A DNA stretch of 64,000 nucleotides from Bacteroidales bacterium (lineage in GTDB: Bacteria > Bacteroidota > Bacteroidia > Bacteroidales > G3-4614), in assembly GCA_017559955.1 (NCBI GenBank), contig JAFYPQ010000031.1, positions 1 through 64,000 of the forward strand. The letters run 5' to 3'. Positions 1 through 64,000 of this stretch are shown piece after piece. The stretch's first letter is position 1. Each line of letters starts with the position of its first letter. Under the pieces are notes generated by a model that searched no databases, had not been told where the DNA came from, and saw only the letters and a program-made list of their open reading frames with translations. The position numbers were made by a program, and so were the translations under genes.

Positions 1-42
1 CCAAGGTTAGGGTCGCGGGTTCGAGTCCCGTTTTTCGCTCCA
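1..42 (+). tRNA. tRNA-Gly(GCC), 3' part only
   Basis: The window opens inside a tRNA. A T-arm with stem GCGGG/CCCGT and loop TTCGAGT is visible at 16-31. It is followed by a 7-nt acceptor strand (32-38), discriminator T39 and an encoded CCA at 40-42. The first bases, CCAAGGTT, match the anticodon-loop end and 3' anticodon stem of bacterial tRNA-Gly(GCC) (TTGCCAA then GGT). A U discriminator is typical of bacterial glycine tRNAs. The anticodon is therefore inferred from its last two bases, because the 5' half lies outside the window. Confidence 0.85.
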
Positions 43-50
43 ATGGTTTC

Positions 51-139
51 GCCCGGATGGTGGAATCGGTAGACACGAAGGACTTAAAATCCTTTGGCTA
101 TAATACGGCTGTGCGGGTTCAAGTCCCGCTCCGGGTACC
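51..139 (+). tRNA. tRNA-Leu(UAA)
   Basis: This is a complete class II tRNA eight bases after the tRNA-Gly. Acceptor strands 51-57 (GCCCGGA) and 130-136 (TCCGGGT) pair, with one G-U at the end. The anticodon stem is AAGGA/TCCTT (78-82/90-94), with loop CTTAAAA and anticodon TAA at 85-87. A long variable arm and a T-arm (GCGGG TTCAAGT CCCGC) follow, and the discriminator is A137. The genome reads ACCG here, so only CC of the CCA end is encoded and the final A must be added by CCA transferase. The 3' end is the putative integration target discussed in the findings. Confidence 0.96.
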
Positions 140-146
140 GAGAAAA
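135..146 (+). repeat. att-like direct repeat, left copy (tRNA-Leu 3' end)
   Basis: GTACCGAGAAAA spans the last bases of tRNA-Leu and the start of its terminator. The same 12 bases recur at 2196-2207. A second shared word, AACCTTTTTCTTTT, follows each copy (167-180 and 2228-2241). Together they bracket the AT-rich islet. Confidence 0.5.
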
Positions 147-180
147 GGTTGGTAATTTCGATTACCAACCTTTTTCTTTT
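142..180 (+). terminator. Intrinsic terminator of the tRNA operon
   Basis: A perfect 15-bp stem, GAAAAGGTTGGTAAT with its complement, closes a TTCG tetraloop at 157-160. The descending arm ends in a run of T (171-175), followed by CTTTT. It lies directly after tRNA-Leu, so it ends the tRNA transcript. Confidence 0.93.
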
Positions 181-242
181 TGTCGTCATTTCCCCCTACA
201 AATATTGTTGTTTTATAATTATACCACTATATGTTAAAAATG

Positions 243-279
243 ACTACCTATTTTTGCCAATAAATAATAATTAGGTAGT
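243..279 (+). promoter_or_regulatory. Promoter with operator-like inverted repeat
   Basis: The Bacteroidetes -7 consensus TAnnTTTG is matched by TATTTTTG at 249-256. A 7-bp inverted repeat, ACTACCT (243-249) and AGGTAGT (273-279), brackets it. The right half ends one base before the ATG of the 385-aa gene. One half lies upstream of any start site, so it would act as a DNA operator rather than an RNA hairpin. No clear -33 TTTG sits at the right distance. Confidence 0.5.
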
Positions 280-280
280 T

Positions 281-1438
281 ATGGGAAACAATGATTTAGT
301 AAAAGATCCCAACAAATTATATTGGGACGAAGAGAATAATGTGTATATGCAATATTCACCTATCTCTGATAGGTTTTTAGTGAAAAGGATTTCTCCGTTT
401 GATATAGACAAAGACGAATATAATCCCAATAATCTTCCAAGGTACAGAGGCGAATCAGCCAATAAATCGTCTAATACATTCGACAAACAAGAAACAGATA
501 AAAATAACAATCAATATGTTTTGGCTAGTAATTCAATAGATACTACATCAAAGTTATTCCCGGGGTATGACAATATTTTGAAGAATAATATATTGACGGG
601 CAAAGAGAATATGAATAATTCTCAAGGGCCTGTTATCCAAAAATATGAGCCTCTTGATAAAAGAATAACCAAACAATATTCAATAGGATTAAATCCAAAT
701 CAATCAAACAAAGTACCTCAAAATATTTTAGGAAATAAAGGATATGGAATAATGACAAATAATTATTACGAAGATATTGATACACTTGCATTGGCAAATA
801 ATTCTCCCTATTTAAATAAGGTAAGCAGTTTCAATAACTCAAATAATATTTATAGAGAAACATGGTATTCTATAGCTGATGCAGCTAATAAAATGGGTGC
901 AAATATTTATGGAACAAAAGTTTTTAATACAATCAACCCTAAAAGTATTAATTATAATTATAATAAAAATTTAAGGACAAATGCAAACACTGATAGAGCT
1001 AATAGAATGATAAATATAAAAAATAAAAATCCTCTTCCTGGAGATTTAATAGAAGAGTGGACACATATGGCTCAAAATGATTTTTATAAGGAAAATTTTA
1101 ATGAATACCCTGGTCTAAATATTGAAGCGGAGGCAAAGGTTATCGCCGATTTAATACATTTAAAAAACTTAAAAGCTAATACTCTTGACAATATGACGGA
1201 AATTCCAGGAGTTCGAATATTTATGGGAGCAAATGACAAAGATGGAAAATTAAATTTAGAATACTTAGATATGTTAGACAACGTGATAAATAATGATTAT
1301 TTTACCTCTAATGACTTAGGAACATACTATAAGGTTGGAGAAGCGATGTCCCCTGAAAAATTCTCAAAAGCCAAACGTTCTTTTGAAAGGAAACCCCCCT
1401 TATTTTTATTAAAAATTATAGGCGAATTAAGACATTAA
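281..1438 (+). CDS. Unrecognised Asn-rich protein of a tRNA-linked islet
   Basis: The family is not recognised. The 385-aa product has no signal peptide or membrane segment. Its N-terminus is aromatic and acidic (LYWDEENNVYMQY), residues 60-240 are Asn-rich and of low complexity, and only the C-terminal third looks folded. That part holds EEWTHMAQNDFY near residue 258, then NIEAEAKVIADL. This layout (a helix with E, H and Q, then an E-rich helix) resembles degenerate zincin-like segments that I recall from Bacteroidetes and phage hypotheticals, but there is no HExxH, so catalysis is unproven. The base composition is far more AT-rich than the flanking genes, which suggests transfer. A lipoprotein gene follows on the same strand after 72 bp. 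An effector, toxin or phage-derived structural protein are all possible. Confidence 0.75.
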   Translation: MGNNDLVKDPNKLYWDEENNVYMQYSPISDRFLVKRISPFDIDKDEYNPNNLPRYRGESANKSSNTFDKQETDKNNNQYVLASNSIDTTSKLFPGYDNILKNNILTGKENMNNSQGPVIQKYEPLDKRITKQYSIGLNPNQSNKVPQNILGNKGYGIMTNNYYEDIDTLALANNSPYLNKVSSFNNSNNIYRETWYSIADAANKMGANIYGTKVFNTINPKSINYNYNKNLRTNANTDRANRMINIKNKNPLPGDLIEEWTHMAQNDFYKENFNEYPGLNIEAEAKVIADLIHLKNLKANTLDNMTEIPGVRIFMGANDKDGKLNLEYLDMLDNVINNDYFTSNDLGTYYKVGEAMSPEKFSKAKRSFERKPPLFLLKIIGELRH

Positions 1439-1510
1439 TTGTATCTTAGCAACATCAACATATAACGTTTTAAAAAATAGACAGAATTTAAAATATATAA
1501 AAAGACAAAT

Positions 1511-2062
1511 ATGAAATATCTAATATTCCTATTGTTACTTTTCGTTTCGTGTACAAAAGGTAACGAATCAGTATCTTCTATAGAGGGAAAAGACATAGAA
1601 GAAACTAATTCATCAGTAGCAATTGCTAAAAAAAGAGAATTAGTGGAATATATTGTTACATATAAAGATTCTACAAAAGGAGAGATTAAGTCTGTTTTTG
1701 CAAAATATAACAATGAACTATTTCAAAACCCAAACAGTTCTAAAAAAGAAGTATTATTTCCTGAAGTATATAGAGTAGAAGATTCGATTAGTTATAAAAT
1801 AGATATTCCAATAAAGAAATTACTACAAGAGTGTATGCCTTCTGTTGTGTCTAATGCAAAAGGGGTATGGCTATATATATTCCCTCATAGTGGAGATGTA
1901 TTATTAAATTTTGTATGGTTTAAAGATGACATCAATGATAAATATGTAACAGAAAATATAGCATCCTTTGCAAAAAGAGTTTATGAGGATATAAAACTTT
2001 CTAAAAAAACAGACCTAAAAGATAAAGAAAATTGTTATACTCAATATGCTGTATATTGGTAA
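1511..2062 (+). CDS. Small lipoprotein of the tRNA-linked islet
   Basis: A 183-aa protein with a short hydrophobic N-terminus and lipobox LFVSC (Cys14), hence a predicted lipoprotein. The mature part is hydrophilic and about 165 residues long, with one aromatic stretch (GVWLYIFPHSGDVLLNFVW, about residues 117-135). No family is recognised. It is as AT-rich as the gene before it and on the same strand, so the two probably arrived together. An envelope-localised immunity protein for the upstream product is one hypothesis, resting only on gene pairing and localisation. Confidence 0.8.
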   Translation: MKYLIFLLLLFVSCTKGNESVSSIEGKDIEETNSSVAIAKKRELVEYIVTYKDSTKGEIKSVFAKYNNELFQNPNSSKKEVLFPEVYRVEDSISYKIDIPIKKLLQECMPSVVSNAKGVWLYIFPHSGDVLLNFVWFKDDINDKYVTENIASFAKRVYEDIKLSKKTDLKDKENCYTQYAVYW

Positions 2063-2076
2063 TTTTTTAGGATATT

Positions 2077-2241
2077 TCATTTGTTGAGATAAAACATTCT
2101 CTCCATTATAGGTTTTAGCCAAAAGGAGTTGTCTTCAATAAATTCTACAACCTTTTTAAAATCTTTCCAAAGGTTCAATATTTCGAGGGTTGTGTGTACC
2201 GAGAAAAAAAGTTCTTTTTTTATCAAGAACCTTTTTCTTTT
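2077..2241 (-). pseudogene. Possible 3' remnant of a gene
   Basis: Read on the minus strand, the frame ending at TGA 2077-2079 stays open back to about 2241. From about 2199 to the stop it encodes a protein-like stretch (ending IMERMFYLNK, with EILNLWKDFKKVVEFIED before it). It has no upstream start, and its 5' end runs into the poly-A/T repeat that marks the islet edge. This looks like the C-terminal tail of a gene truncated at the boundary. It is convergent with the lipoprotein gene, 14 bp away. The family is unknown and a chance open frame is not excluded. Confidence 0.35.
2196..2241 (+). repeat. att-like direct repeat, right copy with terminator-like tail
   Basis: GTACCGAGAAAA (2196-2207) and AACCTTTTTCTTTT (2228-2241) repeat the tRNA-Leu 3' end and its terminator tail. 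Between them GTTCTT...AAGAAC can form a small hairpin, so this is a degenerate copy of the tRNA terminator. The position at the right edge of the islet is what an attR would show. No integrase lies in between. Confidence 0.45.
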
Positions 2242-2262
2242 AGACTATATCAAAACCTTAGG

Positions 2263-3153
2263 CTACTTGCCTTTTACAGGCTCGGTGTGAATACCCACAT
2301 GGGTAAACTCTCCGAATCTCTCCTTTATGCGTTTCTCTACAACCGAAGTGATTTGATGTGCCTCATTAAGTGTCATTTCTCCATTCATACGGATATGAAC
2401 CTCTATTGCATAACGGCTTCCTATGCGACGTGTGCGTAAATGGTGCGGAGCCGAGACTCCCTCCACCGAAAGAATTATAGTGCGTATCTCCTCTTCTAAA
2501 TCGTAAGGCAAGGAGTGCTCTAAAAGTTCTTGGATACTTGTTCTGAAAATCTTTACCGCAACCTTACATATAAAGACACTTACAACTATGGCAGCGATGG
2601 GGTCAAGTACTCGCCATTGCTCTCCTCCTATGATAGCTCCACCAATTCCCAAAAGTGTTCCTATTGATGAGAAGGCATCGCTTCGATGATGCCACGCATT
2701 TGCTATTACTGCCTGCGAATTCAACTTTTGCCCTTTGTAAATTGTATATCGATATATTGCCTCTTTAAATATTATCGAAACTGCCGCTGCTACAAATGCG
2801 ATAGTTCCAGGAGCTTGAAGTGTTCCTCCATTATAAACAGTTATGATATCCCTTACCCCGTTTATGAATATTCCTCCACCTACCACAAAAAGAATAGTGG
2901 CAATTATTGTGGTTGCAAGAGTTTCGAACTTACCATGGCCATAGGTGTATGCTATATCGGCAGGTTTATTGGATATCCGTACGAATATTATAACTATTAC
3001 GTCAGTTATAAAGTCAGAAAGCGAATGTACAGCATCGGCTATCATTGCAGCACTACTTCCCAATACTCCTGCAACAAACTTAAATATCAGCAATAGGAAA
3101 TTTACTATGCTTCCCAATATGGTTACCCGATATATATCTTTTTCTCTTGTCAT
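2263..3153 (-). CDS. Cation diffusion facilitator family metal efflux pump
   Basis: A 296-aa inner-membrane protein that should export divalent metal (Zn, Fe, Mn, Co or Cd) in exchange for protons, as in the CDF/FieF family. The metal-site motifs are clear: DAVHSLSD in TM2 (about residues 41-48) and HHRSD in TM5 (about 155-159). A cytoplasmic C-terminal domain follows, with the typical ending THVGIHTEP. The length is standard for FieF-like members. The gene is monocistronic and has its own promoter on the minus strand. The substrate cannot be assigned from the sequence. Confidence 0.93.
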   Translation of the reverse strand: MTREKDIYRVTILGSIVNFLLLIFKFVAGVLGSSAAMIADAVHSLSDFITDVIVIIFVRISNKPADIAYTYGHGKFETLATTIIATILFVVGGGIFINGVRDIITVYNGGTLQAPGTIAFVAAAVSIIFKEAIYRYTIYKGQKLNSQAVIANAWHHRSDAFSSIGTLLGIGGAIIGGEQWRVLDPIAAIVVSVFICKVAVKIFRTSIQELLEHSLPYDLEEEIRTIILSVEGVSAPHHLRTRRIGSRYAIEVHIRMNGEMTLNEAHQITSVVEKRIKERFGEFTHVGIHTEPVKGK

Positions 3154-3188
3154 TGTTTTTTACTCCCCTACTACGCACAATATTTATA

Positions 3189-3229
3189 CAAATATATATA
3201 CGTGAGCAAGAAATATCAAGTTTACTTGA
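3189..3229 (-). promoter_or_regulatory. Promoter and palindrome of the cation-efflux gene
   Basis: On the minus strand TATATTTG (3189-3196) matches TAnnTTTG, and a TTG (3217-3219) lies about 20 bp upstream as the -33 element. A 6-bp inverted repeat, TCAAGT-TT-ACTTGA (3216-3229), overlaps that -33 element. A bound repressor there would block the promoter, which would suit a metal-responsive switch. Confidence 0.55.
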
Positions 3230-3317
3230 ATATTTTTCACTGCAAACAAAAGTATATTCGAAGTTTATTTAAATATATAATAATTTATCTTTATCTACAT
3301 TATTCCGATAATAAAGT

Positions 3318-3347
3318 TTTGTTTTAAAGTTTATTTGGCTACTTTTG
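3318..3347 (+). promoter_or_regulatory. Consensus promoter for the structured leader and HTH gene
   Basis: TTTG at 3318-3321 and TACTTTTG at 3340-3347 match both Bacteroidetes promoter elements with an 18-bp gap. Transcription would start near 3354, leaving a leader of about 290 nt before the HTH gene, or a free RNA if it ends earlier. Confidence 0.7.
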
Positions 3348-3482
3348 TAGTGCATTAATATAAATGGCAATTTTAACAAGAAAATTTGCCAATAAAACAT
3401 ATTGTGCAACATTGATTTTATTGTAAAAAGAGAAACAGTTTATTTCTTTTTTAATATAACTTGAACATTAAGTAATTATTCT

Positions 3483-3636
3483 CAAAACTGAAAACCGCCA
3501 ATTTTTCAAACGATACGAGAATAAGCATACTGAAGTGGTTCATGCCCCTATGCGAGGCGTGGATTGTTTGTGCTTATCTGTATCGGAAGGTGCTTGGCGG
3601 TACCTCAGTTTTGGATATGTAACAAACGGTTCCGCC
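3483..3636 (+). ncRNA. Structured, potentially bistable RNA
   Basis: Fold 1 is a long rod. 3483-3491 pairs with 3605-3613 (CAAAACTGA/TCAGTTTTG), 3494-3501 with 3594-3601 (ACCGCCAA/TTGGCGGT), 3511-3516 with 3580-3585 (CGATAC/GTATCG) and 3521-3527 with 3571-3577 (ATAAGCA/TGCTTAT). A central open loop and a terminal hairpin (3541-3546/3556-3561) complete it. Fold 2 pairs GGCGGTACC (3596-3604) with GGTTCCGCC (3628-3636), 8 of 9 bases, and uses the same bases as the closing stem of fold 1. It ends seven bases before the ATG at 3644. The rod with a central bubble also recalls 6S RNA. A translation-controlling leader or a free 6S-like RNA are both open; no known family is claimed. Confidence 0.6.
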
Positions 3637-3643
3637 TTTCATT

Positions 3644-3850
3644 ATGATACACATTGGCAAACTGATAGAGGAGGAGATGAAACGTCAAGAACGAACTCCT
3701 GTGTGGCTGGCAAAAAAGATTAATTGCGAGCGACCCAACGTCTATTATATCTTCCGCCAAGAATCTATCAATACCGATCTTCTTTTACGTATATCGCGTG
3801 CGTTAAATCACAACTTTTTTCTACACTACCTTAAGGCTTACGAAGAGTAA
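3644..3850 (+). CDS. Small helix-turn-helix DNA-binding protein
   Basis: A 68-aa protein of a type I recognise as common in Bacteroidales: an N-terminal helix (IGKLIEEEMKRQ), then an HTH region (about residues 18-60) with VWLAKKINCERPNVYYIF as the likely helix-turn-helix and SINTDLLLRISRALNHNFF after it. It should act as a cytoplasmic transcription factor of the XRE/Cro-like kind. The start is the ATG just after the structured RNA, without a Shine-Dalgarno. It lies upstream of, and on the same strand as, the five-gene envelope operon, so it may regulate that operon or its own leader; this is inference. Confidence 0.8.
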   Translation: MIHIGKLIEEEMKRQERTPVWLAKKINCERPNVYYIFRQESINTDLLLRISRALNHNFFLHYLKAYEE

Positions 3851-3915
3851 AATTTTTATACTATTCAGTATATATTATTTACCTTCCCCTAATTCCTGCC
3901 TTTTTTCACATAATT

Positions 3916-3923
3916 TAACTTTG
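3916..3923 (+). promoter_or_regulatory. -7 element of the envelope operon promoter
   Basis: TAACTTTG matches TAnnTTTG 76 bp upstream of the first lipoprotein ATG. The -33 region is not clear. It supports a separate transcript for the operon starting at 4000. Confidence 0.5.
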
Positions 3924-3999
3924 CATTAGTTTCACTCGCTTTACTCAAGCAGTGAGGATAGTCACATTGTGCAATCTAACAAATTCAATAGTATATATT

Positions 4000-5022
4000 A
4001 TGAAAAAATTTATCTATGCCTTAATGGCATTTGCTGCAGTACTGGTTGGTTGTAGCGACAAAGAAGAGGATAGTGGCTACAAGTTTGGCAACTATCAATG
4101 GTTATCTGAAGAGATTCCTTCTGAATTGGGAATAGATTTAAAAGGAGAACTTCTTATTGATGCCGATGTTGATGAGCAAGGAGGAGTGTCGTTTGCTATC
4201 ATTGCGCAAAAGAATAGCAACATGGGTATTGAAGAGGGCGATATAATCTTATTGCAATCTGCAACCTATAATATTAGCAAAAAGGATGATAGCGGTAAGA
4301 GATATAGTCTGCTTGTTAATGAGCAGTTCTACTCAATAGAGTTCATCAATGAGACCACTCTAAAATTCTTCATTACCGAGGAGAGTTACTACATTTTTAA
4401 TCGCGTAACTAATAACTACTCTCTTTCAAACGCTAAAAAATTTGATGACTTAAATGTCTCTCTTATTCCCTCTAAAGAGTGCGATTGGGCTGGTGGCGAA
4501 ATAGAATTCTCTCTATCTAACGGTGCCCCTATCAAGAGCATAAAATTTGACGTTGTATCTCAAAATGTTACCGTTTACAACGATATGAATTCAATATTGG
4601 AGGATAATGTTATAACACTTGGTTTCTACGAGGCAAACGGAAAGATTGCTAATGCCAGCATGGTTATCACAGCAACCGACTATAACGGCAAAGAGTATTG
4701 GTGTACTATAATGTCGAAAGGCTGGCGTCCTGCTTTTTATAAAGAAGTTGGAGAGGAGTTTAAAGAGGTAGATCCATCACAAACTTGGGAAAGAGGAGGA
4801 AATTGCTGGATTGGAGTAGAAAGTTACGAAGGAGAGGTTGAGTACACAGGAAACACAGACTCATTTGAAGGTATAAGATACTCTAATACCCTATTCGATG
4901 TAGCAGGAAGCAGTAACAACAAAATTTGCTTCGATATTCCTCATACTAACGGATATGATACTTTTTACTTCTGGTATGGAGAAGAGTATTCTTTCGCAAC
5001 AAAAATTGAAATAACAGATTAA
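4000..5022 (+). CDS. Surface lipoprotein, first gene of envelope operon
   Basis: A 340-aa lipoprotein of unknown family. The start is taken at 4000 because MKKFIYALMAFAAVLVGC gives a proper signal with Cys18; an upstream in-frame start would add 16 unneeded residues. The residues after Cys (SDKEED) resemble the acidic surface-export signal of Bacteroidetes lipoproteins, so exposure on the cell surface is likely. The mature part looks all-beta, with two halves split near residue 150, the second starting SLIPSKECDWAGGEIEF in a BACON/Ig-like manner. It precedes the next gene by 11 bp. No catalytic motif is seen. Confidence 0.85.
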   Translation: MKKFIYALMAFAAVLVGCSDKEEDSGYKFGNYQWLSEEIPSELGIDLKGELLIDADVDEQGGVSFAIIAQKNSNMGIEEGDIILLQSATYNISKKDDSGKRYSLLVNEQFYSIEFINETTLKFFITEESYYIFNRVTNNYSLSNAKKFDDLNVSLIPSKECDWAGGEIEFSLSNGAPIKSIKFDVVSQNVTVYNDMNSILEDNVITLGFYEANGKIANASMVITATDYNGKEYWCTIMSKGWRPAFYKEVGEEFKEVDPSQTWERGGNCWIGVESYEGEVEYTGNTDSFEGIRYSNTLFDVAGSSNNKICFDIPHTNGYDTFYFWYGEEYSFATKIEITD

Positions 5023-5033
5023 TAATAATAGAT

Positions 5034-6815
5034 ATGAAACGTAAATTTTTATTATTCTTCTTATTTATAGCAACGTCTATATTTTCTGCTACATTGATTA
5101 CTTCATGTAGCGCAGAAGACGATAATGAAGTTAAGGAGATTATATTCAGCAATGTTAATAATGGCAAAGTAACTCTTGACGAAGGAGAGGAGTTTGTTGT
5201 TAAATACATTATAAACCCCAGCAGTTTGCAAGATGTTGCAAAGATTGCATGGGAGACAACTAACAAAAGTGTTGCAAGGGTAAGAAATGGCAAGATTACG
5301 GCATACGGAGAAGGTACTGCTACTATATCTGCATATTCAGGGAATGCTACTGCAAGTGTTAAGGTAGTTGTTAATCCTGTAGCGGTAACATCTTTTAATC
5401 TTCCAAGTACTGTAAACGCTTATAAGAACCAAAGAGTTAAGGTTGATGTTACAAATATTCAACCCGAAAATGGTTCTATAGCAAGTATTGAGTGGAAAAT
5501 AGCAGATGAGGATGTTGCAACTTTAGAGATTGATGGTGGCGAACTATATGTAACTGCTCTTAAAGATGGTTCTACAACCCTAACTGGTATTGCCGAAAAC
5601 TGCAAAAAGAGCTGCAACATTGTAGTTAAAGAGTATATCGCAGTAAGTTCTATTAGTGTTAGTCTTTCAAAAAGTTCTATTGTGGTTGGCGAAACAACAA
5701 CTATTAGTGCATCAGTTCTTCCAAATAATGCTTCTGTTAAAGATGTTACATGGTCTTTCTCTCCTTCAAGTTTGGTTGAGTTCAGCGAACAATCCCTAAC
5801 TGTTAAAGGTGTAAGATCAGGAAACGTTACTGTTAGAGCAACTTCAGTTGATGGTGTAATAGGAGAGAAAACTCTTACTATAACTCCTCCTGTATTACAG
5901 TTATCAATAGAGAAAGATGACGAAGGAAACACATCTTCAAGCTTTAATATTATATGTCCTGACCAAAGTGTTGGAAAATTCAAATCATCTCTACAACTTA
6001 TCTTGTCGTGCAACGATACAGAGATTGACATTGAGGATGCTGTATGGAAATCATCAAACGAATCAGTTGCAACTGTAAATTCAAATGGTTTAGTTACGGC
6101 AAAAGGTCATGGATTTTCTGACATCTCTGCTACAATAAATGGTACAACCGTTAATTTCAGAGTTCGCTCAGTTAAAAGTAGTGGATTTAAGTTCTCGGTA
6201 GCAAACCCTAACGACTTTAAAACATCTACAACATCTATTGCTACTCCAAGAAAGAAGGTAAATACCAGATATATTGACGAGGTGTTCAAAAATGATACTG
6301 AAATATATAATATGGCTGATTTCTGGGATAAGGTAGGGCAAAGTTTCTCAGCATCAAGTAGCAACAGTAATTTAATCTCTGTTGTAAACACAGGTGAGGT
6401 TGACGTTCTTTACCTTAAAGCCGATGCTCCAGGAAGTTCAACAATAAGCATTTCTCCTAAATATGGTTCTTCTATCAATGTTGCTGTAAAGATGAGCTTT
6501 GAGAGTATGACTTTTATTGGTGTCAACACAGGTAAAGTTTATGGTACTGTTCAAAATAACGGAACTATAAATATTACACAAACAGGTACTTCAGAATCAA
6601 TATATGCTTATTGCAATGCTGGTAGTTCGTACGATAGCAATAGTTCATGTTTGATATATAGAGACTTGGATTACGACATAACTTGGACTTCAGACAACAA
6701 AAGTCGTAAACATCCATTCTATAGTGATTACCTATTCTATACAGGAACATACAACAACTTGACGACTTCAAGTTTTGGAACATTCAATTGTAATCTTACA
6801 CTTACTAAAAACTAA
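5034..6815 (+). CDS. Surface lipoprotein with tandem BIG2 Ig-like domains
   Basis: A 593-aa lipoprotein with a long signal and Cys25, followed by SAEDDNE, a surface-export-like stretch. Four or so bacterial Ig-like (BIG2) repeats are recognisable by the recurring pattern 'W..s..svA.v..G.vta...G.a.isa': about residues 32-112, 115-200, 205-290 and 298-375. The C-terminal 200 residues are beta-rich and of unknown fold. BIG2 arrays usually serve as rigid adhesin or spacer modules outside the cell. It is the second gene of the operon, 18 bp before the next. Confidence 0.88.
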   Translation: MKRKFLLFFLFIATSIFSATLITSCSAEDDNEVKEIIFSNVNNGKVTLDEGEEFVVKYIINPSSLQDVAKIAWETTNKSVARVRNGKITAYGEGTATISAYSGNATASVKVVVNPVAVTSFNLPSTVNAYKNQRVKVDVTNIQPENGSIASIEWKIADEDVATLEIDGGELYVTALKDGSTTLTGIAENCKKSCNIVVKEYIAVSSISVSLSKSSIVVGETTTISASVLPNNASVKDVTWSFSPSSLVEFSEQSLTVKGVRSGNVTVRATSVDGVIGEKTLTITPPVLQLSIEKDDEGNTSSSFNIICPDQSVGKFKSSLQLILSCNDTEIDIEDAVWKSSNESVATVNSNGLVTAKGHGFSDISATINGTTVNFRVRSVKSSGFKFSVANPNDFKTSTTSIATPRKKVNTRYIDEVFKNDTEIYNMADFWDKVGQSFSASSSNSNLISVVNTGEVDVLYLKADAPGSSTISISPKYGSSINVAVKMSFESMTFIGVNTGKVYGTVQNNGTINITQTGTSESIYAYCNAGSSYDSNSSCLIYRDLDYDITWTSDNKSRKHPFYSDYLFYTGTYNNLTTSSFGTFNCNLTLTKN

Positions 6816-6833
6816 TTTATAAAATATACAGAT

Positions 6834-7337
6834 ATGAGAAAAATTTCATTTTTTGGAATCGTTATGGTTCTCCTACTTTCAATGGTGGGATGTTCTAAAC
6901 AAACAGAGTTAAGTACTGATGTTCTTCCTACAAAGGTTACTGTAATGGGATATGTTCGTTATATCACTCTTAACAAAAACCTTCAAGCTGAAGAACCAGA
7001 ACTTGTTGAAAAAGGTCATCAAGTAAATATCTTTTATGGTGTTCCCAATGACAAAGGTAATGTTGACGGTTATGCGCTAAAAACTGTGACTGTTGACAAC
7101 AACGCATTCTTTAAAGTTGAACTTGGATGTCCTGTTGGCAAAACTCTAAAAGTTAGAGTTGCATCTTCGATGTATGGCGACTCATACACCACTAACAAAG
7201 AGGGTAAAAAAGTTTCTTGTGAAACTTACTTCTTTGGAGAGCAAGAGGCTTCTGTCCTTTGTGGTTCATCTCACTCATTCACTTTAGATATAACTCCTGC
7301 ATCTAACTTTGGTGAGGATGGTTTAAAACAACCTTAG
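6834..7337 (+). CDS. Small lipoprotein of the envelope operon
   Basis: A 167-aa lipoprotein (signal ending MVGC, Cys20). The mature region begins with a beta-sandwich-like stretch (KVTVMGYVRYITLN...VNIFYGV) that resembles carboxypeptidase-regulatory or transthyretin-like folds found in Bacteroidetes surface proteins. The residues after Cys (SKQTE) are less acidic than in its neighbours, so a periplasmic face is possible. No enzyme motif is seen. It sits between a BIG2 lipoprotein and a predicted beta-barrel, 27 bp before the latter. Confidence 0.82.
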   Translation: MRKISFFGIVMVLLLSMVGCSKQTELSTDVLPTKVTVMGYVRYITLNKNLQAEEPELVEKGHQVNIFYGVPNDKGNVDGYALKTVTVDNNAFFKVELGCPVGKTLKVRVASSMYGDSYTTNKEGKKVSCETYFFGEQEASVLCGSSHSFTLDITPASNFGEDGLKQP

Positions 7338-7364
7338 TAGTTTAACTGCTCAACTTAAAAGAAT

Positions 7365-8279
7365 ATGAAGAAATATATATTAACAATATTGGCAGCTCTA
7401 TTTGTTTGTGCAAATGGAGTGTGGGCTCAAGGGAACGTCTCTAACCACAAAAAAGGAGATTGGGGTATTAGTATAACATTCAACCCTGCTACTCTTGGAT
7501 ATAAGATGTCTTGCCAACCATCTCCTGGCGATTTCGCTGGTGAGTATATCACCGATTTGGCAGGTAGCCCAAAACAGATGTTTATCCTTTCGCAAGACCC
7601 ATTGGCTGCGATAAGAGCAAAATACTATACCAATGATAAAACTGCATTCCGAATGGGATTCGGTTTTAATGGTAGCGTTGTTAACTATCGCGAGTATGTG
7701 CAAAACGACCTTGCTGTTGCTCTTAATCCTGAGTCTCAAAACAAAGTTACAGATGCTGTGATTTCAAGATTAAACTCTCTTTCACTATCATTTGGTATGG
7801 AGCAAAAGGTTGGCTCAGCAAAAATTAAATTTGTTTACGGTTTTGACATCCTTTATGCAGTTGCTGGAGGTAGAATGGTTTTCAACTATGGTAACGCTAT
7901 GACTGACATTAACCACGTTCCATCTTCAATGCCTATAACTGCTCCTCAAGGAACATTAGATGATTTCCAAAGCAAATTGGGTATCGACTATGCACGCCCA
8001 GTTGAGAGATATAATTCAGGATACATTCATGGTTTAGGCCTTCAAGCAGATGCTGGTCTTGAATTCTTCTTAACTCCTAAAATTGCTCTTGGGCTATCAA
8101 TGACTTTCACTCCTATTATGGCAACATTCCAACCTAAAACCTACGCAACATACGAAGGATTTAGCAAAAACACAGGAAAAGTTGAGAATGTAACCGACAT
8201 GGTAAGTCCTGGTAGTTGCGCACTTCTATACGGGACTGAAAACCTCGGTTGTAGAATTGCTTTAACTTACTATTTATAA
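7365..8279 (+). CDS. Predicted outer-membrane beta-barrel protein
   Basis: A 304-aa protein with a cleavable signal (MKKYILTILAALFVCANGVWAQ) and alternating amphipathic strands ending in a typical terminal strand (CRIALTYYL). Segments such as FRMGFGFNGSV, KIKFVYGFDILY and KIALGLSMTFTPI read as barrel strands. A BT1926-like or OmpA-barrel fold without a peptidoglycan domain is likely. Within the operon it would be the membrane anchor or channel for the neighbouring lipoproteins; that partnership is inferred from order and spacing only. Confidence 0.82.
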   Translation: MKKYILTILAALFVCANGVWAQGNVSNHKKGDWGISITFNPATLGYKMSCQPSPGDFAGEYITDLAGSPKQMFILSQDPLAAIRAKYYTNDKTAFRMGFGFNGSVVNYREYVQNDLAVALNPESQNKVTDAVISRLNSLSLSFGMEQKVGSAKIKFVYGFDILYAVAGGRMVFNYGNAMTDINHVPSSMPITAPQGTLDDFQSKLGIDYARPVERYNSGYIHGLGLQADAGLEFFLTPKIALGLSMTFTPIMATFQPKTYATYEGFSKNTGKVENVTDMVSPGSCALLYGTENLGCRIALTYYL

Positions 8280-8300
8280 AACTATTTAATACTATAAATT

Positions 8301-8774
8301 ATGAAAAGAATACTAAAATCGTTGTGCCTATTGCTTGTAATATTAAGTGGATTCACTTTTAGCTCGTGCAGCGAAGATGATGCAGGTAAACTACTTATTG
8401 TAGGTACTTGGAGAATGGATAAAATAGACTACTATCTAACTGAATATGGTGATACTCACGAGGTTAAAACTCTTGATTTAAGCAATTATAGTTTTGTTAC
8501 AAAATTCTTTGCTGATGGTACTTTTAAATATTGTGCATTAGAGATCAACCCCGACGGAATGATTACTGAGGATAATGCATTTTTGGAGGGTACTTGGAAT
8601 TACTCTGACGGTGTTATTACAATCACTAGCTATGGCGAAGAGAAGTACGATATTGTAAAACTAGATGAGATTAACCTTGTTATGCAAATCGTAACAGAAG
8701 AGAAAGAGATTGAAACCGTACATAAGTATATTCACTATATGACTCGACTTTCTGAACTTTTCAAAGAGAGTTAA
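8301..8774 (+). CDS. Lipocalin-like lipoprotein
   Basis: A 157-aa lipoprotein (signal ending TFSSC, Cys23) followed by SEDDAG, a surface-export-like stretch. The mature part has the signature of Bacteroidetes lipocalin-like domains: an early GTWRMDKI, then FFADGTFKY and LEGTWNYSDGVITIT. These are thought to be small beta-barrels that bind hydrophobic ligands or partners. It is the last gene of the operon and is followed by a strong terminator. Confidence 0.85.
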   Translation: MKRILKSLCLLLVILSGFTFSSCSEDDAGKLLIVGTWRMDKIDYYLTEYGDTHEVKTLDLSNYSFVTKFFADGTFKYCALEINPDGMITEDNAFLEGTWNYSDGVITITSYGEEKYDIVKLDEINLVMQIVTEEKEIETVHKYIHYMTRLSELFKES

Positions 8775-8787
8775 CATAACCTTATCT

Positions 8788-8834
8788 AAAACAACAGACC
8801 CTCTCCGGTTTTTTTGGGAGAGGGTCTATTGTTT
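8788..8834. terminator. Bidirectional terminator between convergent genes
   Basis: A long stem, AAAACAACAGACCCTCTCC with near-perfect complement, and a T-rich loop. It has A-rich flanks on one side and T-rich on the other, so it can end both the envelope operon and the minus-strand FKBP operon. Confidence 0.9.
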
Positions 8835-8842
8835 TATTGGGT

Positions 8843-9244
8843 TTACATTACCCCTAACAACTCAATTTCAAATATTAGTGTTGAGCCTCCGGGGATATTG
8901 CCTGTGGCACGCATTCCATAACCTTGTTCGCAGGGGATATATACTATCCAATGGTCGCCTATGGTCATTTGGGTAAGTGCTACTTGAAATCCTACTATAA
9001 GGTCACGCACTCTGAACGCCTCTGGACATTTGCGTTTATAACTATTGTCAAACTCCTTACCATTAACAAGTGTGCCTTTATAGTGTACTGTTACTACATT
9101 TCCTGCACGGGGACGAACATTGCTCTTTCCACTCTTTATGACTTTACGTAATACTCCAAGCGAAATCTCCTCTACTCCTGGTTGTCCCTTCATTTGGGCA
9201 AGGAACTCACGGTTTTGTTTTATGTAATCCTCTTTCTTAGCCAT
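8843..9244 (-). CDS. FKBP-type peptidyl-prolyl isomerase
   Basis: A 133-aa protein with a clear FKBP domain from about residue 40: VVTVHYKGTLVNGKEFDNSY, then LIVGFQVAL, GDHWIVYIP, GYG and IPGGSTLIFEIELL. It should catalyse cis-trans isomerisation of proline bonds. No signal peptide is present, so it is cytoplasmic, unlike many Bacteroidetes FKBPs. Its start overlaps the end of the TSCPD gene by 8 bp, so it is the third gene of a coupled set headed by a secreted protease. Confidence 0.93.
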   Translation of the reverse strand: MAKKEDYIKQNREFLAQMKGQPGVEEISLGVLRKVIKSGKSNVRPRAGNVVTVHYKGTLVNGKEFDNSYKRKCPEAFRVRDLIVGFQVALTQMTIGDHWIVYIPCEQGYGMRATGNIPGGSTLIFEIELLGVM

Positions 9245-9500
9245 TGTTCTCCTCTGCTTTGAGTTGTTCTATTGCTCTACATAGTTGGTCGGGGCAAGAT
9301 GTTGATTTATATCCACAACATATTCCGTTAAGGCGTTCAATTACCTCGTCATACTCCATACCTTTTACCAACGATGCTATACCTTGTAGATTTCCGTTAC
9401 AGCCACCATAAAAAGCGACATCTACTACTCTTCCGTTTTCGCCACTTACCTCAATCAGTTGTGAACAGGTTCCCTTTGTTCTATATTCTATCTTCTTCAT
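9237..9500 (-). CDS. TSCPD-domain protein (TIGR03905-like)
   Basis: An 87-aa protein with the TSCPD motif near its C-terminus (STSCPDQLCRAIEQL) and an internal GGCNGN. The family is related to a domain found in some ribonucleotide reductases; no biochemical role is established to my knowledge. Start 9500 is chosen because its ATG overlaps the TAA stop of the upstream protease gene by one base (TAATG on the minus strand), a classic translational coupling. Conserved Cys residues suggest metal or thiol chemistry. Confidence 0.85.
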   Translation of the reverse strand: MKKIEYRTKGTCSQLIEVSGENGRVVDVAFYGGCNGNLQGIASLVKGMEYDEVIERLNGICCGYKSTSCPDQLCRAIEQLKAEENNG

Positions 9501-12055
9501 TACAATATTACTTTGGCTATTACAGCATCTCCGTTTTGTGGTGTGCAAACCACTACATATACTCCTTTTGCCAAAGATGTTGCATCTATCTCTTCTCCTG
9601 AATTTATATTAGCTTTTGATGCAACCACCACTCCGTTCATAGATAATACTTTTACCTCTTTTAAGGGCTCTTCGGCATCTATTACTATGTTTCCTGCACG
9701 TGAGTATATTTTTACCTCCACCTCATCGGCTTGGTTATCTTCAATTCCTGTATCAACGTAGTTTATAGTTACTTTTTCTGAGTCAGATGTCTCGCCAAAG
9801 TCGCCAAATGCTCTAACGGTATATAGATGTTCACCGTTTAATGGTGCGTTATCGACAAACTCTGTTGTTTGGCTCTCGCCTATTTTAACTCCGTCACGAT
9901 ATACTGCATATCCTGAAATTGTTGTTGATACCATTGTTGGATATACGTTTATATCGTCGATTTGCCACCAATATGACAAGCCTATGTTTCCATCGTCCCA
10001 AGCATGGAAAGCAATCTTCATATTGTCAGAAGTGTATTCCGACAAATCGACTGTTATTAGTGTGTATTGGTTTACAACATCGCAATCGGCCATAAGATTA
10101 TAGACCGGTGTCCACGATTCGCCTCCGTCAGAACTTACCTCAACATAATAGTGATGAGGATACGTTGGATTTTTCATTGGTGCTGTTGATTTGCTTTGGA
10201 ATGTAAGCACTTTTCCGTTTGCAAATGTAGGCGAAATAAGAATTTCGTCTTGATGCTCGTCTTCCCATGCACTCTTCATATACATTGAGTAGTTACCACT
10301 ATATGCAAGGTAATATTTACTACTTTCGGTTAAGTACCAACCTCGGTCGTTATAGTTACTTATTGTCCAATTCATATTGGCTACGTCCTCAAATCCTTCG
10401 CTCAATACCGGTGTTCCCTCTTGTGGTGCGGTCCAAGACAATGTTACGCTTCCCTCTCCTGCTTCGGCTTGAAGTTCTGATGGTGGTAATATTATGTTTG
10501 ATTGTTGCGATACCACCAGCGTTGCCGATACTGTGTCATCTTCGGGAGAAACTACTGTAATTGTTGCCTCTCGTGTTTGTGCTGATGTATTCTCAGACAA
10601 TGTTTCGAATGTTATTGTGGCTTTTCCTGCAACTCCCTCTGTTGCCGAAACGGTAAGCCATTCGGGAAGGGGTGATAATTGCCATGCTACGTCGCTCTCA
10701 ATTGTTATCTCGCCTTTATCGCCTTTTTTACCATTAAACGATACACTCTCTTTTGAAACAGATATTTGGTGACCCAGAGTCTCGAATGTAAACGATATTG
10801 TTTCGCCACATGTAGTTATGTTGGTTAGGGCAAAGCGTGCTTCGCTTCCATCGCTATAAAATGGTTTTACTGCTGCTCCGGCTCCTCCGAATGTTGCACG
10901 TCCGTTATCAACGCTGAATGCTGCTTTTTCTACATCACCATCAGCTGTGGTTGATCCTCCGGGACGGAAGATATATACCTCATCTAATCGGCTTGTTCCG
11001 TTGTAATTTACGTTACCTCCTGTATATGCAGGATTGATTCGATATACCAACAATCCCGATTGTGGCAAGCCTGCATCAAAAGTGCCATCTTTTTTACGAT
11101 ACTCAACAACAAAATACTCATCAGAGCCAATCATTTTTATTTTGTATGCAATGTTCTCTTTTGTTGCTCCTCCCACCGGGTTAAGGGTATATGTCCCGGG
11201 CTCGGTTATTTCGGGTATTTCATCAACCCAACCACAATAACGATATTTTGTGTATGCCGACATCTGTTGAGGCACCAATAGGTTATCGCTCATCAAATCC
11301 CATACTCCAACAGGATTAAGATTGTCGGATACGTGATATAGGTCGTATGTGCCTAATGAGTGCGACATCTCGTGGCAAATAACTCCGGTGTTGAATGGCA
11401 CCGGCTCGAGCGATGCCCAACCGTTTGCATCATCAAATACCATCAAAAATCCTATAAGTTTCTTATCCTTTATATATACGGCTTTTTCATCGGGCAATGC
11501 CAAATCGGTACGGTGTGGCCATAATAGGTGACGGTTGCTTATCTCGCTACGTCCACTCAATACGATACACATGTTATCTACGATTCCATCGTTATTGGCA
11601 TCAAGGACTACATCATCGGGCAAGTTGGCAGACAGATATGATGCTATCTCCTTTACCAATGCCTGTTCTCGAGCAGCACGATCAACCTCATCTTCGTATC
11701 CGTTTGGAGCAATACTACTCTTCTCTTTATAGTAAGTACGTTCGTTTTTTGCACTATACGACATTACTACATCTCCCTCTGGAAGAGGGAACAGTGTACT
11801 TTTCCATTGCAACTGCCCGTATGAAGCCTCATAGAAATAGTTATATACCGAATTTGCCCCTTGTGTTTCATCATTAAACATTTGATTATATGTAGTTGCC
11901 GACAACTCAAACGCATCAGAGTTATCTTCGCCCACAAAGCGAACAAAGCATACAATATTTGCCAACTCCCCTTTATTCTTCTCCGCTGCCTTCATAGGCA
12001 AAATTGTTACAATACCCATTAATAAAAGTGTTGTAAAAGTGTAAAATCTTCTCAT
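9500..12055 (-). CDS. Secreted M6-family metalloprotease with BACON and T9SS-like sorting domains
   Basis: An 851-aa secreted zinc protease. A signal peptide (to about residue 23) precedes an immune-inhibitor-A-like M6 catalytic domain with HEMSHSLGTYD: zinc ligands His228, His232 and probably Asp238, base Glu229. A BACON-like Ig domain (about 430-517), an fn3-type stretch, a cleaved-adhesin/MAM-like jelly roll (about 550-705) and a C-terminal type-A sorting-domain-like segment (about 775-851, ending GVYVVVCTPQNGDAVIAKVIL) follow. It should digest extracellular or surface proteins after type IX secretion. It is divergent from the metzincin-SusCD operon and heads a coupled TSCPD-FKBP set. Confidence 0.93.
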   Translation of the reverse strand: MRRFYTFTTLLLMGIVTILPMKAAEKNKGELANIVCFVRFVGEDNSDAFELSATTYNQMFNDETQGANSVYNYFYEASYGQLQWKSTLFPLPEGDVVMSYSAKNERTYYKEKSSIAPNGYEDEVDRAAREQALVKEIASYLSANLPDDVVLDANNDGIVDNMCIVLSGRSEISNRHLLWPHRTDLALPDEKAVYIKDKKLIGFLMVFDDANGWASLEPVPFNTGVICHEMSHSLGTYDLYHVSDNLNPVGVWDLMSDNLLVPQQMSAYTKYRYCGWVDEIPEITEPGTYTLNPVGGATKENIAYKIKMIGSDEYFVVEYRKKDGTFDAGLPQSGLLVYRINPAYTGGNVNYNGTSRLDEVYIFRPGGSTTADGDVEKAAFSVDNGRATFGGAGAAVKPFYSDGSEARFALTNITTCGETISFTFETLGHQISVSKESVSFNGKKGDKGEITIESDVAWQLSPLPEWLTVSATEGVAGKATITFETLSENTSAQTREATITVVSPEDDTVSATLVVSQQSNIILPPSELQAEAGEGSVTLSWTAPQEGTPVLSEGFEDVANMNWTISNYNDRGWYLTESSKYYLAYSGNYSMYMKSAWEDEHQDEILISPTFANGKVLTFQSKSTAPMKNPTYPHHYYVEVSSDGGESWTPVYNLMADCDVVNQYTLITVDLSEYTSDNMKIAFHAWDDGNIGLSYWWQIDDINVYPTMVSTTISGYAVYRDGVKIGESQTTEFVDNAPLNGEHLYTVRAFGDFGETSDSEKVTINYVDTGIEDNQADEVEVKIYSRAGNIVIDAEEPLKEVKVLSMNGVVVASKANINSGEEIDATSLAKGVYVVVCTPQNGDAVIAKVIL

Positions 12056-12129
12056 ATATACATTTTTTAATTTATAATCATTCTAATTTAGAAGCTGTTT
12101 AAAATTTATTGAAAAGCTTCTTAATTATG

Positions 12130-12137
12130 CGAAGATA
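12130..12137 (-). promoter_or_regulatory. -7 element (TATCTTCG) of the M6 protease gene
   Basis: Minus-strand TATCTTCG, 75 bp upstream of the ATG. It is one base from the TAnnTTTG consensus and is the same word found before the PepC-like and parE genes. No matching -33 is visible. Confidence 0.45.
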
Positions 12138-12279
12138 ATATAATATCAAATGAATATAAAATTTTTTCAGTCTATTTATTGCATTTTTACAATCATAAAC
12201 AATTCTTAAATAACATCCTTACAGCATTGTTAATATTTTTAGTTAAATATGTATAACTTTTTTAAGAATAAAGAGCATA

Positions 12280-12313
12280 TTGCAATATTTTTACTTACTT
12301 TTTTATATATTTG
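12280..12313 (+). promoter_or_regulatory. Promoter of the metzincin-SusCD operon
   Basis: TATATTTG (12306-12313) is a perfect -7 match. TTG at 12280-12282 is a weak -33 about 23 bp upstream. The leader would be about 40 nt. Confidence 0.6.
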
Positions 12314-12361
12314 CGAATTATATTGGCAATATTATATTAAAAAAATTAATCAATACATACT

Positions 12362-14914
12362 ATGAAACACATATCACTATTGGCTATCGCTATGGCAATT
12401 TTTGTAATTTTGCCTAACGTTGAAGCTAAGAAGAAAAGCAAAGAGACTAAAAGTGCTTTGGAGATTGTAAAAAAGGACAGCATCAGTGCCGACTACAAAA
12501 AGGTAACCAAAGATGCCATAACGCAAGAGGGATTATTTACAACCCTATATAATGCAAAAGAGGGCAAACTATATTTCGAAATGCCCGACTCGGTTTTCTG
12601 CAAAACATATATTCTTGCCAACCGTATTGCAGCAACAAGTAACACAAAAGATTTTGTTGCAGGTCAGATGGCAACCACTCCGTTACTCATAAAATTCACA
12701 AAAGACGAACGTAAAGTTTATCTTCACGAAATACAAAGCGATGAACTTGTATCGGAGAATGACCCCATAAAATCATCATACGATAAGAACTTTTACGATC
12801 CTGTAATAAAAGGGTTCAAAATTGTGGCAGAAAACAAAGGTAATGTGGTTATTGATGTTACCGAGTTTTTTGGGACAAACGAAAAGTGCATCAGCCCCAT
12901 AAAACAAGAAAATCCCGTAAGCAAACTTTTGGGTGGTGGTAATGCCCTTAAAGGTACATTCGTTTCAGATGCATCAGGAATTATGAGCAACAAGGTTTTC
13001 CCCAATAACATTGAGATAAAGAGCCGACTTTCTTTCACTTTGTCGCTTATGAATCAACCTTACTCGGTTATTATGCACCGTTCGTTGTTTGCTCTACCCG
13101 AGGACGAGATGAAAATGCGTCTTCAAGATAATCGTGTAGGATTCTTCACTTCTTACAAAAATATATATTCGACAGAGGAGGATGGCGTTGAGGAAAAAAC
13201 ATTTATTCATCGTTGGAGATTAGAGCCCAAAGAGGAGGATATGGAGCGTTATTTCAACGGAGAACTTGTTGAACCTGTAAAACCAATTGTGTTTTATGTC
13301 GATAACGCCTTCCCCGAAAAATGGAGAGGTTCTATTAAACAAGGTATAGAGGATTGGAATATTGCCTTCGAGGCTGCAGGTTTCAAAAATGCCATTAAAG
13401 CAGTCGATTATCCTGAAAACGATTCTACATTTGACCCCGACGATATGAGGTACAGTTGCTTCAAATATGCAGCAACAGCAACGCCTAATGCAATGGGACC
13501 AAGCTATGTCGATCCTCGCACAGGCGAGATTTTGACAGGCGATGTTATCTGGTATCACAATATCTTATCGTTATTACACAATTGGCGTTTTGTTCAAACA
13601 GCAACCGTTGACGAAAAAGTTCGCACACGTGTTTTTGATGATGAGACAATGAACGAATCGATTCGTTATGCCGCAGCTCACGAAATTGGACACACCTTGG
13701 GATTAATGCACAACATGGGAGCAAGCTACTCTTACCCTGTCGATTCGTTGAGAAGTGCATCGTTTACTCAAAAATATGGAACTACCCCAAGTATTATGGA
13801 CTACGCCCGTAATAATTTCATTGCTCAACCGGGCGATGTTGAGAAGGGAGTAAAACTTACACCCCCTGTTTTAGGAGTATATGACATATACGCCATTAAC
13901 TGGGGTTACAGATTAATTCCCGGGGCAGATACTCCCGAAGCAGAGAAATCTACTCTCGACAAATGGATTGCAGAGAAAGAGGGAGACAAAATGTTTGAGT
14001 TTGGAGCTCAACAATTCTTGGGAATGGTCGATCCTACCGATCAAACAGAGGATTTAGGAGATAACCACATCAAAGCAAGCAATTATGGTATAGAAAACCT
14101 TAAATTGTTAATTCAAAATTTAGAGGAGTGGAACAAACGAGAAGGCGAACGCTACGACAATATGGAGGAGATGTATTTGCAAATTGTAACCCAATATACT
14201 CGCTATATTCGCCACGTAGCACCTTACATCGGAGGTATAAGATTTGAGGAGATAAGACAAGGCGATGGCAAAGCTACAGGAAAACACTATATCGATAAAG
14301 CAACTCAAAAAGAGTCGATGGAGTGGTTATTAAATCAAGCTCGCACTTATAGCGAGTGGCTAACTGCTCCTGAGTTGATAAACAAATTGGAGATACACCT
14401 AAACAATAATGATAAAATTCAATCAACCATAATTACATCTCTTATAAACTCTGCCGCTCTATATCGTATTCAAGAGGGAGGTATTGTAGATAGCAAAAAC
14501 AATTACACATTAGACGAGTATGTAAAAGATGTTACAAAAGCAATCTTTATTGCTCCCAAAGGAGGCAAACTTTCGGATGTGGAACAAAACCTTCAAGCTC
14601 TTGCCATCGATGTAATGATTAAAACATCGGGATTGCAAAAAAGTAGCGGTAGCAGCAAATCTCTTGCCGAGGTTGAGGCAAACATCGACGAGAGCGGTAT
14701 TACTTGTTCACACTGCATTAACGAGATGAAAGAGTTTGCCCGCTTAAACTTTGGACTGCCAACTCTATCGGCAAATCAACTTGGTGCAATTATGACAGGA
14801 CGTCTTAACGAGGTACTCAAATTATACAAGAGCAGAGTAAATTCGGCTACCGGCACAACAAAAGATTTCTACAACTATCAAATAATTAAGATAGAGCGTA
14901 TTTTTAAGGATTAA
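12362..14914 (+). CDS. DUF5117/DUF5118-type zinc metalloprotease (metzincin)
   Basis: An 850-aa protein with a cleavable signal (to about residue 22, no lipobox). The metzincin zinc site HEIGHTLGLMHN starts at residue 440 (His440, Glu441, His444, His450), and a Met-turn-like SIMDYARNN follows about 30 residues later. The N-terminal part (ITQEGLFTTLYNAKEGKLYFEMPDSVF...) is typical of DUF5118/DUF5117 proteins of Bacteroidetes, which are annotated as zinc-dependent metalloproteinases. It should act in the periplasm or on the surface. It opens an operon with SusC and SusD, 17 bp before SusC, which points to peptide or protein substrates. Confidence 0.92.
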   Translation: MKHISLLAIAMAIFVILPNVEAKKKSKETKSALEIVKKDSISADYKKVTKDAITQEGLFTTLYNAKEGKLYFEMPDSVFCKTYILANRIAATSNTKDFVAGQMATTPLLIKFTKDERKVYLHEIQSDELVSENDPIKSSYDKNFYDPVIKGFKIVAENKGNVVIDVTEFFGTNEKCISPIKQENPVSKLLGGGNALKGTFVSDASGIMSNKVFPNNIEIKSRLSFTLSLMNQPYSVIMHRSLFALPEDEMKMRLQDNRVGFFTSYKNIYSTEEDGVEEKTFIHRWRLEPKEEDMERYFNGELVEPVKPIVFYVDNAFPEKWRGSIKQGIEDWNIAFEAAGFKNAIKAVDYPENDSTFDPDDMRYSCFKYAATATPNAMGPSYVDPRTGEILTGDVIWYHNILSLLHNWRFVQTATVDEKVRTRVFDDETMNESIRYAAAHEIGHTLGLMHNMGASYSYPVDSLRSASFTQKYGTTPSIMDYARNNFIAQPGDVEKGVKLTPPVLGVYDIYAINWGYRLIPGADTPEAEKSTLDKWIAEKEGDKMFEFGAQQFLGMVDPTDQTEDLGDNHIKASNYGIENLKLLIQNLEEWNKREGERYDNMEEMYLQIVTQYTRYIRHVAPYIGGIRFEEIRQGDGKATGKHYIDKATQKESMEWLLNQARTYSEWLTAPELINKLEIHLNNNDKIQSTIITSLINSAALYRIQEGGIVDSKNNYTLDEYVKDVTKAIFIAPKGGKLSDVEQNLQALAIDVMIKTSGLQKSSGSSKSLAEVEANIDESGITCSHCINEMKEFARLNFGLPTLSANQLGAIMTGRLNEVLKLYKSRVNSATGTTKDFYNYQIIKIERIFKD

Positions 14915-14931
14915 TACAAAACTTTATATAA

Positions 14932-17900
14932 ATGAAAAGTAGGATATATATATTAATAGTATCGCTTTTATGCATGGCATCAGCGGTTACAGCACAAACT
15001 ACAACAGCTGTTCTTAAAGGTAAAGTTACCGACCGCAGTGGCGAGCCACTTATCGGAGCTCATATTTTGTGGAAAGATGCCAACAATGCAACTATCAGCG
15101 ACATGGACGGAAACTTTACTCTTCCTAAAACAGGAAAAGAGCTTTCTGTATCTTATTTGGGATATAAAACCAAAACAACAAAGGTTGCCGACGGGACAAA
15201 GAGCGTAGTTGTTGTACTTGAAGATGACGCTCAAAACCTTGATGAATTGGTTGTTGTTGGTTATGGTGTTCAAAAGAAATCGTCAATTACCGGTTCGGTT
15301 GAGACAATCAAGAGTGAAGAGCTTTTGAAAATCCCGACTGCCAACATCGACGAAGCCCTCTATGGCCAAGTTTCTGGTTTGAGCGTTATGCAAGGCACAG
15401 GAGACCCAAGTAGTGCAAAAGAGGCAGAATTAAATATTCGTGGTATTAATGGTACTCCCCTATTGGTTATCGACGGAGTTCCACGTTTTGGTACAAACAC
15501 AAGCGATGGAGAGATGCGTCTATCGGACCTTAACCCCGATGATATTGAGAGTATATCAATATTGAAAGATGCTGCAGCTGCAGCTGTTTATGGAGCTCGT
15601 GCCGCAAATGGAGTCATCTTGGTTCAGACAAAACGAGCACAAGGCAATCAAAAGGTATCTATCAACTACCGAGGGCAGATGAATGTGCAACAAGCTACCC
15701 AACTTCCTAAATTCTTAGATGCATATTCATTTGCCAATATGTTTAATCAAGCGGTTGAAAATACACCGGGAACATTAATATTACCATACACCCCCGAGCA
15801 ATTGGAACAAATCAGATTAGGATCTAACCCCAATGTATATGGTGATGAAAATCTTTTAGACTACCTCGATAAAACGGGATATACCACAACTCACAGTTTA
15901 TCTCTTAACGGAGGTAACCAATGGGTTAAATACTATATCTCGGGAGGTTATACTCATAGCAAAGGTTTATATAGCGGTGTAGGCAGAGACCGTTTTAACT
16001 ACTCGGCAAAGATAGATGCGACATTGACAGAAGGATTAACCCTATCGTTGGATGTTACAGGTTCGAGAAATGACAGCAAAAACTCAAGCTATGCAACTCT
16101 TGATGCGGCATACGCATTTGCTCCTACCCAAGTATTACGTTTTACAAACGACAAATTGGCAAGTATCGATGGAGCAAACCCCCTTATTAATGTTTATGGA
16201 ATGGGCGGATACCTTCACGATAAGGCCAATATGAACACCATTACAGCAAACTTACGTTGGGAGTTGCCTTGGGTTAAAGGTTTATCGTTGTATGCTCGTG
16301 CCACATTCGATAATAATACACGTATCGAAAAGACATACGACAAACCTGTTGAGCTATTTACATACGATGAAACAACAGGCGATTACGAAACAGACCCTAA
16401 TACTGTTTATCCGACAGCAAAAGTTTCACTCGAACAGATTGACCGTTTTACAAATAATCAACTTTACGAGGTTGGTTTAAACTACAACAGAACATTTAAC
16501 GAAAAACACAATTTAAGCGGATTATTGGTTGCAAACTATCAACGTATGCATAACCAATATATGATTGGCGAGAACCAAAACGCATCGGTATATCCCGAAA
16601 TTATTGGAACTGCCGTTGATGCTCGTCTTGTTGGCAGTGAAACAAAAAACCAACGTGCATCATTGATTGGTCGTGCAAGCTACGGATATGACCAACGATA
16701 TTTCTTAGAGGCAAGTTTCCGTCTTGACGGTTCGACATACTTCCACCCCGACAATCGTTGGGGATTCTTCCCCTCTGTATCAGCATCGTGGGTACTATCA
16801 AACGAGGCGTTTTTCAAGGATTGGGGACAAAAAGTATTATCTAACGTTAAATTCAGAGCATCAACCGGTATTCTTGGTAATGATGGTTTGGTTGGAGAAT
16901 ACTCATACTTGTTAAGCTATATCGAATCGACAAGACAAGGATATAACATCGGAGGAAATTATCGTCCCGGTATAATGATGTCAACCGGCAACTACCCCAA
17001 TCCTGAGTTAACATGGGGTAAATCGCACGACTATAATATTGCTGCCGACTTAGGCTTCTGGGATAATCGCTTTGGTATTACTTTCGAATACTTTTGGAGA
17101 TTTGAAACTAACAAAATTACATCGGCTCCTTCATACCTATATCCACCCTCAACAGGTGTTGACGGAAGCGTGCCAAGTATAAACTTTGCAAAACTTAAAG
17201 GTTGGGGTTGGGATTTAACTCTTAACCACCGCAATACAATCCGCAAAGTTAAATACGATATTGCATTTACAATGTCGCAACAAGACGACAAATGGTTAGA
17301 TTATGGCGATGAATCGACAGTTAATCCCAATCTTCGCAGATATGGCAGAAGCAGTATGGTATGGACAATGTATCAAGCTGACGGATTATTCACATCACAA
17401 GAGGAGATTGATAACTACCCTCTAAACCAAGACGGACAAGGTAATGCGACATTGGCTCCCGGTGATATAAAATATGTTGACCAAAATGGGGATGGTGTAC
17501 TTGACACTAATGACTTGACTTACGTAAAGAATTCTTCAAACCCTAAATTTAACTTTGGTCTTAAATTGGGATTAAGTTGGAAAGGTTTATTTGTTAATGC
17601 TCTATTCCAAGGAGCAACCGGATACCAACAAAACATTAAAGAGATGTACACTCTAAACAGTGGATCGTTACAACGTTTCCAAGAGTATCATATGGAAGAG
17701 TGCTGGAGCGAAGAAAATCCCGACGGAACCCTACCTCGTGTAAAATTTGCATCAGCAAACGACAACAACAGAAGAGAGTCAACATTCTGGGTAAGAGATT
17801 GTAACTTCTTACGCCTTAAATCATTATCGTTAGGATACTCTTTCCAACCAAAGGTTCTAAAAAAGATGAAACTAAGTTCGTTCAGCATTGCCCTTCAAGG

Positions 17901-18012
17901 AAGCAACCTTGTAACTTGGTCAAGTTTATCTGATTTGGGAATGGACCCTGAATCATTACGTGGATACCCTGTTCAACGCTCGTTCGGAGTATCATTAAGT
18001 ATTGGATATTAA
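14932..18012 (+). CDS. SusC-family TonB-dependent outer-membrane transporter
   Basis: A 1026-aa protein with signal peptide (to about residue 21), an N-terminal CarboxypepD_reg-like domain (about 28-105), the SusC signature NLDELVVVGYG (about 102-112), a plug domain (LLVIDGVPR, DIESISILKDAAAAAVYGARAANGVILV; about 120-235) and a large barrel ending in FGVSLSIGY. It imports large ligands captured by SusD, with energy from TonB. The length is normal for the family. With a protease upstream and no glycan enzyme nearby, oligopeptides are the favoured ligand. The TonB-box partner is not in the window. Confidence 0.97.
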   Translation: MKSRIYILIVSLLCMASAVTAQTTTAVLKGKVTDRSGEPLIGAHILWKDANNATISDMDGNFTLPKTGKELSVSYLGYKTKTTKVADGTKSVVVVLEDDAQNLDELVVVGYGVQKKSSITGSVETIKSEELLKIPTANIDEALYGQVSGLSVMQGTGDPSSAKEAELNIRGINGTPLLVIDGVPRFGTNTSDGEMRLSDLNPDDIESISILKDAAAAAVYGARAANGVILVQTKRAQGNQKVSINYRGQMNVQQATQLPKFLDAYSFANMFNQAVENTPGTLILPYTPEQLEQIRLGSNPNVYGDENLLDYLDKTGYTTTHSLSLNGGNQWVKYYISGGYTHSKGLYSGVGRDRFNYSAKIDATLTEGLTLSLDVTGSRNDSKNSSYATLDAAYAFAPTQVLRFTNDKLASIDGANPLINVYGMGGYLHDKANMNTITANLRWELPWVKGLSLYARATFDNNTRIEKTYDKPVELFTYDETTGDYETDPNTVYPTAKVSLEQIDRFTNNQLYEVGLNYNRTFNEKHNLSGLLVANYQRMHNQYMIGENQNASVYPEIIGTAVDARLVGSETKNQRASLIGRASYGYDQRYFLEASFRLDGSTYFHPDNRWGFFPSVSASWVLSNEAFFKDWGQKVLSNVKFRASTGILGNDGLVGEYSYLLSYIESTRQGYNIGGNYRPGIMMSTGNYPNPELTWGKSHDYNIAADLGFWDNRFGITFEYFWRFETNKITSAPSYLYPPSTGVDGSVPSINFAKLKGWGWDLTLNHRNTIRKVKYDIAFTMSQQDDKWLDYGDESTVNPNLRRYGRSSMVWTMYQADGLFTSQEEIDNYPLNQDGQGNATLAPGDIKYVDQNGDGVLDTNDLTYVKNSSNPKFNFGLKLGLSWKGLFVNALFQGATGYQQNIKEMYTLNSGSLQRFQEYHMEECWSEENPDGTLPRVKFASANDNNRRESTFWVRDCNFLRLKSLSLGYSFQPKVLKKMKLSSFSIALQGSNLVTWSSLSDLGMDPESLRGYPVQRSFGVSLSIGY

Positions 18013-18037
18013 TCTCTTAACCTCTAAATTTAGAATT

Positions 18038-19798
18038 ATGAATATTAAAAAATATATTATATACGGAGTTGTGGCAATATTGCCATTTACATCGACAAGT
18101 TGTTTGTTTGACGATGCTCCTGTTGATAAAATTACAGACAACTACATTTGGGAGACTCCAATGTTATTAGATGAGTACGCCTTACCCTGGTATAGAAATA
18201 TGAACGATGGTTTCTCAACATTTGTGCCAACTTCTATAGCTTTGGTTAAGAGCTCTTCTCGATACTATATGCAATGGTTCTCCGACCAAATAGTTCCATC
18301 AAATACCAACTATTACAATGCAGGTTATGGAGATTTGCTAAAAGGCAATAACCAAGAGATAACCAATTGGGCTACGGTTAAGTGGTCGAACTACTATACA
18401 CAAATACAATCTATAAATCGTCTGTTTGAGAATGAAGCAAATATCGCATCGGGCGAACAAAAAGAGCGTATATTGGGAGAGGCTCATTTCTTTAGAGCTT
18501 ACTACTACTATATATTATGGAGACAATGGGGTGGAGTTATGCTAATCAAGAACACTTTCGACCCTCTTACTGATAATACTAAATTTCCAAGAGCATCATA
18601 CGTTCAAATGGTTGATGCCATAGTAAGCGATGCCAAAGAGGCAGCAAAACGTCTGCCCGTTTCGTTTGATGCCTCTAATGCCGGAAGGGTTACCAAAGGA
18701 GCTGCACTTATGCTGATTGCCAAAACATACCTTTGGGCATCGAGCGAATACTACCAAAACAAATCGAACGACTACTTAGGTTTTACCGACGACCAATCGC
18801 AAGCTATGCTTGAAAAGGCAAAAGAGGCATACGAAGATTTATTCGACCTTAATCAATATCAATTGGTGCAAATTGCCGGAACTACACAAGAGGATATTAA
18901 AAACGAATACCGTAAAATATTCCTGACAAAAAACAGTGTTGAGTCTATTTTAGAAGTTCAACACTCTAACGACGGAAACTACGATACCGGCAATGGTCAT
19001 AAACTCGACCGAGATGCCGCATCTCCTTTCTTCACAGGAACAACCGCAGCATATACTCCAACCCAAAACCACGTTGACGAGTACGGAATGAGAGAGGGAC
19101 TTACTTACGATGCAAAAAATCCTTACGAAGGACGAGACTTCCGTTTCTATGCAAATATATTGTATAATGGCTCAACATATAACGGACACATTATGGACCT
19201 ACAATATATACGCACAGGAAATAACGAAGTTGCCGGTGTAGATATAACAAAATATGGAGAGAGCGAGACTGCTGCATATAGCCGTACCGGATACTATATG
19301 GGAAAATTTGTTGACGAGACTCAAAAAATAGATAAGGACGACACATATGCCAGCAAGCAAAACTATATTATATGGAGATACGCAGAGGCTCTGTTAGACT
19401 ATGCCGAAGTGATGTTCCGTTTGGGAAGTGAAGGAATTGCTCTGGATAAAGTTAATGAAATTAGAAACAGAGCTAAAATGCACTCATTGTCATCGCTTAC
19501 TTGGGAGGAGTTGGTAAATGAGCGTCGCATAGAGTTAGCATTTGAAGAGACTACATATTGGGATATGTTCCGTTGGGGTGTAGCTGTTGAAAAGATGAAT
19601 GGAGAGACAAACCCCATTAAAGCTATGAAAATTGTAGAAAATAGTGCAAACGGACAAAAAAGATATACTATCTCGAATATGAACCGTTTCCCGAAACGTG
19701 TACGATTCTTTGAAGAGAAACAATACTATCTTCCAATTCCATGGGATGAAATCCGCTACCACGGAGTACCTCAAAATCCAGAGTGGAGGGAGATGTAA
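18038..19798 (+). CDS. SusD/RagB-family ligand-binding lipoprotein
   Basis: A 586-aa surface lipoprotein paired with the SusC transporter 25 bp upstream. The start is set at 18038: it gives a signal with lipobox and Cys22 (FTSTSC), followed by LFDDAP, a surface-export-like stretch. The body shows the SusD fold: TPR-like helices (GEAHFFRAYYYYILWRQWGGV), YVQMVDAIVSDAKEAAKRLP, and the C-terminal IWRYAEALLDYAEVMFRLG / VNEIRNRA / ERRIELAFEETTYWDMFRWG. RagB-type members bind peptides, which would suit the protease context. Confidence 0.96.
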   Translation: MNIKKYIIYGVVAILPFTSTSCLFDDAPVDKITDNYIWETPMLLDEYALPWYRNMNDGFSTFVPTSIALVKSSSRYYMQWFSDQIVPSNTNYYNAGYGDLLKGNNQEITNWATVKWSNYYTQIQSINRLFENEANIASGEQKERILGEAHFFRAYYYYILWRQWGGVMLIKNTFDPLTDNTKFPRASYVQMVDAIVSDAKEAAKRLPVSFDASNAGRVTKGAALMLIAKTYLWASSEYYQNKSNDYLGFTDDQSQAMLEKAKEAYEDLFDLNQYQLVQIAGTTQEDIKNEYRKIFLTKNSVESILEVQHSNDGNYDTGNGHKLDRDAASPFFTGTTAAYTPTQNHVDEYGMREGLTYDAKNPYEGRDFRFYANILYNGSTYNGHIMDLQYIRTGNNEVAGVDITKYGESETAAYSRTGYYMGKFVDETQKIDKDDTYASKQNYIIWRYAEALLDYAEVMFRLGSEGIALDKVNEIRNRAKMHSLSSLTWEELVNERRIELAFEETTYWDMFRWGVAVEKMNGETNPIKAMKIVENSANGQKRYTISNMNRFPKRVRFFEEKQYYLPIPWDEIRYHGVPQNPEWREM

Positions 19799-19799
19799 T

Positions 19800-19886
19800 T
19801 TTCAATTAGGAATGAGGAATTAGGTCAGCACTACGTGCTAATTAGGAATTAATTTCTCATTTCTAATTCCTAATTTCTAATTTGAA
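19800..19886. repeat. AATTAG-type repeats forming an inverted structure
   Basis: Tandem variants of AATTAGGAATGAG on the left and CTAATTCCTAATTTCTAATTT on the right form an inverted repeat around AGCAC-TAC-GTGCT. Related words occur at 43955-43985. In this position, between SusD and the next secreted-protein gene, the hairpin could reduce downstream expression. Confidence 0.55.
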
Positions 19887-19920
19887 ATAAAATTAATTAT
19901 TAACTAAATATGAAATGCTT

Positions 19921-20823
19921 ATGAAAAAAATTTTTACTTTAATGCTTTTAGCTGTAGCTTGCTCGGTTAATATGCAAGCTCAAGAATACAACCTATTTGA
20001 TGCTGAAGATGTTGATGCTGACGGTTGGTTATGGTTTGATACTGACGAAAAAATTGAGAAATACGTAGGTCTTTGTAATGAAGATGATTACAAAATTGAC
20101 CCTAACGGAAAACTAATTCAATTAGTTTATGCTGACATTGTGCCAGATTACCCTGCAGCTTACGCTGACTCATGGTTCGTTGGTGCTGGTACTGATGGAG
20201 AAATTGAGGGAGAAGGAGCAAAAACAGGAACAATCGTTCTTCCCGTATCAAGTGGATCAATGTCTGAAAATGGAGGAGGTATAGCATTGATGTTGCCATC
20301 ATGTAAAAGTGTAAGTTTTTGCATATCTGCTGTAGGACAAATGACAGCAGCAGTTAAAGCATCAAAAGACATTAATACAACTTTCACAAACTACAATACA
20401 TTAAAAGCATACCTAACTGGATTTATGAAATTATGTAGTGCAGGAGTACATAATTGGACAGGAATTGAAACATTCCATAATAAACAGGGCGATGAGACAG
20501 ATTATACTCTACAATCTGACGAGCCAATTTATGCATATATCATTAACACAACTGCATATAGAGAGTTAATGATACATGGTATTAAAGTTATGACTACAAC
20601 TAATCCTGCCGGTATCGAAGAGGAAACTGTTGCCGGTAAAGATAAAATCTTCTTCTTCAACAATACTATTTCTCTAAACGAGGAGGCTCAAATTGATGTT
20701 TACAACGTAGCAGGAGTATTGGTTGAGAGTGCTTTTGCAACTCAACTATCGTTAGAGGATATGAGCAAAGGTATCTACATTGTTAAAGTTGGTAACAACA
20801 CTCGCAAAGTTGCAGTAAAATAG
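19921..20823 (+). CDS. Secreted protein with T9SS-like C-terminal sorting domain
   Basis: A 300-aa protein with signal peptide (MKKIFTLMLLAVACSVNMQAQ). An alternative ATG lies two codons upstream. The central 200 residues form an unrecognised beta-rich domain. The last 75 residues (NNTISLNEEAQIDVYNVAGVLVES...LSLEDMSKGIYIVKVGNNTRKVAVK) have the type-A sorting-domain pattern. It is the last gene after metzincin-SusC-SusD and is likely an accessory surface or secreted binding protein for the same substrate. No catalytic motif is seen. Confidence 0.85.
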   Translation: MKKIFTLMLLAVACSVNMQAQEYNLFDAEDVDADGWLWFDTDEKIEKYVGLCNEDDYKIDPNGKLIQLVYADIVPDYPAAYADSWFVGAGTDGEIEGEGAKTGTIVLPVSSGSMSENGGGIALMLPSCKSVSFCISAVGQMTAAVKASKDINTTFTNYNTLKAYLTGFMKLCSAGVHNWTGIETFHNKQGDETDYTLQSDEPIYAYIINTTAYRELMIHGIKVMTTTNPAGIEEETVAGKDKIFFFNNTISLNEEAQIDVYNVAGVLVESAFATQLSLEDMSKGIYIVKVGNNTRKVAVK

Positions 20824-20848
20824 TTGCTAGATATTAGTTGTTTGATAA

Positions 20849-20885
20849 ACAAAGGTTTGCACGAAATGCAAACCTTTGTTGTTGT
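20849..20885 (+). terminator. Terminator of the metzincin-SusCD operon
   Basis: A perfect 13-bp stem (ACAAAGGTTTGCA and complement) around CGAAA, followed by a T-rich tail (TGTTGTT). Confidence 0.85.
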
Positions 20886-21029
20886 TAAGGGCTAATTAGA
20901 TAAAAAATGGTTGCAGACCTTTGGGGAGGGCAGAACGTGCTCTGTCCCTACTTGCTTTTGATGCTCTTTTCTTATTGTATTTTAATGTATTTATCTTAAA
21001 TGGGGAGTGCAGTGTATTGCACGACGGAA

Positions 21030-21047
21030 GACGTGACATGTCACGTC
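21030..21047. repeat. Perfect 18-bp palindrome
   Basis: GACGTGACATGTCACGTC is its own reverse complement, and the next bases are CCTAC. A degenerate relative lies at 20929-20947. It could be a protein-binding site or a dispersed intergenic repeat. Confidence 0.6.
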
Positions 21048-21079
21048 CCTACTATTTAACTAACCTTAAAAATAAAAAA

Positions 21080-21205
21080 GTCGCATTGATAAAACGACGG
21101 CAAGGTAGTCGCAAACGAGGAATAAGGCGAGGACTGTTTGAGCGAAGCGAGTTCCGCAGTCCCGAGTTAAGACGTCAACCGTAAGGAAGTTTTATCACCA
21201 GCGAC
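21080..21205. repeat. Inverted-repeat-bounded structured element
   Basis: The ends are GTCGC..TGATAAAAC (21080-21095) and GTTTTATCA..GCGAC (21189-21205), complementary in two blocks. Inside, GGACTG (21131-21136) pairs with CAGTCC (21157-21162) around GAGCGAAGCGAG. Its base composition is GC-richer than the surroundings. I recall the inner motif as recurring in Bacteroidales intergenic DNA, which suggests a dispersed repeat family. No open frame of note. Confidence 0.5.
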
Positions 21206-21250
21206 GAGCTTCTTTTGTTTCGTTTTCTTTGCGGAAAAGAAAATGAAAAT

Positions 21251-21289
21251 AAAAATGGATTACTTTTCTGAAAAGTAATCCATTTTTAA
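21251..21289. terminator. Bidirectional terminator after gdhA
   Basis: A 17-bp stem, AAAAATGGATTACTTTT with its complement, around CTGA. A-rich and T-rich flanks allow termination on either strand; it sits 20 bp from the gdhA stop. Confidence 0.88.
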
Positions 21290-21308
21290 TTGATTGCTGA
21301 TTGCTAAA

Positions 21309-22646
21309 TCAAACCACTCCTTGAGCCATCATCGCACGGGCTACTTTCATAAATCCTGCAATGTTAGCACCTTTTAGATAATTAATGTATCCGTCGGGTT
21401 GAGTTCCGAACTTAACACAATTTTGGTGTATATCTTTCATAATAGTACGTAAACGGGCATCTACCTCCTCAGCACTCCACGATATGTGAGCCGAATTTTG
21501 ACTCATCTCCAAGCCCGATACAGATACTCCTCCTGCATTGGCTGCTTTACCTGGTGCATACAATAGTTTATGTTCGGTAAATAGTTCGATAGCCTCGGGT
21601 GTGCAACCCATATTTGAAACCTCGCCAACACACATTACTCCGTTATTGATTAGGTTTTGAGCATCGTCGCCATCCAACTCGTTTTGTGTTGCACAGGGCA
21701 ACGCTATATCGCAAGGAACCTCCCAAGGACGTTTGCCTTCAACAAATTTTGCATTGGGGAACTTCTCTGCGTATGGTTGACATATATCATTTCCACTTGC
21801 ACGAAGTGTAAGCATATAATCTATCTTCTCTCCTGATATACCCTCCTCATCAAGAATATATCCATCGGGACCAGAAATAGTTATTACCTTTGCACCCATC
21901 TCAACTGCTTTACGTGCCGCTCCCCACGCAACATTTCCAAATCCACTTATGGCTACTCGTTTGCCTTCGATACTTAATCCTTTATTTGTTAGCATTTCCG
22001 AGACAAAATACAATGCCCCATATCCTGTTGCTTCGGGACGTACAAGAGAGCCTCCATACTCAAGACCTTTACCTGTTAGCACTCCATTAAAGGTACGTGT
22101 AAGTTTTTTGTATTGCCCAAACAGGTACCCAATCTCTCTTGCTCCTACTCCTATATCTCCTGCAGGGATATCGGTTTCGGGACCAATATAACGGAACAAC
22201 TCATTCATAAAGGCTTGACAGAAACGCATTATCTCGCCATCGCTTTTTCCTCTTGGTGAAAAATCTGATCCTCCTTTTCCTCCTCCCATAGGAAGAGTTG
22301 TAAGGGCATTCTTAAAGGTCTGTTCAAAGCCAAGGAACTTCAAGATTGAAAGGTTTACCGATGCATGAAAACGCAATCCTCCTTTATAGGGACCTATTGC
22401 ACTATTAAATTGCACACGATAACCGGTATTCACCTGTACCTCGCCTTTGTCATCGACCCAGGGTACTCTGAAAATTATTACCCTCTCAGGCTCTACTAAT
22501 CTCTCAATCAACTTTGCTCGTTCAAACTCGGGGTGTTGGTTATACACCTCTTCAATAGAACTTAGTACCTCACGTACTGCTTGAAGGTACTCTCTCTCAC
22601 CCGAATGCTTGGCTTCGAGTTGAGCCATCAATCTCTCCAAATTCAT
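21309..22646 (-). CDS. gdhA: NADP-type glutamate dehydrogenase
   Basis: A 445-aa enzyme that interconverts glutamate with 2-oxoglutarate and ammonium, joining nitrogen and carbon metabolism in the cytoplasm. Family marks are GPYKGGLRFH with the substrate Lys (about residue 90), PMGGGKGGSDFSPRGKS (about 121-137), AGDIGVGAREIGYLFGQY, and the Rossmann segment AISGFGNVAWGAARKAVEMGAKV. The length fits the hexameric ~445-450-residue type, usually NADP-linked, though cofactor use is not certain from sequence. It lies beside a PepC-like aminopeptidase, consistent with amino-acid catabolism or assimilation. Confidence 0.97.
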   Translation of the reverse strand: MNLERLMAQLEAKHSGEREYLQAVREVLSSIEEVYNQHPEFERAKLIERLVEPERVIIFRVPWVDDKGEVQVNTGYRVQFNSAIGPYKGGLRFHASVNLSILKFLGFEQTFKNALTTLPMGGGKGGSDFSPRGKSDGEIMRFCQAFMNELFRYIGPETDIPAGDIGVGAREIGYLFGQYKKLTRTFNGVLTGKGLEYGGSLVRPEATGYGALYFVSEMLTNKGLSIEGKRVAISGFGNVAWGAARKAVEMGAKVITISGPDGYILDEEGISGEKIDYMLTLRASGNDICQPYAEKFPNAKFVEGKRPWEVPCDIALPCATQNELDGDDAQNLINNGVMCVGEVSNMGCTPEAIELFTEHKLLYAPGKAANAGGVSVSGLEMSQNSAHISWSAEEVDARLRTIMKDIHQNCVKFGTQPDGYINYLKGANIAGFMKVARAMMAQGVV

Positions 22647-22667
22647 AGTATAAGTTTAAAAGAGTTT

Positions 22668-22715
22668 AGAATTATTAGACCAATAAGTCTAATTAGCCCT
22701 ATTGGCCTAATTTCA
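22668..22715. repeat. TAATT(A/G)G-type dispersed repeat copy
   Basis: Words of the type AGTCTAATTAG / CTATTGGCCTAATT between gdhA and the aminopeptidase gene. Related copies occur at 38105-38140, 38990-39030 and 43983-44025. Confidence 0.4.
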
Positions 22716-22735
22716 GTATATTTTAGTGTGAAAAA

Positions 22736-24124
22736 TTACTCTTCGTCAGCAAACATAGGATCCCATGCGGGAAGCATAATTGGTTTTTGTTTCAATAGTT
22801 CCATTACGTCGGCAGGCACATATTTTTTCTCTACTACCAAACGGAACATATATTCGTTAAACCACTCATCTGTCATAATCAAGTTTCCTTTGTATCCCGA
22901 TTTCTCACCCCAACTGTTCTCTACCATCCATTTTTTAGGAGTGCCTTGCTCGTCAAGATCAACTGCAATAAGTGTCATTGCGTGAGTTGAGCCACTTGCA
23001 AATGTTTGAATACGCTCCTTCTTAGTCATAGGGAACGATGTGCGGAACAACGATGCATAATCGGTATTATTCAAATCGAGCGTTCCTTTATCTTTACTCC
23101 AAAACTTACGAACATCGCATGAGAAGTACATTGCTGTATTGTCTTTGATTGATGCAATAGCCATCTCTTTGATTTTCTCTATTGGAAGGTTTATATAGAG
23201 CCAGTTCTCTCCGTCGTAAACGTGGCGATCGAGATCTATCTCATATACTTTGTAATATTCACGAGAGGGGTCGTTCATTACCATTATATAGTTATTCTCC
23301 AAATCCTCCCCAATATACTCGTCATAGAAGCTCTTCGGAGTATATGTTTTTGTATTTACCGGGTTTCCGTCTTTATCATAGCGAGTCCACTCAAATTCTG
23401 TTGGAGGAACACCAACACACTCAGTCAAAATTCGGTAAATCTCAGTTAGCATTTGTGTTTTTAAAGCCATTGCCTCTTTCTCGGTTTTTTGAGCACGCAA
23501 TACCAAGGCAAACTCACGTAATTTTAGTTTTATGATGTTACGCATTTCATCGGTATTGTTGCTTTGATATGTTTCGGGCATTACACTTTTGGGAACAACT
23601 CCATATTTCATTATAAGGTTTGAAACTCCTGTAAATTGTCCTCCGTCTCCAATAGGGCTTTTCAATAACCATTCAACTTGACGAGAGTCTATCGCCTCAC
23701 TTTTGGTATCAATAATTGCTTGAAGGAAAAGATTCGACTTCTCTAATAGGTCATAAAACGAAAGATAGTTGTGCGAGAATACCATTTCAGGTAAATCATA
23801 TTTATCAATCATCTTTGCTCTCAACACATTCAATCCTGTAAACAACCAGCAACGTCCCGATGATAATTGATTTGTTATACCTTTTGTTTTAACTCGGTGC
23901 GAAAAATATGTATCACACATTGCAAGATTTTCTGAATTTATACTCAACTCCGATATAGGGTTTATTGCAAGAGCATTTCGAACAGCCTTTTGTTCGGCAC
24001 TTCCTGTATAACCCTTTCTTATCTCTTGAAGCATATCTTCACTTATCCCTCCTTTACTATTTTGAGATGATACTCCAAACACCGATGCACATATAAAAAT
24101 TGTGCCAATAAAAAATCTTTTCAT
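22736..24124 (-). CDS. Secreted C1-family aminopeptidase (PepC/bleomycin hydrolase-like)
   Basis: A 462-aa papain-fold cysteine peptidase with signal peptide (to about residue 20). The catalytic triad is visible: Cys92 in SSGRCWLF, His381 in GSTHAMTLI and Asn403 in VENSWG. Classical PepC is cytoplasmic; Bacteroidetes have exported versions such as this, which should trim peptides in the periplasm. The C-terminal tail is longer than in PepC and ends in DEE, so the usual C-terminal carboxylate that sets aminopeptidase activity may differ. It sits 89 bp upstream of gdhA, with AATTGG-like repeats in the gap. Confidence 0.93.
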   Translation of the reverse strand: MKRFFIGTIFICASVFGVSSQNSKGGISEDMLQEIRKGYTGSAEQKAVRNALAINPISELSINSENLAMCDTYFSHRVKTKGITNQLSSGRCWLFTGLNVLRAKMIDKYDLPEMVFSHNYLSFYDLLEKSNLFLQAIIDTKSEAIDSRQVEWLLKSPIGDGGQFTGVSNLIMKYGVVPKSVMPETYQSNNTDEMRNIIKLKLREFALVLRAQKTEKEAMALKTQMLTEIYRILTECVGVPPTEFEWTRYDKDGNPVNTKTYTPKSFYDEYIGEDLENNYIMVMNDPSREYYKVYEIDLDRHVYDGENWLYINLPIEKIKEMAIASIKDNTAMYFSCDVRKFWSKDKGTLDLNNTDYASLFRTSFPMTKKERIQTFASGSTHAMTLIAVDLDEQGTPKKWMVENSWGEKSGYKGNLIMTDEWFNEYMFRLVVEKKYVPADVMELLKQKPIMLPAWDPMFADEE

Positions 24125-24153
24125 ATTCTATTGTTTTATTAAATATTTCGTCT

Positions 24154-24175
24154 CTATCTTGTCTTGCGAAGATAG
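24154..24175 (-). promoter_or_regulatory. Promoter with inverted repeat before the aminopeptidase gene
   Basis: Minus-strand TATCTTCG (24167-24174) is a -7-like element. CTATCTT (24154-24160) and AAGATAG (24169-24175) form a 7-bp inverted repeat overlapping it, as an operator would. Confidence 0.45.
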
Positions 24176-24310
24176 CAAATTTACCATACAGATACTATTT
24201 TTAATAGTAAAAAAAATATAAAAGCAACAAGGGGTATCAAAAGCGTGTCTTTATGGTTATTTTATTTATAATTTATAGAAGTACGCAACAGAAATATCAA
24301 TTTTTATAAC

Positions 24311-24318
24311 TAATTTTG
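24311..24318 (+). promoter_or_regulatory. -7 element of the argS promoter
   Basis: TAATTTTG is a perfect TAnnTTTG match 41 bp before the argS ATG. The -33 region is unclear. Confidence 0.55.
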
Positions 24319-24358
24319 CACCAACTAATTTTACGACTATAAGTAGAAAACTAAAATA

Positions 24359-26143
24359 ATGGATAAAATAACAGAAATTACCGCTTCGGCACTCAATGCT
24401 CTATACGGTATCGACAAAGAAAATCCTGCAATACAGTTGCAAAAAACAAAAAAAGAGTTTGAAGGAAACCTAACTCTTGTTGTATTCCCTTTCTTAAAGG
24501 TTTCAAAAAAATCACCTGAGGCAACTGCTACCGAGATTGGAGAATATATGGTGGCTAATTCTGATTTGGTTTCGGGATTTAATGTAGTTAAAGGATTCTT
24601 AAACCTATCTATTGCAGGAGACTCATGGATTGAGCAACTCAATGCAATTGCCAAAGAGGATAAATATGGATTTACTCCTGTAACAGAGAACTCTCCCTTG
24701 GTTATGATTGAGTACTCTTCTCCAAATACGAACAAACCCCTACACTTGGGACACGTCAGAAACAACCTTTTGGGATTCAGCCTTTCGCAAATTCTTGAGG
24801 CTGACGGTAACCGTGTTGTTAAAACAAACATTGTAAACGACCGAGGTATCCACATCTGCAAATCGATGTTGGCTTGGCAAAAGTGGGGAGAGGGAATTAC
24901 TCCCGAAAAGGCTGGGAAAAAAGGCGACCACTTGATTGGAGACTTTTATGTGTTGTTTGATAAACACTACAAAGCCGAAGTTAAAGAGCTTGAAGAGAAA
25001 GGTATGTCGAAAGAGGAGGCAGAAGCTGCATCTCCTTTAATGGCCGAGGCTCGTGAAATGTTGCGTAAATGGGAAGCCGGAGATGAAGAGGTTCGTTCAA
25101 CTTGGCGTATGATGAACGAATGGGTATATGCCGGATTTGACGAGACATATAAACGTATGGGTGTTGATTTTGACAAAATATATTACGAATCAGAAACATA
25201 CCTTGAAGGTAAGGACAAAGTTCTTGAAGGATTGGAGAAAGGAATAATGTATCGCCGTCCCGATGGTTCGGTGTGGGCAGATCTTACAGGCGAAGGATTG
25301 GACGAAAAACTATTGCTTCGTGCCGACGGAACTTCGGTTTATATGACTCAAGATATAGGTACTGCAAAACTTCGTTTCATCGACTACCCTATCGATAAGA
25401 TGATTTATGTTGTAGGTAACGAGCAGAACTACCACTTCCAAGTGCTATCTATATTATTAGATAAACTTGGTTTCTCATGGGGAAAAGATCTTGTTCACTT
25501 CTCGTACGGAATGGTGGAGTTACCCGAGGGTAAAATGAAATCACGTGAGGGTACTGTTGTTGACGCCGACGACCTTATGAACGAAATGGTTGCCACTGCT
25601 CGTGAAACATCTGCCGAACTTGGCAAATTAGACGGATGCACTCAACAAGAGGCTGAGGCTATATCAGAGATGACAGGTTTGGGTGCTTTGAAATACTTTA
25701 TCTTAAAGGTTGATCCCCGCAAGAATATGACATTCAACCCCAAAGAGTCGATCGACTTTAACGGAAATACAGGACCTTTTATTCAATATACTCACGCTCG
25801 TATCTGCTCGGTAATGCGTAAAGCAACAGATAGCGGAATTGAAATTCCTTCTCAAATTAACGGAGAGGTGGAGATTTCAGAAAAGGAGATTTCATTAATT
25901 CAACGTCTTACAGAGTTCAAAAACGTGCTTAAAGAGGCTGCTGCAACTTACAGCCCGGCACTTATCGCAAACTATACTTACGATTTGGTTAAAGAGTATA
26001 ACCAATTCTACCACGACTACTCTATCCTTCGTGAAGAGAATGAGGATAAAAGAGGTTTCCGCCTGTTACTTTCGGTAAATACTGCAAAAATAATCAAGAA
26101 CGGTATGAAATTGTTAGGAATAGATGTTCCTGAAAGAATGTAA
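24359..26143 (+). CDS. argS: Arginyl-tRNA synthetase
   Basis: A 594-aa class Ia synthetase that charges tRNA-Arg in the cytoplasm. It has the N-terminal Add-1-like domain (about residues 1-110), the HIGH-type motif in SSPNTNKPLHLGHVRNN (about 121-137), the KMSK-type site as EGKMKSREG (about 388-396, degenerate as usual in ArgS) and a C-terminal DALR anticodon-binding domain ending GMKLLGIDVPERM. The length is normal. It is a single gene with its own promoter and terminator. Confidence 0.98.
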   Translation: MDKITEITASALNALYGIDKENPAIQLQKTKKEFEGNLTLVVFPFLKVSKKSPEATATEIGEYMVANSDLVSGFNVVKGFLNLSIAGDSWIEQLNAIAKEDKYGFTPVTENSPLVMIEYSSPNTNKPLHLGHVRNNLLGFSLSQILEADGNRVVKTNIVNDRGIHICKSMLAWQKWGEGITPEKAGKKGDHLIGDFYVLFDKHYKAEVKELEEKGMSKEEAEAASPLMAEAREMLRKWEAGDEEVRSTWRMMNEWVYAGFDETYKRMGVDFDKIYYESETYLEGKDKVLEGLEKGIMYRRPDGSVWADLTGEGLDEKLLLRADGTSVYMTQDIGTAKLRFIDYPIDKMIYVVGNEQNYHFQVLSILLDKLGFSWGKDLVHFSYGMVELPEGKMKSREGTVVDADDLMNEMVATARETSAELGKLDGCTQQEAEAISEMTGLGALKYFILKVDPRKNMTFNPKESIDFNGNTGPFIQYTHARICSVMRKATDSGIEIPSQINGEVEISEKEISLIQRLTEFKNVLKEAAATYSPALIANYTYDLVKEYNQFYHDYSILREENEDKRGFRLLLSVNTAKIIKNGMKLLGIDVPERM

Positions 26144-26169
26144 TATAAAATACTGAAAATAAATCCCAT

Positions 26170-26207
26170 AAGCGAGAGAGGCATTGATTGCTTCTTTCGC
26201 TTATTTT
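26170..26207 (+). terminator. Terminator-like hairpin after argS
   Basis: AAGCGAGAGAGGC (26170-26182) pairs with GCTTCTTTCGCTT (26190-26202), using G-U pairs, and ATTTTAT follows. An outer AAATCCC...GGGATTT pair may extend it. Confidence 0.6.
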
Positions 26208-26268
26208 ATACAATGAAGGGATTTTAAATAAAATTATAATATTAATTAGAGAAATTTTTCTGCAATTA

Positions 26269-26300
26269 TTTGTTTAATCAAATATGCAAATCTATATTTG
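26269..26300 (+). promoter_or_regulatory. Consensus promoter of the biotin-carboxylase-type operon
   Basis: TTTG (26269-26272) and TATATTTG (26293-26300) match both elements with a 20-bp gap. The start site would be near 26307, giving a 45-nt leader. Confidence 0.75.
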
Positions 26301-26340
26301 TGTCATATTAACCTAAATCTATTAATAACTCCATAAAAGA

Positions 26341-26346
26341 AAGGAG
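26341..26346 (+). promoter_or_regulatory. Strong Shine-Dalgarno (AAGGAG)
   Basis: AAGGAG lies six bases before the ATG at 26353. Most genes in this window lack such a site, so it supports the start and suggests high translation. Confidence 0.6.
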
Positions 26347-26352
26347 TACATT

Positions 26353-28230
26353 ATGAATAAAAAACTAAAAATTCGTGATTTAACTCTTCGTGACGGACAA
26401 CAATCACTATTCGCTACCCGTATGACAGGGGAGCAAATCAATCAAGTTATAGATATATACAAAGAGGCTGGATTTTATGCCATGGAGGTATGGGGTGGAG
26501 CCGTACCCGACTCGGTTATGCGTTACCTCGACGAAAGTCCTTGGGTAAGATTAAGCTCTATAAGCAAGGTTATTGAGGGACGTTCATATTTGACAGCCCT
26601 TTCTCGTGGACGTAATCTTTTTGGCTACGCTCCCTATCCTAACTCTATAATTGATGGTTTCTACAAAGAGGCTGTTAAACAAGGTTTGGGCATTATGCGT
26701 GTATTTGATGCACTAAACGACCTTAACAACGTTAAAAGTTCGATTGAAAAAATAAACGAAGTGGGAGGTATTGCCGATGGTGCAGTTTGTTATACCGTTG
26801 ACCCCAAACCTGCTCAAAAAGATGAACCCGAGAAATGTTGTTTCTTTGCTCGCATATTTGGCAAGAAACCTGCCAAAGTTGTTGAGGAAAAGATATTTAC
26901 TGACGAATATTTCGTTGAGAAGGCAAAAGGGATGGAGGCAATGGGTGCAAAAATTATCACCCTTAAAGATATGGCAGGATTGGTTAACCCTGCTCGTATT
27001 GCAACTCTTATACCCAAGCTTAAAGCAGCAGTAAACGTTCCTATCGACTTCCACACACATTGTACTCCGGGTTATGGATTGGCATCTTCTTTGATGGCAG
27101 TTATAAACGGAGTGGATATTTTGGATACAAATATATGGTATTTCGGCGGAGGTTCGGCAGCTCCCGCTTTGGAGTTGATATATATCTTCTGTAAAAAATT
27201 AGGAGTTGAGGTTGAGGTTAACATGGAGGCTGTTGGCAAAATACGAACCAAACTTGAAGGAATACGTAAAGAGTTGGCTGCATACGACCTTGTAAAGAGC
27301 TTCCCAATTGCTTTCGACCCATTGAAAGATACAATACCTGCCGAAATTGATGCTCAATTCGACAAAGCCATAGAGGCTGCAAAAGCTAACAACGAAGAGG
27401 AGTTGCTTAATGCCTGCCACGCAATCGAAGCATATTTCAACTTCCCTAAACCAAATGAGATTGTTAAACACGCCGAGGTTCCAGGCGGTATGTATAGCAA
27501 TATGGTTGCTCAACTTCGCAGCCTTGGAGCAGAAGATATCTTAAACGATGCAATGGCTCTTATACCAGAGGTACGTCGTGCAGCAGGTCTTGTACCTTTG
27601 GTAACACCTACATCTCAAATCGTGGGAAGTCAGGCTGTAAACCTTGCTCTCGACCGTAAGAAAGGAAACCCCGACTATACAATGGTTACAAACCAATTTG
27701 TAAATCTTATTAAAGGAGAATATGGAAAAACTCCTGTTGCCATTTCTCCTGAGTTCAGAGAGAAGATTACCGGAAATGCCGAAGAGATACCATACGATAT
27801 AGCATCATATAAAGCACCTGAAAATCCTGTGTTAGCTGAATTTGGAGGCGTTAAACTTGCAAAAGATGATAACGATTACCTTCTTCTTCAACTATTCCCT
27901 GCTGTTGGAGCTACATTCTTAAAGAACCGTCGTGCAGAGGAGTTTGAAGCAAACAAACCCAAAGTCGAAGAGGTTACTATCGAGGAGGAGATTGTTGAAG
28001 AGGAGCCTATCACCGGACCTACCGTTACAATTCCAATGGGAGGAACTGTATTAACAGTAGCAGTTAAACCCGGTGACACTGTAAAACGTGGTGATGAGTT
28101 GTTTGTTTTTGAGGCAATGAAGATGGAGAACAGCATTATTGCTGAACGCAATGGTGTTATTAAACGTGTTTTCATTGCTCCGGGACAGGTTATTGCTACA
28201 AATGCAGTTCTTATCGAATACGAAAAATAG
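26353..28230 (+). CDS. Oxaloacetate decarboxylase alpha / pyruvate carboxylase B-type subunit with biotinyl domain
   Basis: A 625-aa biotin-dependent carboxyltransferase. The N-terminal TIM barrel opens with IRDLTLRDGQQSLFATRM, and the post-barrel helical domain follows. The C-terminal biotinyl domain (about 555-625) carries AMKM with the biotin acceptor Lys590. It should move CO2 between biotin and pyruvate/oxaloacetate. Neither a membrane decarboxylase subunit (beta/gamma) nor a biotin carboxylase lies next to it, so its complex cannot be told from here. A Lys/Cys-rich stretch within the barrel region (about residues 157-180) looks like a family-variable loop. It is followed directly by mnmD. 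Confidence 0.9.
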   Translation: MNKKLKIRDLTLRDGQQSLFATRMTGEQINQVIDIYKEAGFYAMEVWGGAVPDSVMRYLDESPWVRLSSISKVIEGRSYLTALSRGRNLFGYAPYPNSIIDGFYKEAVKQGLGIMRVFDALNDLNNVKSSIEKINEVGGIADGAVCYTVDPKPAQKDEPEKCCFFARIFGKKPAKVVEEKIFTDEYFVEKAKGMEAMGAKIITLKDMAGLVNPARIATLIPKLKAAVNVPIDFHTHCTPGYGLASSLMAVINGVDILDTNIWYFGGGSAAPALELIYIFCKKLGVEVEVNMEAVGKIRTKLEGIRKELAAYDLVKSFPIAFDPLKDTIPAEIDAQFDKAIEAAKANNEEELLNACHAIEAYFNFPKPNEIVKHAEVPGGMYSNMVAQLRSLGAEDILNDAMALIPEVRRAAGLVPLVTPTSQIVGSQAVNLALDRKKGNPDYTMVTNQFVNLIKGEYGKTPVAISPEFREKITGNAEEIPYDIASYKAPENPVLAEFGGVKLAKDDNDYLLLQLFPAVGATFLKNRRAEEFEANKPKVEEVTIEEEIVEEEPITGPTVTIPMGGTVLTVAVKPGDTVKRGDELFVFEAMKMENSIIAERNGVIKRVFIAPGQVIATNAVLIEYEK

Positions 28231-28881
28231 GTGAGAGAGATTGAGATAACCAATGATGGTTCGGCTACACTCTACGTTAAAGAGCTTGACGAACACTATC
28301 ACTCAGTTAAGGGTGCACTAACCGAGTCGGAACATATCTTCAGAGATTGTGCTTTTCTTTACCGAAGTAAAGGAGAGGTAGCAAGAGTTCTTGAAGTTGG
28401 TTTTGGGACAGGTTTGAATGCAGTTGTTACAGCAATGGCAGCAGATGCAGAACACCCTGTACACTACATCTCAATCGAAAAGTATCCTGTTGATGCAGAT
28501 ACTCTCTCGCAACTTAAATATGGCGAAATTGTAGATGAAAAGCTATACAACGGTATAATAAATGCCGAGTGGAACAGAGTGGTGGAGATTACACCATTCT
28601 TTTCCCTCGAAAAAATAGAGGGAGATTATCTAACCGATAATCTCCCTTCTAATATAGATGTTATATACTTTGATGCCTTTGCCCCCGAGAAACAGCCTGA
28701 AATGTGGAGCAGAGAGGCTTTTGAAAGACTTTATGCCACTACCAACTCTGGTGCTGTTCTTACAACATATTGTTCAAAAGGCGTTATACGCAGAATGCTT
28801 ATGGATATTGGTTTCGAGGTTGAACGAATTGCAGGACCACCAAATGGTAAACGTGAAATTTTAAGAGCTATAAAGAGATAG
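28231..28881 (+). CDS. mnmD: MnmD-type tRNA wobble-uridine methyltransferase
   Basis: A 216-aa SAM-dependent methyltransferase of the DUF752/MnmC-C family, expected to methylate 5-aminomethyl-2-thiouridine at the wobble position of tRNAs. Visible marks are VLEVGFGTGLNAV (SAM site, about residues 53-65), DVIYFDAFAPEKQPEMW and the C-terminal GPPNGKREILRA. It is the stand-alone form, without the FAD domain fused in E. coli MnmC. The start is GTG placed directly after the TAG of the previous gene; no other start gives the conserved N-terminus REIEITNDGSATLY. Confidence 0.92.
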   Translation: MREIEITNDGSATLYVKELDEHYHSVKGALTESEHIFRDCAFLYRSKGEVARVLEVGFGTGLNAVVTAMAADAEHPVHYISIEKYPVDADTLSQLKYGEIVDEKLYNGIINAEWNRVVEITPFFSLEKIEGDYLTDNLPSNIDVIYFDAFAPEKQPEMWSREAFERLYATTNSGAVLTTYCSKGVIRRMLMDIGFEVERIAGPPNGKREILRAIKR

Positions 28882-28900
28882 TAATATATCTTTTATAAAG

Positions 28901-31774
28901 TTATTTTACCACCTTAAATGATTTATCGCCCACACGCACAATAAATACCCCTCCTGCAGGAGTGTCAATCACGACCTCTCCTCCATTGGTATATGATTGT
29001 GCAATAACAACACCCATACTATTATAAACAATTATGGGAAGAAAAAGTTCAGTCGAATTACAAATATTTATTGAATTTTCTGTTGTATAGACCTTAATAT
29101 TATCTGTTTCAGTATCTTCGAGCGAAGAGCCTACCGATTTCACTGTAAATTCAAAATCGTAATACCCCCCCTCTGTATAATTATCGCAAGCCCATTGGTT
29201 CTTTTCGTTACTTCCTGCAACATACATCACCCTTATAAGGTAATCTCCCTCAACAATATTTGAAGATAACGTAAAGGATTGCGAAATGGAAGTTGTACGA
29301 TTTCTATCGGCATCAGCGAATATCTGCTCGTTTGAGTCAAAGGTGAAGTTCCCATTCAAATCGGCATAGACACGAACCAATCCCCATGTAGTGTTCTTAT
29401 CAGAAATATTTAGTGTTATGCTTTGTCCGGGGTGAGCTGTAAAAGTATTCTCTATAGGTTGCAAACAACCATTATAACTCTCTGTTTTAGGATTTGTCCA
29501 AGATGCATTTACATCTGCTCCCGTAGTTGTCAAGGTAACAATCTGCCCAACATATTGTTTTGAAGTTCCTTGAGTTGCTACATTTGGAGTGCAATACTCC
29601 TCCTCTTCTTCAACATCTCCTCCTGATGAGGGGGTATTGTATAGATAAAACTCCGAACAAGCCGAGAATTTGGTATTGTTAGCTGTTGACTTACACAACA
29701 AGAAAAGATACCTTGCAGAGTAATTTGCACCCAACTCGGTATAGTGCTCACGTGAGTTATTATATGTAAATGTTCCACTTTTTATCTTTGTTCCACCGGT
29801 TGGCACATATCCTGAGCCTAAAGAGGTGGTCATATCGCTGTTTGAAATATATATCTCATAGTTTGCCACATCTCCGTTTTGGCTACCGTTGGCAGTACGA
29901 GATACATAGTTAAATGCACTGAACTCTTGCACGCTTCCCAAATCAAATTGAATATAGTGAGGCAACTCATAGTTGGTGCTTCCTCCTCCGCTTGAATCGT
30001 AACGAGAATGCCAATGAGTATCCAAACTACCATCAAAGGCATAGCTTGGAGAGCCATCGTATCCACTCGAAGCATATCCGTCAGCCTTTGCACTCCAACC
30101 ACTACGAGATAGCATTAGAGACTCTTCTGTTGAGGAGCCTCCACCCTCTTCAGTGGTTTTCATAAAATCAAACGATATTGTACCATCGCTGTTCTCTTTT
30201 ATGTTGGTTATGGGTTTACCAAGATAGTATGATCCCGATTTAGTAGGCTCATAGAATTTTGATGCAGGAACTGAGGTGTCAGTGAACGATGTATTTCCAC
30301 TTGTGCCAGGATATGGGTCTCCTGCAAGTCCTGCGGCTGTTGTAGAGAACTCGTTATCAGCAGGCATAATGGTAAAGCGTTGGCGTGAGGGGTCGGTATT
30401 AATATGATCATACGCCCATGAGTAACCATCATAGTCGAGGTGAGTAATCAATAAACCATGACCCGAGCAACCACTATCCCAACCTGTTTGCTGACGGTTT
30501 TCAAGAATGAAACACTCGTTCCAACTACTTGCATCGTTATATATCTTGTAAGCCTCACCCGAGAACTCCGAGAGAGGTTTCATATTTGCAACCGATGTTT
30601 CGGTTTTAAGCGTAACCAAAGTGTTTGAGGTCATCCAACCTGCATAGTTTCTTTCAAATGCTGTGTATCCACAAGGTATTTTTCCATTGGCATTATAACA
30701 ACCTCTATCCATTATACTCCAGGTGTTCATACCAAAGTTGTTATTTCCCGAAGTGTCATAGAGGTCGCATAAACCAAAACAGTGCGACAACTCATGGCAA
30801 GGAGTTCCTATACCACTAAGAGTAGAGCCCGATGTACCCGAAAGCTCGCTACTACAAGCATAGGTATTAACTACAACACCATCAAGAGTTAATTCTGAGC
30901 CATAATCAGATCCCGACAACAACGAAGCGTGAGGCCAGATTGTATTGCTATTTGCTCCAGCCGATTGTGCATAACCTGCATATATCACATATACCAATTC
31001 AACTTCTCCGTCGCTATACCAATCGTACGAAGAGAAATCGACTTGCGAGTTTACAAGCTGGCACGCTTCGGCAACCATCGCCCCTGCACGGACATCACGT
31101 TTAGAGCCACTGACAGCTCCATAGTACGACATATTCTGACTCAAAGTAACAGGTCCCACAACATCGAGTTGAAGGTTCATGGCACCGTAAGATTGGTCGT
31201 AGAAATAGTCATGCACACTGCCTATATGCCCATTACGGCTATAACCCTGTTCGTTCATCATTGCCGAAATCTCTGAGTTAGTACTTGAAGACTTAAAAGA
31301 TTGGTCCTTAAAGTTTACAAGAATAACCAAAGCCTTACGACTTGAAGCAGAGGCTTTAAGCTGTTTCTTAGAAGAGTTGTTCGATGTTTTTGTTTGTTTT
31401 GCACTATGCAACTTATTTGCCATTTGCAACTTCTCGCCCCAAGCTGAAGCAATTTGATTACGTACCGCCATAACCTTGTCGGCAACAAAGGTTTGTTCTA
31501 ATTCGCCTCTCTCGCTCACTTCGTGAGCCAAAACAGCAGTAGCAGAAAGTTCACCCTCTATCCACTCAGCCAGATAGTAACTGCCGTTATTCTCAATTAC
31601 TGGCACACCGTCAGTAGTGGTGTAATAGGCAAAGTTTTCATCACCATTTAAAACAATAGTAAGAAGAGAGCCATCCTCCTGCACAACTCTCTTTTCAACA
31701 CGCTCGGCAGGCACGCCGAAGGATTGTATTACACAAAAAAATGTTGCAACAAGGGCAAAAAGCACTCTTCTCAT
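28901..31774 (-). CDS. Secreted M6-family metalloprotease with F5/8C-like, GEVED and sorting domains
   Basis: A 957-aa secreted protease, the second M6 member in the window. After a signal peptide (to about 20) and a propeptide-like region (25-145), the catalytic domain carries HELSHCFGLCDLYD: His327, Glu328, His331 and Asp337. A discoidin/F5-8C-like carbohydrate- or surface-binding domain (about 560-700), a GEVED domain (about 760-880, VYADLNGNFTFDSNEQIF) and a type-A sorting-like end (about 885-957) follow. It should degrade host or dietary proteins outside the cell. It lies downstream of a SIMPL-domain gene on the same strand, 20 bp away. Confidence 0.94.
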   Translation of the reverse strand: MRRVLFALVATFFCVIQSFGVPAERVEKRVVQEDGSLLTIVLNGDENFAYYTTTDGVPVIENNGSYYLAEWIEGELSATAVLAHEVSERGELEQTFVADKVMAVRNQIASAWGEKLQMANKLHSAKQTKTSNNSSKKQLKASASSRKALVILVNFKDQSFKSSSTNSEISAMMNEQGYSRNGHIGSVHDYFYDQSYGAMNLQLDVVGPVTLSQNMSYYGAVSGSKRDVRAGAMVAEACQLVNSQVDFSSYDWYSDGEVELVYVIYAGYAQSAGANSNTIWPHASLLSGSDYGSELTLDGVVVNTYACSSELSGTSGSTLSGIGTPCHELSHCFGLCDLYDTSGNNNFGMNTWSIMDRGCYNANGKIPCGYTAFERNYAGWMTSNTLVTLKTETSVANMKPLSEFSGEAYKIYNDASSWNECFILENRQQTGWDSGCSGHGLLITHLDYDGYSWAYDHINTDPSRQRFTIMPADNEFSTTAAGLAGDPYPGTSGNTSFTDTSVPASKFYEPTKSGSYYLGKPITNIKENSDGTISFDFMKTTEEGGGSSTEESLMLSRSGWSAKADGYASSGYDGSPSYAFDGSLDTHWHSRYDSSGGGSTNYELPHYIQFDLGSVQEFSAFNYVSRTANGSQNGDVANYEIYISNSDMTTSLGSGYVPTGGTKIKSGTFTYNNSREHYTELGANYSARYLFLLCKSTANNTKFSACSEFYLYNTPSSGGDVEEEEEYCTPNVATQGTSKQYVGQIVTLTTTGADVNASWTNPKTESYNGCLQPIENTFTAHPGQSITLNISDKNTTWGLVRVYADLNGNFTFDSNEQIFADADRNRTTSISQSFTLSSNIVEGDYLIRVMYVAGSNEKNQWACDNYTEGGYYDFEFTVKSVGSSLEDTETDNIKVYTTENSINICNSTELFLPIIVYNSMGVVIAQSYTNGGEVVIDTPAGGVFIVRVGDKSFKVVK

Positions 31775-31794
31775 ATATGTTTTTCTTTAAATTG

Positions 31795-32496
31795 TTACTC
31801 CTTTACAGGGTTGAGAATAAACTTAACCGATACATTCTCCTCTATCTCAATCTCCTCAAAATTTATTTGAGGCAAAACAGGTGCAGCCTCTTCAGTTACA
31901 GCCATAGCATCCAACGAGGTTGCTTTAAGAGCTACGTTACGATAAACAACAGCAGGACGAGATGGGTAATAGTTTATATAAGTTGCACTCCCTACACTCT
32001 GCCCAATAGCCTCCGCCAAAACCGAAGCATCATGTTTTGCCTTCTTTATAGCCTCTATTTTAAGGCTGTCGGCAACCGCATCCCTGTTTGCAAGCCAAAC
32101 TTTTGTTAAGCGACCGCTTGAAATATCGTTTGCTACAAGCTCGTCCATAACATTCTGGGCCTCCTCTGCTGTATAAACCTCAAGTTTAAATGTTTTGTAT
32201 TGATTTATTGTTTTACGTTTTGCTGATGCAGTATATTGTCGATATAACGACAACTGTTTTTTAGCATCCACCCCTGCATTCGACAAAGCCAAAGCAAGTT
32301 TATCCTCCCACTCTTTTAGGGTATATTTACCTTTTAAATCAGCCTCTCGCAGAGTTATTTCTATCTCTGCTCTATCTGGAATAACTTTAACTTTTGCACT
32401 TCCATTAATCTCAACATACGCCGAATTTTTCTCTTGTGCTACTGCAAAACCTAATGATATAGCCACAAAAGCAATGGCAAAAAATAATTTTTTCAT
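31795..32496 (-). CDS. SIMPL (DUF541) domain periplasmic protein
   Basis: A 233-aa exported protein (signal MKKLFFAIAFVAISLGFAVAQ) with the SIMPL/DUF541 pattern: YVEINGSAKVKVIPDRAEIEITL at the start, DISSGRLTKVWLANRD in the middle and IKKAKHDASVLAEAIGQSVGSATYIN near the end. E. coli YggE belongs here and is linked to oxidative-stress tolerance and forms a ring. The specific role in this organism is unknown. It shares strand and close spacing with the M6 protease but there is no functional link beyond that. Confidence 0.9.
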   Translation of the reverse strand: MKKLFFAIAFVAISLGFAVAQEKNSAYVEINGSAKVKVIPDRAEIEITLREADLKGKYTLKEWEDKLALALSNAGVDAKKQLSLYRQYTASAKRKTINQYKTFKLEVYTAEEAQNVMDELVANDISSGRLTKVWLANRDAVADSLKIEAIKKAKHDASVLAEAIGQSVGSATYINYYPSRPAVVYRNVALKATSLDAMAVTEEAAPVLPQINFEEIEIEENVSVKFILNPVKE

Positions 32497-32569
32497 AATT
32501 TTTTAATTTTTAGTGAACAAAAATCTCTCTTTATTTGTTAAGACTATTGAAAGGAATAAAAGTTTAAAA

Positions 32570-34054
32570 TTATTTATTCAATTTCCATTCGACACCCTCT
32601 TTGGTATCTTTAACCTCAAAGCCAATTTCAGCCAAACGATTACGTATAAAATCGGCAGTAGCCCAATCTTTTCGAGCCTTTGCCTCTTTACGCAACTCCA
32701 TAATCAAATCGACAGCCTCTTTGTAAGCTTCGTTACCCTCAGAAGATGAGTCGCCACCTTCAACCACAAGACCCAAAACATCAAACATAAATATTTTGAA
32801 TGTATCTTTCAACTCCTCTAAATCCTCTGCTGTAATTGTTGCACCGCCTGCCAAAATAGTATTTATTTGGCGAACTGCATCAAAAAGGTGCGATATCACA
32901 ATAGGCGACGACAAGTCGTCATTCATTGCCTCATAACATTTAGCACGAAGTTCCTTAACATCGCAAGTTGTAGTTTCAGCAGGAGTAATCTTTGAAAGAT
33001 TATCCCAACCTTGACACAAACGGAGGTAAGCCTTCTCGGCAGCCACCAAAGCATCACTGCTGAAATCGAGCGTGCTGCGATAGTGTGCTTGAAGTATAAA
33101 GAAACGGATTGTCATGGGCGAGAATGGTTGAGTCAACAACTCGTGAGTACCTGTAAAGAATTGGTCGAGAGTAATGAAGTTACCCAACGATTTACCCATC
33201 TTTTGTCCGTTAATAGTAATCATATTGTTGTGCATCCAATAATGAACACACTCTTTGCCTTGAGCTGCAACAGATTGTGCAATTTCGCACTCATGGTGAG
33301 GGAACATAAGGTCCATACCTCCTCCGTGAATATCAAACTCTTCGCCCAAATATTTTGTTCCCATTACCGAACACTCCAAGTGCCATCCGGGGAAACCATC
33401 GCTCCAAGGCGAGGGCCAACGCATAATATGTTCGGGCGAAGCCTTTTTCCATAGAGCGAAATCAACAGGATTGCGTTTTTCGCTTTGTCCGTCCAATTGA
33501 CGTGTAGTATTCAAAAGTTCGTCAATGTTTCTTCCCGATAGCTTACCATAGTGGTAGCTTTTGCTATACTTCTCAACATCAAAATATACCGAGCCCTCGC
33601 TCTCGTAGGCAAAACCTGCTTCGAGAATTTTTTTGATATACTCGATTTGTTCGATGATATGTCCCGATGCGTGAGGTTCGATACTTGGTGGCAACACATT
33701 TAAACGCTCCATTGCCTTGTGGTAACGATTTAGATAAAATTGTACCACTTCCATAGGTTCAAGAGCATCGAGGCGGGCCTTTTTTGCTATCTTATCTTCA
33801 CCCTCGTCAGCATCATGCTCAAGGTGTCCCACATCGGTAATATTACGAACATAACGCACCTTATAACCTATGTGTTGAAGGTAGCGGAATAATAGGTCGA
33901 AAGTAATTGCCGGACGTGCATGCCCCAAGTGTCCATCTCCATATACGGTAGGACCGCAAACATACATACCTGCTTTACCTTCGGTAATAGATTTGAATAC
34001 CTCTTTTTTACGAGATACTGTATTATATATAACCAATGGTTGTGTCATATTCAT
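32570..34054 (-). CDS. cysS: Cysteinyl-tRNA synthetase
   Basis: A 494-aa class Ia synthetase charging tRNA-Cys. The zinc and HIGH regions are seen in [18 protein letters not shown] (about residues 32-49), the second zinc region in [11 protein letters not shown] and HHECEIAQS, and the KMSKS site as [11 protein letters not shown] (about 286-296). The length is normal. Two ATGs occur two codons apart at the start (34054 and 34048); either is possible. It heads a cluster of minus-strand genes that continues upstream with the DUF3467 and LolD-like genes. Confidence 0.98.
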
Positions 34055-34077
34055 ATTTATTTAAAATGTTTCATAAA

Positions 34078-34368
34078 TTAGTTTGCAAACGGAGTGGCTG
34101 CACCACCTTGACCGTTGGTTGTAATCTTTCCGTTTTGACCCTCATAACGGGCAATATTATCTTGCAGAGCATACAATAAACGTTTTGCATGTTCGGGGGT
34201 AAGAATAATTCTCGACTTTACATTAGCCTTATTAACACCCGGCATTATACGGGCAAAATCTATTATAAACTCAGACGATGAGTGTGCTATTATTGCAAGA
34301 TTTGAATATACACCCTCAGCCACTTCGGGAGATAGTTCTATCTCTAAACCTTTCTTTTTATCTTCCAT
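34078..34368 (-). CDS. DUF3467 family protein
   Basis: A 96-aa cytoplasmic protein of the DUF3467 family, common in Bacteroidetes (ELSPEVAEGVYSNLAIIAHSSSEFIIDFARIMPG, then VKSRIILTPEHAKRLLYALQDNIARYE). No molecular function is established to my knowledge. The tail is Gly/Asn-rich and probably disordered. It sits 23 bp after the LolD-like gene on the same strand. Confidence 0.9.
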   Translation of the reverse strand: MEDKKKGLEIELSPEVAEGVYSNLAIIAHSSSEFIIDFARIMPGVNKANVKSRIILTPEHAKRLLYALQDNIARYEGQNGKITTNGQGGAATPFAN

Positions 34369-34391
34369 AATTTTATATTTTTATATTCTTT

Positions 34392-35069
34392 TTATTTGTC
34401 AAACAATACCGACGAGGTGTTATCAACCACTCCGTCTTTCATATATATAACTCTGTCGGCACTACGAGCCAGACCCATATCGTGAGTAACAATGACAAAG
34501 GTTTGTCCCATCTCTCGGCGTAAGCGATGAAACAGAGAGTGCAGTTCTTCCTTTTGTATTGTATCTAAACTTCCCGACGGCTCATCAGCAAAAATTATAT
34601 CGGGATTATTTATCAAAGCCCTTGCAACAGCCACACGCTGTTTCTCTCCGCCCGACAGTTGTGCCGGTTTATGCTTCAAACGTTCACTTAAATTCAAGAA
34701 ATCAAGCAACTCTTTTGCTCTTGCTTCAGCCTTACTATGTTGTGTTTTTGCAATAAGAGCAGGCAACATTACATTCTCCAAAGCCGAAAATTCGGGTAAG
34801 AGTTGATGAAACTGAAATACAAAACCTATATGGCGGTTGCGAAAAGCGGCCAACTCATCACCTCTTAAAGCCGACACCTCTACTCCGTTTATCCATACAG
34901 AGCCTTTATCGGTACAATCGAGAGTTCCCAATATTTGTAACAAGGTTGTTTTGCCTGCACCGCTTTTACCCGCAATAGCTACAACTTCACTTTTGGCAAT
35001 CTCAATATCCACGCCTTTAAGCACCTGAAGCGAGTCGAAACTCTTATAAATATCTTTTGCTTTTAACAT
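34392..35069 (-). CDS. LolD-like ABC transporter ATP-binding protein
   Basis: A 225-aa ATPase with Walker A (GKSGAGKT, about residues 36-43), Q-loop, signature LSGGEKQR, Walker B (IIFADEPSG) and H-loop (VTHD). It is closest to the LolD/MacB group, which drive lipoprotein release or extrusion together with an FtsX-like permease; no permease is in the window. Start 35069 ([11 protein letters not shown]) is preferred over an upstream in-frame start because it begins at the conserved first strand. It overlaps the end of the tcdA-like gene by 7 bp. Confidence 0.9.
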
Positions 35070-35785
35070 ACTCCTGATAATTTTCTTATAGCATAAGATG
35101 CCAAGTAACAACCAAATACCGCCGGTATATACGATACCGTGCCAACTGTAAAGCGTTTACCCTTTTCGTTGGTTGGGATTACCGAGTTTGGCACAACCGT
35201 TTCGGTCGAAAACACAGTCATAACCCCACTTTTAATACCCTTCTCTCTCAAATTTTTACGAACCATACGAGCCAAAGAGCAGTTTTCGGTTTTAGATATA
35301 TCGGCATACTTCACTGCCGAAACATCAAGCCTGCCTCCCGCTCCCATCGAAGAGATTAATTGCACGCCACACTCAACACAGGCTACAATCAAAGCTGTTT
35401 TTGAGGGGATAGTATCAATGGCATCTATCACAAACGAAAAGCCACCCTCTGCAATAAAGCTCTTAATCTCGTCAGGAGATAAATACCTATGCTCTGCGTG
35501 CAACTTAATATTCGGGTTAATATCCAATATTCGTTGTCGCATAACCTCAGCCTTACTCTCGTTCAAAGTTTTTGTGGTTGCAGGCAATTGTCTGTTAAGA
35601 TTGGTTACTCCGACAGTATCGCCATCGATAATTGTCATCTCGCCAACACCGGCACGGGCGGCAAGTTCGGCGGCATAAGCACCAACTCCGCCAAGCCCCA
35701 CAACTAAAAGATGCGAAGAGAAAAGACTCTTCAGACCCTCCTCTCCTAACAATAACTCACTGCGCGATAACCACTCAGGCGTCAT
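35063..35785 (-). CDS. tcdA: ThiF-fold tRNA threonylcarbamoyladenosine dehydratase
   Basis: A 240-aa E1-like enzyme expected to use ATP to cyclise the t6A modification at position 37 of tRNAs to ct6A. The nucleotide-binding motif [19 protein letters not shown] (about residues 28-46), [13 protein letters not shown], and [14 protein letters not shown] are typical of TcdA/CsdL. The gene overlaps the LolD-like gene by 7 bp and follows the Nfn operon after 21 bp. Confidence 0.92.
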
Positions 35786-35806
35786 ATATAATGTTTGTAA
35801 ATTATA

Positions 35807-37282
35807 CTATAACGAGTTGTTCAAGATAGCCTCGTCCATAGCCTTCGCAGCACGACGACCATCTCCCATTGCAAGAATAACGGTTGCACCACCACGGACA
35901 ATATCACCACCGGCATAAAGGTCGTTAATATTCGAACGCATACTATCCTCATTAACAACAATAGTCCCTTTTCTGCTTATCTCCAAACCACTGATGGCAT
36001 TAGGGATAAGAGGATTTGGCGAAACACCAACACTAACGATAACCTCGTCAACTTCGATAGTTTCGATAGCTCCCGGAATCGGTTCGGGCGAACGACGGCC
36101 CGAAGCATCAGCCTCTCCAAGTTGCATCTTTTGCAAACGAACCGCAGTAACTCGTCCCTTTTCGTTTCCTATATACTCGATAGGGTTGTGCAAAGTCAAA
36201 AACTCGACTCCTTCTTGTTTTGCGTGGTGAATCTCCTCACGACGTGCGGGCATTTCATCCTCGCCACGACGATAAATAATCATTGCACGCTCGGCACCTA
36301 CACGACGAGCCGTACGAACAGAGTCCATAGCTGTATTACCTCCACCAATAACCGCAACACGTTTTCCTTTGATAACAGGGGTATCGCAATCGTCCTTGGC
36401 TGCACCCATAAGGTTTACACGTGTAAGATACTCGTTGCTCGACATAACTCCGATAAGGTTCTCACCGGGAATGTTCATAAAGCGAGGCAAACCTGCACCG
36501 CTTGCTACAAAAATTCCACGGAAGCCCATTTCGTGCATATCATCGTACGAGATTGTTTTACCAACTATGCAGTCGGCAATAAACTCAACACCTAAGGCAC
36601 GAAGGTTGTTTATCTCAACATCTACAATGCTGTTTGGCAAACGGAACTCAGGGATACCATACTTTAACACACCTCCAATTTCGTGAAGTGCCTCAAATAC
36701 TGTAACCGAATATCCGAGTTTCGCCATCTCACCTGCAAACGACAAACCTGCAGGACCCGATCCCACAACAGCAATCTTAATACCGTTTTTCTCTTTCACC
36801 TCGGGCATTGCCATCTTGCCGCTTTCACGTTCGTAATCGGCAGCGAAACGCTCCAAATAACCGATTGCAACAGGTTCCTTACCTAATTTAAGTTTATAGA
36901 AGCACTTTGACTCGCATTGTTTCTCTTGCGGACACACACGACCGCAAACAGCCGGCAAAGCACTTGTCATCTTCAAGGTTTTTGCAGCCTCCAAAAACTC
37001 TCCACGCTCAATATTTTTTATAAATGTGGGAATAAAAATACTTACTGGACAACCTTGCATACATTGAGGGTCGGGACAATCCAAACAACGTGAAGCCTCA
37101 AGCTGTGCCTGCTCCATAGTCAAGCCGCAGTTAACCTCTTCGTTGTTTGTAATACGATACTCGGGGGCGAGTTCTGTCATTCTGACACGCTCAATCTCTA
37201 TTCTGTCTTTGTTTTTTTTCTCTTTACGCAAAGCCTCACGCCACTCGGTGGCACGTTGAGCTGCTATATCTTCTTTACTCAT
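35807..37282 (-). CDS. NfnB-like / glutamate synthase small-chain-type NADPH oxidoreductase
   Basis: A 491-aa flavoprotein with an N-terminal double [4Fe-4S] domain (CLDCPDPQCMQGCPV and CGRVCPQEKQCESKC) and two Rossmann domains (AVVGSGPAGLSFAGEMAKLG; AVIGGGNTAMDSVRTARRVG). Alone it looks like the GltD subunit, but it is paired with an NfnA-type partner 14 bp upstream and no gltB is present. The pair therefore fits an NADH-dependent reduced ferredoxin:NADP oxidoreductase (NfnAB), a bifurcating transhydrogenase. Start 37282 is the first ATG; a TTG lies three codons earlier. Confidence 0.9.
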   Translation of the reverse strand: MSKEDIAAQRATEWREALRKEKKNKDRIEIERVRMTELAPEYRITNNEEVNCGLTMEQAQLEASRCLDCPDPQCMQGCPVSIFIPTFIKNIERGEFLEAAKTLKMTSALPAVCGRVCPQEKQCESKCFYKLKLGKEPVAIGYLERFAADYERESGKMAMPEVKEKNGIKIAVVGSGPAGLSFAGEMAKLGYSVTVFEALHEIGGVLKYGIPEFRLPNSIVDVEINNLRALGVEFIADCIVGKTISYDDMHEMGFRGIFVASGAGLPRFMNIPGENLIGVMSSNEYLTRVNLMGAAKDDCDTPVIKGKRVAVIGGGNTAMDSVRTARRVGAERAMIIYRRGEDEMPARREEIHHAKQEGVEFLTLHNPIEYIGNEKGRVTAVRLQKMQLGEADASGRRSPEPIPGAIETIEVDEVIVSVGVSPNPLIPNAISGLEISRKGTIVVNEDSMRSNINDLYAGGDIVRGGATVILAMGDGRRAAKAMDEAILNNSL

Positions 37283-37296
37283 AACAATCAAAATAA

Positions 37297-38088
37297 TTAT
37301 TCAACCTCTTTATATGAAGAGAGTCTCATTAACATCTCATCGAAATCAACTTGATGTGCATCAAACTCGGGACCATCGACACAGACAAATTTTGTTTTGC
37401 CTCCGACGGTAATACGACACGCACCGCACATACCGGTTCCGTCAACCATAATTGTATTAAGCGAAACCACAGTTGGTATTTCATATTTTTTTGTCAACAG
37501 CGACACAAACTTCATCATAATTGCCGGACCAATGGTTACACACATATCAACCTTTTCTCGTTGAATAACCTCTTCGGCGCCATTTGTAACCAATCCTTGC
37601 TTGCCATACGAACCATCGTCGGTCATAACAATAACCTCATCGGCCGAAGCACGCATCTGCTCTTCAAGAATAATCAAATCTTTGGTACGTGCAGCCAAAA
37701 TAACCACAACACGATTACCTGCCTCTTTCATTGCCTGAACAATAGGCAAAAGAGGAGCAACACCAACACCACCGCCACAACATAGAACAGTTCCTACTTT
37801 TTCGATGTGAGTAGCTTGTCCCAACGGACCCACAACATCACAAATGTAGTCGCCCACGTTAAGGGCACATATCTTCTTAGTTGATTTACCAACTGCCTGA
37901 ATAACCAAAGTAATAGTACCTTTTTCAACATCTGCCTCGGCAATAGTCAAAGGGATACGCTCGCCCTTATCGCATGCTCTAACAATTACAAAGTGTCCTG
38001 CTTTTCTCGATTTGGCAATTAGCGGAGCCTCTATCACCAATCTAACAACGTTCTCCGAGAAATACTCTTTTTCTACAATTTTATTCAT
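37297..38088 (-). CDS. NfnA-type FAD/NAD ferredoxin-NADP reductase subunit
   Basis: A 263-aa protein of the dihydroorotate-dehydrogenase-electron-transfer/NfnA family: FAD-binding start (GHFVIVRA, ERIPLTIAEAD), NAD-binding VGTVLCCGGGVGVAPLLPI, and a C-terminal [2Fe-2S] site (GTGMCGACRITVGGKTKFVCVDGPEFD). It should pass electrons between NADH and the NfnB subunit for flavin-based bifurcation. Start 38088 is used because the upstream in-frame extension is hydrophobic junk without homology. No pyrD is nearby, which argues against a PyrK role. Confidence 0.9.
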   Translation of the reverse strand: MNKIVEKEYFSENVVRLVIEAPLIAKSRKAGHFVIVRACDKGERIPLTIAEADVEKGTITLVIQAVGKSTKKICALNVGDYICDVVGPLGQATHIEKVGTVLCCGGGVGVAPLLPIVQAMKEAGNRVVVILAARTKDLIILEEQMRASADEVIVMTDDGSYGKQGLVTNGAEEVIQREKVDMCVTIGPAIMMKFVSLLTKKYEIPTVVSLNTIMVDGTGMCGACRITVGGKTKFVCVDGPEFDAHQVDFDEMLMRLSSYKEVE

Positions 38089-38102
38089 AATAACTCTATA
38101 TA

Positions 38103-38140
38103 TTATTAGTCTAATTAGACTAATTAGACTAATTGTCTTA
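38103..38140. repeat. Tandem TTAGTCTAA-type repeat
   Basis: Three near-perfect copies of AGTCTAATTAGACTAA occur in tandem. They are related to AATTGG-type words in other gaps of this window. Confidence 0.5.
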
Positions 38141-38161
38141 ACTTTAAATATTATAATCATA

Positions 38162-38169
38162 CAAAGATA
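38162..38169 (-). promoter_or_regulatory. -7 element of the nfn operon promoter
   Basis: Minus-strand TATCTTTG fits TAnnTTTG 73 bp upstream of the NfnA start. The leader contains three tandem (T)TAGACTAA words at 38105-38135. Confidence 0.5.
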
Positions 38170-38217
38170 AAAATAATTTTTTAGTTTTTAGTTGTTATAA
38201 ACACACATATTTAGGAT

Positions 38218-38225
38218 TATCTTTG
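38218..38225 (+). promoter_or_regulatory. -7 element of the methyltransferase gene
   Basis: TATCTTTG on the plus strand, 30 bp before the ATG at 38256; a weak TTG lies about 23 bp upstream. The start codon close by supports a short leader. Confidence 0.5.
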
Positions 38226-38255
38226 TGAAGATTTATCACAATATTGGTTTCGGCA

Positions 38256-38978
38256 ATGAAAAGTATCACAGAAAACGATAAAGACCCCATGGGAAATGCA
38301 ATTGCAGAATACCATAAAAAGGGAAAAGCAGCCAAGTTAAGGGTATTCTCTTCGCAATTTTACGAAGATGAAATTCCCGTAAAAACCCTTTTCAGGACAT
38401 TCAACGAAATGCCTATACCCGAACAGATGGCATTAGATTTATGTCGTGGAAGAGTGTTGGATGTAGGTGCTGGCTCGGGATGCCACTCGTTAGAACTTAT
38501 TAATCGAGGAATGGATGTAATGGCAATAGACATCTCGGAACTTTCGGTAGAGGTAATGAAAGAGCGTGGAGTAAATGCAAAAGTGATAAACTTCTTCGAT
38601 GATACATTCAACGAAAAGTTCGACACAATACTAATGGCAATGAACGGCATAGGCATAGTAGGCACAATAGATAATCTGCCCAACTTCTTTGCACGCATAA
38701 AAGAGTTACTTGCCGATGGAGGACAGGTACTGCTCGACTCCTCCGATATAAGATATGTTTTCGAAAATGAAGACGGCACTTTCGATATAAACCTCAACAG
38801 CGGATACTACGGCGAGATAGATTATAGTATGCAATATCGCAATATAAAGGGCGTGGAGTTTGATTGGTTATATATCGACTTTGACACACTTACGATGTAT
38901 GCCGAACGATATGGCTTTAAATGCGAGAAGTGCGTAAACGGTGAACATTACAACTATCTTGCGAAATTAAGTTTTTAG
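38256..38978 (+). CDS. Class I SAM-dependent methyltransferase
   Basis: A 240-aa cytoplasmic methyltransferase. The SAM-binding motif is ALDLCRGRVLDVGAGSGCHSLELINRG (about residues 59-85), with MAIDIS as the acidic loop and DTILMAMNGIGIVG as motif IV. The substrate is not recognisable; the small-molecule type (methyltransf_25/11) is more likely than RNA. Start ATG 38256 is chosen because an upstream TTG lies within the predicted transcript start region. It is divergent from the nfn operon. Confidence 0.85.
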   Translation: MKSITENDKDPMGNAIAEYHKKGKAAKLRVFSSQFYEDEIPVKTLFRTFNEMPIPEQMALDLCRGRVLDVGAGSGCHSLELINRGMDVMAIDISELSVEVMKERGVNAKVINFFDDTFNEKFDTILMAMNGIGIVGTIDNLPNFFARIKELLADGGQVLLDSSDIRYVFENEDGTFDINLNSGYYGEIDYSMQYRNIKGVEFDWLYIDFDTLTMYAERYGFKCEKCVNGEHYNYLAKLSF

Positions 38979-39280
38979 TTAAAAGACAAGGCTAATTGGT
39001 CATATTGGGCTGATTAGTCTTTTTAGATTATAAAGGTTGTCTGAAAACATTTTAGAAATGCCTTCGTTCCAAAAAGACAAAAAAGAGGAGCAGATCAAAT
39101 GACTGCTCCTCTTAAAATATGTTTGTTATTTATGTTGCCTAACAACTACCCCAAAGGCATTTTAAGGTAATTACGGTTAAGATTGACTAAATGCAATTGT
39201 ACCCTAAAATGGTGAACACAATGCTCTGTGCGATGAGGACTTTACGTCGAAGTTGACAACTAAAAACTAACAACTCTAAA
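38979..39280. other. 302-bp convergent intergenic region
   Basis: No gene is seen. It contains an AATTGG-type repeat (38990-39030), the terminator at 39083-39113, long-range complementary words AAATGCCTT (39056-39064) and AAGGCATTT (39155-39163) that enclose the terminator, and an ACAACTAAAAACTAACAACTC word (39253-39273) that recurs in inverted form at 49190-49215. Confidence 0.6.
39083..39113. terminator. Terminator-like hairpin between methyltransferase and frd operons
   Basis: AAGAGGAGCAG and CTGCTCCTCTT form an 11-bp stem around a nine-base loop; A-rich sequence before and after lets it work on both strands. Confidence 0.75.
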
Positions 39281-40036
39281 TTAGTCTTTCAATTTTGCCC
39301 AAATGAATTCACGGTTTAGGCGTGCAATGTTTGTGATTGATACGCCTTTGGGACACTCTGCCTCACACGCTCCGGTGTTTGTACAGTTACCAAATCCTAA
39401 TTCGTCCATTTTTGCAAGCATCGATTTTGCACGGCGTGCTGCCTCTACTTTTCCTTGTGGCAATAGTGCCAATTGGCTTACTTTTGCTGATACGAATAGC
39501 ATTGCCGATCCGTTTTTACATGCTGCTACACATGCTCCACATCCGATACATGATGCTGCATCCATTGCTAAGTCGGCATCACGTTTTGGAATGGGTATTG
39601 CATTTGCATCTTGTGCTCCTCCTGCGTTAACAGATACAAATCCTCCTGCTTGGATGATTTTATCGTACGCTGTACGGTCAACCATAAGGTCTCGGATTAC
39701 AGGGAATCCTGCCGAACGCCATGGCTCGATTGTGATTGTATCACCATCTTTAAAACGACGCATATGCAACTGACATGTTGTTATCTCTGAGTCGGGTCCA
39801 TGTGGGTGTCCGTTGATATACAATGAACACATACCGCAAATTCCCTCACGACAGTCGTTGTCGAATACTACCGGCTCTTTGTCCTCGTTAACAAGTTGTT
39901 CGTTAAGGATGTCGAGCATTTCAAGGAATGAACTGTCGGTGGATATGTTGTTTAGTTTGTATGTCTCAAATTTACCAGCCTCTTTGGGACCTCTTTGACG
40001 CCATACTTTTAGTGTTATATTTATTGTCTTGTCCAT
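39281..40036 (-). CDS. frdB: Fumarate reductase/succinate dehydrogenase iron-sulfur subunit
   Basis: A 251-aa subunit that carries electrons between the flavoprotein and the quinone site on the inner face of the membrane. The [2Fe-2S] cluster site is [27 protein letters not shown] (about residues 62-88). The [4Fe-4S] and [3Fe-4S] ligands are [11 protein letters not shown] and [14 protein letters not shown]. It is the last gene of frdCAB, 6 bp after frdA. In anaerobic Bacteroidales this complex acts as menaquinol:fumarate reductase, producing succinate. Confidence 0.96.
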
Positions 40037-40042
40037 ACCTGA

Positions 40043-41992
40043 TTATTGTTTATAGTTACGTTGTTGTACTTTGATAGCCTCGTATTTTAACTCCTCTTTT
40101 AGTAGTGTTGGCTCTGCATCTTCGCCTTCGTACTTCCAGCAGCTTACATACATATATTTGTCGTCTTGACGCATTGCCTCGCCCTCGGGTGTTTGGAACT
40201 CTTCACGGAAGTGTCCTCCACATGACTCGTTACGATTTAGTGCATCCATTGCCATAAGCTCGCCAATTTCAATAAAGTCGGCTACACGCAATGCTTTCTC
40301 CAACTCTGTATTTAGTGAGTCTGCTGCTCCGGGTATTTTTACATTGCTCCAGAACTCTTTCTTGATTGCTTTTAGTTTTACCAAAGCTGTCTCAAGGCTC
40401 TCTTTTGTACGTGCCATTCCCACGAAATCCCACATGATTAATCCTAACTCTTTGTGGATTGAATCGACTGAGCGTTTTCCTTTGATTGACATCAATTTTT
40501 CGATACGTACTTTTACATCTTTTTCTGCTGCATCGAACTCAGGTGCGTCAGTTTTTATGCGTGGTACTGAGATTTGATCTGATAGGTAGTTTTGAATTGT
40601 GTAAGGCAATACGAAATATCCGTCAGCCAATCCTTGCATCAAGGCTGATGCTCCAAGACGGTTTGCTCCGTGGTCTGAGAAGTTTGCCTCTCCGATTGCG
40701 AACAATCCCGGGATTGATGTGCTTAGTTCGTAATCTACCCAAATTCCTCCCATTGTGTAGTGGATTGCAGGGTAAATCATCATTGGAGTTTCGTATGGGT
40801 TATCATCAACGATTTTCTCGTACATTTGGAATAGGTTTCCGTAACGTGCTGCTACTACATCTTTTCCAAGACGTTGAATTGCTGATGAGAAGTCAAGATA
40901 TACAGCCAATCCTGTTGCTCCTACTCCGTATCCTGCATCGCAACGCTCTTTTGCTGCACGTGATGCTACGTCACGTGGCACCAAGTTACCAAATGCGGGA
41001 TAACGACGCTCCAAGTAGTAATCACGATCCTCTTCTGCTATTTGTGTCGGTTTTAGTTTTCCTGCACGAATTGCCTCTGCATCCTCTTTCTTTTTAGGAG
41101 TCCAAATACGTCCGTCGTTACGCAACGACTCTGACATCAATGTTAGTTTTGATTGGAACTCTCCGTGTACAGGGATACATGTCGGGTGGATTTGTGCAAA
41201 TGCAGGGTTTGCAAAATATGCTCCTTTGCGGTAGCATTGCATTGCAGCCGATCCGTTACTTCCCATTGCGTTTGTTGATAGGAAGTAAGTGTTTCCATAT
41301 CCTCCAGTAGCAATTACAACTGCGTGTGCTCCGAAACGCTCAATCTCACCTGTTACCAAGTTACGAGCGATGATTCCTCTTGCACGTCCGTCGATAACTA
41401 CAAGGTCTAACATCTCATAACGAGTATATAGTTTTACTGTTCCTTTTGCTACTTGACGACTCAATGAAGAGTATGCTCCTAACAATAGTTGTTGTCCTGT
41501 TTGTCCTTTTGCGTAGAATGTACGAGATACTTGAGCTCCACCAAATGAACGGTTATCCAACAAACCTCCGTACTCACGTGCGAAAGGTACTCCTTGAGCT
41601 ACACATTGGTCGATGATGTTATTTGACACCTCAGCCAAACGATATACGTTTGCCTCACGTGCACGGTAGTCTCCTCCTTTGATTGTGTCGTAGAACAAAC
41701 GATATACGCTATCTCCATCGTTTTGATAGTTTTTTGCTGCGTTGATACCTCCTTGTGCTGCGATTGAGTGTGCACGACGTGGTGAGTCTTGAATACAGAA
41801 GTTCAATACGTTAAAGCCCATTTCGCCAAGTGTTGCAGCTGCTGAGCCTCCTGCAAGTCCTGTTCCTACAACGATAATGTCCAAACGACGTTTGTTGGCA
41901 GGGTTGACAAGTTTTTGATGAGCTTTATAGTTGCTCCATTTCTCTGCCAATGGCCCTTCGGGTATTTTTGAATCTATTTTTATATTTGCCAT
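40043..41992 (-). CDS. frdA: Fumarate reductase/succinate dehydrogenase flavoprotein subunit
   Basis: A 649-aa catalytic subunit. The FAD-binding site [21 protein letters not shown] (about residues 39-59) is followed by [14 protein letters not shown], the His-type covalent FAD region, [11 protein letters not shown] and the C-terminal [22 protein letters not shown]. The length and the HFREE ending fit the B-type (Bacteroides/Wolinella-like) FrdA. It lies between frdC and frdB in one operon. Confidence 0.97.
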
Positions 41993-42009
41993 ATCTGTTG
42001 TTTTTTATG

Positions 42010-42705
42010 TTATTGTAGTGTGAAGTAGAACCATATTGCCATAAATGCAAATCCTAAACAAACTAATGTTGTGTAGATGTTTGAGATTGTTTTCCAACGT
42101 TTAAGCCATACAAGGTTTGTCCATCCGATTGTTTGTATTGCACTCCAGAATCCGTGTGTTAGATGGAACCAAATTGCAGCAAACCATACTAAGTAAAGAA
42201 CTACAAAGATAGGATTTGTGAAAACTTGTGCAATGTGATATGAACCATAAGCCGCATTGCTTAGAACGTTTTCATCGATACACATTCCGAATTGATGTGC
42301 TAACTCAGGTAATTGCATTTTTGCCCAGAATTGATAACCGTGAAGACCTAAGCCCAATACCACAATGATACCAAGCACCAACATATTTTGTGATGCCCAC
42401 TCTACTCCCTTGGGACGTGCTGTTACTGCGTAACGGTTGTTTCCGCGTGCTTTACGGTTTTGAAGTGTTAGGATGAACGCATATAGAATATGCACCAAAA
42501 ATCCTACCGCCAACACCAATGTTCCTGCTACTGCATACCAATTTGCTCCTAAAAATCCGCAAATTGCATCATATGCTCCGCCTTTCTCGGGGCTGAACAC
42601 CATAGCAAAGTTCATTACCAAGTGGAAGGTTAGGAACAACACAAGGAAAAGCCCTGAAATACTCATTAGCAGCTTTCGCCCGATAGATGAATCTTTTAAC
42701 CACAT
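42010..42705 (-). CDS. frdC: Fumarate reductase cytochrome b subunit
   Basis: A 231-aa membrane anchor with five predicted TM helices and conserved His residues for two b-type hemes (LTFHLVMNF, GFLVHILYAF, GLGLHGYQFW, GSYHIAQVF and FHLTHGFWSAIQ). It binds menaquinone and docks FrdAB on the cytoplasmic side. It is the first gene of the operon, 17 bp before frdA, with a promoter about 50 bp upstream. Confidence 0.95.
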   Translation of the reverse strand: MWLKDSSIGRKLLMSISGLFLVLFLTFHLVMNFAMVFSPEKGGAYDAICGFLGANWYAVAGTLVLAVGFLVHILYAFILTLQNRKARGNNRYAVTARPKGVEWASQNMLVLGIIVVLGLGLHGYQFWAKMQLPELAHQFGMCIDENVLSNAAYGSYHIAQVFTNPIFVVLYLVWFAAIWFHLTHGFWSAIQTIGWTNLVWLKRWKTISNIYTTLVCLGFAFMAIWFYFTLQ

Positions 42706-42752
42706 AGAAATTTTAGTTTAGTTAATATAATTGATAAAATGTTTCGAATATG

Positions 42753-42787
42753 CAAATGTAGTGTATTTATTCCATTATTTTAGCAAA
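42753..42787 (-). promoter_or_regulatory. Promoter of the frdCAB operon
   Basis: Minus-strand TACATTTG (42753-42760) fits the -7 consensus, and TTTG (42784-42787) lies 23 bp upstream. Confidence 0.6.
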
Positions 42788-42941
42788 TAAATAGAGATTT
42801 TTTTCTTTATTATGATGCTATTCTGCCAAATTGTTTTAATTTTGCGATTGTTATGTTCGATTTCTGCCTGTTTATTATTTTTTTCGTGGCAGTTATTAAA
42901 CTTTTTTATTTGTATAATTGTTTACATTTATTTTATAGATT

Positions 42942-43949
42942 ATGAAAGTTGCTATTGTTGGTGCAAGCGGTGCAGTTGGTCAAGAGTTTTTGCGTGTGCT
43001 TGCCGATAGAGATTTCCCCATTGATGAATTGGTTTTGTTTGGTTCTGCCCGCAGTGCAGGAAAAGAATATACGTTTAGAGGTAAAGAATACACCGTAAAG
43101 GAACTACAACACAACGACGATTTTAAAGGTATTGATATTGCCTTTACTTCGGCAGGTGCAGGTATTTCGAAAGAGTTTGAGAAAACCATCACTAAACATG
43201 GTGCCGTGATGATTGACAACTCAAGTGCATTCCGTATGGATGACGATGTACCTTTGGTGGTTCCCGAGGTAAACGGAGAGGATGCAAAAATCCGCCCAAG
43301 AAATGTTATCGCCAACCCAAACTGTACTACTATTCAAATGGTAGTGGCTTTGAAAGCTATCGAAGACCTTTCGCATATTAAGCGTGTAAGGGTTTCTACA
43401 TATCAAGCAGCGAGTGGTGCTGGAGCAGCTGCAATGGCTGAACTTCAAGAACAATATGCTCAATTGGTTCGTGGCGAGGAGCCTACCATTAGCAAATTCT
43501 ACTATCAACTTGCCTACAATGTTATTCCTCAAGTTGATGTTTACACAGATAACCTTTATACCAAAGAGGAGATGAAGATGTTTAACGAAACTCGCAAAAT
43601 TATGCACTCTGACGTTAAAACAAGTGCTATGTGTGTAAGAGTTCCGGTTATGCGTGCTCACTCTGAGAGTATTTGGGTTGAAACAGAACGTCCTATTTCG
43701 GTAGAGGAGGCTCGTAATGCTTTTGAAAACGCCGAAGGTGTTATTGTTATGGACAATCTAAACGAGAAACTTTACCCAATGCCTTTGGATATGGCGGGTA
43801 AGGATGCTGTTTATGTTGGTCGTATAAGAAAAGACCTTGCCGACGAAAATGGTTTGACTTTCTGGACCGTGAGCGACCAAATCAGAAAAGGTGCCGCATT
43901 GAACGCTGTTCAAATTGCTGAATACCTTGTTAAGAATAATGCCTTATAA
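42942..43949 (+). CDS. asd: Aspartate-semialdehyde dehydrogenase
   Basis: A 335-aa enzyme that reduces aspartyl phosphate to aspartate semialdehyde, the branch point to lysine/diaminopimelate, threonine and methionine. It has the N-terminal NADP fold ([20 protein letters not shown]), [10 protein letters not shown], the catalytic Cys128 in NPNCTTIQM, and the substrate-binding [17 protein letters not shown]. The length is typical. It is divergent from the frd operon and followed by an amidotransferase-dipeptidase fusion gene on the same strand. Confidence 0.97.
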
Positions 43950-43954
43950 AAAAT

Positions 43955-44026
43955 TAGAAATTAGAAATGAGGAATGAGGGATTAACCCAATTGGTCTAAT
44001 TGGACTGATTGGGCTAATTCGTGTTT
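43955..44026. repeat. AATTAGAAATGAGG and AATTGG repeat stretch
   Basis: AATTAGAAATTAGAAATGAGGAATGAGG-like words are followed by four (T)AATTGG/CTGATTGGG words. Both word types recur in other intergenic gaps here (19800-19886, 22668-22715, 38990-39030), so they are dispersed repeats. Confidence 0.5.
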
Positions 44027-44040
44027 AATAAATATTTTTT

Positions 44041-45792
44041 ATGGCTATATTACCTCCTAAAATTAAGGATATTTTTACTGAATGTGAGAGCTTTAAGTTT
44101 TCGCAAAAGCCGGTTGTCGGGGTGAGTACCAACAGAACAGAGGGTACTTCAAGGGTGGCAGACGCATACATAAACTCCATCATTAACGCAGGTGGTGTGC
44201 CTTTGATGATTCCGGGATTTGCAAACCTGCAACTACTACCCCAGATTGCCGATTTGTGCGACGCTATTTTGCTTACAGGTGGCGGTGATATTTCGCCCGA
44301 TTTGTTAGGAGAAGAGGCTCTGCCCGAAGTAGGGACTCCTTGCGAGGAACGAGACCGTCAAGAGATAGCCTTGGCATATATTGCCATGCAACGTCAAATT
44401 CCGCTGTTGGGTATTTGTCGAGGGCATCAGGTTATTAACGTAACTTGCGGAGGTAAAAACTACCAGGATATTGCCAAACAACACAGCTCGACTCCTCTCA
44501 ACCACTCGCAAGAGGAGGCAAGAAATGTTGCTACTCACGAGGTTAAGGTTGTTAAAGATACTCTGCTCGCTAAGATTTTGGAAGAGGAGAGTGTTATGAC
44601 TAACTCGTTTCATCATCAGGCTATTAAGGAGGTTGCTGAGGGCTTTATTGCCAATGCCTCTACCATTGATAGTGTAAACGAGGGTATTGAAAAACCTTTT
44701 TATCCCATTTTGGGAGTGCAGTGGCATCCCGAACCTATGGCTGCAGAGATGAACAAAAAACAGCTTGCCATTTTTGAATGGCTTGTAAATGAAGCTGCCA
44801 TATACAAAAGGGCCAAGAAGTTTCATAAAACCGAATTGTCGATAGACTCTCATTGCGATACCCCTATGTTTTTTGACGAAGGGGTAAACATTGCCGACAA
44901 CGACGAGAGGGTGCAGACCAATATTCCTAAAATGGTAAATGGAGGTTTGGACGCTTCGTGTATGGTGGCTTACATTAAACAAGAGAGTCGCTCGGTGGAG
45001 GGCTTGAATAAGGCTGTCGAGAAATGCAAAGGGATTATAAATACCCTTATAAACCAAATCGAGGCGTCGAAAAGTGCCATTCAGGTTCGCAGCCATGAGG
45101 ACCTTTTAAAGGCTAAAAGATGCGGTAAAAAGGGGATTTTCATAGGTATTGAAAACGGCTACGGCATTGGTAAAGATATTTCGCTTTTAAAATATTATAA
45201 AGAGTTGGGAGTCATATATCTGACTCTATGCCACAACGGCGATAACGATATTTGCGACTCGGCGAAAGGTAACCACGAACATAATGGTTTGAGCGATTTT
45301 GGCAAAGAGGTTGTTAAGGAGCTAAACCGCTTGGGGATTATGGTGGATTTGTCGCACGCCGGAGACAAATCGTTTTATGACGCTTTGGAACTGAGCAAAA
45401 GCCCTATTATTGCTTCGCACTCATCGTGCAGGGCTATCTGCAATCATCCCCGTAATTTGACGGACGAACAGATTGTGGCTCTTGCCCGTAAAGGCGGCGT
45501 AATGCAGATTTGCATTTACGACCACTTTTTAAACAACGACGGGGCGGCTTCGGTTAAAACGATTGCCGACCACATTGACCACGTTGTTAATCTTGTGGGA
45601 GTGGATTATGTCGGTATCGGTACCGACTTTGACGGTGGCGGTGGTGTTCCGGGTTGCAACGGCGTGAACGAAATCATAAACCTCACTTGCGAACTTATTC
45701 GCAGAGGATATGGCGACGGAGACCTTAAAAAAATATGGGGCGAAAATTTCTTGCGTGTTTTAGACGAGGTAAAAAAAGTTGCAAATTTTTAA
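44041..45792 (+). CDS. C26 amidotransferase-M19 dipeptidase fusion
   Basis: A 583-aa cytoplasmic two-domain enzyme. The N-terminal half (about 22-255) is a class I glutamine-amidotransferase/gamma-glutamyl hydrolase (peptidase C26, PuuD-like) domain with Cys126 in LGICRGHQ and the pair His229/Glu231 in QWHPEP. The C-terminal half (about 265-580) is a membrane-dipeptidase (M19) domain: DSHCDTP, IGIENGYG, DLSHAG, ASHSSCRAI and GIGTDFDG supply the zinc ligands. Both sites look intact. Together they may remove gamma-glutamyl groups and split dipeptides. There is no signal peptide. The next gene starts within a few bases of its stop. Confidence 0.9.
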   Translation: MAILPPKIKDIFTECESFKFSQKPVVGVSTNRTEGTSRVADAYINSIINAGGVPLMIPGFANLQLLPQIADLCDAILLTGGGDISPDLLGEEALPEVGTPCEERDRQEIALAYIAMQRQIPLLGICRGHQVINVTCGGKNYQDIAKQHSSTPLNHSQEEARNVATHEVKVVKDTLLAKILEEESVMTNSFHHQAIKEVAEGFIANASTIDSVNEGIEKPFYPILGVQWHPEPMAAEMNKKQLAIFEWLVNEAAIYKRAKKFHKTELSIDSHCDTPMFFDEGVNIADNDERVQTNIPKMVNGGLDASCMVAYIKQESRSVEGLNKAVEKCKGIINTLINQIEASKSAIQVRSHEDLLKAKRCGKKGIFIGIENGYGIGKDISLLKYYKELGVIYLTLCHNGDNDICDSAKGNHEHNGLSDFGKEVVKELNRLGIMVDLSHAGDKSFYDALELSKSPIIASHSSCRAICNHPRNLTDEQIVALARKGGVMQICIYDHFLNNDGAASVKTIADHIDHVVNLVGVDYVGIGTDFDGGGGVPGCNGVNEIINLTCELIRRGYGDGDLKKIWGENFLRVLDEVKKVANF

Positions 45793-45796
45793 TCTT

Positions 45797-46777
45797 ATGA
45801 TGAACAAATTATATATTGTTTTTGTTATTATTTGTTTGGGCTTTTGTTGTTGCAAACAAAAAACGGTGGAGGCAAAAGAACAAAAGAGTTCTGTTTCGGC
45901 TCCTCAATTTGTTGCCGACAGTGCATATGCTTATACTCAAAGCCAGTTGGACTTCGGTTATAGAATTCCTGGGACTAAGGCTCACAATGAGTGTGCTATG
46001 TTTTTAGCAGAGAAGCTTCGTAGTTTTGGAGCAGATACTCTCCTTCAACGAGGTAAGGTTATGGCATACGATGGCAGCTATTTGAATATTACCAATATTA
46101 TTGGTAGCTTTGCACCTGAAAAACAACGTCGTATATTACTGTTTGCCCATTGGGACAGCAGACCTTATGCCGACCACGACCCCGATAAGAGGAACCACAG
46201 AAAGCCTGTCACAGGTGCTGACGATGGTGCTGCTTCGGTTGCAGTTCTACTGGAGATTGCAAGACAAATCGGTTTGCAAAGCACTAATGTGGGTATTGAT
46301 GTAATATTCTTTGATGCAGAGGATTACGGTACTCCATATTTTTATGAAGGCGAGCCAAAAGTGGAACACGATTGGGCTTTAGGTTCGCAATTCTGGGCAA
46401 CGAATCCTCACATAATGGGTTACAAAGCCGAATATGGTATTTTGCTTGATATGGTTAGTGGCAAAGCGAGTTCATTCCCTATTGAACAGGTTTCGAAACA
46501 CTTTGCTCCACATATCGTGAAAAAGGTTTGGGACAAAGCCGAGAGTTTGGGCTATGGTAATATTTTTCCAAAGAGCAATGGCGGAAGTGTTATTGATGAC
46601 CACTTCTATATTAATATGTATGGTATCCCATGTGTGGATATTATTGCTTACCATCCAAACACTGCTACTGGCTTTCCGCCTCATTGGCACACTGTAAATG
46701 ACGATATGAGTAATATCGACAAAAACAACATGAAGGCTGTAGGACAGACTGTTTTGGAGGTTATTTATAATGAATAG
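45797..46777 (+). CDS. M28-family glutaminyl-peptide cyclotransferase-like lipoprotein
   Basis: A 326-aa protein with a lipoprotein-like signal (IVFVIICLGFCCC), so probably periplasmic or membrane-bound. The M28 fold is marked by LLFAHWDSRPYAD, VTGADDGAASVAVLLEIAR, IDVIFFDAEDYG and HWHTVNDD, giving His/Asp/Glu/Asp zinc ligands. The closest group is glutaminyl cyclase, which turns N-terminal Gln into pyroglutamate; in Bacteroidetes this occurs on many exported proteins, whose mature N-terminus is Gln. Start 45797 or 45800 is chosen because an upstream TTG overlaps the previous gene. Confidence 0.88.
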   Translation: MMNKLYIVFVIICLGFCCCKQKTVEAKEQKSSVSAPQFVADSAYAYTQSQLDFGYRIPGTKAHNECAMFLAEKLRSFGADTLLQRGKVMAYDGSYLNITNIIGSFAPEKQRRILLFAHWDSRPYADHDPDKRNHRKPVTGADDGAASVAVLLEIARQIGLQSTNVGIDVIFFDAEDYGTPYFYEGEPKVEHDWALGSQFWATNPHIMGYKAEYGILLDMVSGKASSFPIEQVSKHFAPHIVKKVWDKAESLGYGNIFPKSNGGSVIDDHFYINMYGIPCVDIIAYHPNTATGFPPHWHTVNDDMSNIDKNNMKAVGQTVLEVIYNE

Positions 46778-46789
46778 ACTAATTTAGAG

Positions 46790-47218
46790 ATGAAAACAAT
46801 TAACGATATACAAAACGAAATTATTGACGAATTCGATGGTTTTGAGGATTGGATGGATAAGTATTCATTGATTATGGATATGGCTTCATCTCTTGAACCT
46901 CTTGAAGAGGAGTATAAAAACGACAGTAATTTAATTGAGGGGTGCCAAAGCAGAGTGTGGCTGCAAGCTGACTTTGTAGATGGTAACATCATTTTTAAAG
47001 GAGATAGCGATGCGCTTATTGTAAAGGGTATTGTGGCTATGCTTATTAATACTCTGTCGGGACACTCGCCAAAAGAGATTTTGGATAGCGACCTCTATTT
47101 TATTGAAAAGATTGGTTTGAAAGAAAATCTTTCACCTACTCGTTCAAACGGCTTGGCTTCGATGGTTAAACAGATGAAGCTCTACGCCTTGGCTTTTGAA
47201 ACAAAAAATAATAATTAA
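46790..47218 (+). CDS. sufE: SufE-like sulfur acceptor
   Basis: A 142-aa cytoplasmic protein of the SufE/CsdE family. It accepts sulfur from the cysteine desulfurase SufS on Cys52 (LIEGCQSRVWL) and passes it to the Fe-S scaffold. KGIVAMLINTLSGHSPKEIL and the C-terminal SPTRSNGLASMVKQMK are also typical. No other suf gene is in the window. It sits 12 bp after the M28 gene, so it is probably co-transcribed. Confidence 0.94.
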   Translation: MKTINDIQNEIIDEFDGFEDWMDKYSLIMDMASSLEPLEEEYKNDSNLIEGCQSRVWLQADFVDGNIIFKGDSDALIVKGIVAMLINTLSGHSPKEILDSDLYFIEKIGLKENLSPTRSNGLASMVKQMKLYALAFETKNNN

Positions 47219-47248
47219 ATATTTTATTAACTTAAAAATCAATTAACT

Positions 47249-49189
47249 ATGTTCAACAATCAACCCAAAGGGCTTTTTGCCCTTGCTCTTGCTAACACCG
47301 GTGAACGTTTTGGTTACTACACTATGTTGGCAGTATTTGCTCTCTTCCTGCGCGAGAACTTTGGTTTGGACGCCGGTGTTGCCGGAGCTATTTACAGTAC
47401 ATTCCTTGGCTTAGTCTATTTAATGCCTCTTATCGGTGGTATAATGGCAGACAAGTTTGGTTTCGGGAAAATGGTTACCATAGGTATTAGTATTATGTTC
47501 CTTGGGTATTTGCTTCTTTCATTCCCTCTTGGTGGCGACACAGTTGCTATGGTTGTAATGTTAGCTGCCTTAATTCTTATAAGTCTTGGTACCGGTCTGT
47601 TTAAAGGAAACCTTCAGGTTATGGTTGGTAACCTTTATGATGATCCTAAATATGCAGATAAACGTGATGCTGCCTTCTCAATCTTCTACATGGCTATCAA
47701 TATTGGTGCTTTGTTTGCTCCTACTGCTGCCGTTGAGATTAAAGACTGGGCTGAGAATAATTTAGGTTATTCATCGAACGATGCTTACCACTTCTCATTT
47801 GCTGTTGCTTGTGCAGCGTTGGTATTATCAATTGCAATTTACTATGTTTTCCGTCCTACTTTCCGCCATGTTGAAGGTGGTGTTCGTAAAGTTGGAGATA
47901 CAAAAGTTGAGAATAATCTTACTCCACAAGAGACTAAATCTCGCGTAATTGCTCTTTGCTTGGTATTTGCTGTTGTTATCTTCTTCTGGATGGCGTTCCA
48001 CCAAAATGGCTTAGCCCTTACATTCTTTGCTAACGAATTTACTTTCCCTATATCGGAGGGTATTCAAAGCTTATCGTTTAATGTTTGGAACTTGGTGGCT
48101 ATCATTGTTGCTGTATATGCTACGTTCTCTGTTTTCCAAAGCAAAAAAGCAAAAGGTAAACTTATTTCAGGTGTTATAGGATCTGCGGCTTTGGCTTTCA
48201 TTGTTTATAATGCAAACCATATATCTGGTAGTGAAAATATCAGTGCTCCTATTTTCCAACAATTTAACCCATTCTATGTAGTTGCATTGACTCCCGTTTC
48301 AATGGCAATATTTGGAGTTCTTGCTAAAAAGGGAAAAGAACCTTCTGCCCCTCGTAAAATTGCATACGGTATGTTAGTTGCTGCTGCAGGTTTTGCTATT
48401 CTTGCTTTTGGTTCAAATGGCCTTAATACTCCCGATGTTCAAGCTGAATATCTTACTAAGGTTAAAGCTGAATCATTTGCTGCTCAATGTGTTGTATATG
48501 CTAATGACAGCACAGCTTTGGCAAAAATTAATGAGAAAAAAGCTGAAGAGATTAAAAAACTTAAAGGAAATAGAGAAACTATCTTTAATGAAGTGTATAA
48601 TATTTCTCAAACCAATCTTTCGGCTATTGCCAATGACATAACAAAGAGTGTTGAGAGTGAAGAGAGTATTAAGATTATCAATAACGCAAAATTATATGCT
48701 GCTAAATTATACTTGTCTTCAGACAGTATAAACACTCGCTTTATTGAGAACGAGAAATTAGCTTATATCGGAACTCTTAAAACTGATAAAGATAAAAATA
48801 TTTTTGACAAAGCTTACGACTCAACATTCAAAACTCTTAATAGTAGTGCCACAGCTAAAATTGAGCCTAAGGTTACAATTGAAGACCCAACTTTCTGCTC
48901 AGCCAACTGGCTTATCTTTACATATCTAATTCTAACATTTGCTGAGTTATTGCTATCTCCTATGGGAATTTCGTTTGTATCGAAAGTGGCTCCTCCGAAA
49001 CTTAAAGGAATGATGATGGGTGGTTGGTTTGTTGCTACTGCTATCGGTAACTGGTTAGTTATGGTTGGTGGATTCCTTTGGGGCAACATTCCTTTGTGGA
49101 TTGTATGGAGTGTATTTATTGCTCTATGCTTAATATCAGCGTTGTTCATGTTTGCTATGATGAAACGCTTGGAGAGTGCTACAAAATAA
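47249..49189 (+). CDS. POT-family proton-coupled oligopeptide transporter with large insert
   Basis: A 646-aa inner-membrane MFS transporter that should import di- and tripeptides with protons. The POT motif appears as ALANTGERFGYYTM (about residues 13-26), and FSIFYMAINIGAL is the second signature. An extra domain of about 150 hydrophilic, helix-rich, Lys/Glu-rich residues (about 392-545) sits between late TM helices, so the protein is longer than standard POTs (about 500). It follows sufE by 30 bp. With the dipeptidase fusion and proteases, it fits a peptide-using lifestyle. Confidence 0.93.
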   Translation: MFNNQPKGLFALALANTGERFGYYTMLAVFALFLRENFGLDAGVAGAIYSTFLGLVYLMPLIGGIMADKFGFGKMVTIGISIMFLGYLLLSFPLGGDTVAMVVMLAALILISLGTGLFKGNLQVMVGNLYDDPKYADKRDAAFSIFYMAINIGALFAPTAAVEIKDWAENNLGYSSNDAYHFSFAVACAALVLSIAIYYVFRPTFRHVEGGVRKVGDTKVENNLTPQETKSRVIALCLVFAVVIFFWMAFHQNGLALTFFANEFTFPISEGIQSLSFNVWNLVAIIVAVYATFSVFQSKKAKGKLISGVIGSAALAFIVYNANHISGSENISAPIFQQFNPFYVVALTPVSMAIFGVLAKKGKEPSAPRKIAYGMLVAAAGFAILAFGSNGLNTPDVQAEYLTKVKAESFAAQCVVYANDSTALAKINEKKAEEIKKLKGNRETIFNEVYNISQTNLSAIANDITKSVESEESIKIINNAKLYAAKLYLSSDSINTRFIENEKLAYIGTLKTDKDKNIFDKAYDSTFKTLNSSATAKIEPKVTIEDPTFCSANWLIFTYLILTFAELLLSPMGISFVSKVAPPKLKGMMMGGWFVATAIGNWLVMVGGFLWGNIPLWIVWSVFIALCLISALFMFAMMKRLESATK

Positions 49190-49216
49190 GAGTTGTTAGT
49201 TTTTAGTTGTTAGTTG
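49190..49216. repeat. AGTTGTTAGTTTTTAG repeat copy
   Basis: AGTTGTTAGTTTTTAGTTGTTAG follows the transporter stop. Related words are at 38181-38196, and in inverted form at 39253-39273, all in intergenic gaps. Confidence 0.45.
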
Positions 49217-49252
49217 TTTGCTATTAATAACAACAAAAAAACATAATTATAA

Positions 49253-49292
49253 AACAATATGGGGTTGCTTTGAAGCAACCCCATATTGTTTT
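49253..49292 (+). terminator. Terminator of the POT transporter transcript
   Basis: AACAATATGGGGTTGCTT and its perfect complement form an 18-bp stem with a two-base gap, followed by TTTT. Confidence 0.93.
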
Positions 49293-49334
49293 TATGAATA
49301 ACAACAAACGGTATTAAATACCCCTATAAAAGAA

Positions 49335-49363
49335 AGAGGTTACTCCTAAATGGAGCAACCTCT
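49335..49363 (-). terminator. Terminator of the HU gene
   Basis: AGAGGTTACTCC and GGAGCAACCTCT pair with one mismatch around TAAAT. On the minus strand the hairpin is followed by TTTCTTTT, as expected of an intrinsic terminator. Confidence 0.75.
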
Positions 49364-49389
49364 TCTTGTAGTTTAATGCTAATGACTGA

Positions 49390-49662
49390 TTATTTTACTT
49401 TCTCAGCAAGCTCAGCACCAGCTTTGAATTTAACTACTTTTTTAGCAGCGATTGTGATAGCCTCTTTAGTTTTAGGATTGATACCTGTTCTCTCGCCTTT
49501 AGCGTTGATTGAGAATGTTCCGAAACCTACTAACGCTACTTTGTCTCCTGCTACAAGAGCCTCTTCAACTGCACCTGTAAATGCCTCTAATGCTTTTTTA
49601 GCATCTGCTTTTGATAAGCCTGCTTTCTCAGCAATAGCATTGATTAATTCTGATTTGTTCAT
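49390..49662 (-). CDS. HU-family DNA-binding protein
   Basis: A 90-aa nucleoid protein that bends and compacts DNA as a dimer. The sequence runs MNKSELINAIAEKAGLSKADAKKALEAF, then VALVGFGTFSINAKGERTGINPKTKEAITIAAKKVVKFKAGAEL, matching HU almost throughout, with the GxNPxT arm tip intact. It has its own promoter and terminator. The window does not show a second HU or IHF gene. Confidence 0.97.
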   Translation of the reverse strand: MNKSELINAIAEKAGLSKADAKKALEAFTGAVEEALVAGDKVALVGFGTFSINAKGERTGINPKTKEAITIAAKKVVKFKAGAELAEKVK

Positions 49663-49726
49663 AAAGCTTTACGTTTTTAAAAATAATTATTTATATTTTG
49701 GAGTAATATCTCTCCTTTAACATCTG

Positions 49727-49756
49727 CAAATATAGATATATAAAATTAATTAGCAA
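49727..49756 (-). promoter_or_regulatory. Promoter of the HU gene
   Basis: Minus-strand TATATTTG (49727-49734) fits the -7 consensus; TTGC (about 49753-49756) lies 19 bp upstream as a -33. The leader is about 60 nt. Confidence 0.65.
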
Positions 49757-49841
49757 TGTTTTAGATGATATTTTTTAAAATTTTTTTTTATTTTTTTCAC
49801 TATGATAATATAGGGCTTTACGTTATAAGAAAAAAAATAGT

Positions 49842-49849
49842 TACTTTTG
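49842..49849 (+). promoter_or_regulatory. -7 element of the rhomboid gene
   Basis: TACTTTTG fits TAnnTTTG. Transcription would begin near 49856, so the TTG at 49847 cannot be the start codon and the ATG at 49877 is used. Confidence 0.6.
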
Positions 49850-49876
49850 TCGTCGCATTTAAAATTTACTTATAAT

Positions 49877-50596
49877 ATGTTTAAAGGAAATTCATTCTTT
49901 TCTTCGATACCTCCCGTTACAAAGAACTTGATTATCATCAATTTCTTATTGTGGTTGGCTTCATTTGTTATACTAAGAAGGTTCGATTTTGACCTTAACA
50001 ACTACTTAGGTCTTCACTATATCACTTCTGACAACTTTAACGTTGCCCAATTTATTACATATATGTTTATGCATGACACAAGTTCAATTGGTCATGTGTT
50101 CTTTAATATGTTCTCGGTATTTATCTTCGGGCGTACCTTAGAGATGGTTTGGGGACCTAAAAGATTTTTATTCTACTACCTTACCACAGGTATTGGTGCA
50201 GGTTTTATTCAAGAGCTCGTTTGGTTCTTGTCGGTTGCAGGAGAGAGTGCTATCCCTATGATCGACCCAATAACAAGTGCCGTTATTGAAATCCCTGTGG
50301 AATATTACACTTCATGGTTCAATACGGTTGGTGCATCGGGGGCTGTATTTGGAATTTTGCTTGCTTTCGGTATGCTGTTCCCAAATGCTCAAATGTTCCT
50401 TATGTTTATTCCTATCCCCATTAAAGCCAAATATTTTGTGGCTTTCTATGGACTTATCGAACTTTTCTTTGGCGTGGCAAGCGTATCGGGGGACAATGTT
50501 GCTCACTTTGCTCACCTCGGAGGTATGTTGTTTGGTTTATTGCTTATCTTATATTGGCGTAAAAAAGGTATAGGAGGCGGAGGACCTTTCTTTTAA
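49877..50596 (+). CDS. Rhomboid-family intramembrane serine protease
   Basis: A 239-aa inner-membrane protein with about six TM helices. The rhomboid dyad is visible as Ser in VGASGAVFG (about residue 157) and His in VAHFAHLGG (about residue 214), and the TM2 segment has the helpful Asn (GHVFFNMFS). It cuts TM helices of substrates inside the membrane. The N-terminus is short, without a cytoplasmic domain. The next gene starts 10 bp after its stop, so the two likely form one transcript. Confidence 0.93.
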   Translation: MFKGNSFFSSIPPVTKNLIIINFLLWLASFVILRRFDFDLNNYLGLHYITSDNFNVAQFITYMFMHDTSSIGHVFFNMFSVFIFGRTLEMVWGPKRFLFYYLTTGIGAGFIQELVWFLSVAGESAIPMIDPITSAVIEIPVEYYTSWFNTVGASGAVFGILLAFGMLFPNAQMFLMFIPIPIKAKYFVAFYGLIELFFGVASVSGDNVAHFAHLGGMLFGLLLILYWRKKGIGGGGPFF

Positions 50597-50606
50597 TATC
50601 TGAAAA

Positions 50607-51713
50607 TTGAAACTTCTAAAACTTATATATAAGTATATAGGAATTATTATTACCTCTATTGCAGGTATTGTTTTAATTCTGTCGGCATATAGCAATCATA
50701 TATCACCAAACGATATGCACTATGCCGTGTATCTCTCTTTGATTTTTCATTTCGTTCTTTGGGCAAACATTGCTATTCTTATATTTTGGGCTGTACAACG
50801 AAACAGAATTGTTTTTATATCGATTGTAGCTCTGCTTATTTCGGGCGGTGCAATATATCGTTATTCTCCCCTTAATGTTTTTGACAACAAATATTGCGGA
50901 GGCGATACTATTAAGGTTATGTCGTTTAATACCTGTATTTTTGCAAAGATGCACCCTCACTCTGACGATAACCCCAACCCAATTGTGGAGTATATAAAGA
51001 GATGTGATGCCGACGTTGTATGTTTACAGGAGTATGCAATAGGAAGGTCGATGAACTCTCTTAAAGAGAAAGAGTTGAATTGTGCTTTTCAAGAACAATA
51101 TCCTTATAAAAAGATTTTCTTAAACGACAACAGCTACTACGAATCGGGATTGGCTTGCCTTTCGAAATATCCCATTGTGGAGTATGATGCCATTATATAC
51201 CCAAAGAGTGCGAATGGTTCTATTTTATACAGCATCGATGTTAAAGGCAAAATAATTAAGTTTGTTGTCAACCATTTAGAGTCAAACAAATTGTCTCAGG
51301 ATGATAGAGGCTTGTTTAATTATGTTACTTCAAATATTGCTAAATCGGACTCGCTGATTAGCGATGTTAAACGACAAATTGTATGGAAGATTGCCAACGC
51401 TTCTCGCAGAAGGGCTAAACAAGCCGATTCGATTGCTTCGTATATCAGAGGGATAGATGATTATATTGTTGTTTGCGGAGATTTTAATGATACTCAACAG
51501 TCATATACTTATAACACTATCAGAGGCGATTTAGATGATGCTTATATCGATAACTGTTTTGGTCCAAACATCACCTATCATGCCGATAAGTTTTTATTTA
51601 GAATAGACCATATTTTATATGGCAAAGGCCTTACTCCCTTAAATACGAAAATTGACAAAAGCATTAAGGCTTCGGACCACTACCCTATTATAACTACCTT
51701 CGAAATTAAGTGA
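50607..51713 (+). CDS. Membrane-anchored endonuclease/exonuclease/phosphatase family protein
   Basis: A 368-aa protein with two or three N-terminal TM helices (about residues 1-95) and a C-terminal EEP domain (about 103-368). The metal-dependent active site is complete: VMSFNTCIF, CLQEY, VNHLES, GDFNDTQQS, RIDHILYG and ASDHYPI. Members cleave phosphodiesters in nucleic acids, lipids or inositol phosphates; the substrate here is unknown. The start is TTG, the only codon that yields the usual hydrophobic N-terminus, directly after the rhomboid gene. Confidence 0.9.
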   Translation: MKLLKLIYKYIGIIITSIAGIVLILSAYSNHISPNDMHYAVYLSLIFHFVLWANIAILIFWAVQRNRIVFISIVALLISGGAIYRYSPLNVFDNKYCGGDTIKVMSFNTCIFAKMHPHSDDNPNPIVEYIKRCDADVVCLQEYAIGRSMNSLKEKELNCAFQEQYPYKKIFLNDNSYYESGLACLSKYPIVEYDAIIYPKSANGSILYSIDVKGKIIKFVVNHLESNKLSQDDRGLFNYVTSNIAKSDSLISDVKRQIVWKIANASRRRAKQADSIASYIRGIDDYIVVCGDFNDTQQSYTYNTIRGDLDDAYIDNCFGPNITYHADKFLFRIDHILYGKGLTPLNTKIDKSIKASDHYPIITTFEIK

Positions 51714-51750
51714 TTAAAATAGTCTGTATAATAAGAAAGAGTTTCTAATT

Positions 51751-51786
51751 CCCCCCTCTCTACCGGAGAGGGGTTAGGGGTGAGGA
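51751..51786. repeat. CCCCTCTC/GAGAGGGG hairpin repeat
   Basis: CCCCTCTC (51753-51760) and GAGAGGGG (51766-51773) form a hairpin around TACCG, followed by TTAGGGGTGAGG. This is a well-known type of intergenic repeat found across many bacteria. It lies between two convergent genes and might also slow transcription, though no T-run follows. Confidence 0.55.
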
Positions 51787-51793
51787 CACTCTT

Positions 51794-53398
51794 TTATCTT
51801 TTCTCTTTTATCTCTAAAAGGGAGTTGTACTCCTCTTCGTTTGCAATAATCTCCAATGCTCGTGTAAGTGCTTCGTTTGCTTTGGTATTTATCACCTTGT
51901 AATAGGTCGATTGCTCATAGAGGTCTCGTCCTATTAATGCTTTCATTTGCAATGCCATCAGCTCTTTCGATTTTTGATACTCCTCATCATTGTATTCAAC
52001 CCCCTCTTGTGCTGCAAAATTTGTTAGTTGCGTCATTAACGAATCGCTTACCTGGTACTCCTCCACAAATTTATTTTCACGTTTGTATTGCGACAATATC
52101 TCTTTTTTGTTCTTCTCGCTATACTCTGCCGCCAACTGAGGCATTACTCCTTTTGCTACTATACTGCGATGATACTCGGTGAAGTTTGTTGTATCGAGAG
52201 GGATAAAACAGTCGGGCATTATACCTCCTCCTCCAAATACAGTACGATTGTTTTTAAGTGTGGTATATTTTAAAGAATCGACAAAATGGATGCTATCGGC
52301 ACTTATCATCTCTCCTCTCTTATAACGTTCAAGTATATCGTTTCGGTATGCTTTGTTGCCCTCGGAATATGAACGTTGTATTGAGCGTCCTGTGGGGGTA
52401 TAATATTTTGCCACGGTCAAACGCAACATAGAGCCATCGGGCATTTGCAAAGGACGTTGAACCAATCCTTTTCCAAAAGTGCGACGTCCGACTATTACTC
52501 CTCTGTCCCAATCTTGTACGGCTCCTGCAAGGATTTCTGATGCCGATGCCGATGCTTCATCCACCAACACTATAAGCTTGCCTTCACGAAATACTCCTTT
52601 CTCTCCGCTTCGCTCCTCTTGTCGTGGTGCGTTACGTCCTTCGGTATATACTATAAGGTTTCCTTCATCCAAGAGCATATTACACAATCCTACTGCCGCC
52701 GACAGATATCCTCCACCATTTCCTTGAAGGTCGATTATAAGATTTTTCATTCGGTTTAATCTTATCATCGGAACTATTGCCTCAACAAACTCGTCGAATG
52801 TAGTTGCCGCAAATCGACTTAACTTGACATAGCCTGTGTTTTTTGCCACCATATACGAGGCATCTACACTATGGACAGGAATTTGATCACGTGTTATACG
52901 AAATGGCAACAGCCCCTGAACTCCATTACGTTTTACCAATACATCTACTGTTGTTCCACGTACTCCACGAAGACGTTTCTTTATGTCGTTTGCCGTCATC
53001 TTTACTCCTGCAACTATTGTGTCATTTATAAAGATTATGCGGTCGCCTGCCAAAACTCCAACCTTCTCGCAAGGTCCTCCTGCTATGGTTTGAACTATAT
53101 AGCAGGTATCTTTTTGCATCATAAACGATATGCCTACTCCATCGAAGTTCCCGTTCAGCTCTTCATTGCTCTCTTGTACCTCTTCGGCTGTGAGATATGC
53201 CGAGTGAGGGTCCAACTCCTCCAACATTGCCCTGATTCCCGCTTCTACTATTCTCGACTCGTTTACTGTATCGACATATAGATGAGTTATTGCATAGTTT
53301 ATCAACGATAGTTTCTTTGAACCTTCGGTTTGATTTAATTGTGCAAATATGCTTTGTGTCGCTATCAATAGCAATATTGGTAATAGTATCTTTTTCAT
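51794..53398 (-). CDS. S41-family C-terminal processing protease with PDZ domain
   Basis: A 534-aa exported protease (signal MKKILLPILLLIATQSIFA). A PDZ domain (about residues 85-170, FDGVGISFMMQ ... AGDRIIFINDTIVAG) precedes the S41 catalytic region with Ser in DEASASASEI (about 284) and Lys in GRRTFGKGLVQ (about 310). It resembles CtpA/Prc, which trims periplasmic and outer-membrane proteins. The C-terminal 130 residues are helical. It lies directly downstream of coaD and parE on the same strand. Confidence 0.94.
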   Translation of the reverse strand: MKKILLPILLLIATQSIFAQLNQTEGSKKLSLINYAITHLYVDTVNESRIVEAGIRAMLEELDPHSAYLTAEEVQESNEELNGNFDGVGISFMMQKDTCYIVQTIAGGPCEKVGVLAGDRIIFINDTIVAGVKMTANDIKKRLRGVRGTTVDVLVKRNGVQGLLPFRITRDQIPVHSVDASYMVAKNTGYVKLSRFAATTFDEFVEAIVPMIRLNRMKNLIIDLQGNGGGYLSAAVGLCNMLLDEGNLIVYTEGRNAPRQEERSGEKGVFREGKLIVLVDEASASASEILAGAVQDWDRGVIVGRRTFGKGLVQRPLQMPDGSMLRLTVAKYYTPTGRSIQRSYSEGNKAYRNDILERYKRGEMISADSIHFVDSLKYTTLKNNRTVFGGGGIMPDCFIPLDTTNFTEYHRSIVAKGVMPQLAAEYSEKNKKEILSQYKRENKFVEEYQVSDSLMTQLTNFAAQEGVEYNDEEYQKSKELMALQMKALIGRDLYEQSTYYKVINTKANEALTRALEIIANEEEYNSLLEIKEKR

Positions 53399-53406
53399 AA
53401 TCTCTG

Positions 53407-53856
53407 TTAGGGTATGTATTTTGTTACATCGTAACCAAAATGTTTTAACTCTCTGACCATCGACGAACTTACATGTGAAATTGCAGGATGTGTAAACAAA
53501 AGAATTGTCTCTATTCCTGATAGTTCTCGATTTGTGTCGGCTATCGCCTTCTCATATTCAAAATCTATTGTTGAACGAACTCCACGAACTATCGCATCGG
53601 CACCGACCTCGTTTGCTATATCAATGGTTAACCCTTTGTATGACACAACCTCAACGTTTGGGTTTAATTCATAAACTCTTTTTACCATCTGCTCTACCTC
53701 TTCAACAGGAAACAAACGTCTCTTGTTTTCATTTATCCCTATGGCTATAACAACTCTGTCAGCAAGAGATAAAGCTTTGTCAACTATCCATTTATGCCCT
53801 ATTGTAAAGGGGTCAAAGCTTCCGGGGAAAAGCAACGTTTTATGAGAGTTCTTCAT
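53407..53856 (-). CDS. coaD: Phosphopantetheine adenylyltransferase
   Basis: A 149-aa enzyme of coenzyme A synthesis that adds AMP from ATP to 4'-phosphopantetheine. The nucleotidyltransferase motif is [16 protein letters not shown] (about residues 10-25), and the second is [12 protein letters not shown] near the end; both are intact. Its 5' end overlaps the end of parE by 17 bp, so translation is probably coupled. The protein is slightly shorter than E. coli CoaD, within the normal range. Confidence 0.96.
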
Positions 53857-55708
53857 CGGTTACCAGATTATCGATTATAAAGTTTTGACGCTCCATTGTG
53901 TTTTTGCCCATATAAAACTCCAACATTCCCGATACAGAGTCTTGTTTGTTCAACGACACAGGGTCGAGTCGCATATCGGGGCCTATGAAGTTTGCAAACT
54001 CCGATGCCGATATCTCTCCAAGACCTTTAAATCGGGTTATCTCGGGGTGTGCTCCAACTTTCTCGATTGCAGCCAAACGCTCCTCCTCTGTATAACAATA
54101 GTATGTCTCCTTTTTGTTACGGACACGGAAGAGTGGTGTTTGCAATATATATACGTGGCCCTTCTTTACAAGTTCGGGGAAGAATTGTAAGAAAAAGGTT
54201 AGAAGCAACATTCTGATATGCATTCCGTCAACATCGGCATCGGTAGCTATCACAATTTTATTGTATCGTAACCCTTCAAGCCCGTCTTCTATATCGAGTG
54301 CCGCTTGCAATAGATTGAACTCTTCGTTCTCATACACAACTTTACGGGTTAAGCCGTATGAGTTTAGAGGTTTTCCTCTTAAACTGAAAACCGCTTGTGT
54401 CTCGGCATTGCGACTCTTGGTTATTGAACCCGATGCCGAATCACCCTCGGTTATGAACAGTGTTGATTTATCTCTATCTTCGCCTTTTGCATCGCTTAGG
54501 TGTATACGACAATCTCTCAATTTTTTATTATGGAGGTTCGCCTTCTTTGAGCGTTCACGTGCCAACTTAGTTACTCCTGCTATTGCCTTGCGTTCCTTCT
54601 CCGACTCTTGTACTTTTTTAAGCATAAGTTCGGCAGTTTCAGGTTCACGATGCAGGAAGTTATCCAACTCTTTTTTCAAAAAGTCGTTTAAGAACTTTCC
54701 TATTGTGGGTCCATCGGGTCCCATATCCTTTGAACCCAATTTGGTCTTTGTTTGCGACTCAAATACAGGCTCTTCTACTTTTATACTTACAGCAGCAACC
54801 ATTCCATTGCGAATATCAGAGAACTCGAAGTTTTTATTGAAAAACTCCTTTATGGTGCGTGTTGCCGCCTCACGAAATGCAGAAAGGTGCGTTCCTCCTT
54901 GTGTAGTATGCTGACCATTAACAAATGAATAGTACTCCTCCCCATATTGGTCGCAGTGAGTTATTACCACCTCTATATCATCTCCCTTTAAATGAATTAT
55001 AGGATATAAGGGGTCTGCTGTCATCTTATCGTTCAAAAGATCTAACAAACCTCCTTTTGAATAGAACCTGCGTCCATTAAAATATATTGAGAGCCCGCTA
55101 TTTAGATAAGAATAGTTTTTTAGCAGATTCTCTACATACTCCTCGTTAAAAGAGTAGCCGGCAAATATCTTTGCATCATTATCGGGAGTGAACTGAACCA
55201 ATGTTCCGTTTTTCTCTGTTGTTGCAGTTATTGGGGCATCGAGTACGACAGAGCCTTTTTCATATACCACCTCTTTACATTGTCCGTCTCGATATGCTAC
55301 TATTCTGAAGTTTGTTGACAATGCATTTACCGCCTTTATACCAACTCCGTTTAATCCTACCGATTTTTTAAAGGCCTTTGAGTCGTATTTCGCTCCGGTG
55401 TTCATCTTTGACGACACATCTTTAACCTTATCAAGGGGTATGCCTCGTCCATAATCTCGCACCTCAACGCTGTTTTCTACGATGTTCACATCCACCTGCG
55501 AACCAAATCCCATCATATACTCGTCAATGGCGTTATCCATAACCTCTTTTAGTAGGACATATATTCCGTCATCGGCATGGGAGCCATCCCCTAATTTTCC
55601 GATATACATTCCCGGACGAAGGCGTATATGCTCTTTCCAATCGAGAGTTTTTATATCTTCTCCGTCGTAATTGACCTCTTGTTTTTTAAGTTCTATATCT
55701 TCTGCCAT
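53840..55708 (-). CDS. parE: DNA topoisomerase IV subunit B
   Basis: A 622-aa type IIA topoisomerase ATPase subunit for decatenating chromosomes. It has RLRPGMYIG and the GHKL ATPase site ([34 protein letters not shown]), a transducer domain, and the TOPRIM site ([35 protein letters not shown]). The short N-terminus and the DADVDGMHI sequence separate it from the gyrB gene that begins past the window end (DADVDGSHI). Its partner parC is not present. It heads parE-coaD-S41 protease. Confidence 0.95.
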
Positions 55709-55742
55709 ATCGAGTTTAAATGTGTTCGTTTTTAGCTGTCTG

Positions 55743-55750
55743 CGAAGATA
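55743..55750 (-). promoter_or_regulatory. -7 element (TATCTTCG) of the parE operon
   Basis: Minus-strand TATCTTCG, 35 bp before the parE ATG, the same variant of TAnnTTTG as before the M6 protease (12130-12137) and aminopeptidase (24167-24174) genes. Confidence 0.4.
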
Positions 55751-55815
55751 CTAATTTTTTATCGTATTTACTTTAATTATCTTAAGTAAAATATTTATGT
55801 TCTTATTAAAAATAA

Positions 55816-55845
55816 TACCTCAACTCCTGCTATGGAATTGAGGTA
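55816..55845 (-). terminator. Terminator of the nadB operon
   Basis: TACCTCAA...TTGAGGTA forms an 8-bp stem (with CTCC/GGA extending it) 20 bp from the nadB stop; on the minus strand it is followed by TTATTTTTA. Confidence 0.7.
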
Positions 55846-55865
55846 TGGTATTTAAACTATTATCT

Positions 55866-57443
55866 CTACTCTTTTATCTTTTCCAATTTGGGATAATCAA
55901 TGGTATAGTGTAGTCCCACACTCTCTTTACGGGCCATTGCTTGTTTAATTATAAGATAGCCAACGTTTATTTTGTTCCGCAATTCACATATCTGACTTGT
56001 TACAACCGAACGTTGAAAGAGGTTTTCTGTCTCTTTGTATAATATATTCAGACGGTCTAATGCTCTTTGCAGACGAAGATCGGAACGCACGATTCCTACA
56101 TATGCCGACATCAGTTGTTCTACCTCACGAACACTTTGCGTTATAAGAACCATCTCCTCAGGTTGAGTTGTTCCCTCATCGTTCCATTCGGGAATATCTT
56201 CTCGAAGCTCTATGTCTTTTATTGCATCTACTGCGTGGCGTGCTGCGGCATCGGCATAAACGACAGCTTCGATAAGGGAGTTTGAAGCCAAGCGGTTTCC
56301 TCCATGAAGACCAGTACAGGCACACTCTCCGAATGCATAGAGATTTATTATGGATGAACGTGCGTTTAAGTCAACCTTTATTCCGCCACATAGGTAGTGT
56401 GCCGCAGGAGCTACAGGTATATACTCCTTTGTTATGTCTATTCCTAACGACATACACTTATTGTATATGTTGGGGAAATGAGTTTTTGTCTCTTCCGGAT
56501 CTTTATGCGTTACATCGAGATATACACAATCATCGCCTCGTGTCTTCATCTCATTGTCAATTGCACGGGCCACGATATCCCGTGGAGCCAAAGATTTACG
56601 CTCATCGTATTTATGCATAAACTCTTTGCCATCTTTTGTTCGCAAAACACCTCCATATCCTCGCATTGCCTCTGTTATCAAGAAACTTGGTCGCTCACCG
56701 GGATTATACAATGCCGTTGGGTGAAATTGGATGAATTCCATATCACTGACCTCTCCCTTTGCACGATATACCATAGCTATTCCGTCGCCTGTGGCTACTG
56801 TCGGGTTTGTGGTTGTTTTATATACATTTCCCACTCCGCCTGTGGCTATAATTGTGGTTTTTGAGAGGAAAGTCTCTACCCTGTTTGTTTTTTGATTTAA
56901 GACATATACTCCGTAACAGGTTATGTCGGGGGTTTGACGTGTTACCTCAACTCCCAAATGGTGTTGAGTTATAAGTTCTACAGCAAAATGGTTTTCAAAA
57001 ACTTCAATCTTAGGGTGGTGTTTTATTGCTCTTATAAGGCTATCTTGTATCTCTTGTCCGGTATTGTCACGATGGTGTAATATACGAAACTCCGAGTGTC
57101 CGCCTTCACGATGGAGATCAAATCGTCCCTTCTCGTCTCGGTCAAAATTTACACCCCAATTTACCAACTCCTCAATCTGGGCGGGAGCTTCTCGCACAAC
57201 TTTCTCGACGGCATCACGATTACATAATCCTCCTCCGCAAATAAGTGTGTCTTCAATATGTTTCTCGAAGTTATCGGTTGGCTTTGTTACCGATGCTATT
57301 CCTCCTTGAGCATAAAAGGTATTCGCCTCCTCAATCCCTGTCTTACATATTATTCCTACCCTGCCTTTTTCTGCTACTTTTAAGGCAAAACTCATTCCGG
57401 CTATTCCGGAACCTATCACCAAAAAATCATATTTGTAAACCAT
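55866..57443 (-). CDS. nadB: L-aspartate oxidase
   Basis: A 525-aa flavoenzyme making iminoaspartate for NAD synthesis, using fumarate or oxygen as acceptor. The FAD motif is FLVIGSGIAGMSFALKVAEKG (about residues 7-27), then FYAQGGIASV, HREGGHSEFRILHHRDNTGQEI, and ECACTGLHGGNRLASNSLIEAVVYA. These separate it from the FrdA of this window. Start 57443 is the ATG before MVYKYDF; an upstream TTG adds nothing conserved. The nadA and nadC genes are not nearby. Confidence 0.93.
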   Translation of the reverse strand: MVYKYDFLVIGSGIAGMSFALKVAEKGRVGIICKTGIEEANTFYAQGGIASVTKPTDNFEKHIEDTLICGGGLCNRDAVEKVVREAPAQIEELVNWGVNFDRDEKGRFDLHREGGHSEFRILHHRDNTGQEIQDSLIRAIKHHPKIEVFENHFAVELITQHHLGVEVTRQTPDITCYGVYVLNQKTNRVETFLSKTTIIATGGVGNVYKTTTNPTVATGDGIAMVYRAKGEVSDMEFIQFHPTALYNPGERPSFLITEAMRGYGGVLRTKDGKEFMHKYDERKSLAPRDIVARAIDNEMKTRGDDCVYLDVTHKDPEETKTHFPNIYNKCMSLGIDITKEYIPVAPAAHYLCGGIKVDLNARSSIINLYAFGECACTGLHGGNRLASNSLIEAVVYADAAARHAVDAIKDIELREDIPEWNDEGTTQPEEMVLITQSVREVEQLMSAYVGIVRSDLRLQRALDRLNILYKETENLFQRSVVTSQICELRNKINVGYLIIKQAMARKESVGLHYTIDYPKLEKIKE

Positions 57444-57486
57444 ATCGCATATTTTATGCGGCAACCTTTTTTATAATCTCAAAAGA

Positions 57487-58497
57487 TTACTTTAACCAGC
57501 CTTTCTCCTTATACCACGCTATGCACTCGTTTATTCCTTTTGCAAGGTCATAGTCGGCAACATAACCAAGATGGGCTTTGGCTTTTGATGTGTCGCAGGT
57601 CCAATTTCGCTGTTTTAGTATTTGAAATTTATCCCTGTTTAATACAGGTACTTTTTTGCTGCTTGCAAATTTCTCAGATAGATTACACACCATTTTACAC
57701 AAGCCTATTGGCACCGTTATCGGCAATATCATTTTTTTACCAAGAGCCTTTGCCACTAATTGCCTAAAATCTTTTTGTGTGTAATACTCAACTCCATCGG
57801 TAAGGAAGTATCCCTCGCCATCGTGTCCTTTTTCGAGGGCAAGGAATACTGCTTTTACCAAATCTTTTACATATATGAATGTCAAATATTGCTGTTCAAA
57901 TCCGACAGTAATATCTAATCCTCGCTTGATGAGTTTAATCATTTCAAAATAGTCTTTCTCTCGTGGTCCATATACCCCTGTCGGTCGCATTGCCACAAAG
58001 GGAAAGTCTTTTAAAGAGCGTAAATAGAGTTCGCCTCTAAATTTACTCCTTCCGTATGCCGAAGAGGGATATGGATGCTCTTTGTCATCTATGTAGTACA
58101 ACTCTTTCGTATCAGACCTCCATGCACTCAAGCTACTCATATAGACAAACTTTTTAGGTACACTGTCGGTTGCAATGAGAGTATCTACAAATGTCTTCAG
58201 ATATACATAGTTTATTTTGTCGAACATAAAATGGTCTAACGTTTTTGTTATTCCCATATTGTGAACAATATAGTCCCATTTCCCGTTTGTTTTGACAAAA
58301 TCAGTTATCTGGCTTGCAAGCTGCTTGCTATCTGCAAAATTAAGAGTTATGAAGTTTATTCTTTCGTCTTGCAAATATTCAAGGTTTGTCGAAGAACGCA
58401 CTCCTGCATACACTTCAAAACCTTGTTTAAGAGCCTCCTCCACCAGATAGCTTCCTATAAATCCTCCGGCTCCGGTTATTAAAATTTTTTTACTCAT
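57487..58497 (-). CDS. NAD-dependent epimerase/dehydratase (extended SDR)
   Basis: A 336-aa cytoplasmic enzyme. It has the NAD-binding motif ITGAGGFIGSYLVEEALKQG (about residues 6-25), the catalytic Tyr-xxx-Lys as YGRSK (about 148-152), and MRPTGVYGPRE. The C-terminus is long. The substrate is likely a nucleotide sugar or a related metabolite but cannot be named. It is located between nadB and nagB on the minus strand with gaps of 43 and 36 bp. Confidence 0.9.
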   Translation of the reverse strand: MSKKILITGAGGFIGSYLVEEALKQGFEVYAGVRSSTNLEYLQDERINFITLNFADSKQLASQITDFVKTNGKWDYIVHNMGITKTLDHFMFDKINYVYLKTFVDTLIATDSVPKKFVYMSSLSAWRSDTKELYYIDDKEHPYPSSAYGRSKFRGELYLRSLKDFPFVAMRPTGVYGPREKDYFEMIKLIKRGLDITVGFEQQYLTFIYVKDLVKAVFLALEKGHDGEGYFLTDGVEYYTQKDFRQLVAKALGKKMILPITVPIGLCKMVCNLSEKFASSKKVPVLNRDKFQILKQRNWTCDTSKAKAHLGYVADYDLAKGINECIAWYKEKGWLK

Positions 58498-58533
58498 CTA
58501 TCAGTTTTGAACTACTCCTTTTTTATTATGCCA

Positions 58534-59343
58534 TTATAGCATTGAATCGGGATTTAAGTTCTCCTTCTCAATATCTTTGAAATATTTATATGTTCCTACT
58601 GTTATTTCAGCTGTTGCATCTTCGTCGCACACGATTATACTCTTTTCGTGTTGTTGCAATGCACTGATTGTCCACATTTGCGATACGCTTCCTTCAACAC
58701 CATGTTTAAGAGCACGAGCTTTGTTGTGTCCGTTTACAATAATCAATACACTTTTAGCAGACATAATTGTTCCTACTCCCACTGTCAATGCTGTTTTGGG
58801 AACTTTGTTTACGTCGTTCTCAAAGAAACGAGAGTTTGCTATGATTGTATCTGTTGTAAGTGTTTTTATTCTTGTACGAGAAGTTAACGAAGAACCTGGC
58901 TCGTTAAATGCTATGTGTCCGTCAGGTCCGATACCTCCTAAGAACAAATCGATACCTCCCAGTTTAGCTATTTTCTCCTCGTATGCTTTGCACTCTGCCT
59001 CAGGATCAGCAGCATTTCCGTTAAGGATGTTTACATTCTCAGGATTAATATCGATGTGATTGAAGAAGTTGTTCCACATAAATGAGTGGTAACTTTGTGG
59101 ATGCTCTTTTGGAAGACCTATATACTCATCCATATTAAATGTTATCACGTTTTTAAAAGATACTACTCCTTTTTTGTTCAACTCTATAAGAGCTTTGTAC
59201 ATTCCTAATGGAGATGATCCTGTTGGCAATCCTAATATAAAAGGTTTATCCGCTGTGGGATTAAATGCATTGATACGAGATGCAACATAGTTTGCAGCCC
59301 AACGTGATACGTTCTCGTAATCGGGTTGAATAATAAGTCTCAT
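58534..59343 (-). CDS. nagB: Glucosamine-6-phosphate deaminase
   Basis: A 269-aa enzyme that converts glucosamine-6-phosphate to fructose-6-phosphate and ammonia. The full active site is present: [13 protein letters not shown] (about residues 39-51), NMDEYIGL with the catalytic Asp (about 72), and [17 protein letters not shown] with Asp141-, His143- and Glu148-type residues. The length equals that of E. coli NagB. It is divergent from a NagB-like/PIG-L fusion gene that lacks these residues, and the two share a 283-bp promoter region. Confidence 0.97.
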
Positions 59344-59435
59344 AATCGTTTAATTTTTTATGTTTGTTATTAAAAAAGTTTATCCTTATTTTTTTAATAC
59401 CGTCTGCCCAAATCAAATTAGGCATAGTTGAAATA

Positions 59436-59443
59436 CAAAGGTA
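59436..59443 (-). promoter_or_regulatory. -7 element of nagB
   Basis: Minus-strand TACCTTTG fits TAnnTTTG 93 bp upstream of the nagB ATG. No clear -33 is seen. Confidence 0.5.
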
Positions 59444-59533
59444 TAAATTTAAATTATAAAGAGAGAGAATTTTTGAGCCATTTTTTTGTTTTGTTTTTTT
59501 TTAATTGTTTGTTTAATTTTATGAGAAAAAAGT

Positions 59534-59564
59534 TTTGAATTAAAAACTTTAAGGTATAACTTTG
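59534..59564 (+). promoter_or_regulatory. Consensus promoter of the NagB-like/PIG-L gene
   Basis: TTTG (59534-59537) and TAACTTTG (59557-59564) match both elements with a 19-bp gap, the best Bacteroidetes promoter in the window. The leader would be about 55 nt. Confidence 0.75.
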
Positions 59565-59626
59565 TTTTTGGCAATAGAATAATTGTCCGGATTAAACAAA
59601 TAATATCACGACTAAATATTAAAATT

Positions 59627-61600
59627 ATGAAAACCAATTTGAGTTCTCAAATAAAATTAGACAGAGTTCCAAAGAGATATTATGCCCCTGATAATGTTCT
59701 CGAACTTACTGCTTTAACCAGATTTGAGAAAGTTTTTACAGAAGTTTTTGAGAGTGCAGACGGCGGAGCCGCTCATGTGGCAAAAAAAATTGCTGCAATT
59801 ATTGAGAAGTGTAATGCAGAGAACCGCAAGTGTGTTATGGCTTTAGGATGGGGATTAGGCACTCATGCGGTATATAATGAATTGGTAGAGATGCATAAAG
59901 CTAACGGCTTTAGCTTTGCAAACACCGTAATTTTTAATGTCAGTGAATTTTATCCTGCTACCAAAGGCGAGAAAAGTTCATTAAGCGTATTAAAGGAGAT
60001 ATTCTTGGAAAAAGTTGATATTAACCCTGAGAATATATTCTCTCCCGAAGCTACTGATAATGTTTTTGAGTTTTGCAAACAATACGAAGAGACTATCTCT
60101 AAATTAGGAGGTTTGGATATTACTCTTCTTGAACTTGGACGTGCAGGAGCTCTCTCTTTCAACGAACCTGGATCTCAATTAAGTTCGACAACCCGCTTAA
60201 TGTTATTAAGCAAAGATTCTCAAAATCTTATATCAAAGGTTTTCCAAACCAACGATAAAGGGGTAACAAGTGCTATAACAATGGGTATATCTACATTGTT
60301 AAATGCAAAAGAGACTTTCGTTGTCGGTTGGGGTGAAGAGGTTGCGTCAAGCCTTAAAAAAGCAGTAGAGGGGCCCATCTCAGATGCCGTTCCTGCAAGC
60401 TTCTTACAAACAGTCAAACGTGCCCGCTTTGTTGTCGATCTTGCTGCAGCAGAGAAACTTACCCGTATAAGCAAGCCATGGTTGGTATCTTCGTGCGAAT
60501 GGACCGACCAACTAATACGCCGAGCTATCGTTTGGTTATGCAATGTAACCAACAAGCCTATCCTTAAACTTACAAACAAGGATTATAACGACCACGGGCT
60601 TAGTGAGTTATTGGCTCTATATAAATCGGCTTACGAAGTGAATATAAAAATCTTCAACGATTTACAACATACAATTACGGGTTGGCCGGGAGGAAAACCC
60701 AATGCCGACGATACTTATCGTCCCGAACGTGCCAAACCATATCCCAAAAAAGTTATAGTTTTCAGCCCTCACCCCGACGATGATGTTATCTCTATGGGAG
60801 GAACGCTTCAACGCTTAGTAAATCAGAAACACGATGTTCATGTTGCCTACGAAACATCAGGCAATATTGCCGTAGGCGATGAGGATATGATGCGATACGT
60901 TTTACTTATGAACAGTATTGCCGAAGAGTTTGAATTTGCGACTCCCGGAATTAAAGAGCGTCTTGATGCAATCACTGCATCTGTGGCTGCAAAGAAAGAC
61001 GGCGATATGGATATTCCTGAGGCTCGCTATATGAAAGGTATGATTCGTAGAGCAGAGGCTCGCACTGCTTGTGCATACGTTGGTGTCAAACCCGAAAATG
61101 TTCACTTCTTGGCTCTTCCCTTCTACGAGACAGGTACTATTAAAAAAGGCACCTTAGGCAGAGCTGATGTTGATATTGTCAAGAAACTTCTTCTTGATGT
61201 TAAACCCGACCAAATGTTTGTTGCAGGAGACCTTGCTGACCCTCACGGAACTCATCGTGTATGTTTGGATGCTGTTCTCGCTGCTATTGACGAGGTTAAG
61301 GACGAAGAGTGGATGAAAAACTGCAAAGTATGGATGTACCGTGGAGCTTGGGCAGAATGGGATATTGACTATATTGAGATGGCAGTACCTATCAGCCCTG
61401 AAGAACTTCGTCAGAAACGCAACTCTATTCTTAAACACCAATCACAAATGGAGAATGCTCCATTCCTTGGAAACGACGAGCGTTTGTTCTGGCAACGTGC
61501 CGAAGACAGAAACAAAGCAACTGCCGAACTTTATTCAAAATTAGGATTGGCTTCGTATGAGGCAATTGAGGCTTTTGTTGAATATCATCCTATAAGATAA
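59627..61600 (+). CDS. NagB-like (catalytically degenerate) / PIG-L deacetylase fusion
   Basis: A 657-aa two-domain protein. The N-terminal half (about 30-300) is NagB-fold but the active site has changed: the NMDEY motif reads NVSEF (Ser106 in place of the catalytic Asp72 of E. coli) and [11 protein letters not shown] reads GRAGALSFNEP (Ala173 and Ala175 in place of Asp141 and His143). The Glu148 equivalent (Glu180) remains. The C-terminal half (about 372-640) is a PIG-L/LmbE zinc deacetylase with HPDDD (382-386) and HGTH (540-543) intact. The N-half may be a sugar-phosphate sensor, the C-half an N-acetyl deacetylase. Homologues are often labelled glucosamine-6-phosphate deaminase, probably wrongly. 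Confidence 0.9.
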   Translation: MKTNLSSQIKLDRVPKRYYAPDNVLELTALTRFEKVFTEVFESADGGAAHVAKKIAAIIEKCNAENRKCVMALGWGLGTHAVYNELVEMHKANGFSFANTVIFNVSEFYPATKGEKSSLSVLKEIFLEKVDINPENIFSPEATDNVFEFCKQYEETISKLGGLDITLLELGRAGALSFNEPGSQLSSTTRLMLLSKDSQNLISKVFQTNDKGVTSAITMGISTLLNAKETFVVGWGEEVASSLKKAVEGPISDAVPASFLQTVKRARFVVDLAAAEKLTRISKPWLVSSCEWTDQLIRRAIVWLCNVTNKPILKLTNKDYNDHGLSELLALYKSAYEVNIKIFNDLQHTITGWPGGKPNADDTYRPERAKPYPKKVIVFSPHPDDDVISMGGTLQRLVNQKHDVHVAYETSGNIAVGDEDMMRYVLLMNSIAEEFEFATPGIKERLDAITASVAAKKDGDMDIPEARYMKGMIRRAEARTACAYVGVKPENVHFLALPFYETGTIKKGTLGRADVDIVKKLLLDVKPDQMFVAGDLADPHGTHRVCLDAVLAAIDEVKDEEWMKNCKVWMYRGAWAEWDIDYIEMAVPISPEELRQKRNSILKHQSQMENAPFLGNDERLFWQRAEDRNKATAELYSKLGLASYEAIEAFVEYHPIR

Positions 61601-61623
61601 CAATAAAACAATTTATTAATACG

Positions 61624-61663
61624 AAAGGGGTTGTCTTCATGTATTATCGACAACCCCTTTTTA
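61624..61663 (+). terminator. Terminator after the NagB-like/PIG-L gene
   Basis: AAAGGGGTTGTC and GACAACCCCTTT form a 12-bp stem, followed by TTTT. It lies upstream of the ade ATG, which rules out the in-frame TTG at 61631 as a start. Confidence 0.9.
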
Positions 61664-61675
61664 TTCAAAAGAGTT

Positions 61676-63259
61676 ATGAAATTCTCAATTAAAGGGAAAT
61701 TTGTTGATATATTTCGGCGAGATATTTATCCTGCCGAAATATCTATATTAGATGGCAAAATAGAATCTGTTAAACAAATTGAAGAGAGTCTCTTAAATGG
61801 AGAGAGCAATTATATAATGCCGGGATTTATAGATTCTCATTGTCATATCGAAAGCTCTATGCTAAATCCTATTGAATTTGGTCGTAACGCAATTAAACAC
61901 GGAACTATTGCATCGGTAAGCGATCCCCACGAAATTGCAAACGTATGTGGCATTGATGGATTGGAATATATGAATGAATGTGCAAAACTATCACCAATGA
62001 AGATATTCTTCTCTCTCCCCTCGTGTGTCCCTGCGGTTGATTTTGAGGTTACAGGTGCAAAAATCGATGCTGAAATTACAAAATCACTTATAAGTGATGA
62101 CCGCTATATTGCTTTAAGCGAGATGATGAATGTTCCGGGCGTTCTATTTAAGGATCCTGGAGTTATTGCGAAACTTGAAGCAGCAAAAGGCGTTGGCAAA
62201 CCTATCGACGGGCACGCTCCGGGAACAACAGGAGATGCTCTTAAACAATATATTTCAGAGGGCATATCAACCGACCACGAGGTTACTACCCTTGAAGAGG
62301 CAGAAGAGAAAATTGCTCTCGGTATGAAAATTCAAATCAGAGAGGGTAGCTCTGCGAAATCACTTGCTACCTTAATGCCCCTGATAGATAAATATCCCAG
62401 ATCGGTTTTACTATGTACCGATGACTATAAAGCCTTTGATTTAAGGAGTGGGTATATAAACAAATTGGTTGCTTGTGCCGTTAAAGGAGGATGTAATATT
62501 TATAATGTAATAAGAGCCGCTTCTGCCAATGTTGTTGAGCACTACAACATACCTGTCGGTTTACTGAGAGAAGGAGACGATGCCGACTTTATTATTGTAA
62601 ACAATCTTGACGAGTTTGATATTAAAGCAGCATATATTAAAGGGAAAGAGTGCAGTAATATTAATTACTTAAAATACGAAAAGTGTATAAACAGATTTGA
62701 AGCTGAGGCTATTAATGCCAATGATATTCCCAATCCTGATAAAGAACATATCATCGGATTGATAAAAGACTCTTTATGCACAAAACATTTAACCTCTTAC
62801 GACGAGAGCGATAATATTTCAACTCTTGTTTGTTATAACCGCTATCAAAAAGGGACAATACCTGCCTCAGCCGTAGTAAAAGGCTTTAACCTAAGTAAAG
62901 GGGCATTTGGCTCAACTGTTGGACACGACAGCCATAACATTACTGTCGTAGGCAAAAATAATAGAGCCATAGCAAAAGTTATTGAAACTTTAGTTAATAT
63001 GAAGGGAGGTATGGTGGTATATGACGAAGAGAATGTGTTATCCCTTCCTCTACCCATTGGAGGTTTAATGTCGAATAAATCGATTGATGAAGTATCGGCA
63101 GGATACAAGATTTTACACGATAAAATAAAAGAGTTGGGGTGCGACCTTCCCTCTCCCCTTATGACTCTCGCCTTTATGTCTCTGCCCGTTATACCCTCTC
63201 TTAAAATAACTACAAAGGGACTCTTTGATGTTGATAAATTTGAGTTTGTAAAACAGTAA
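61676..63259 (+). CDS. ade: Adenine deaminase
   Basis: A 527-aa amidohydrolase that converts adenine to hypoxanthine with release of ammonia. The metal site HxH appears in MPGFIDSHCHIESSMLNP (about residues 44-61), followed by HGTIASVSDPHEIANVCG; SEMMNVPGV, DGHAPG and STDHEVTTLEEA belong to the family core. The C-terminal half with KGAFGSTVGHDSHNITVVGKN is typical of the Ade subfamily rather than Add. The length is slightly short of the usual 550-600 residues. It is followed by a terminator shared with gyrB. Confidence 0.95.
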   Translation: MKFSIKGKFVDIFRRDIYPAEISILDGKIESVKQIEESLLNGESNYIMPGFIDSHCHIESSMLNPIEFGRNAIKHGTIASVSDPHEIANVCGIDGLEYMNECAKLSPMKIFFSLPSCVPAVDFEVTGAKIDAEITKSLISDDRYIALSEMMNVPGVLFKDPGVIAKLEAAKGVGKPIDGHAPGTTGDALKQYISEGISTDHEVTTLEEAEEKIALGMKIQIREGSSAKSLATLMPLIDKYPRSVLLCTDDYKAFDLRSGYINKLVACAVKGGCNIYNVIRAASANVVEHYNIPVGLLREGDDADFIIVNNLDEFDIKAAYIKGKECSNINYLKYEKCINRFEAEAINANDIPNPDKEHIIGLIKDSLCTKHLTSYDESDNISTLVCYNRYQKGTIPASAVVKGFNLSKGAFGSTVGHDSHNITVVGKNNRAIAKVIETLVNMKGGMVVYDEENVLSLPLPIGGLMSNKSIDEVSAGYKILHDKIKELGCDLPSPLMTLAFMSLPVIPSLKITTKGLFDVDKFEFVKQ

Positions 63260-63276
63260 ATTTTTCTCTTAAAACA

Positions 63277-63313
63277 ACGAAAAGCGGATTGCATAAAGCA
63301 ATCCGCTTTTCGT
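63277..63313. terminator. Bidirectional terminator between ade and gyrB
   Basis: ACGAAAAGCGGATTGC and its perfect complement form a 16-bp stem with loop ATAAA; the flanks are A-rich on one side and T-containing on the other. Confidence 0.9.
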
Positions 63314-63333
63314 TTGGGATTTCAATAAACAAA

Positions 63334-64000
63334 TTACGCATCGATATTTGCGTAAGTTGCATTTTTCTCTATAAACTCTTTACGAGGTAATACATCCTCA
63401 CCCATTAACATTGAGAAGATACGATCTGCCTCAGCCGCATTCTCAATTGTAACTTGGCGAAGTGTGCGAGTCTCGGGGTCCATAGTTGTCTCCCAAAGTT
63501 GTGTCGCATCCATCTCTCCAAGACCTTTGTAACGTTGAGTTGTTATCTCTCCATTATGCTTCAATGAGAATTGTTCACGTTGGAACTCATTCCAACAATA
63601 CTCCTGTACTTTTCCTGCTTTTGCCTTACACAAGTATAGAGGAGGAGTTGCAATATATAGGTGTCCGTTCTCAATCAATGGTCGCATATGGCGGAAGAAG
63701 AATGTCATAATTAGCGTTGCTATGTGGCTTCCGTCAACATCGGCATCGGTCATAATTATTATCTTGTGATAACGTAGCTTACTGATGTTTGCCTCTTTCG
63801 AGTCCTCCTCGGTTCCTATGGTTACACCCAATGCTGTATATATGTTACGTATCTCTTGACTCTCCAACACCTTATGGTGCATTGCTTTCTCCACGTTCAA
63901 TATTTTACCACGAAGAGGAAGAATTGCTTGGAAGTTACGATCACGTCCGCTCTTAGCTGTACCTCCCGCAGAGTCTCCCTCTACTAAGAATATTTCGCAT
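63334..64000 (-). CDS. gyrB: DNA gyrase subunit B, C-terminal part (runs off the window)
   Basis: The 3' part of gyrB. The frame is open to the window edge, where the TOPRIM start [39 protein letters not shown] can be read, so the gene continues past 64000. Visible marks are [45 protein letters not shown] and the C-terminal [21 protein letters not shown]. These are gyrase-specific (DGSHI; ANIDA end), unlike the parE copy at 53840-55708. An internal ATG at 63900 is not a start. Confidence 0.96.

Follow-up and report, generated by a model that had tools for sequence, protein, structure and literature searches.

A long, strongly folded RNA directly precedes a small HTH gene in a Bacteroidales genome of 1.9 Mb and 86% completeness; the contig is C30, and the whole 64,000-nucleotide stretch analyzed here is referred to as the window. 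The question raised by this locus is whether the RNA is a leader that controls the adjoining gene, a free regulatory RNA, or a DNA element for which folding is a by-product. A sequence-only reading had proposed a leader with mutually exclusive folds next to the start codon. We find that mutually exclusive folds are conserved, with competing helices (3:4 and 1:2 in the nomenclature below) other than the one it had named.

Organization of the leader and its two folds

A consensus promoter had been placed at 3318-3347. By sequence, this is a promoter of the Bacteroidota type (Table 1), for which we used the -7 consensus TAnnTTTG, and transcription is expected to start near 3352. The motif recurs 15-140 nt 5' of the rod in 84 of 133 homologous rods, compared to 12 of 133 in a control interval. 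The promoter region of the unit is adjoined by an intergenic repeat (3177-3302) that is high-copy, dispersed and partly tandem, with the palindromic core ATCAAGTTTACTTGAAT; this repeat is present dozens of times in genomes of the same genus.

An alignment of 34 leaders gives the segment order 1 - o - 2 - 3 - o' - 4 - U tract, from which two folds can be formed. Fold A combines o:o' with 2:3 and corresponds to the rod, and fold B combines 1:2 with 3:4 and yields a hairpin at the U tract. Folded alone, the rod (3483-3613) has a minimum free energy of -52.5 kcal/mol, and the folding z-score of positions 3470-3660 is -3.57 (1 of 200 shuffles was equally stable). The rod, earlier described as four perfect stems, is thus real, with helices that are nearly rather than strictly perfect. 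Its conserved competitor is the hairpin at 3556-3636, in which segment 3 pairs with segment 4 (-33.0 kcal/mol), and segment 1 is able to pair with segment 2. The competing helix of the sequence-only reading (3596-3604 with 3628-3636, GGCGGTACC and GGTTCCGCC) can pair as well (-11.9 kcal/mol), yet is not conserved in the family. As had been observed, the downstream hairpin arm ends seven bases before the ATG at 3644.

Table 1. Features of the promoter-RNA-HTH unit in the window (positions in the window).
Feature	Position	Strand	Remarks
Promoter, Bacteroidota-type	3317..3347	+	-33 TTTTG (3317-3321); -7 TACTTTTG (3340-3347); from sequence
Segment 1	3461..3483	+	TTGAACATTAAGTAATTATTCTC; partner of segment 2 in fold B; missed by the sequence-only reading
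Outer rod strand o	3484..3508	+	CCGCCAA helix strand between conserved GAAAA and AAUUU; conserved unpaired columns
Segment 2	3512..3549	+	partner is segment 3 (fold A, rod) or segment 1 (fold B)
Segment 3	3556..3580	+	GGCGTGGATTGTTTGTGCTTATCTG; partner is segment 2 (rod) or segment 4 (hairpin at the U tract)
Outer rod strand o'	3589..3612	+	GGTGCTTGGCGGTACCTCAGTTTT; conserved GGUG and ACCU flanks
Segment 4	3613..3636	+	..CAAACGGTTCCGCC; pairs with segment 3 to close the competing hairpin; from folding energy and covariation
U tract	3637..3639	+	only UUU in the window copy
HTH gene	3644..3850	+	68 aa, no Pfam family
Lipoprotein-like gene	4000..5022	+	probable cargo of the unit; in the nearest relatives, missing from this position between HTH gene and following gene

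Conservation and coevolution of the paired segments

Covariation in relatives, named in advance as the test that could refute the proposed leader, was found for both folds. Among 26 close leaders, 86.5% of the cells are paired in fold A and 92.6% in fold B, compared to at most 45.3% and 49.6%, respectively, in slid controls. Both bases have changed in 12 pairs of fold B among these leaders, where shuffles gave 5.6 (0/500). For the rod, 103 matches in an alignment fitted to the model gave a covariation score of 0.748 (slid structures, at most 0.088) and compensated changes in 32 of 34 pairs.

To exclude any dependence on the alignment is the merit of a swap test, in which the own partner of a segment is compared with swapped partners; it was applied to 122 elements from many genera with 2000 permutations. 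Own partners scored -28.1 against -18.7 for swapped partners in helix 2:3, -26.3 against -17.3 in 3:4, -16.4 against -11.6 in 1:2, and -18.8 against -9.6 in the outer helix o:o' (0/2000 for each of the four). The control pairings 2:4 (699/2000) and 1:3 (1660/2000) were null. So was 1:4, a rod-closing pairing that we considered and rejected, with 699 of 2000 permutations as good. The helix of the sequence-only reading, o':4, was likewise discarded, own and swapped partners being equal (-10.8 and -10.8; 814 of 2000 permutations as good). Kinship among sequences can inflate tests of this kind, and the four null pairings carry the same kinship.

Of 118 elements, 114 have a 3:4 duplex that outscores every one of 60 shuffles; for 1:2, the weakest helix, no shuffle was as good in only 56 of 118. 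RNAalifold found no consensus for 84 segment 3-4 halves, because the sequences align poorly there. Fold A is predicted to be slightly more stable than fold B (median energy gap, fold B minus fold A, +4.8 kcal/mol; quartiles 1.1 to 8.9), with energies that ignore cotranscriptional folding, and by these predictions the two folds would be nearly equal in energy. A run of at least four U is present in 125 of 137 homologues; the window copy has three.

The substitutions within the helices are informative about the molecule under selection. G-U pairs far outnumber A-C mismatches, both in helix 3:4 (77 against 6, in a MAFFT alignment that was not structure-fitted) and in the rod (244 against 14, in the alignment fitted to the model). 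As a DNA palindrome would give equal numbers, this indicates that selection acts on the RNA. The covarying o:o' helix has flanks of unpaired bases that hardly vary (GAAA and AAUUU to one side, GGUG and ACCU to the other), a pattern suggestive of a putative binding site.

Distribution of the family and its downstream genes

Searches against Rfam 15 with strict and lax settings matched no family in the window, 12 HTH loci and 18 other loci, in line with the earlier remark that no described family was recognized. The 6S RNA alternative that had been raised did not hold up: no match to RF00013 was obtained in the window or the whole genome, while the same search was positive in 5 of 14 control genomes. 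In plasmid, phage and viral collections the element is nearly absent at the sensitivity used. A search of the literature yielded no description of the RNA family; SnoA RNA and the 77-bp inverted repeat of P. gingivalis were considered and are different things. The family is apparently undescribed, and so are its putative antiterminator, formed by the rod, and its placement ahead of accessory genes that have nothing in common; the class of mechanism is known.

The rod's covariance model derives from leaders near to that of the window, and divergent types, such as those at Bacteroides and Parabacteroides HTH loci, are under-counted by it. The model matches 110 of 295 Bacteroidales genomes (a lower bound), with at least 12 copies in the top genome, 12 being the maximum of candidates scored per genome. 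In a sample of 296 genomes from the phylum it matches 24, of which the window's genome is one. The genomes searched are mostly metagenome-assembled, and the copy numbers are lower bounds. The window's genome has three DNA-similar pairs of RNA and HTH gene, and six distinct RNA copies in all. At another locus (L310, G000:C29, approximately 4173-4297 and downstream) two RNA copies, the second of them degenerate, lie in tandem before a gene that by eye resembles formylglycine-generating enzymes.

Leaders with the same rod and a different sequence are found 5' of the HTH gene in many relatives. The HTH gene itself has relatives in 53 of 295 sampled genomes of the order, with named Bacteroides, Parabacteroides, Odoribacter and Alistipes records among them. 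The element is nevertheless not tied to the HTH gene, as most copies precede other genes: the HTH gene is first downstream in 36 of 137 units and is not first in the other 101. RNAs are numerous in several genomes that give no HTH match. Conversely, among 80 named HTH loci, 25 have a sense-strand upstream-type RNA match, two of which are weak or approximately 1 kb or more away. The HTH profile was thus ruled out as the defining partner, since the RNA is common without it and only 25 of 80 HTH loci carry the RNA.

Several HTH loci deserve separate mention. At L029 (G000:C35:3585-3725) the HTH copy is broken by a TAA stop, and the leader RNA is still recognized. At L009, positions 1321-1356 on the minus strand, 3' of the HTH gene, match DUF805b RNA (RF02914) with 31.6 bits against a gathering score of 35.6. 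Leaders at five Bacteroides, Parabacteroides and Alistipes HTH loci (L143, L146, L158, L170 and L171) end in TTCCCACGC and a U run and are unmatched by the model; such leaders are possibly a divergent subfamily. For the second leader type, at Bacteroides and Parabacteroides HTH loci, the result was mixed, 8 of 23 beating all shuffles.

The products of the first genes are otherwise highly varied, with 60 Pfam families among 109 proteins. They include proteins with T9SS tails, BACON proteins, lipoproteins, response regulators, LytTR proteins, DNA methyltransferases and radical SAM proteins, and, in several flavobacterial-type genomes, SusC-type receptors. Cargo of the defence type consists of a few methyltransferases and viperin-like radical SAM matches, for which we claim no enrichment. 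A gene of at least 100 aa on the same strand begins no more than 320 nt downstream in 65 of 123 cases, compared to 32 of 123 in the mirror control. Gene starts are most frequent at a distance of 79-106 nt from the rod, many of them at 80-86 nt, and another cluster lies at 14-44 nt. The start codon of most copies is found some 40-60 nt past the U run. At five loci with non-HTH genes (L201-L204 and L207), a motif resembling UUUUGGGG...GGCAAAC recurs in the spacer from U run to start codon, where it may offer segment 4 a third pairing partner.

Within the genus, the locus at purA varies. Genomes G000, G006 and G004 carry promoter, RNA and HTH gene there, followed by different genes (the view of G004 is cut by a contig end), and in G003 the whole promoter-RNA-HTH unit is absent. 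The leader therefore moves together with accessory genes, or comes and goes with them.

A candidate attenuator and its relation to known systems

By computation, both folds are conserved and coevolving, and the element is specific to the transcribed strand, behind promoters and before genes. Its topology is that of an attenuator, with 2:3 set against 1:2 plus 3:4 and the U tract: the conserved pairings 2:3 and 3:4 are exclusive, the U tract follows 3:4, and a promoter upstream and a gene downstream lie on the same strand. As the two folds exclude each other and one resembles a transcription stop signal, the element probably switches genes on and off. We consider it likely, with a probability of about 0.7, that the leader acts as a cis-acting attenuator RNA of accessory genes. 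In fold A, pairing of 2 with 3 and of the outer strands would form the long rod and leave segment 4 free, and the gene would be read (the ON state). In fold B, 1:2 and 3:4 would form, placing a hairpin of approximately 20 bp directly before the U tract, and transcription would stop before the gene. Where the U tract is weak, as in the window copy, the hairpin seven bases before the ATG could block the start of translation. The choice between the folds may be made by a protein or ligand bound to the conserved unpaired bases around o:o'. The HTH gene and the other downstream genes would be cargo; the HTH protein may regulate the unit, and the RNA family at large does not need it. An ORF of at least 8 codons is present in only 20 of 86 leaders, and there is thus no conserved leader peptide, which makes ribosome-coupled (trp-type) attenuation unlikely.

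Counting against an attenuator are the UUU of the window copy, the slight advantage of fold A, the weaker helix 1:2, the missing RNAalifold consensus for the segment 3-4 halves, the lack of a conserved leader peptide, and downstream genes so diverse that they suggest no common signal. The first of these fits a switch of translation only, in which the start codon is gated by the alternative hairpin and transcription does not terminate. So does the end of the hairpin, which in HTH copies, the window's among them, is approximately 7 nt from the ATG. With most start codons well past a long U run, termination fits better, and we regard a purely translational switch as improbable. To a similar degree we doubt that the rod is a free regulatory RNA (6S-like or sRNA) acting in trans, with transcription as a rule stopping at the U tract and the downstream gene being reached only by read-through or from another promoter. 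An own promoter and a terminator-like end would indeed delimit a discrete RNA of approximately 180-300 nt, and the copy number in the top genome is in keeping with this. Against it stand the tight distance from rod to gene, the excess of same-strand genes over the mirror control and the missing 6S match, and a free RNA would not need the conserved second partner of segment 3.

Explanations at the level of DNA fare worse. The sequence is an inverted repeat composed of inverted repeats and the unit at purA is a variable locus, as expected of a palindromic mobile or recombination site (MITE or attC-like) that moves with its cargo. We hold this to be very unlikely, given that the G-U excess is unexpected for a double-stranded palindrome, promoter and U tract are on one side only, neither a copy array nor a recombinase neighbour was seen, and phage and plasmid records almost lack the element. 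Least probable of all is that the GGTTC-type arms, which are repeated and inverted, are operator sites bound by the HTH protein. An HTH gene is found next to roughly one copy in four (36/137); in the remaining units it is not first, several RNA-rich genomes are without an HTH match, and the arms covary, their sequence drifting freely while pairing is kept.

The attenuator reading can be extended to a Bacteroidota-wide RNA switch, in which one common cellular signal gates unrelated, horizontally variable accessory genes as a silencing or licensing device; this we offer only tentatively, and think it rather less likely than not to hold. If the attenuator is real, it would rank among the more widespread of the unnamed cis-regulatory RNAs in gut bacteria, as judged from the sampled Bacteroidales genomes and its absence from Rfam 15, and a single leader type would connect surface lipoproteins, SusC receptors, restriction enzymes and regulators. 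Both folds yield precise, testable predictions, and the signal sensed by the leader would pose a new question on gene control in Bacteroidota.

With trp-type four-segment attenuators the leader shares its position upstream of a gene and the alternative of 1:2 plus 3:4 with a U tract against 2:3. Unlike these, it has no conserved leader peptide, its 2:3 pairing is a long rod with an added outer helix and conserved unpaired bases, and a single RNA family precedes very diverse genes. Riboswitches with terminator platforms similarly have conserved internal-loop bases by covarying helices and an overlapping terminator, whereas our candidate has no Rfam match, no functional coherence among its genes and no assigned ligand. 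The likeness to 6S RNA is limited to the rod-like shape, as the present family has a conserved second fold and many copies in a single genome, placed before genes. FopS and GibS, sRNAs of Bacteroides thetaiotaomicron, are multicopy Bacteroides RNAs as well; the FopS consensus, unlike the family described here, is a single-stranded 5' stretch with a terminator hairpin, and FopS acts in trans (PMC11697453). Finally, Fremin and Bhatt (2021; PMC8040213) listed palindromic, terminator-like Bacteroidetes candidates of 80-132 bp, such as HMP2_4205; compared by description rather than by sequence, these resemble the leader family and might include it.
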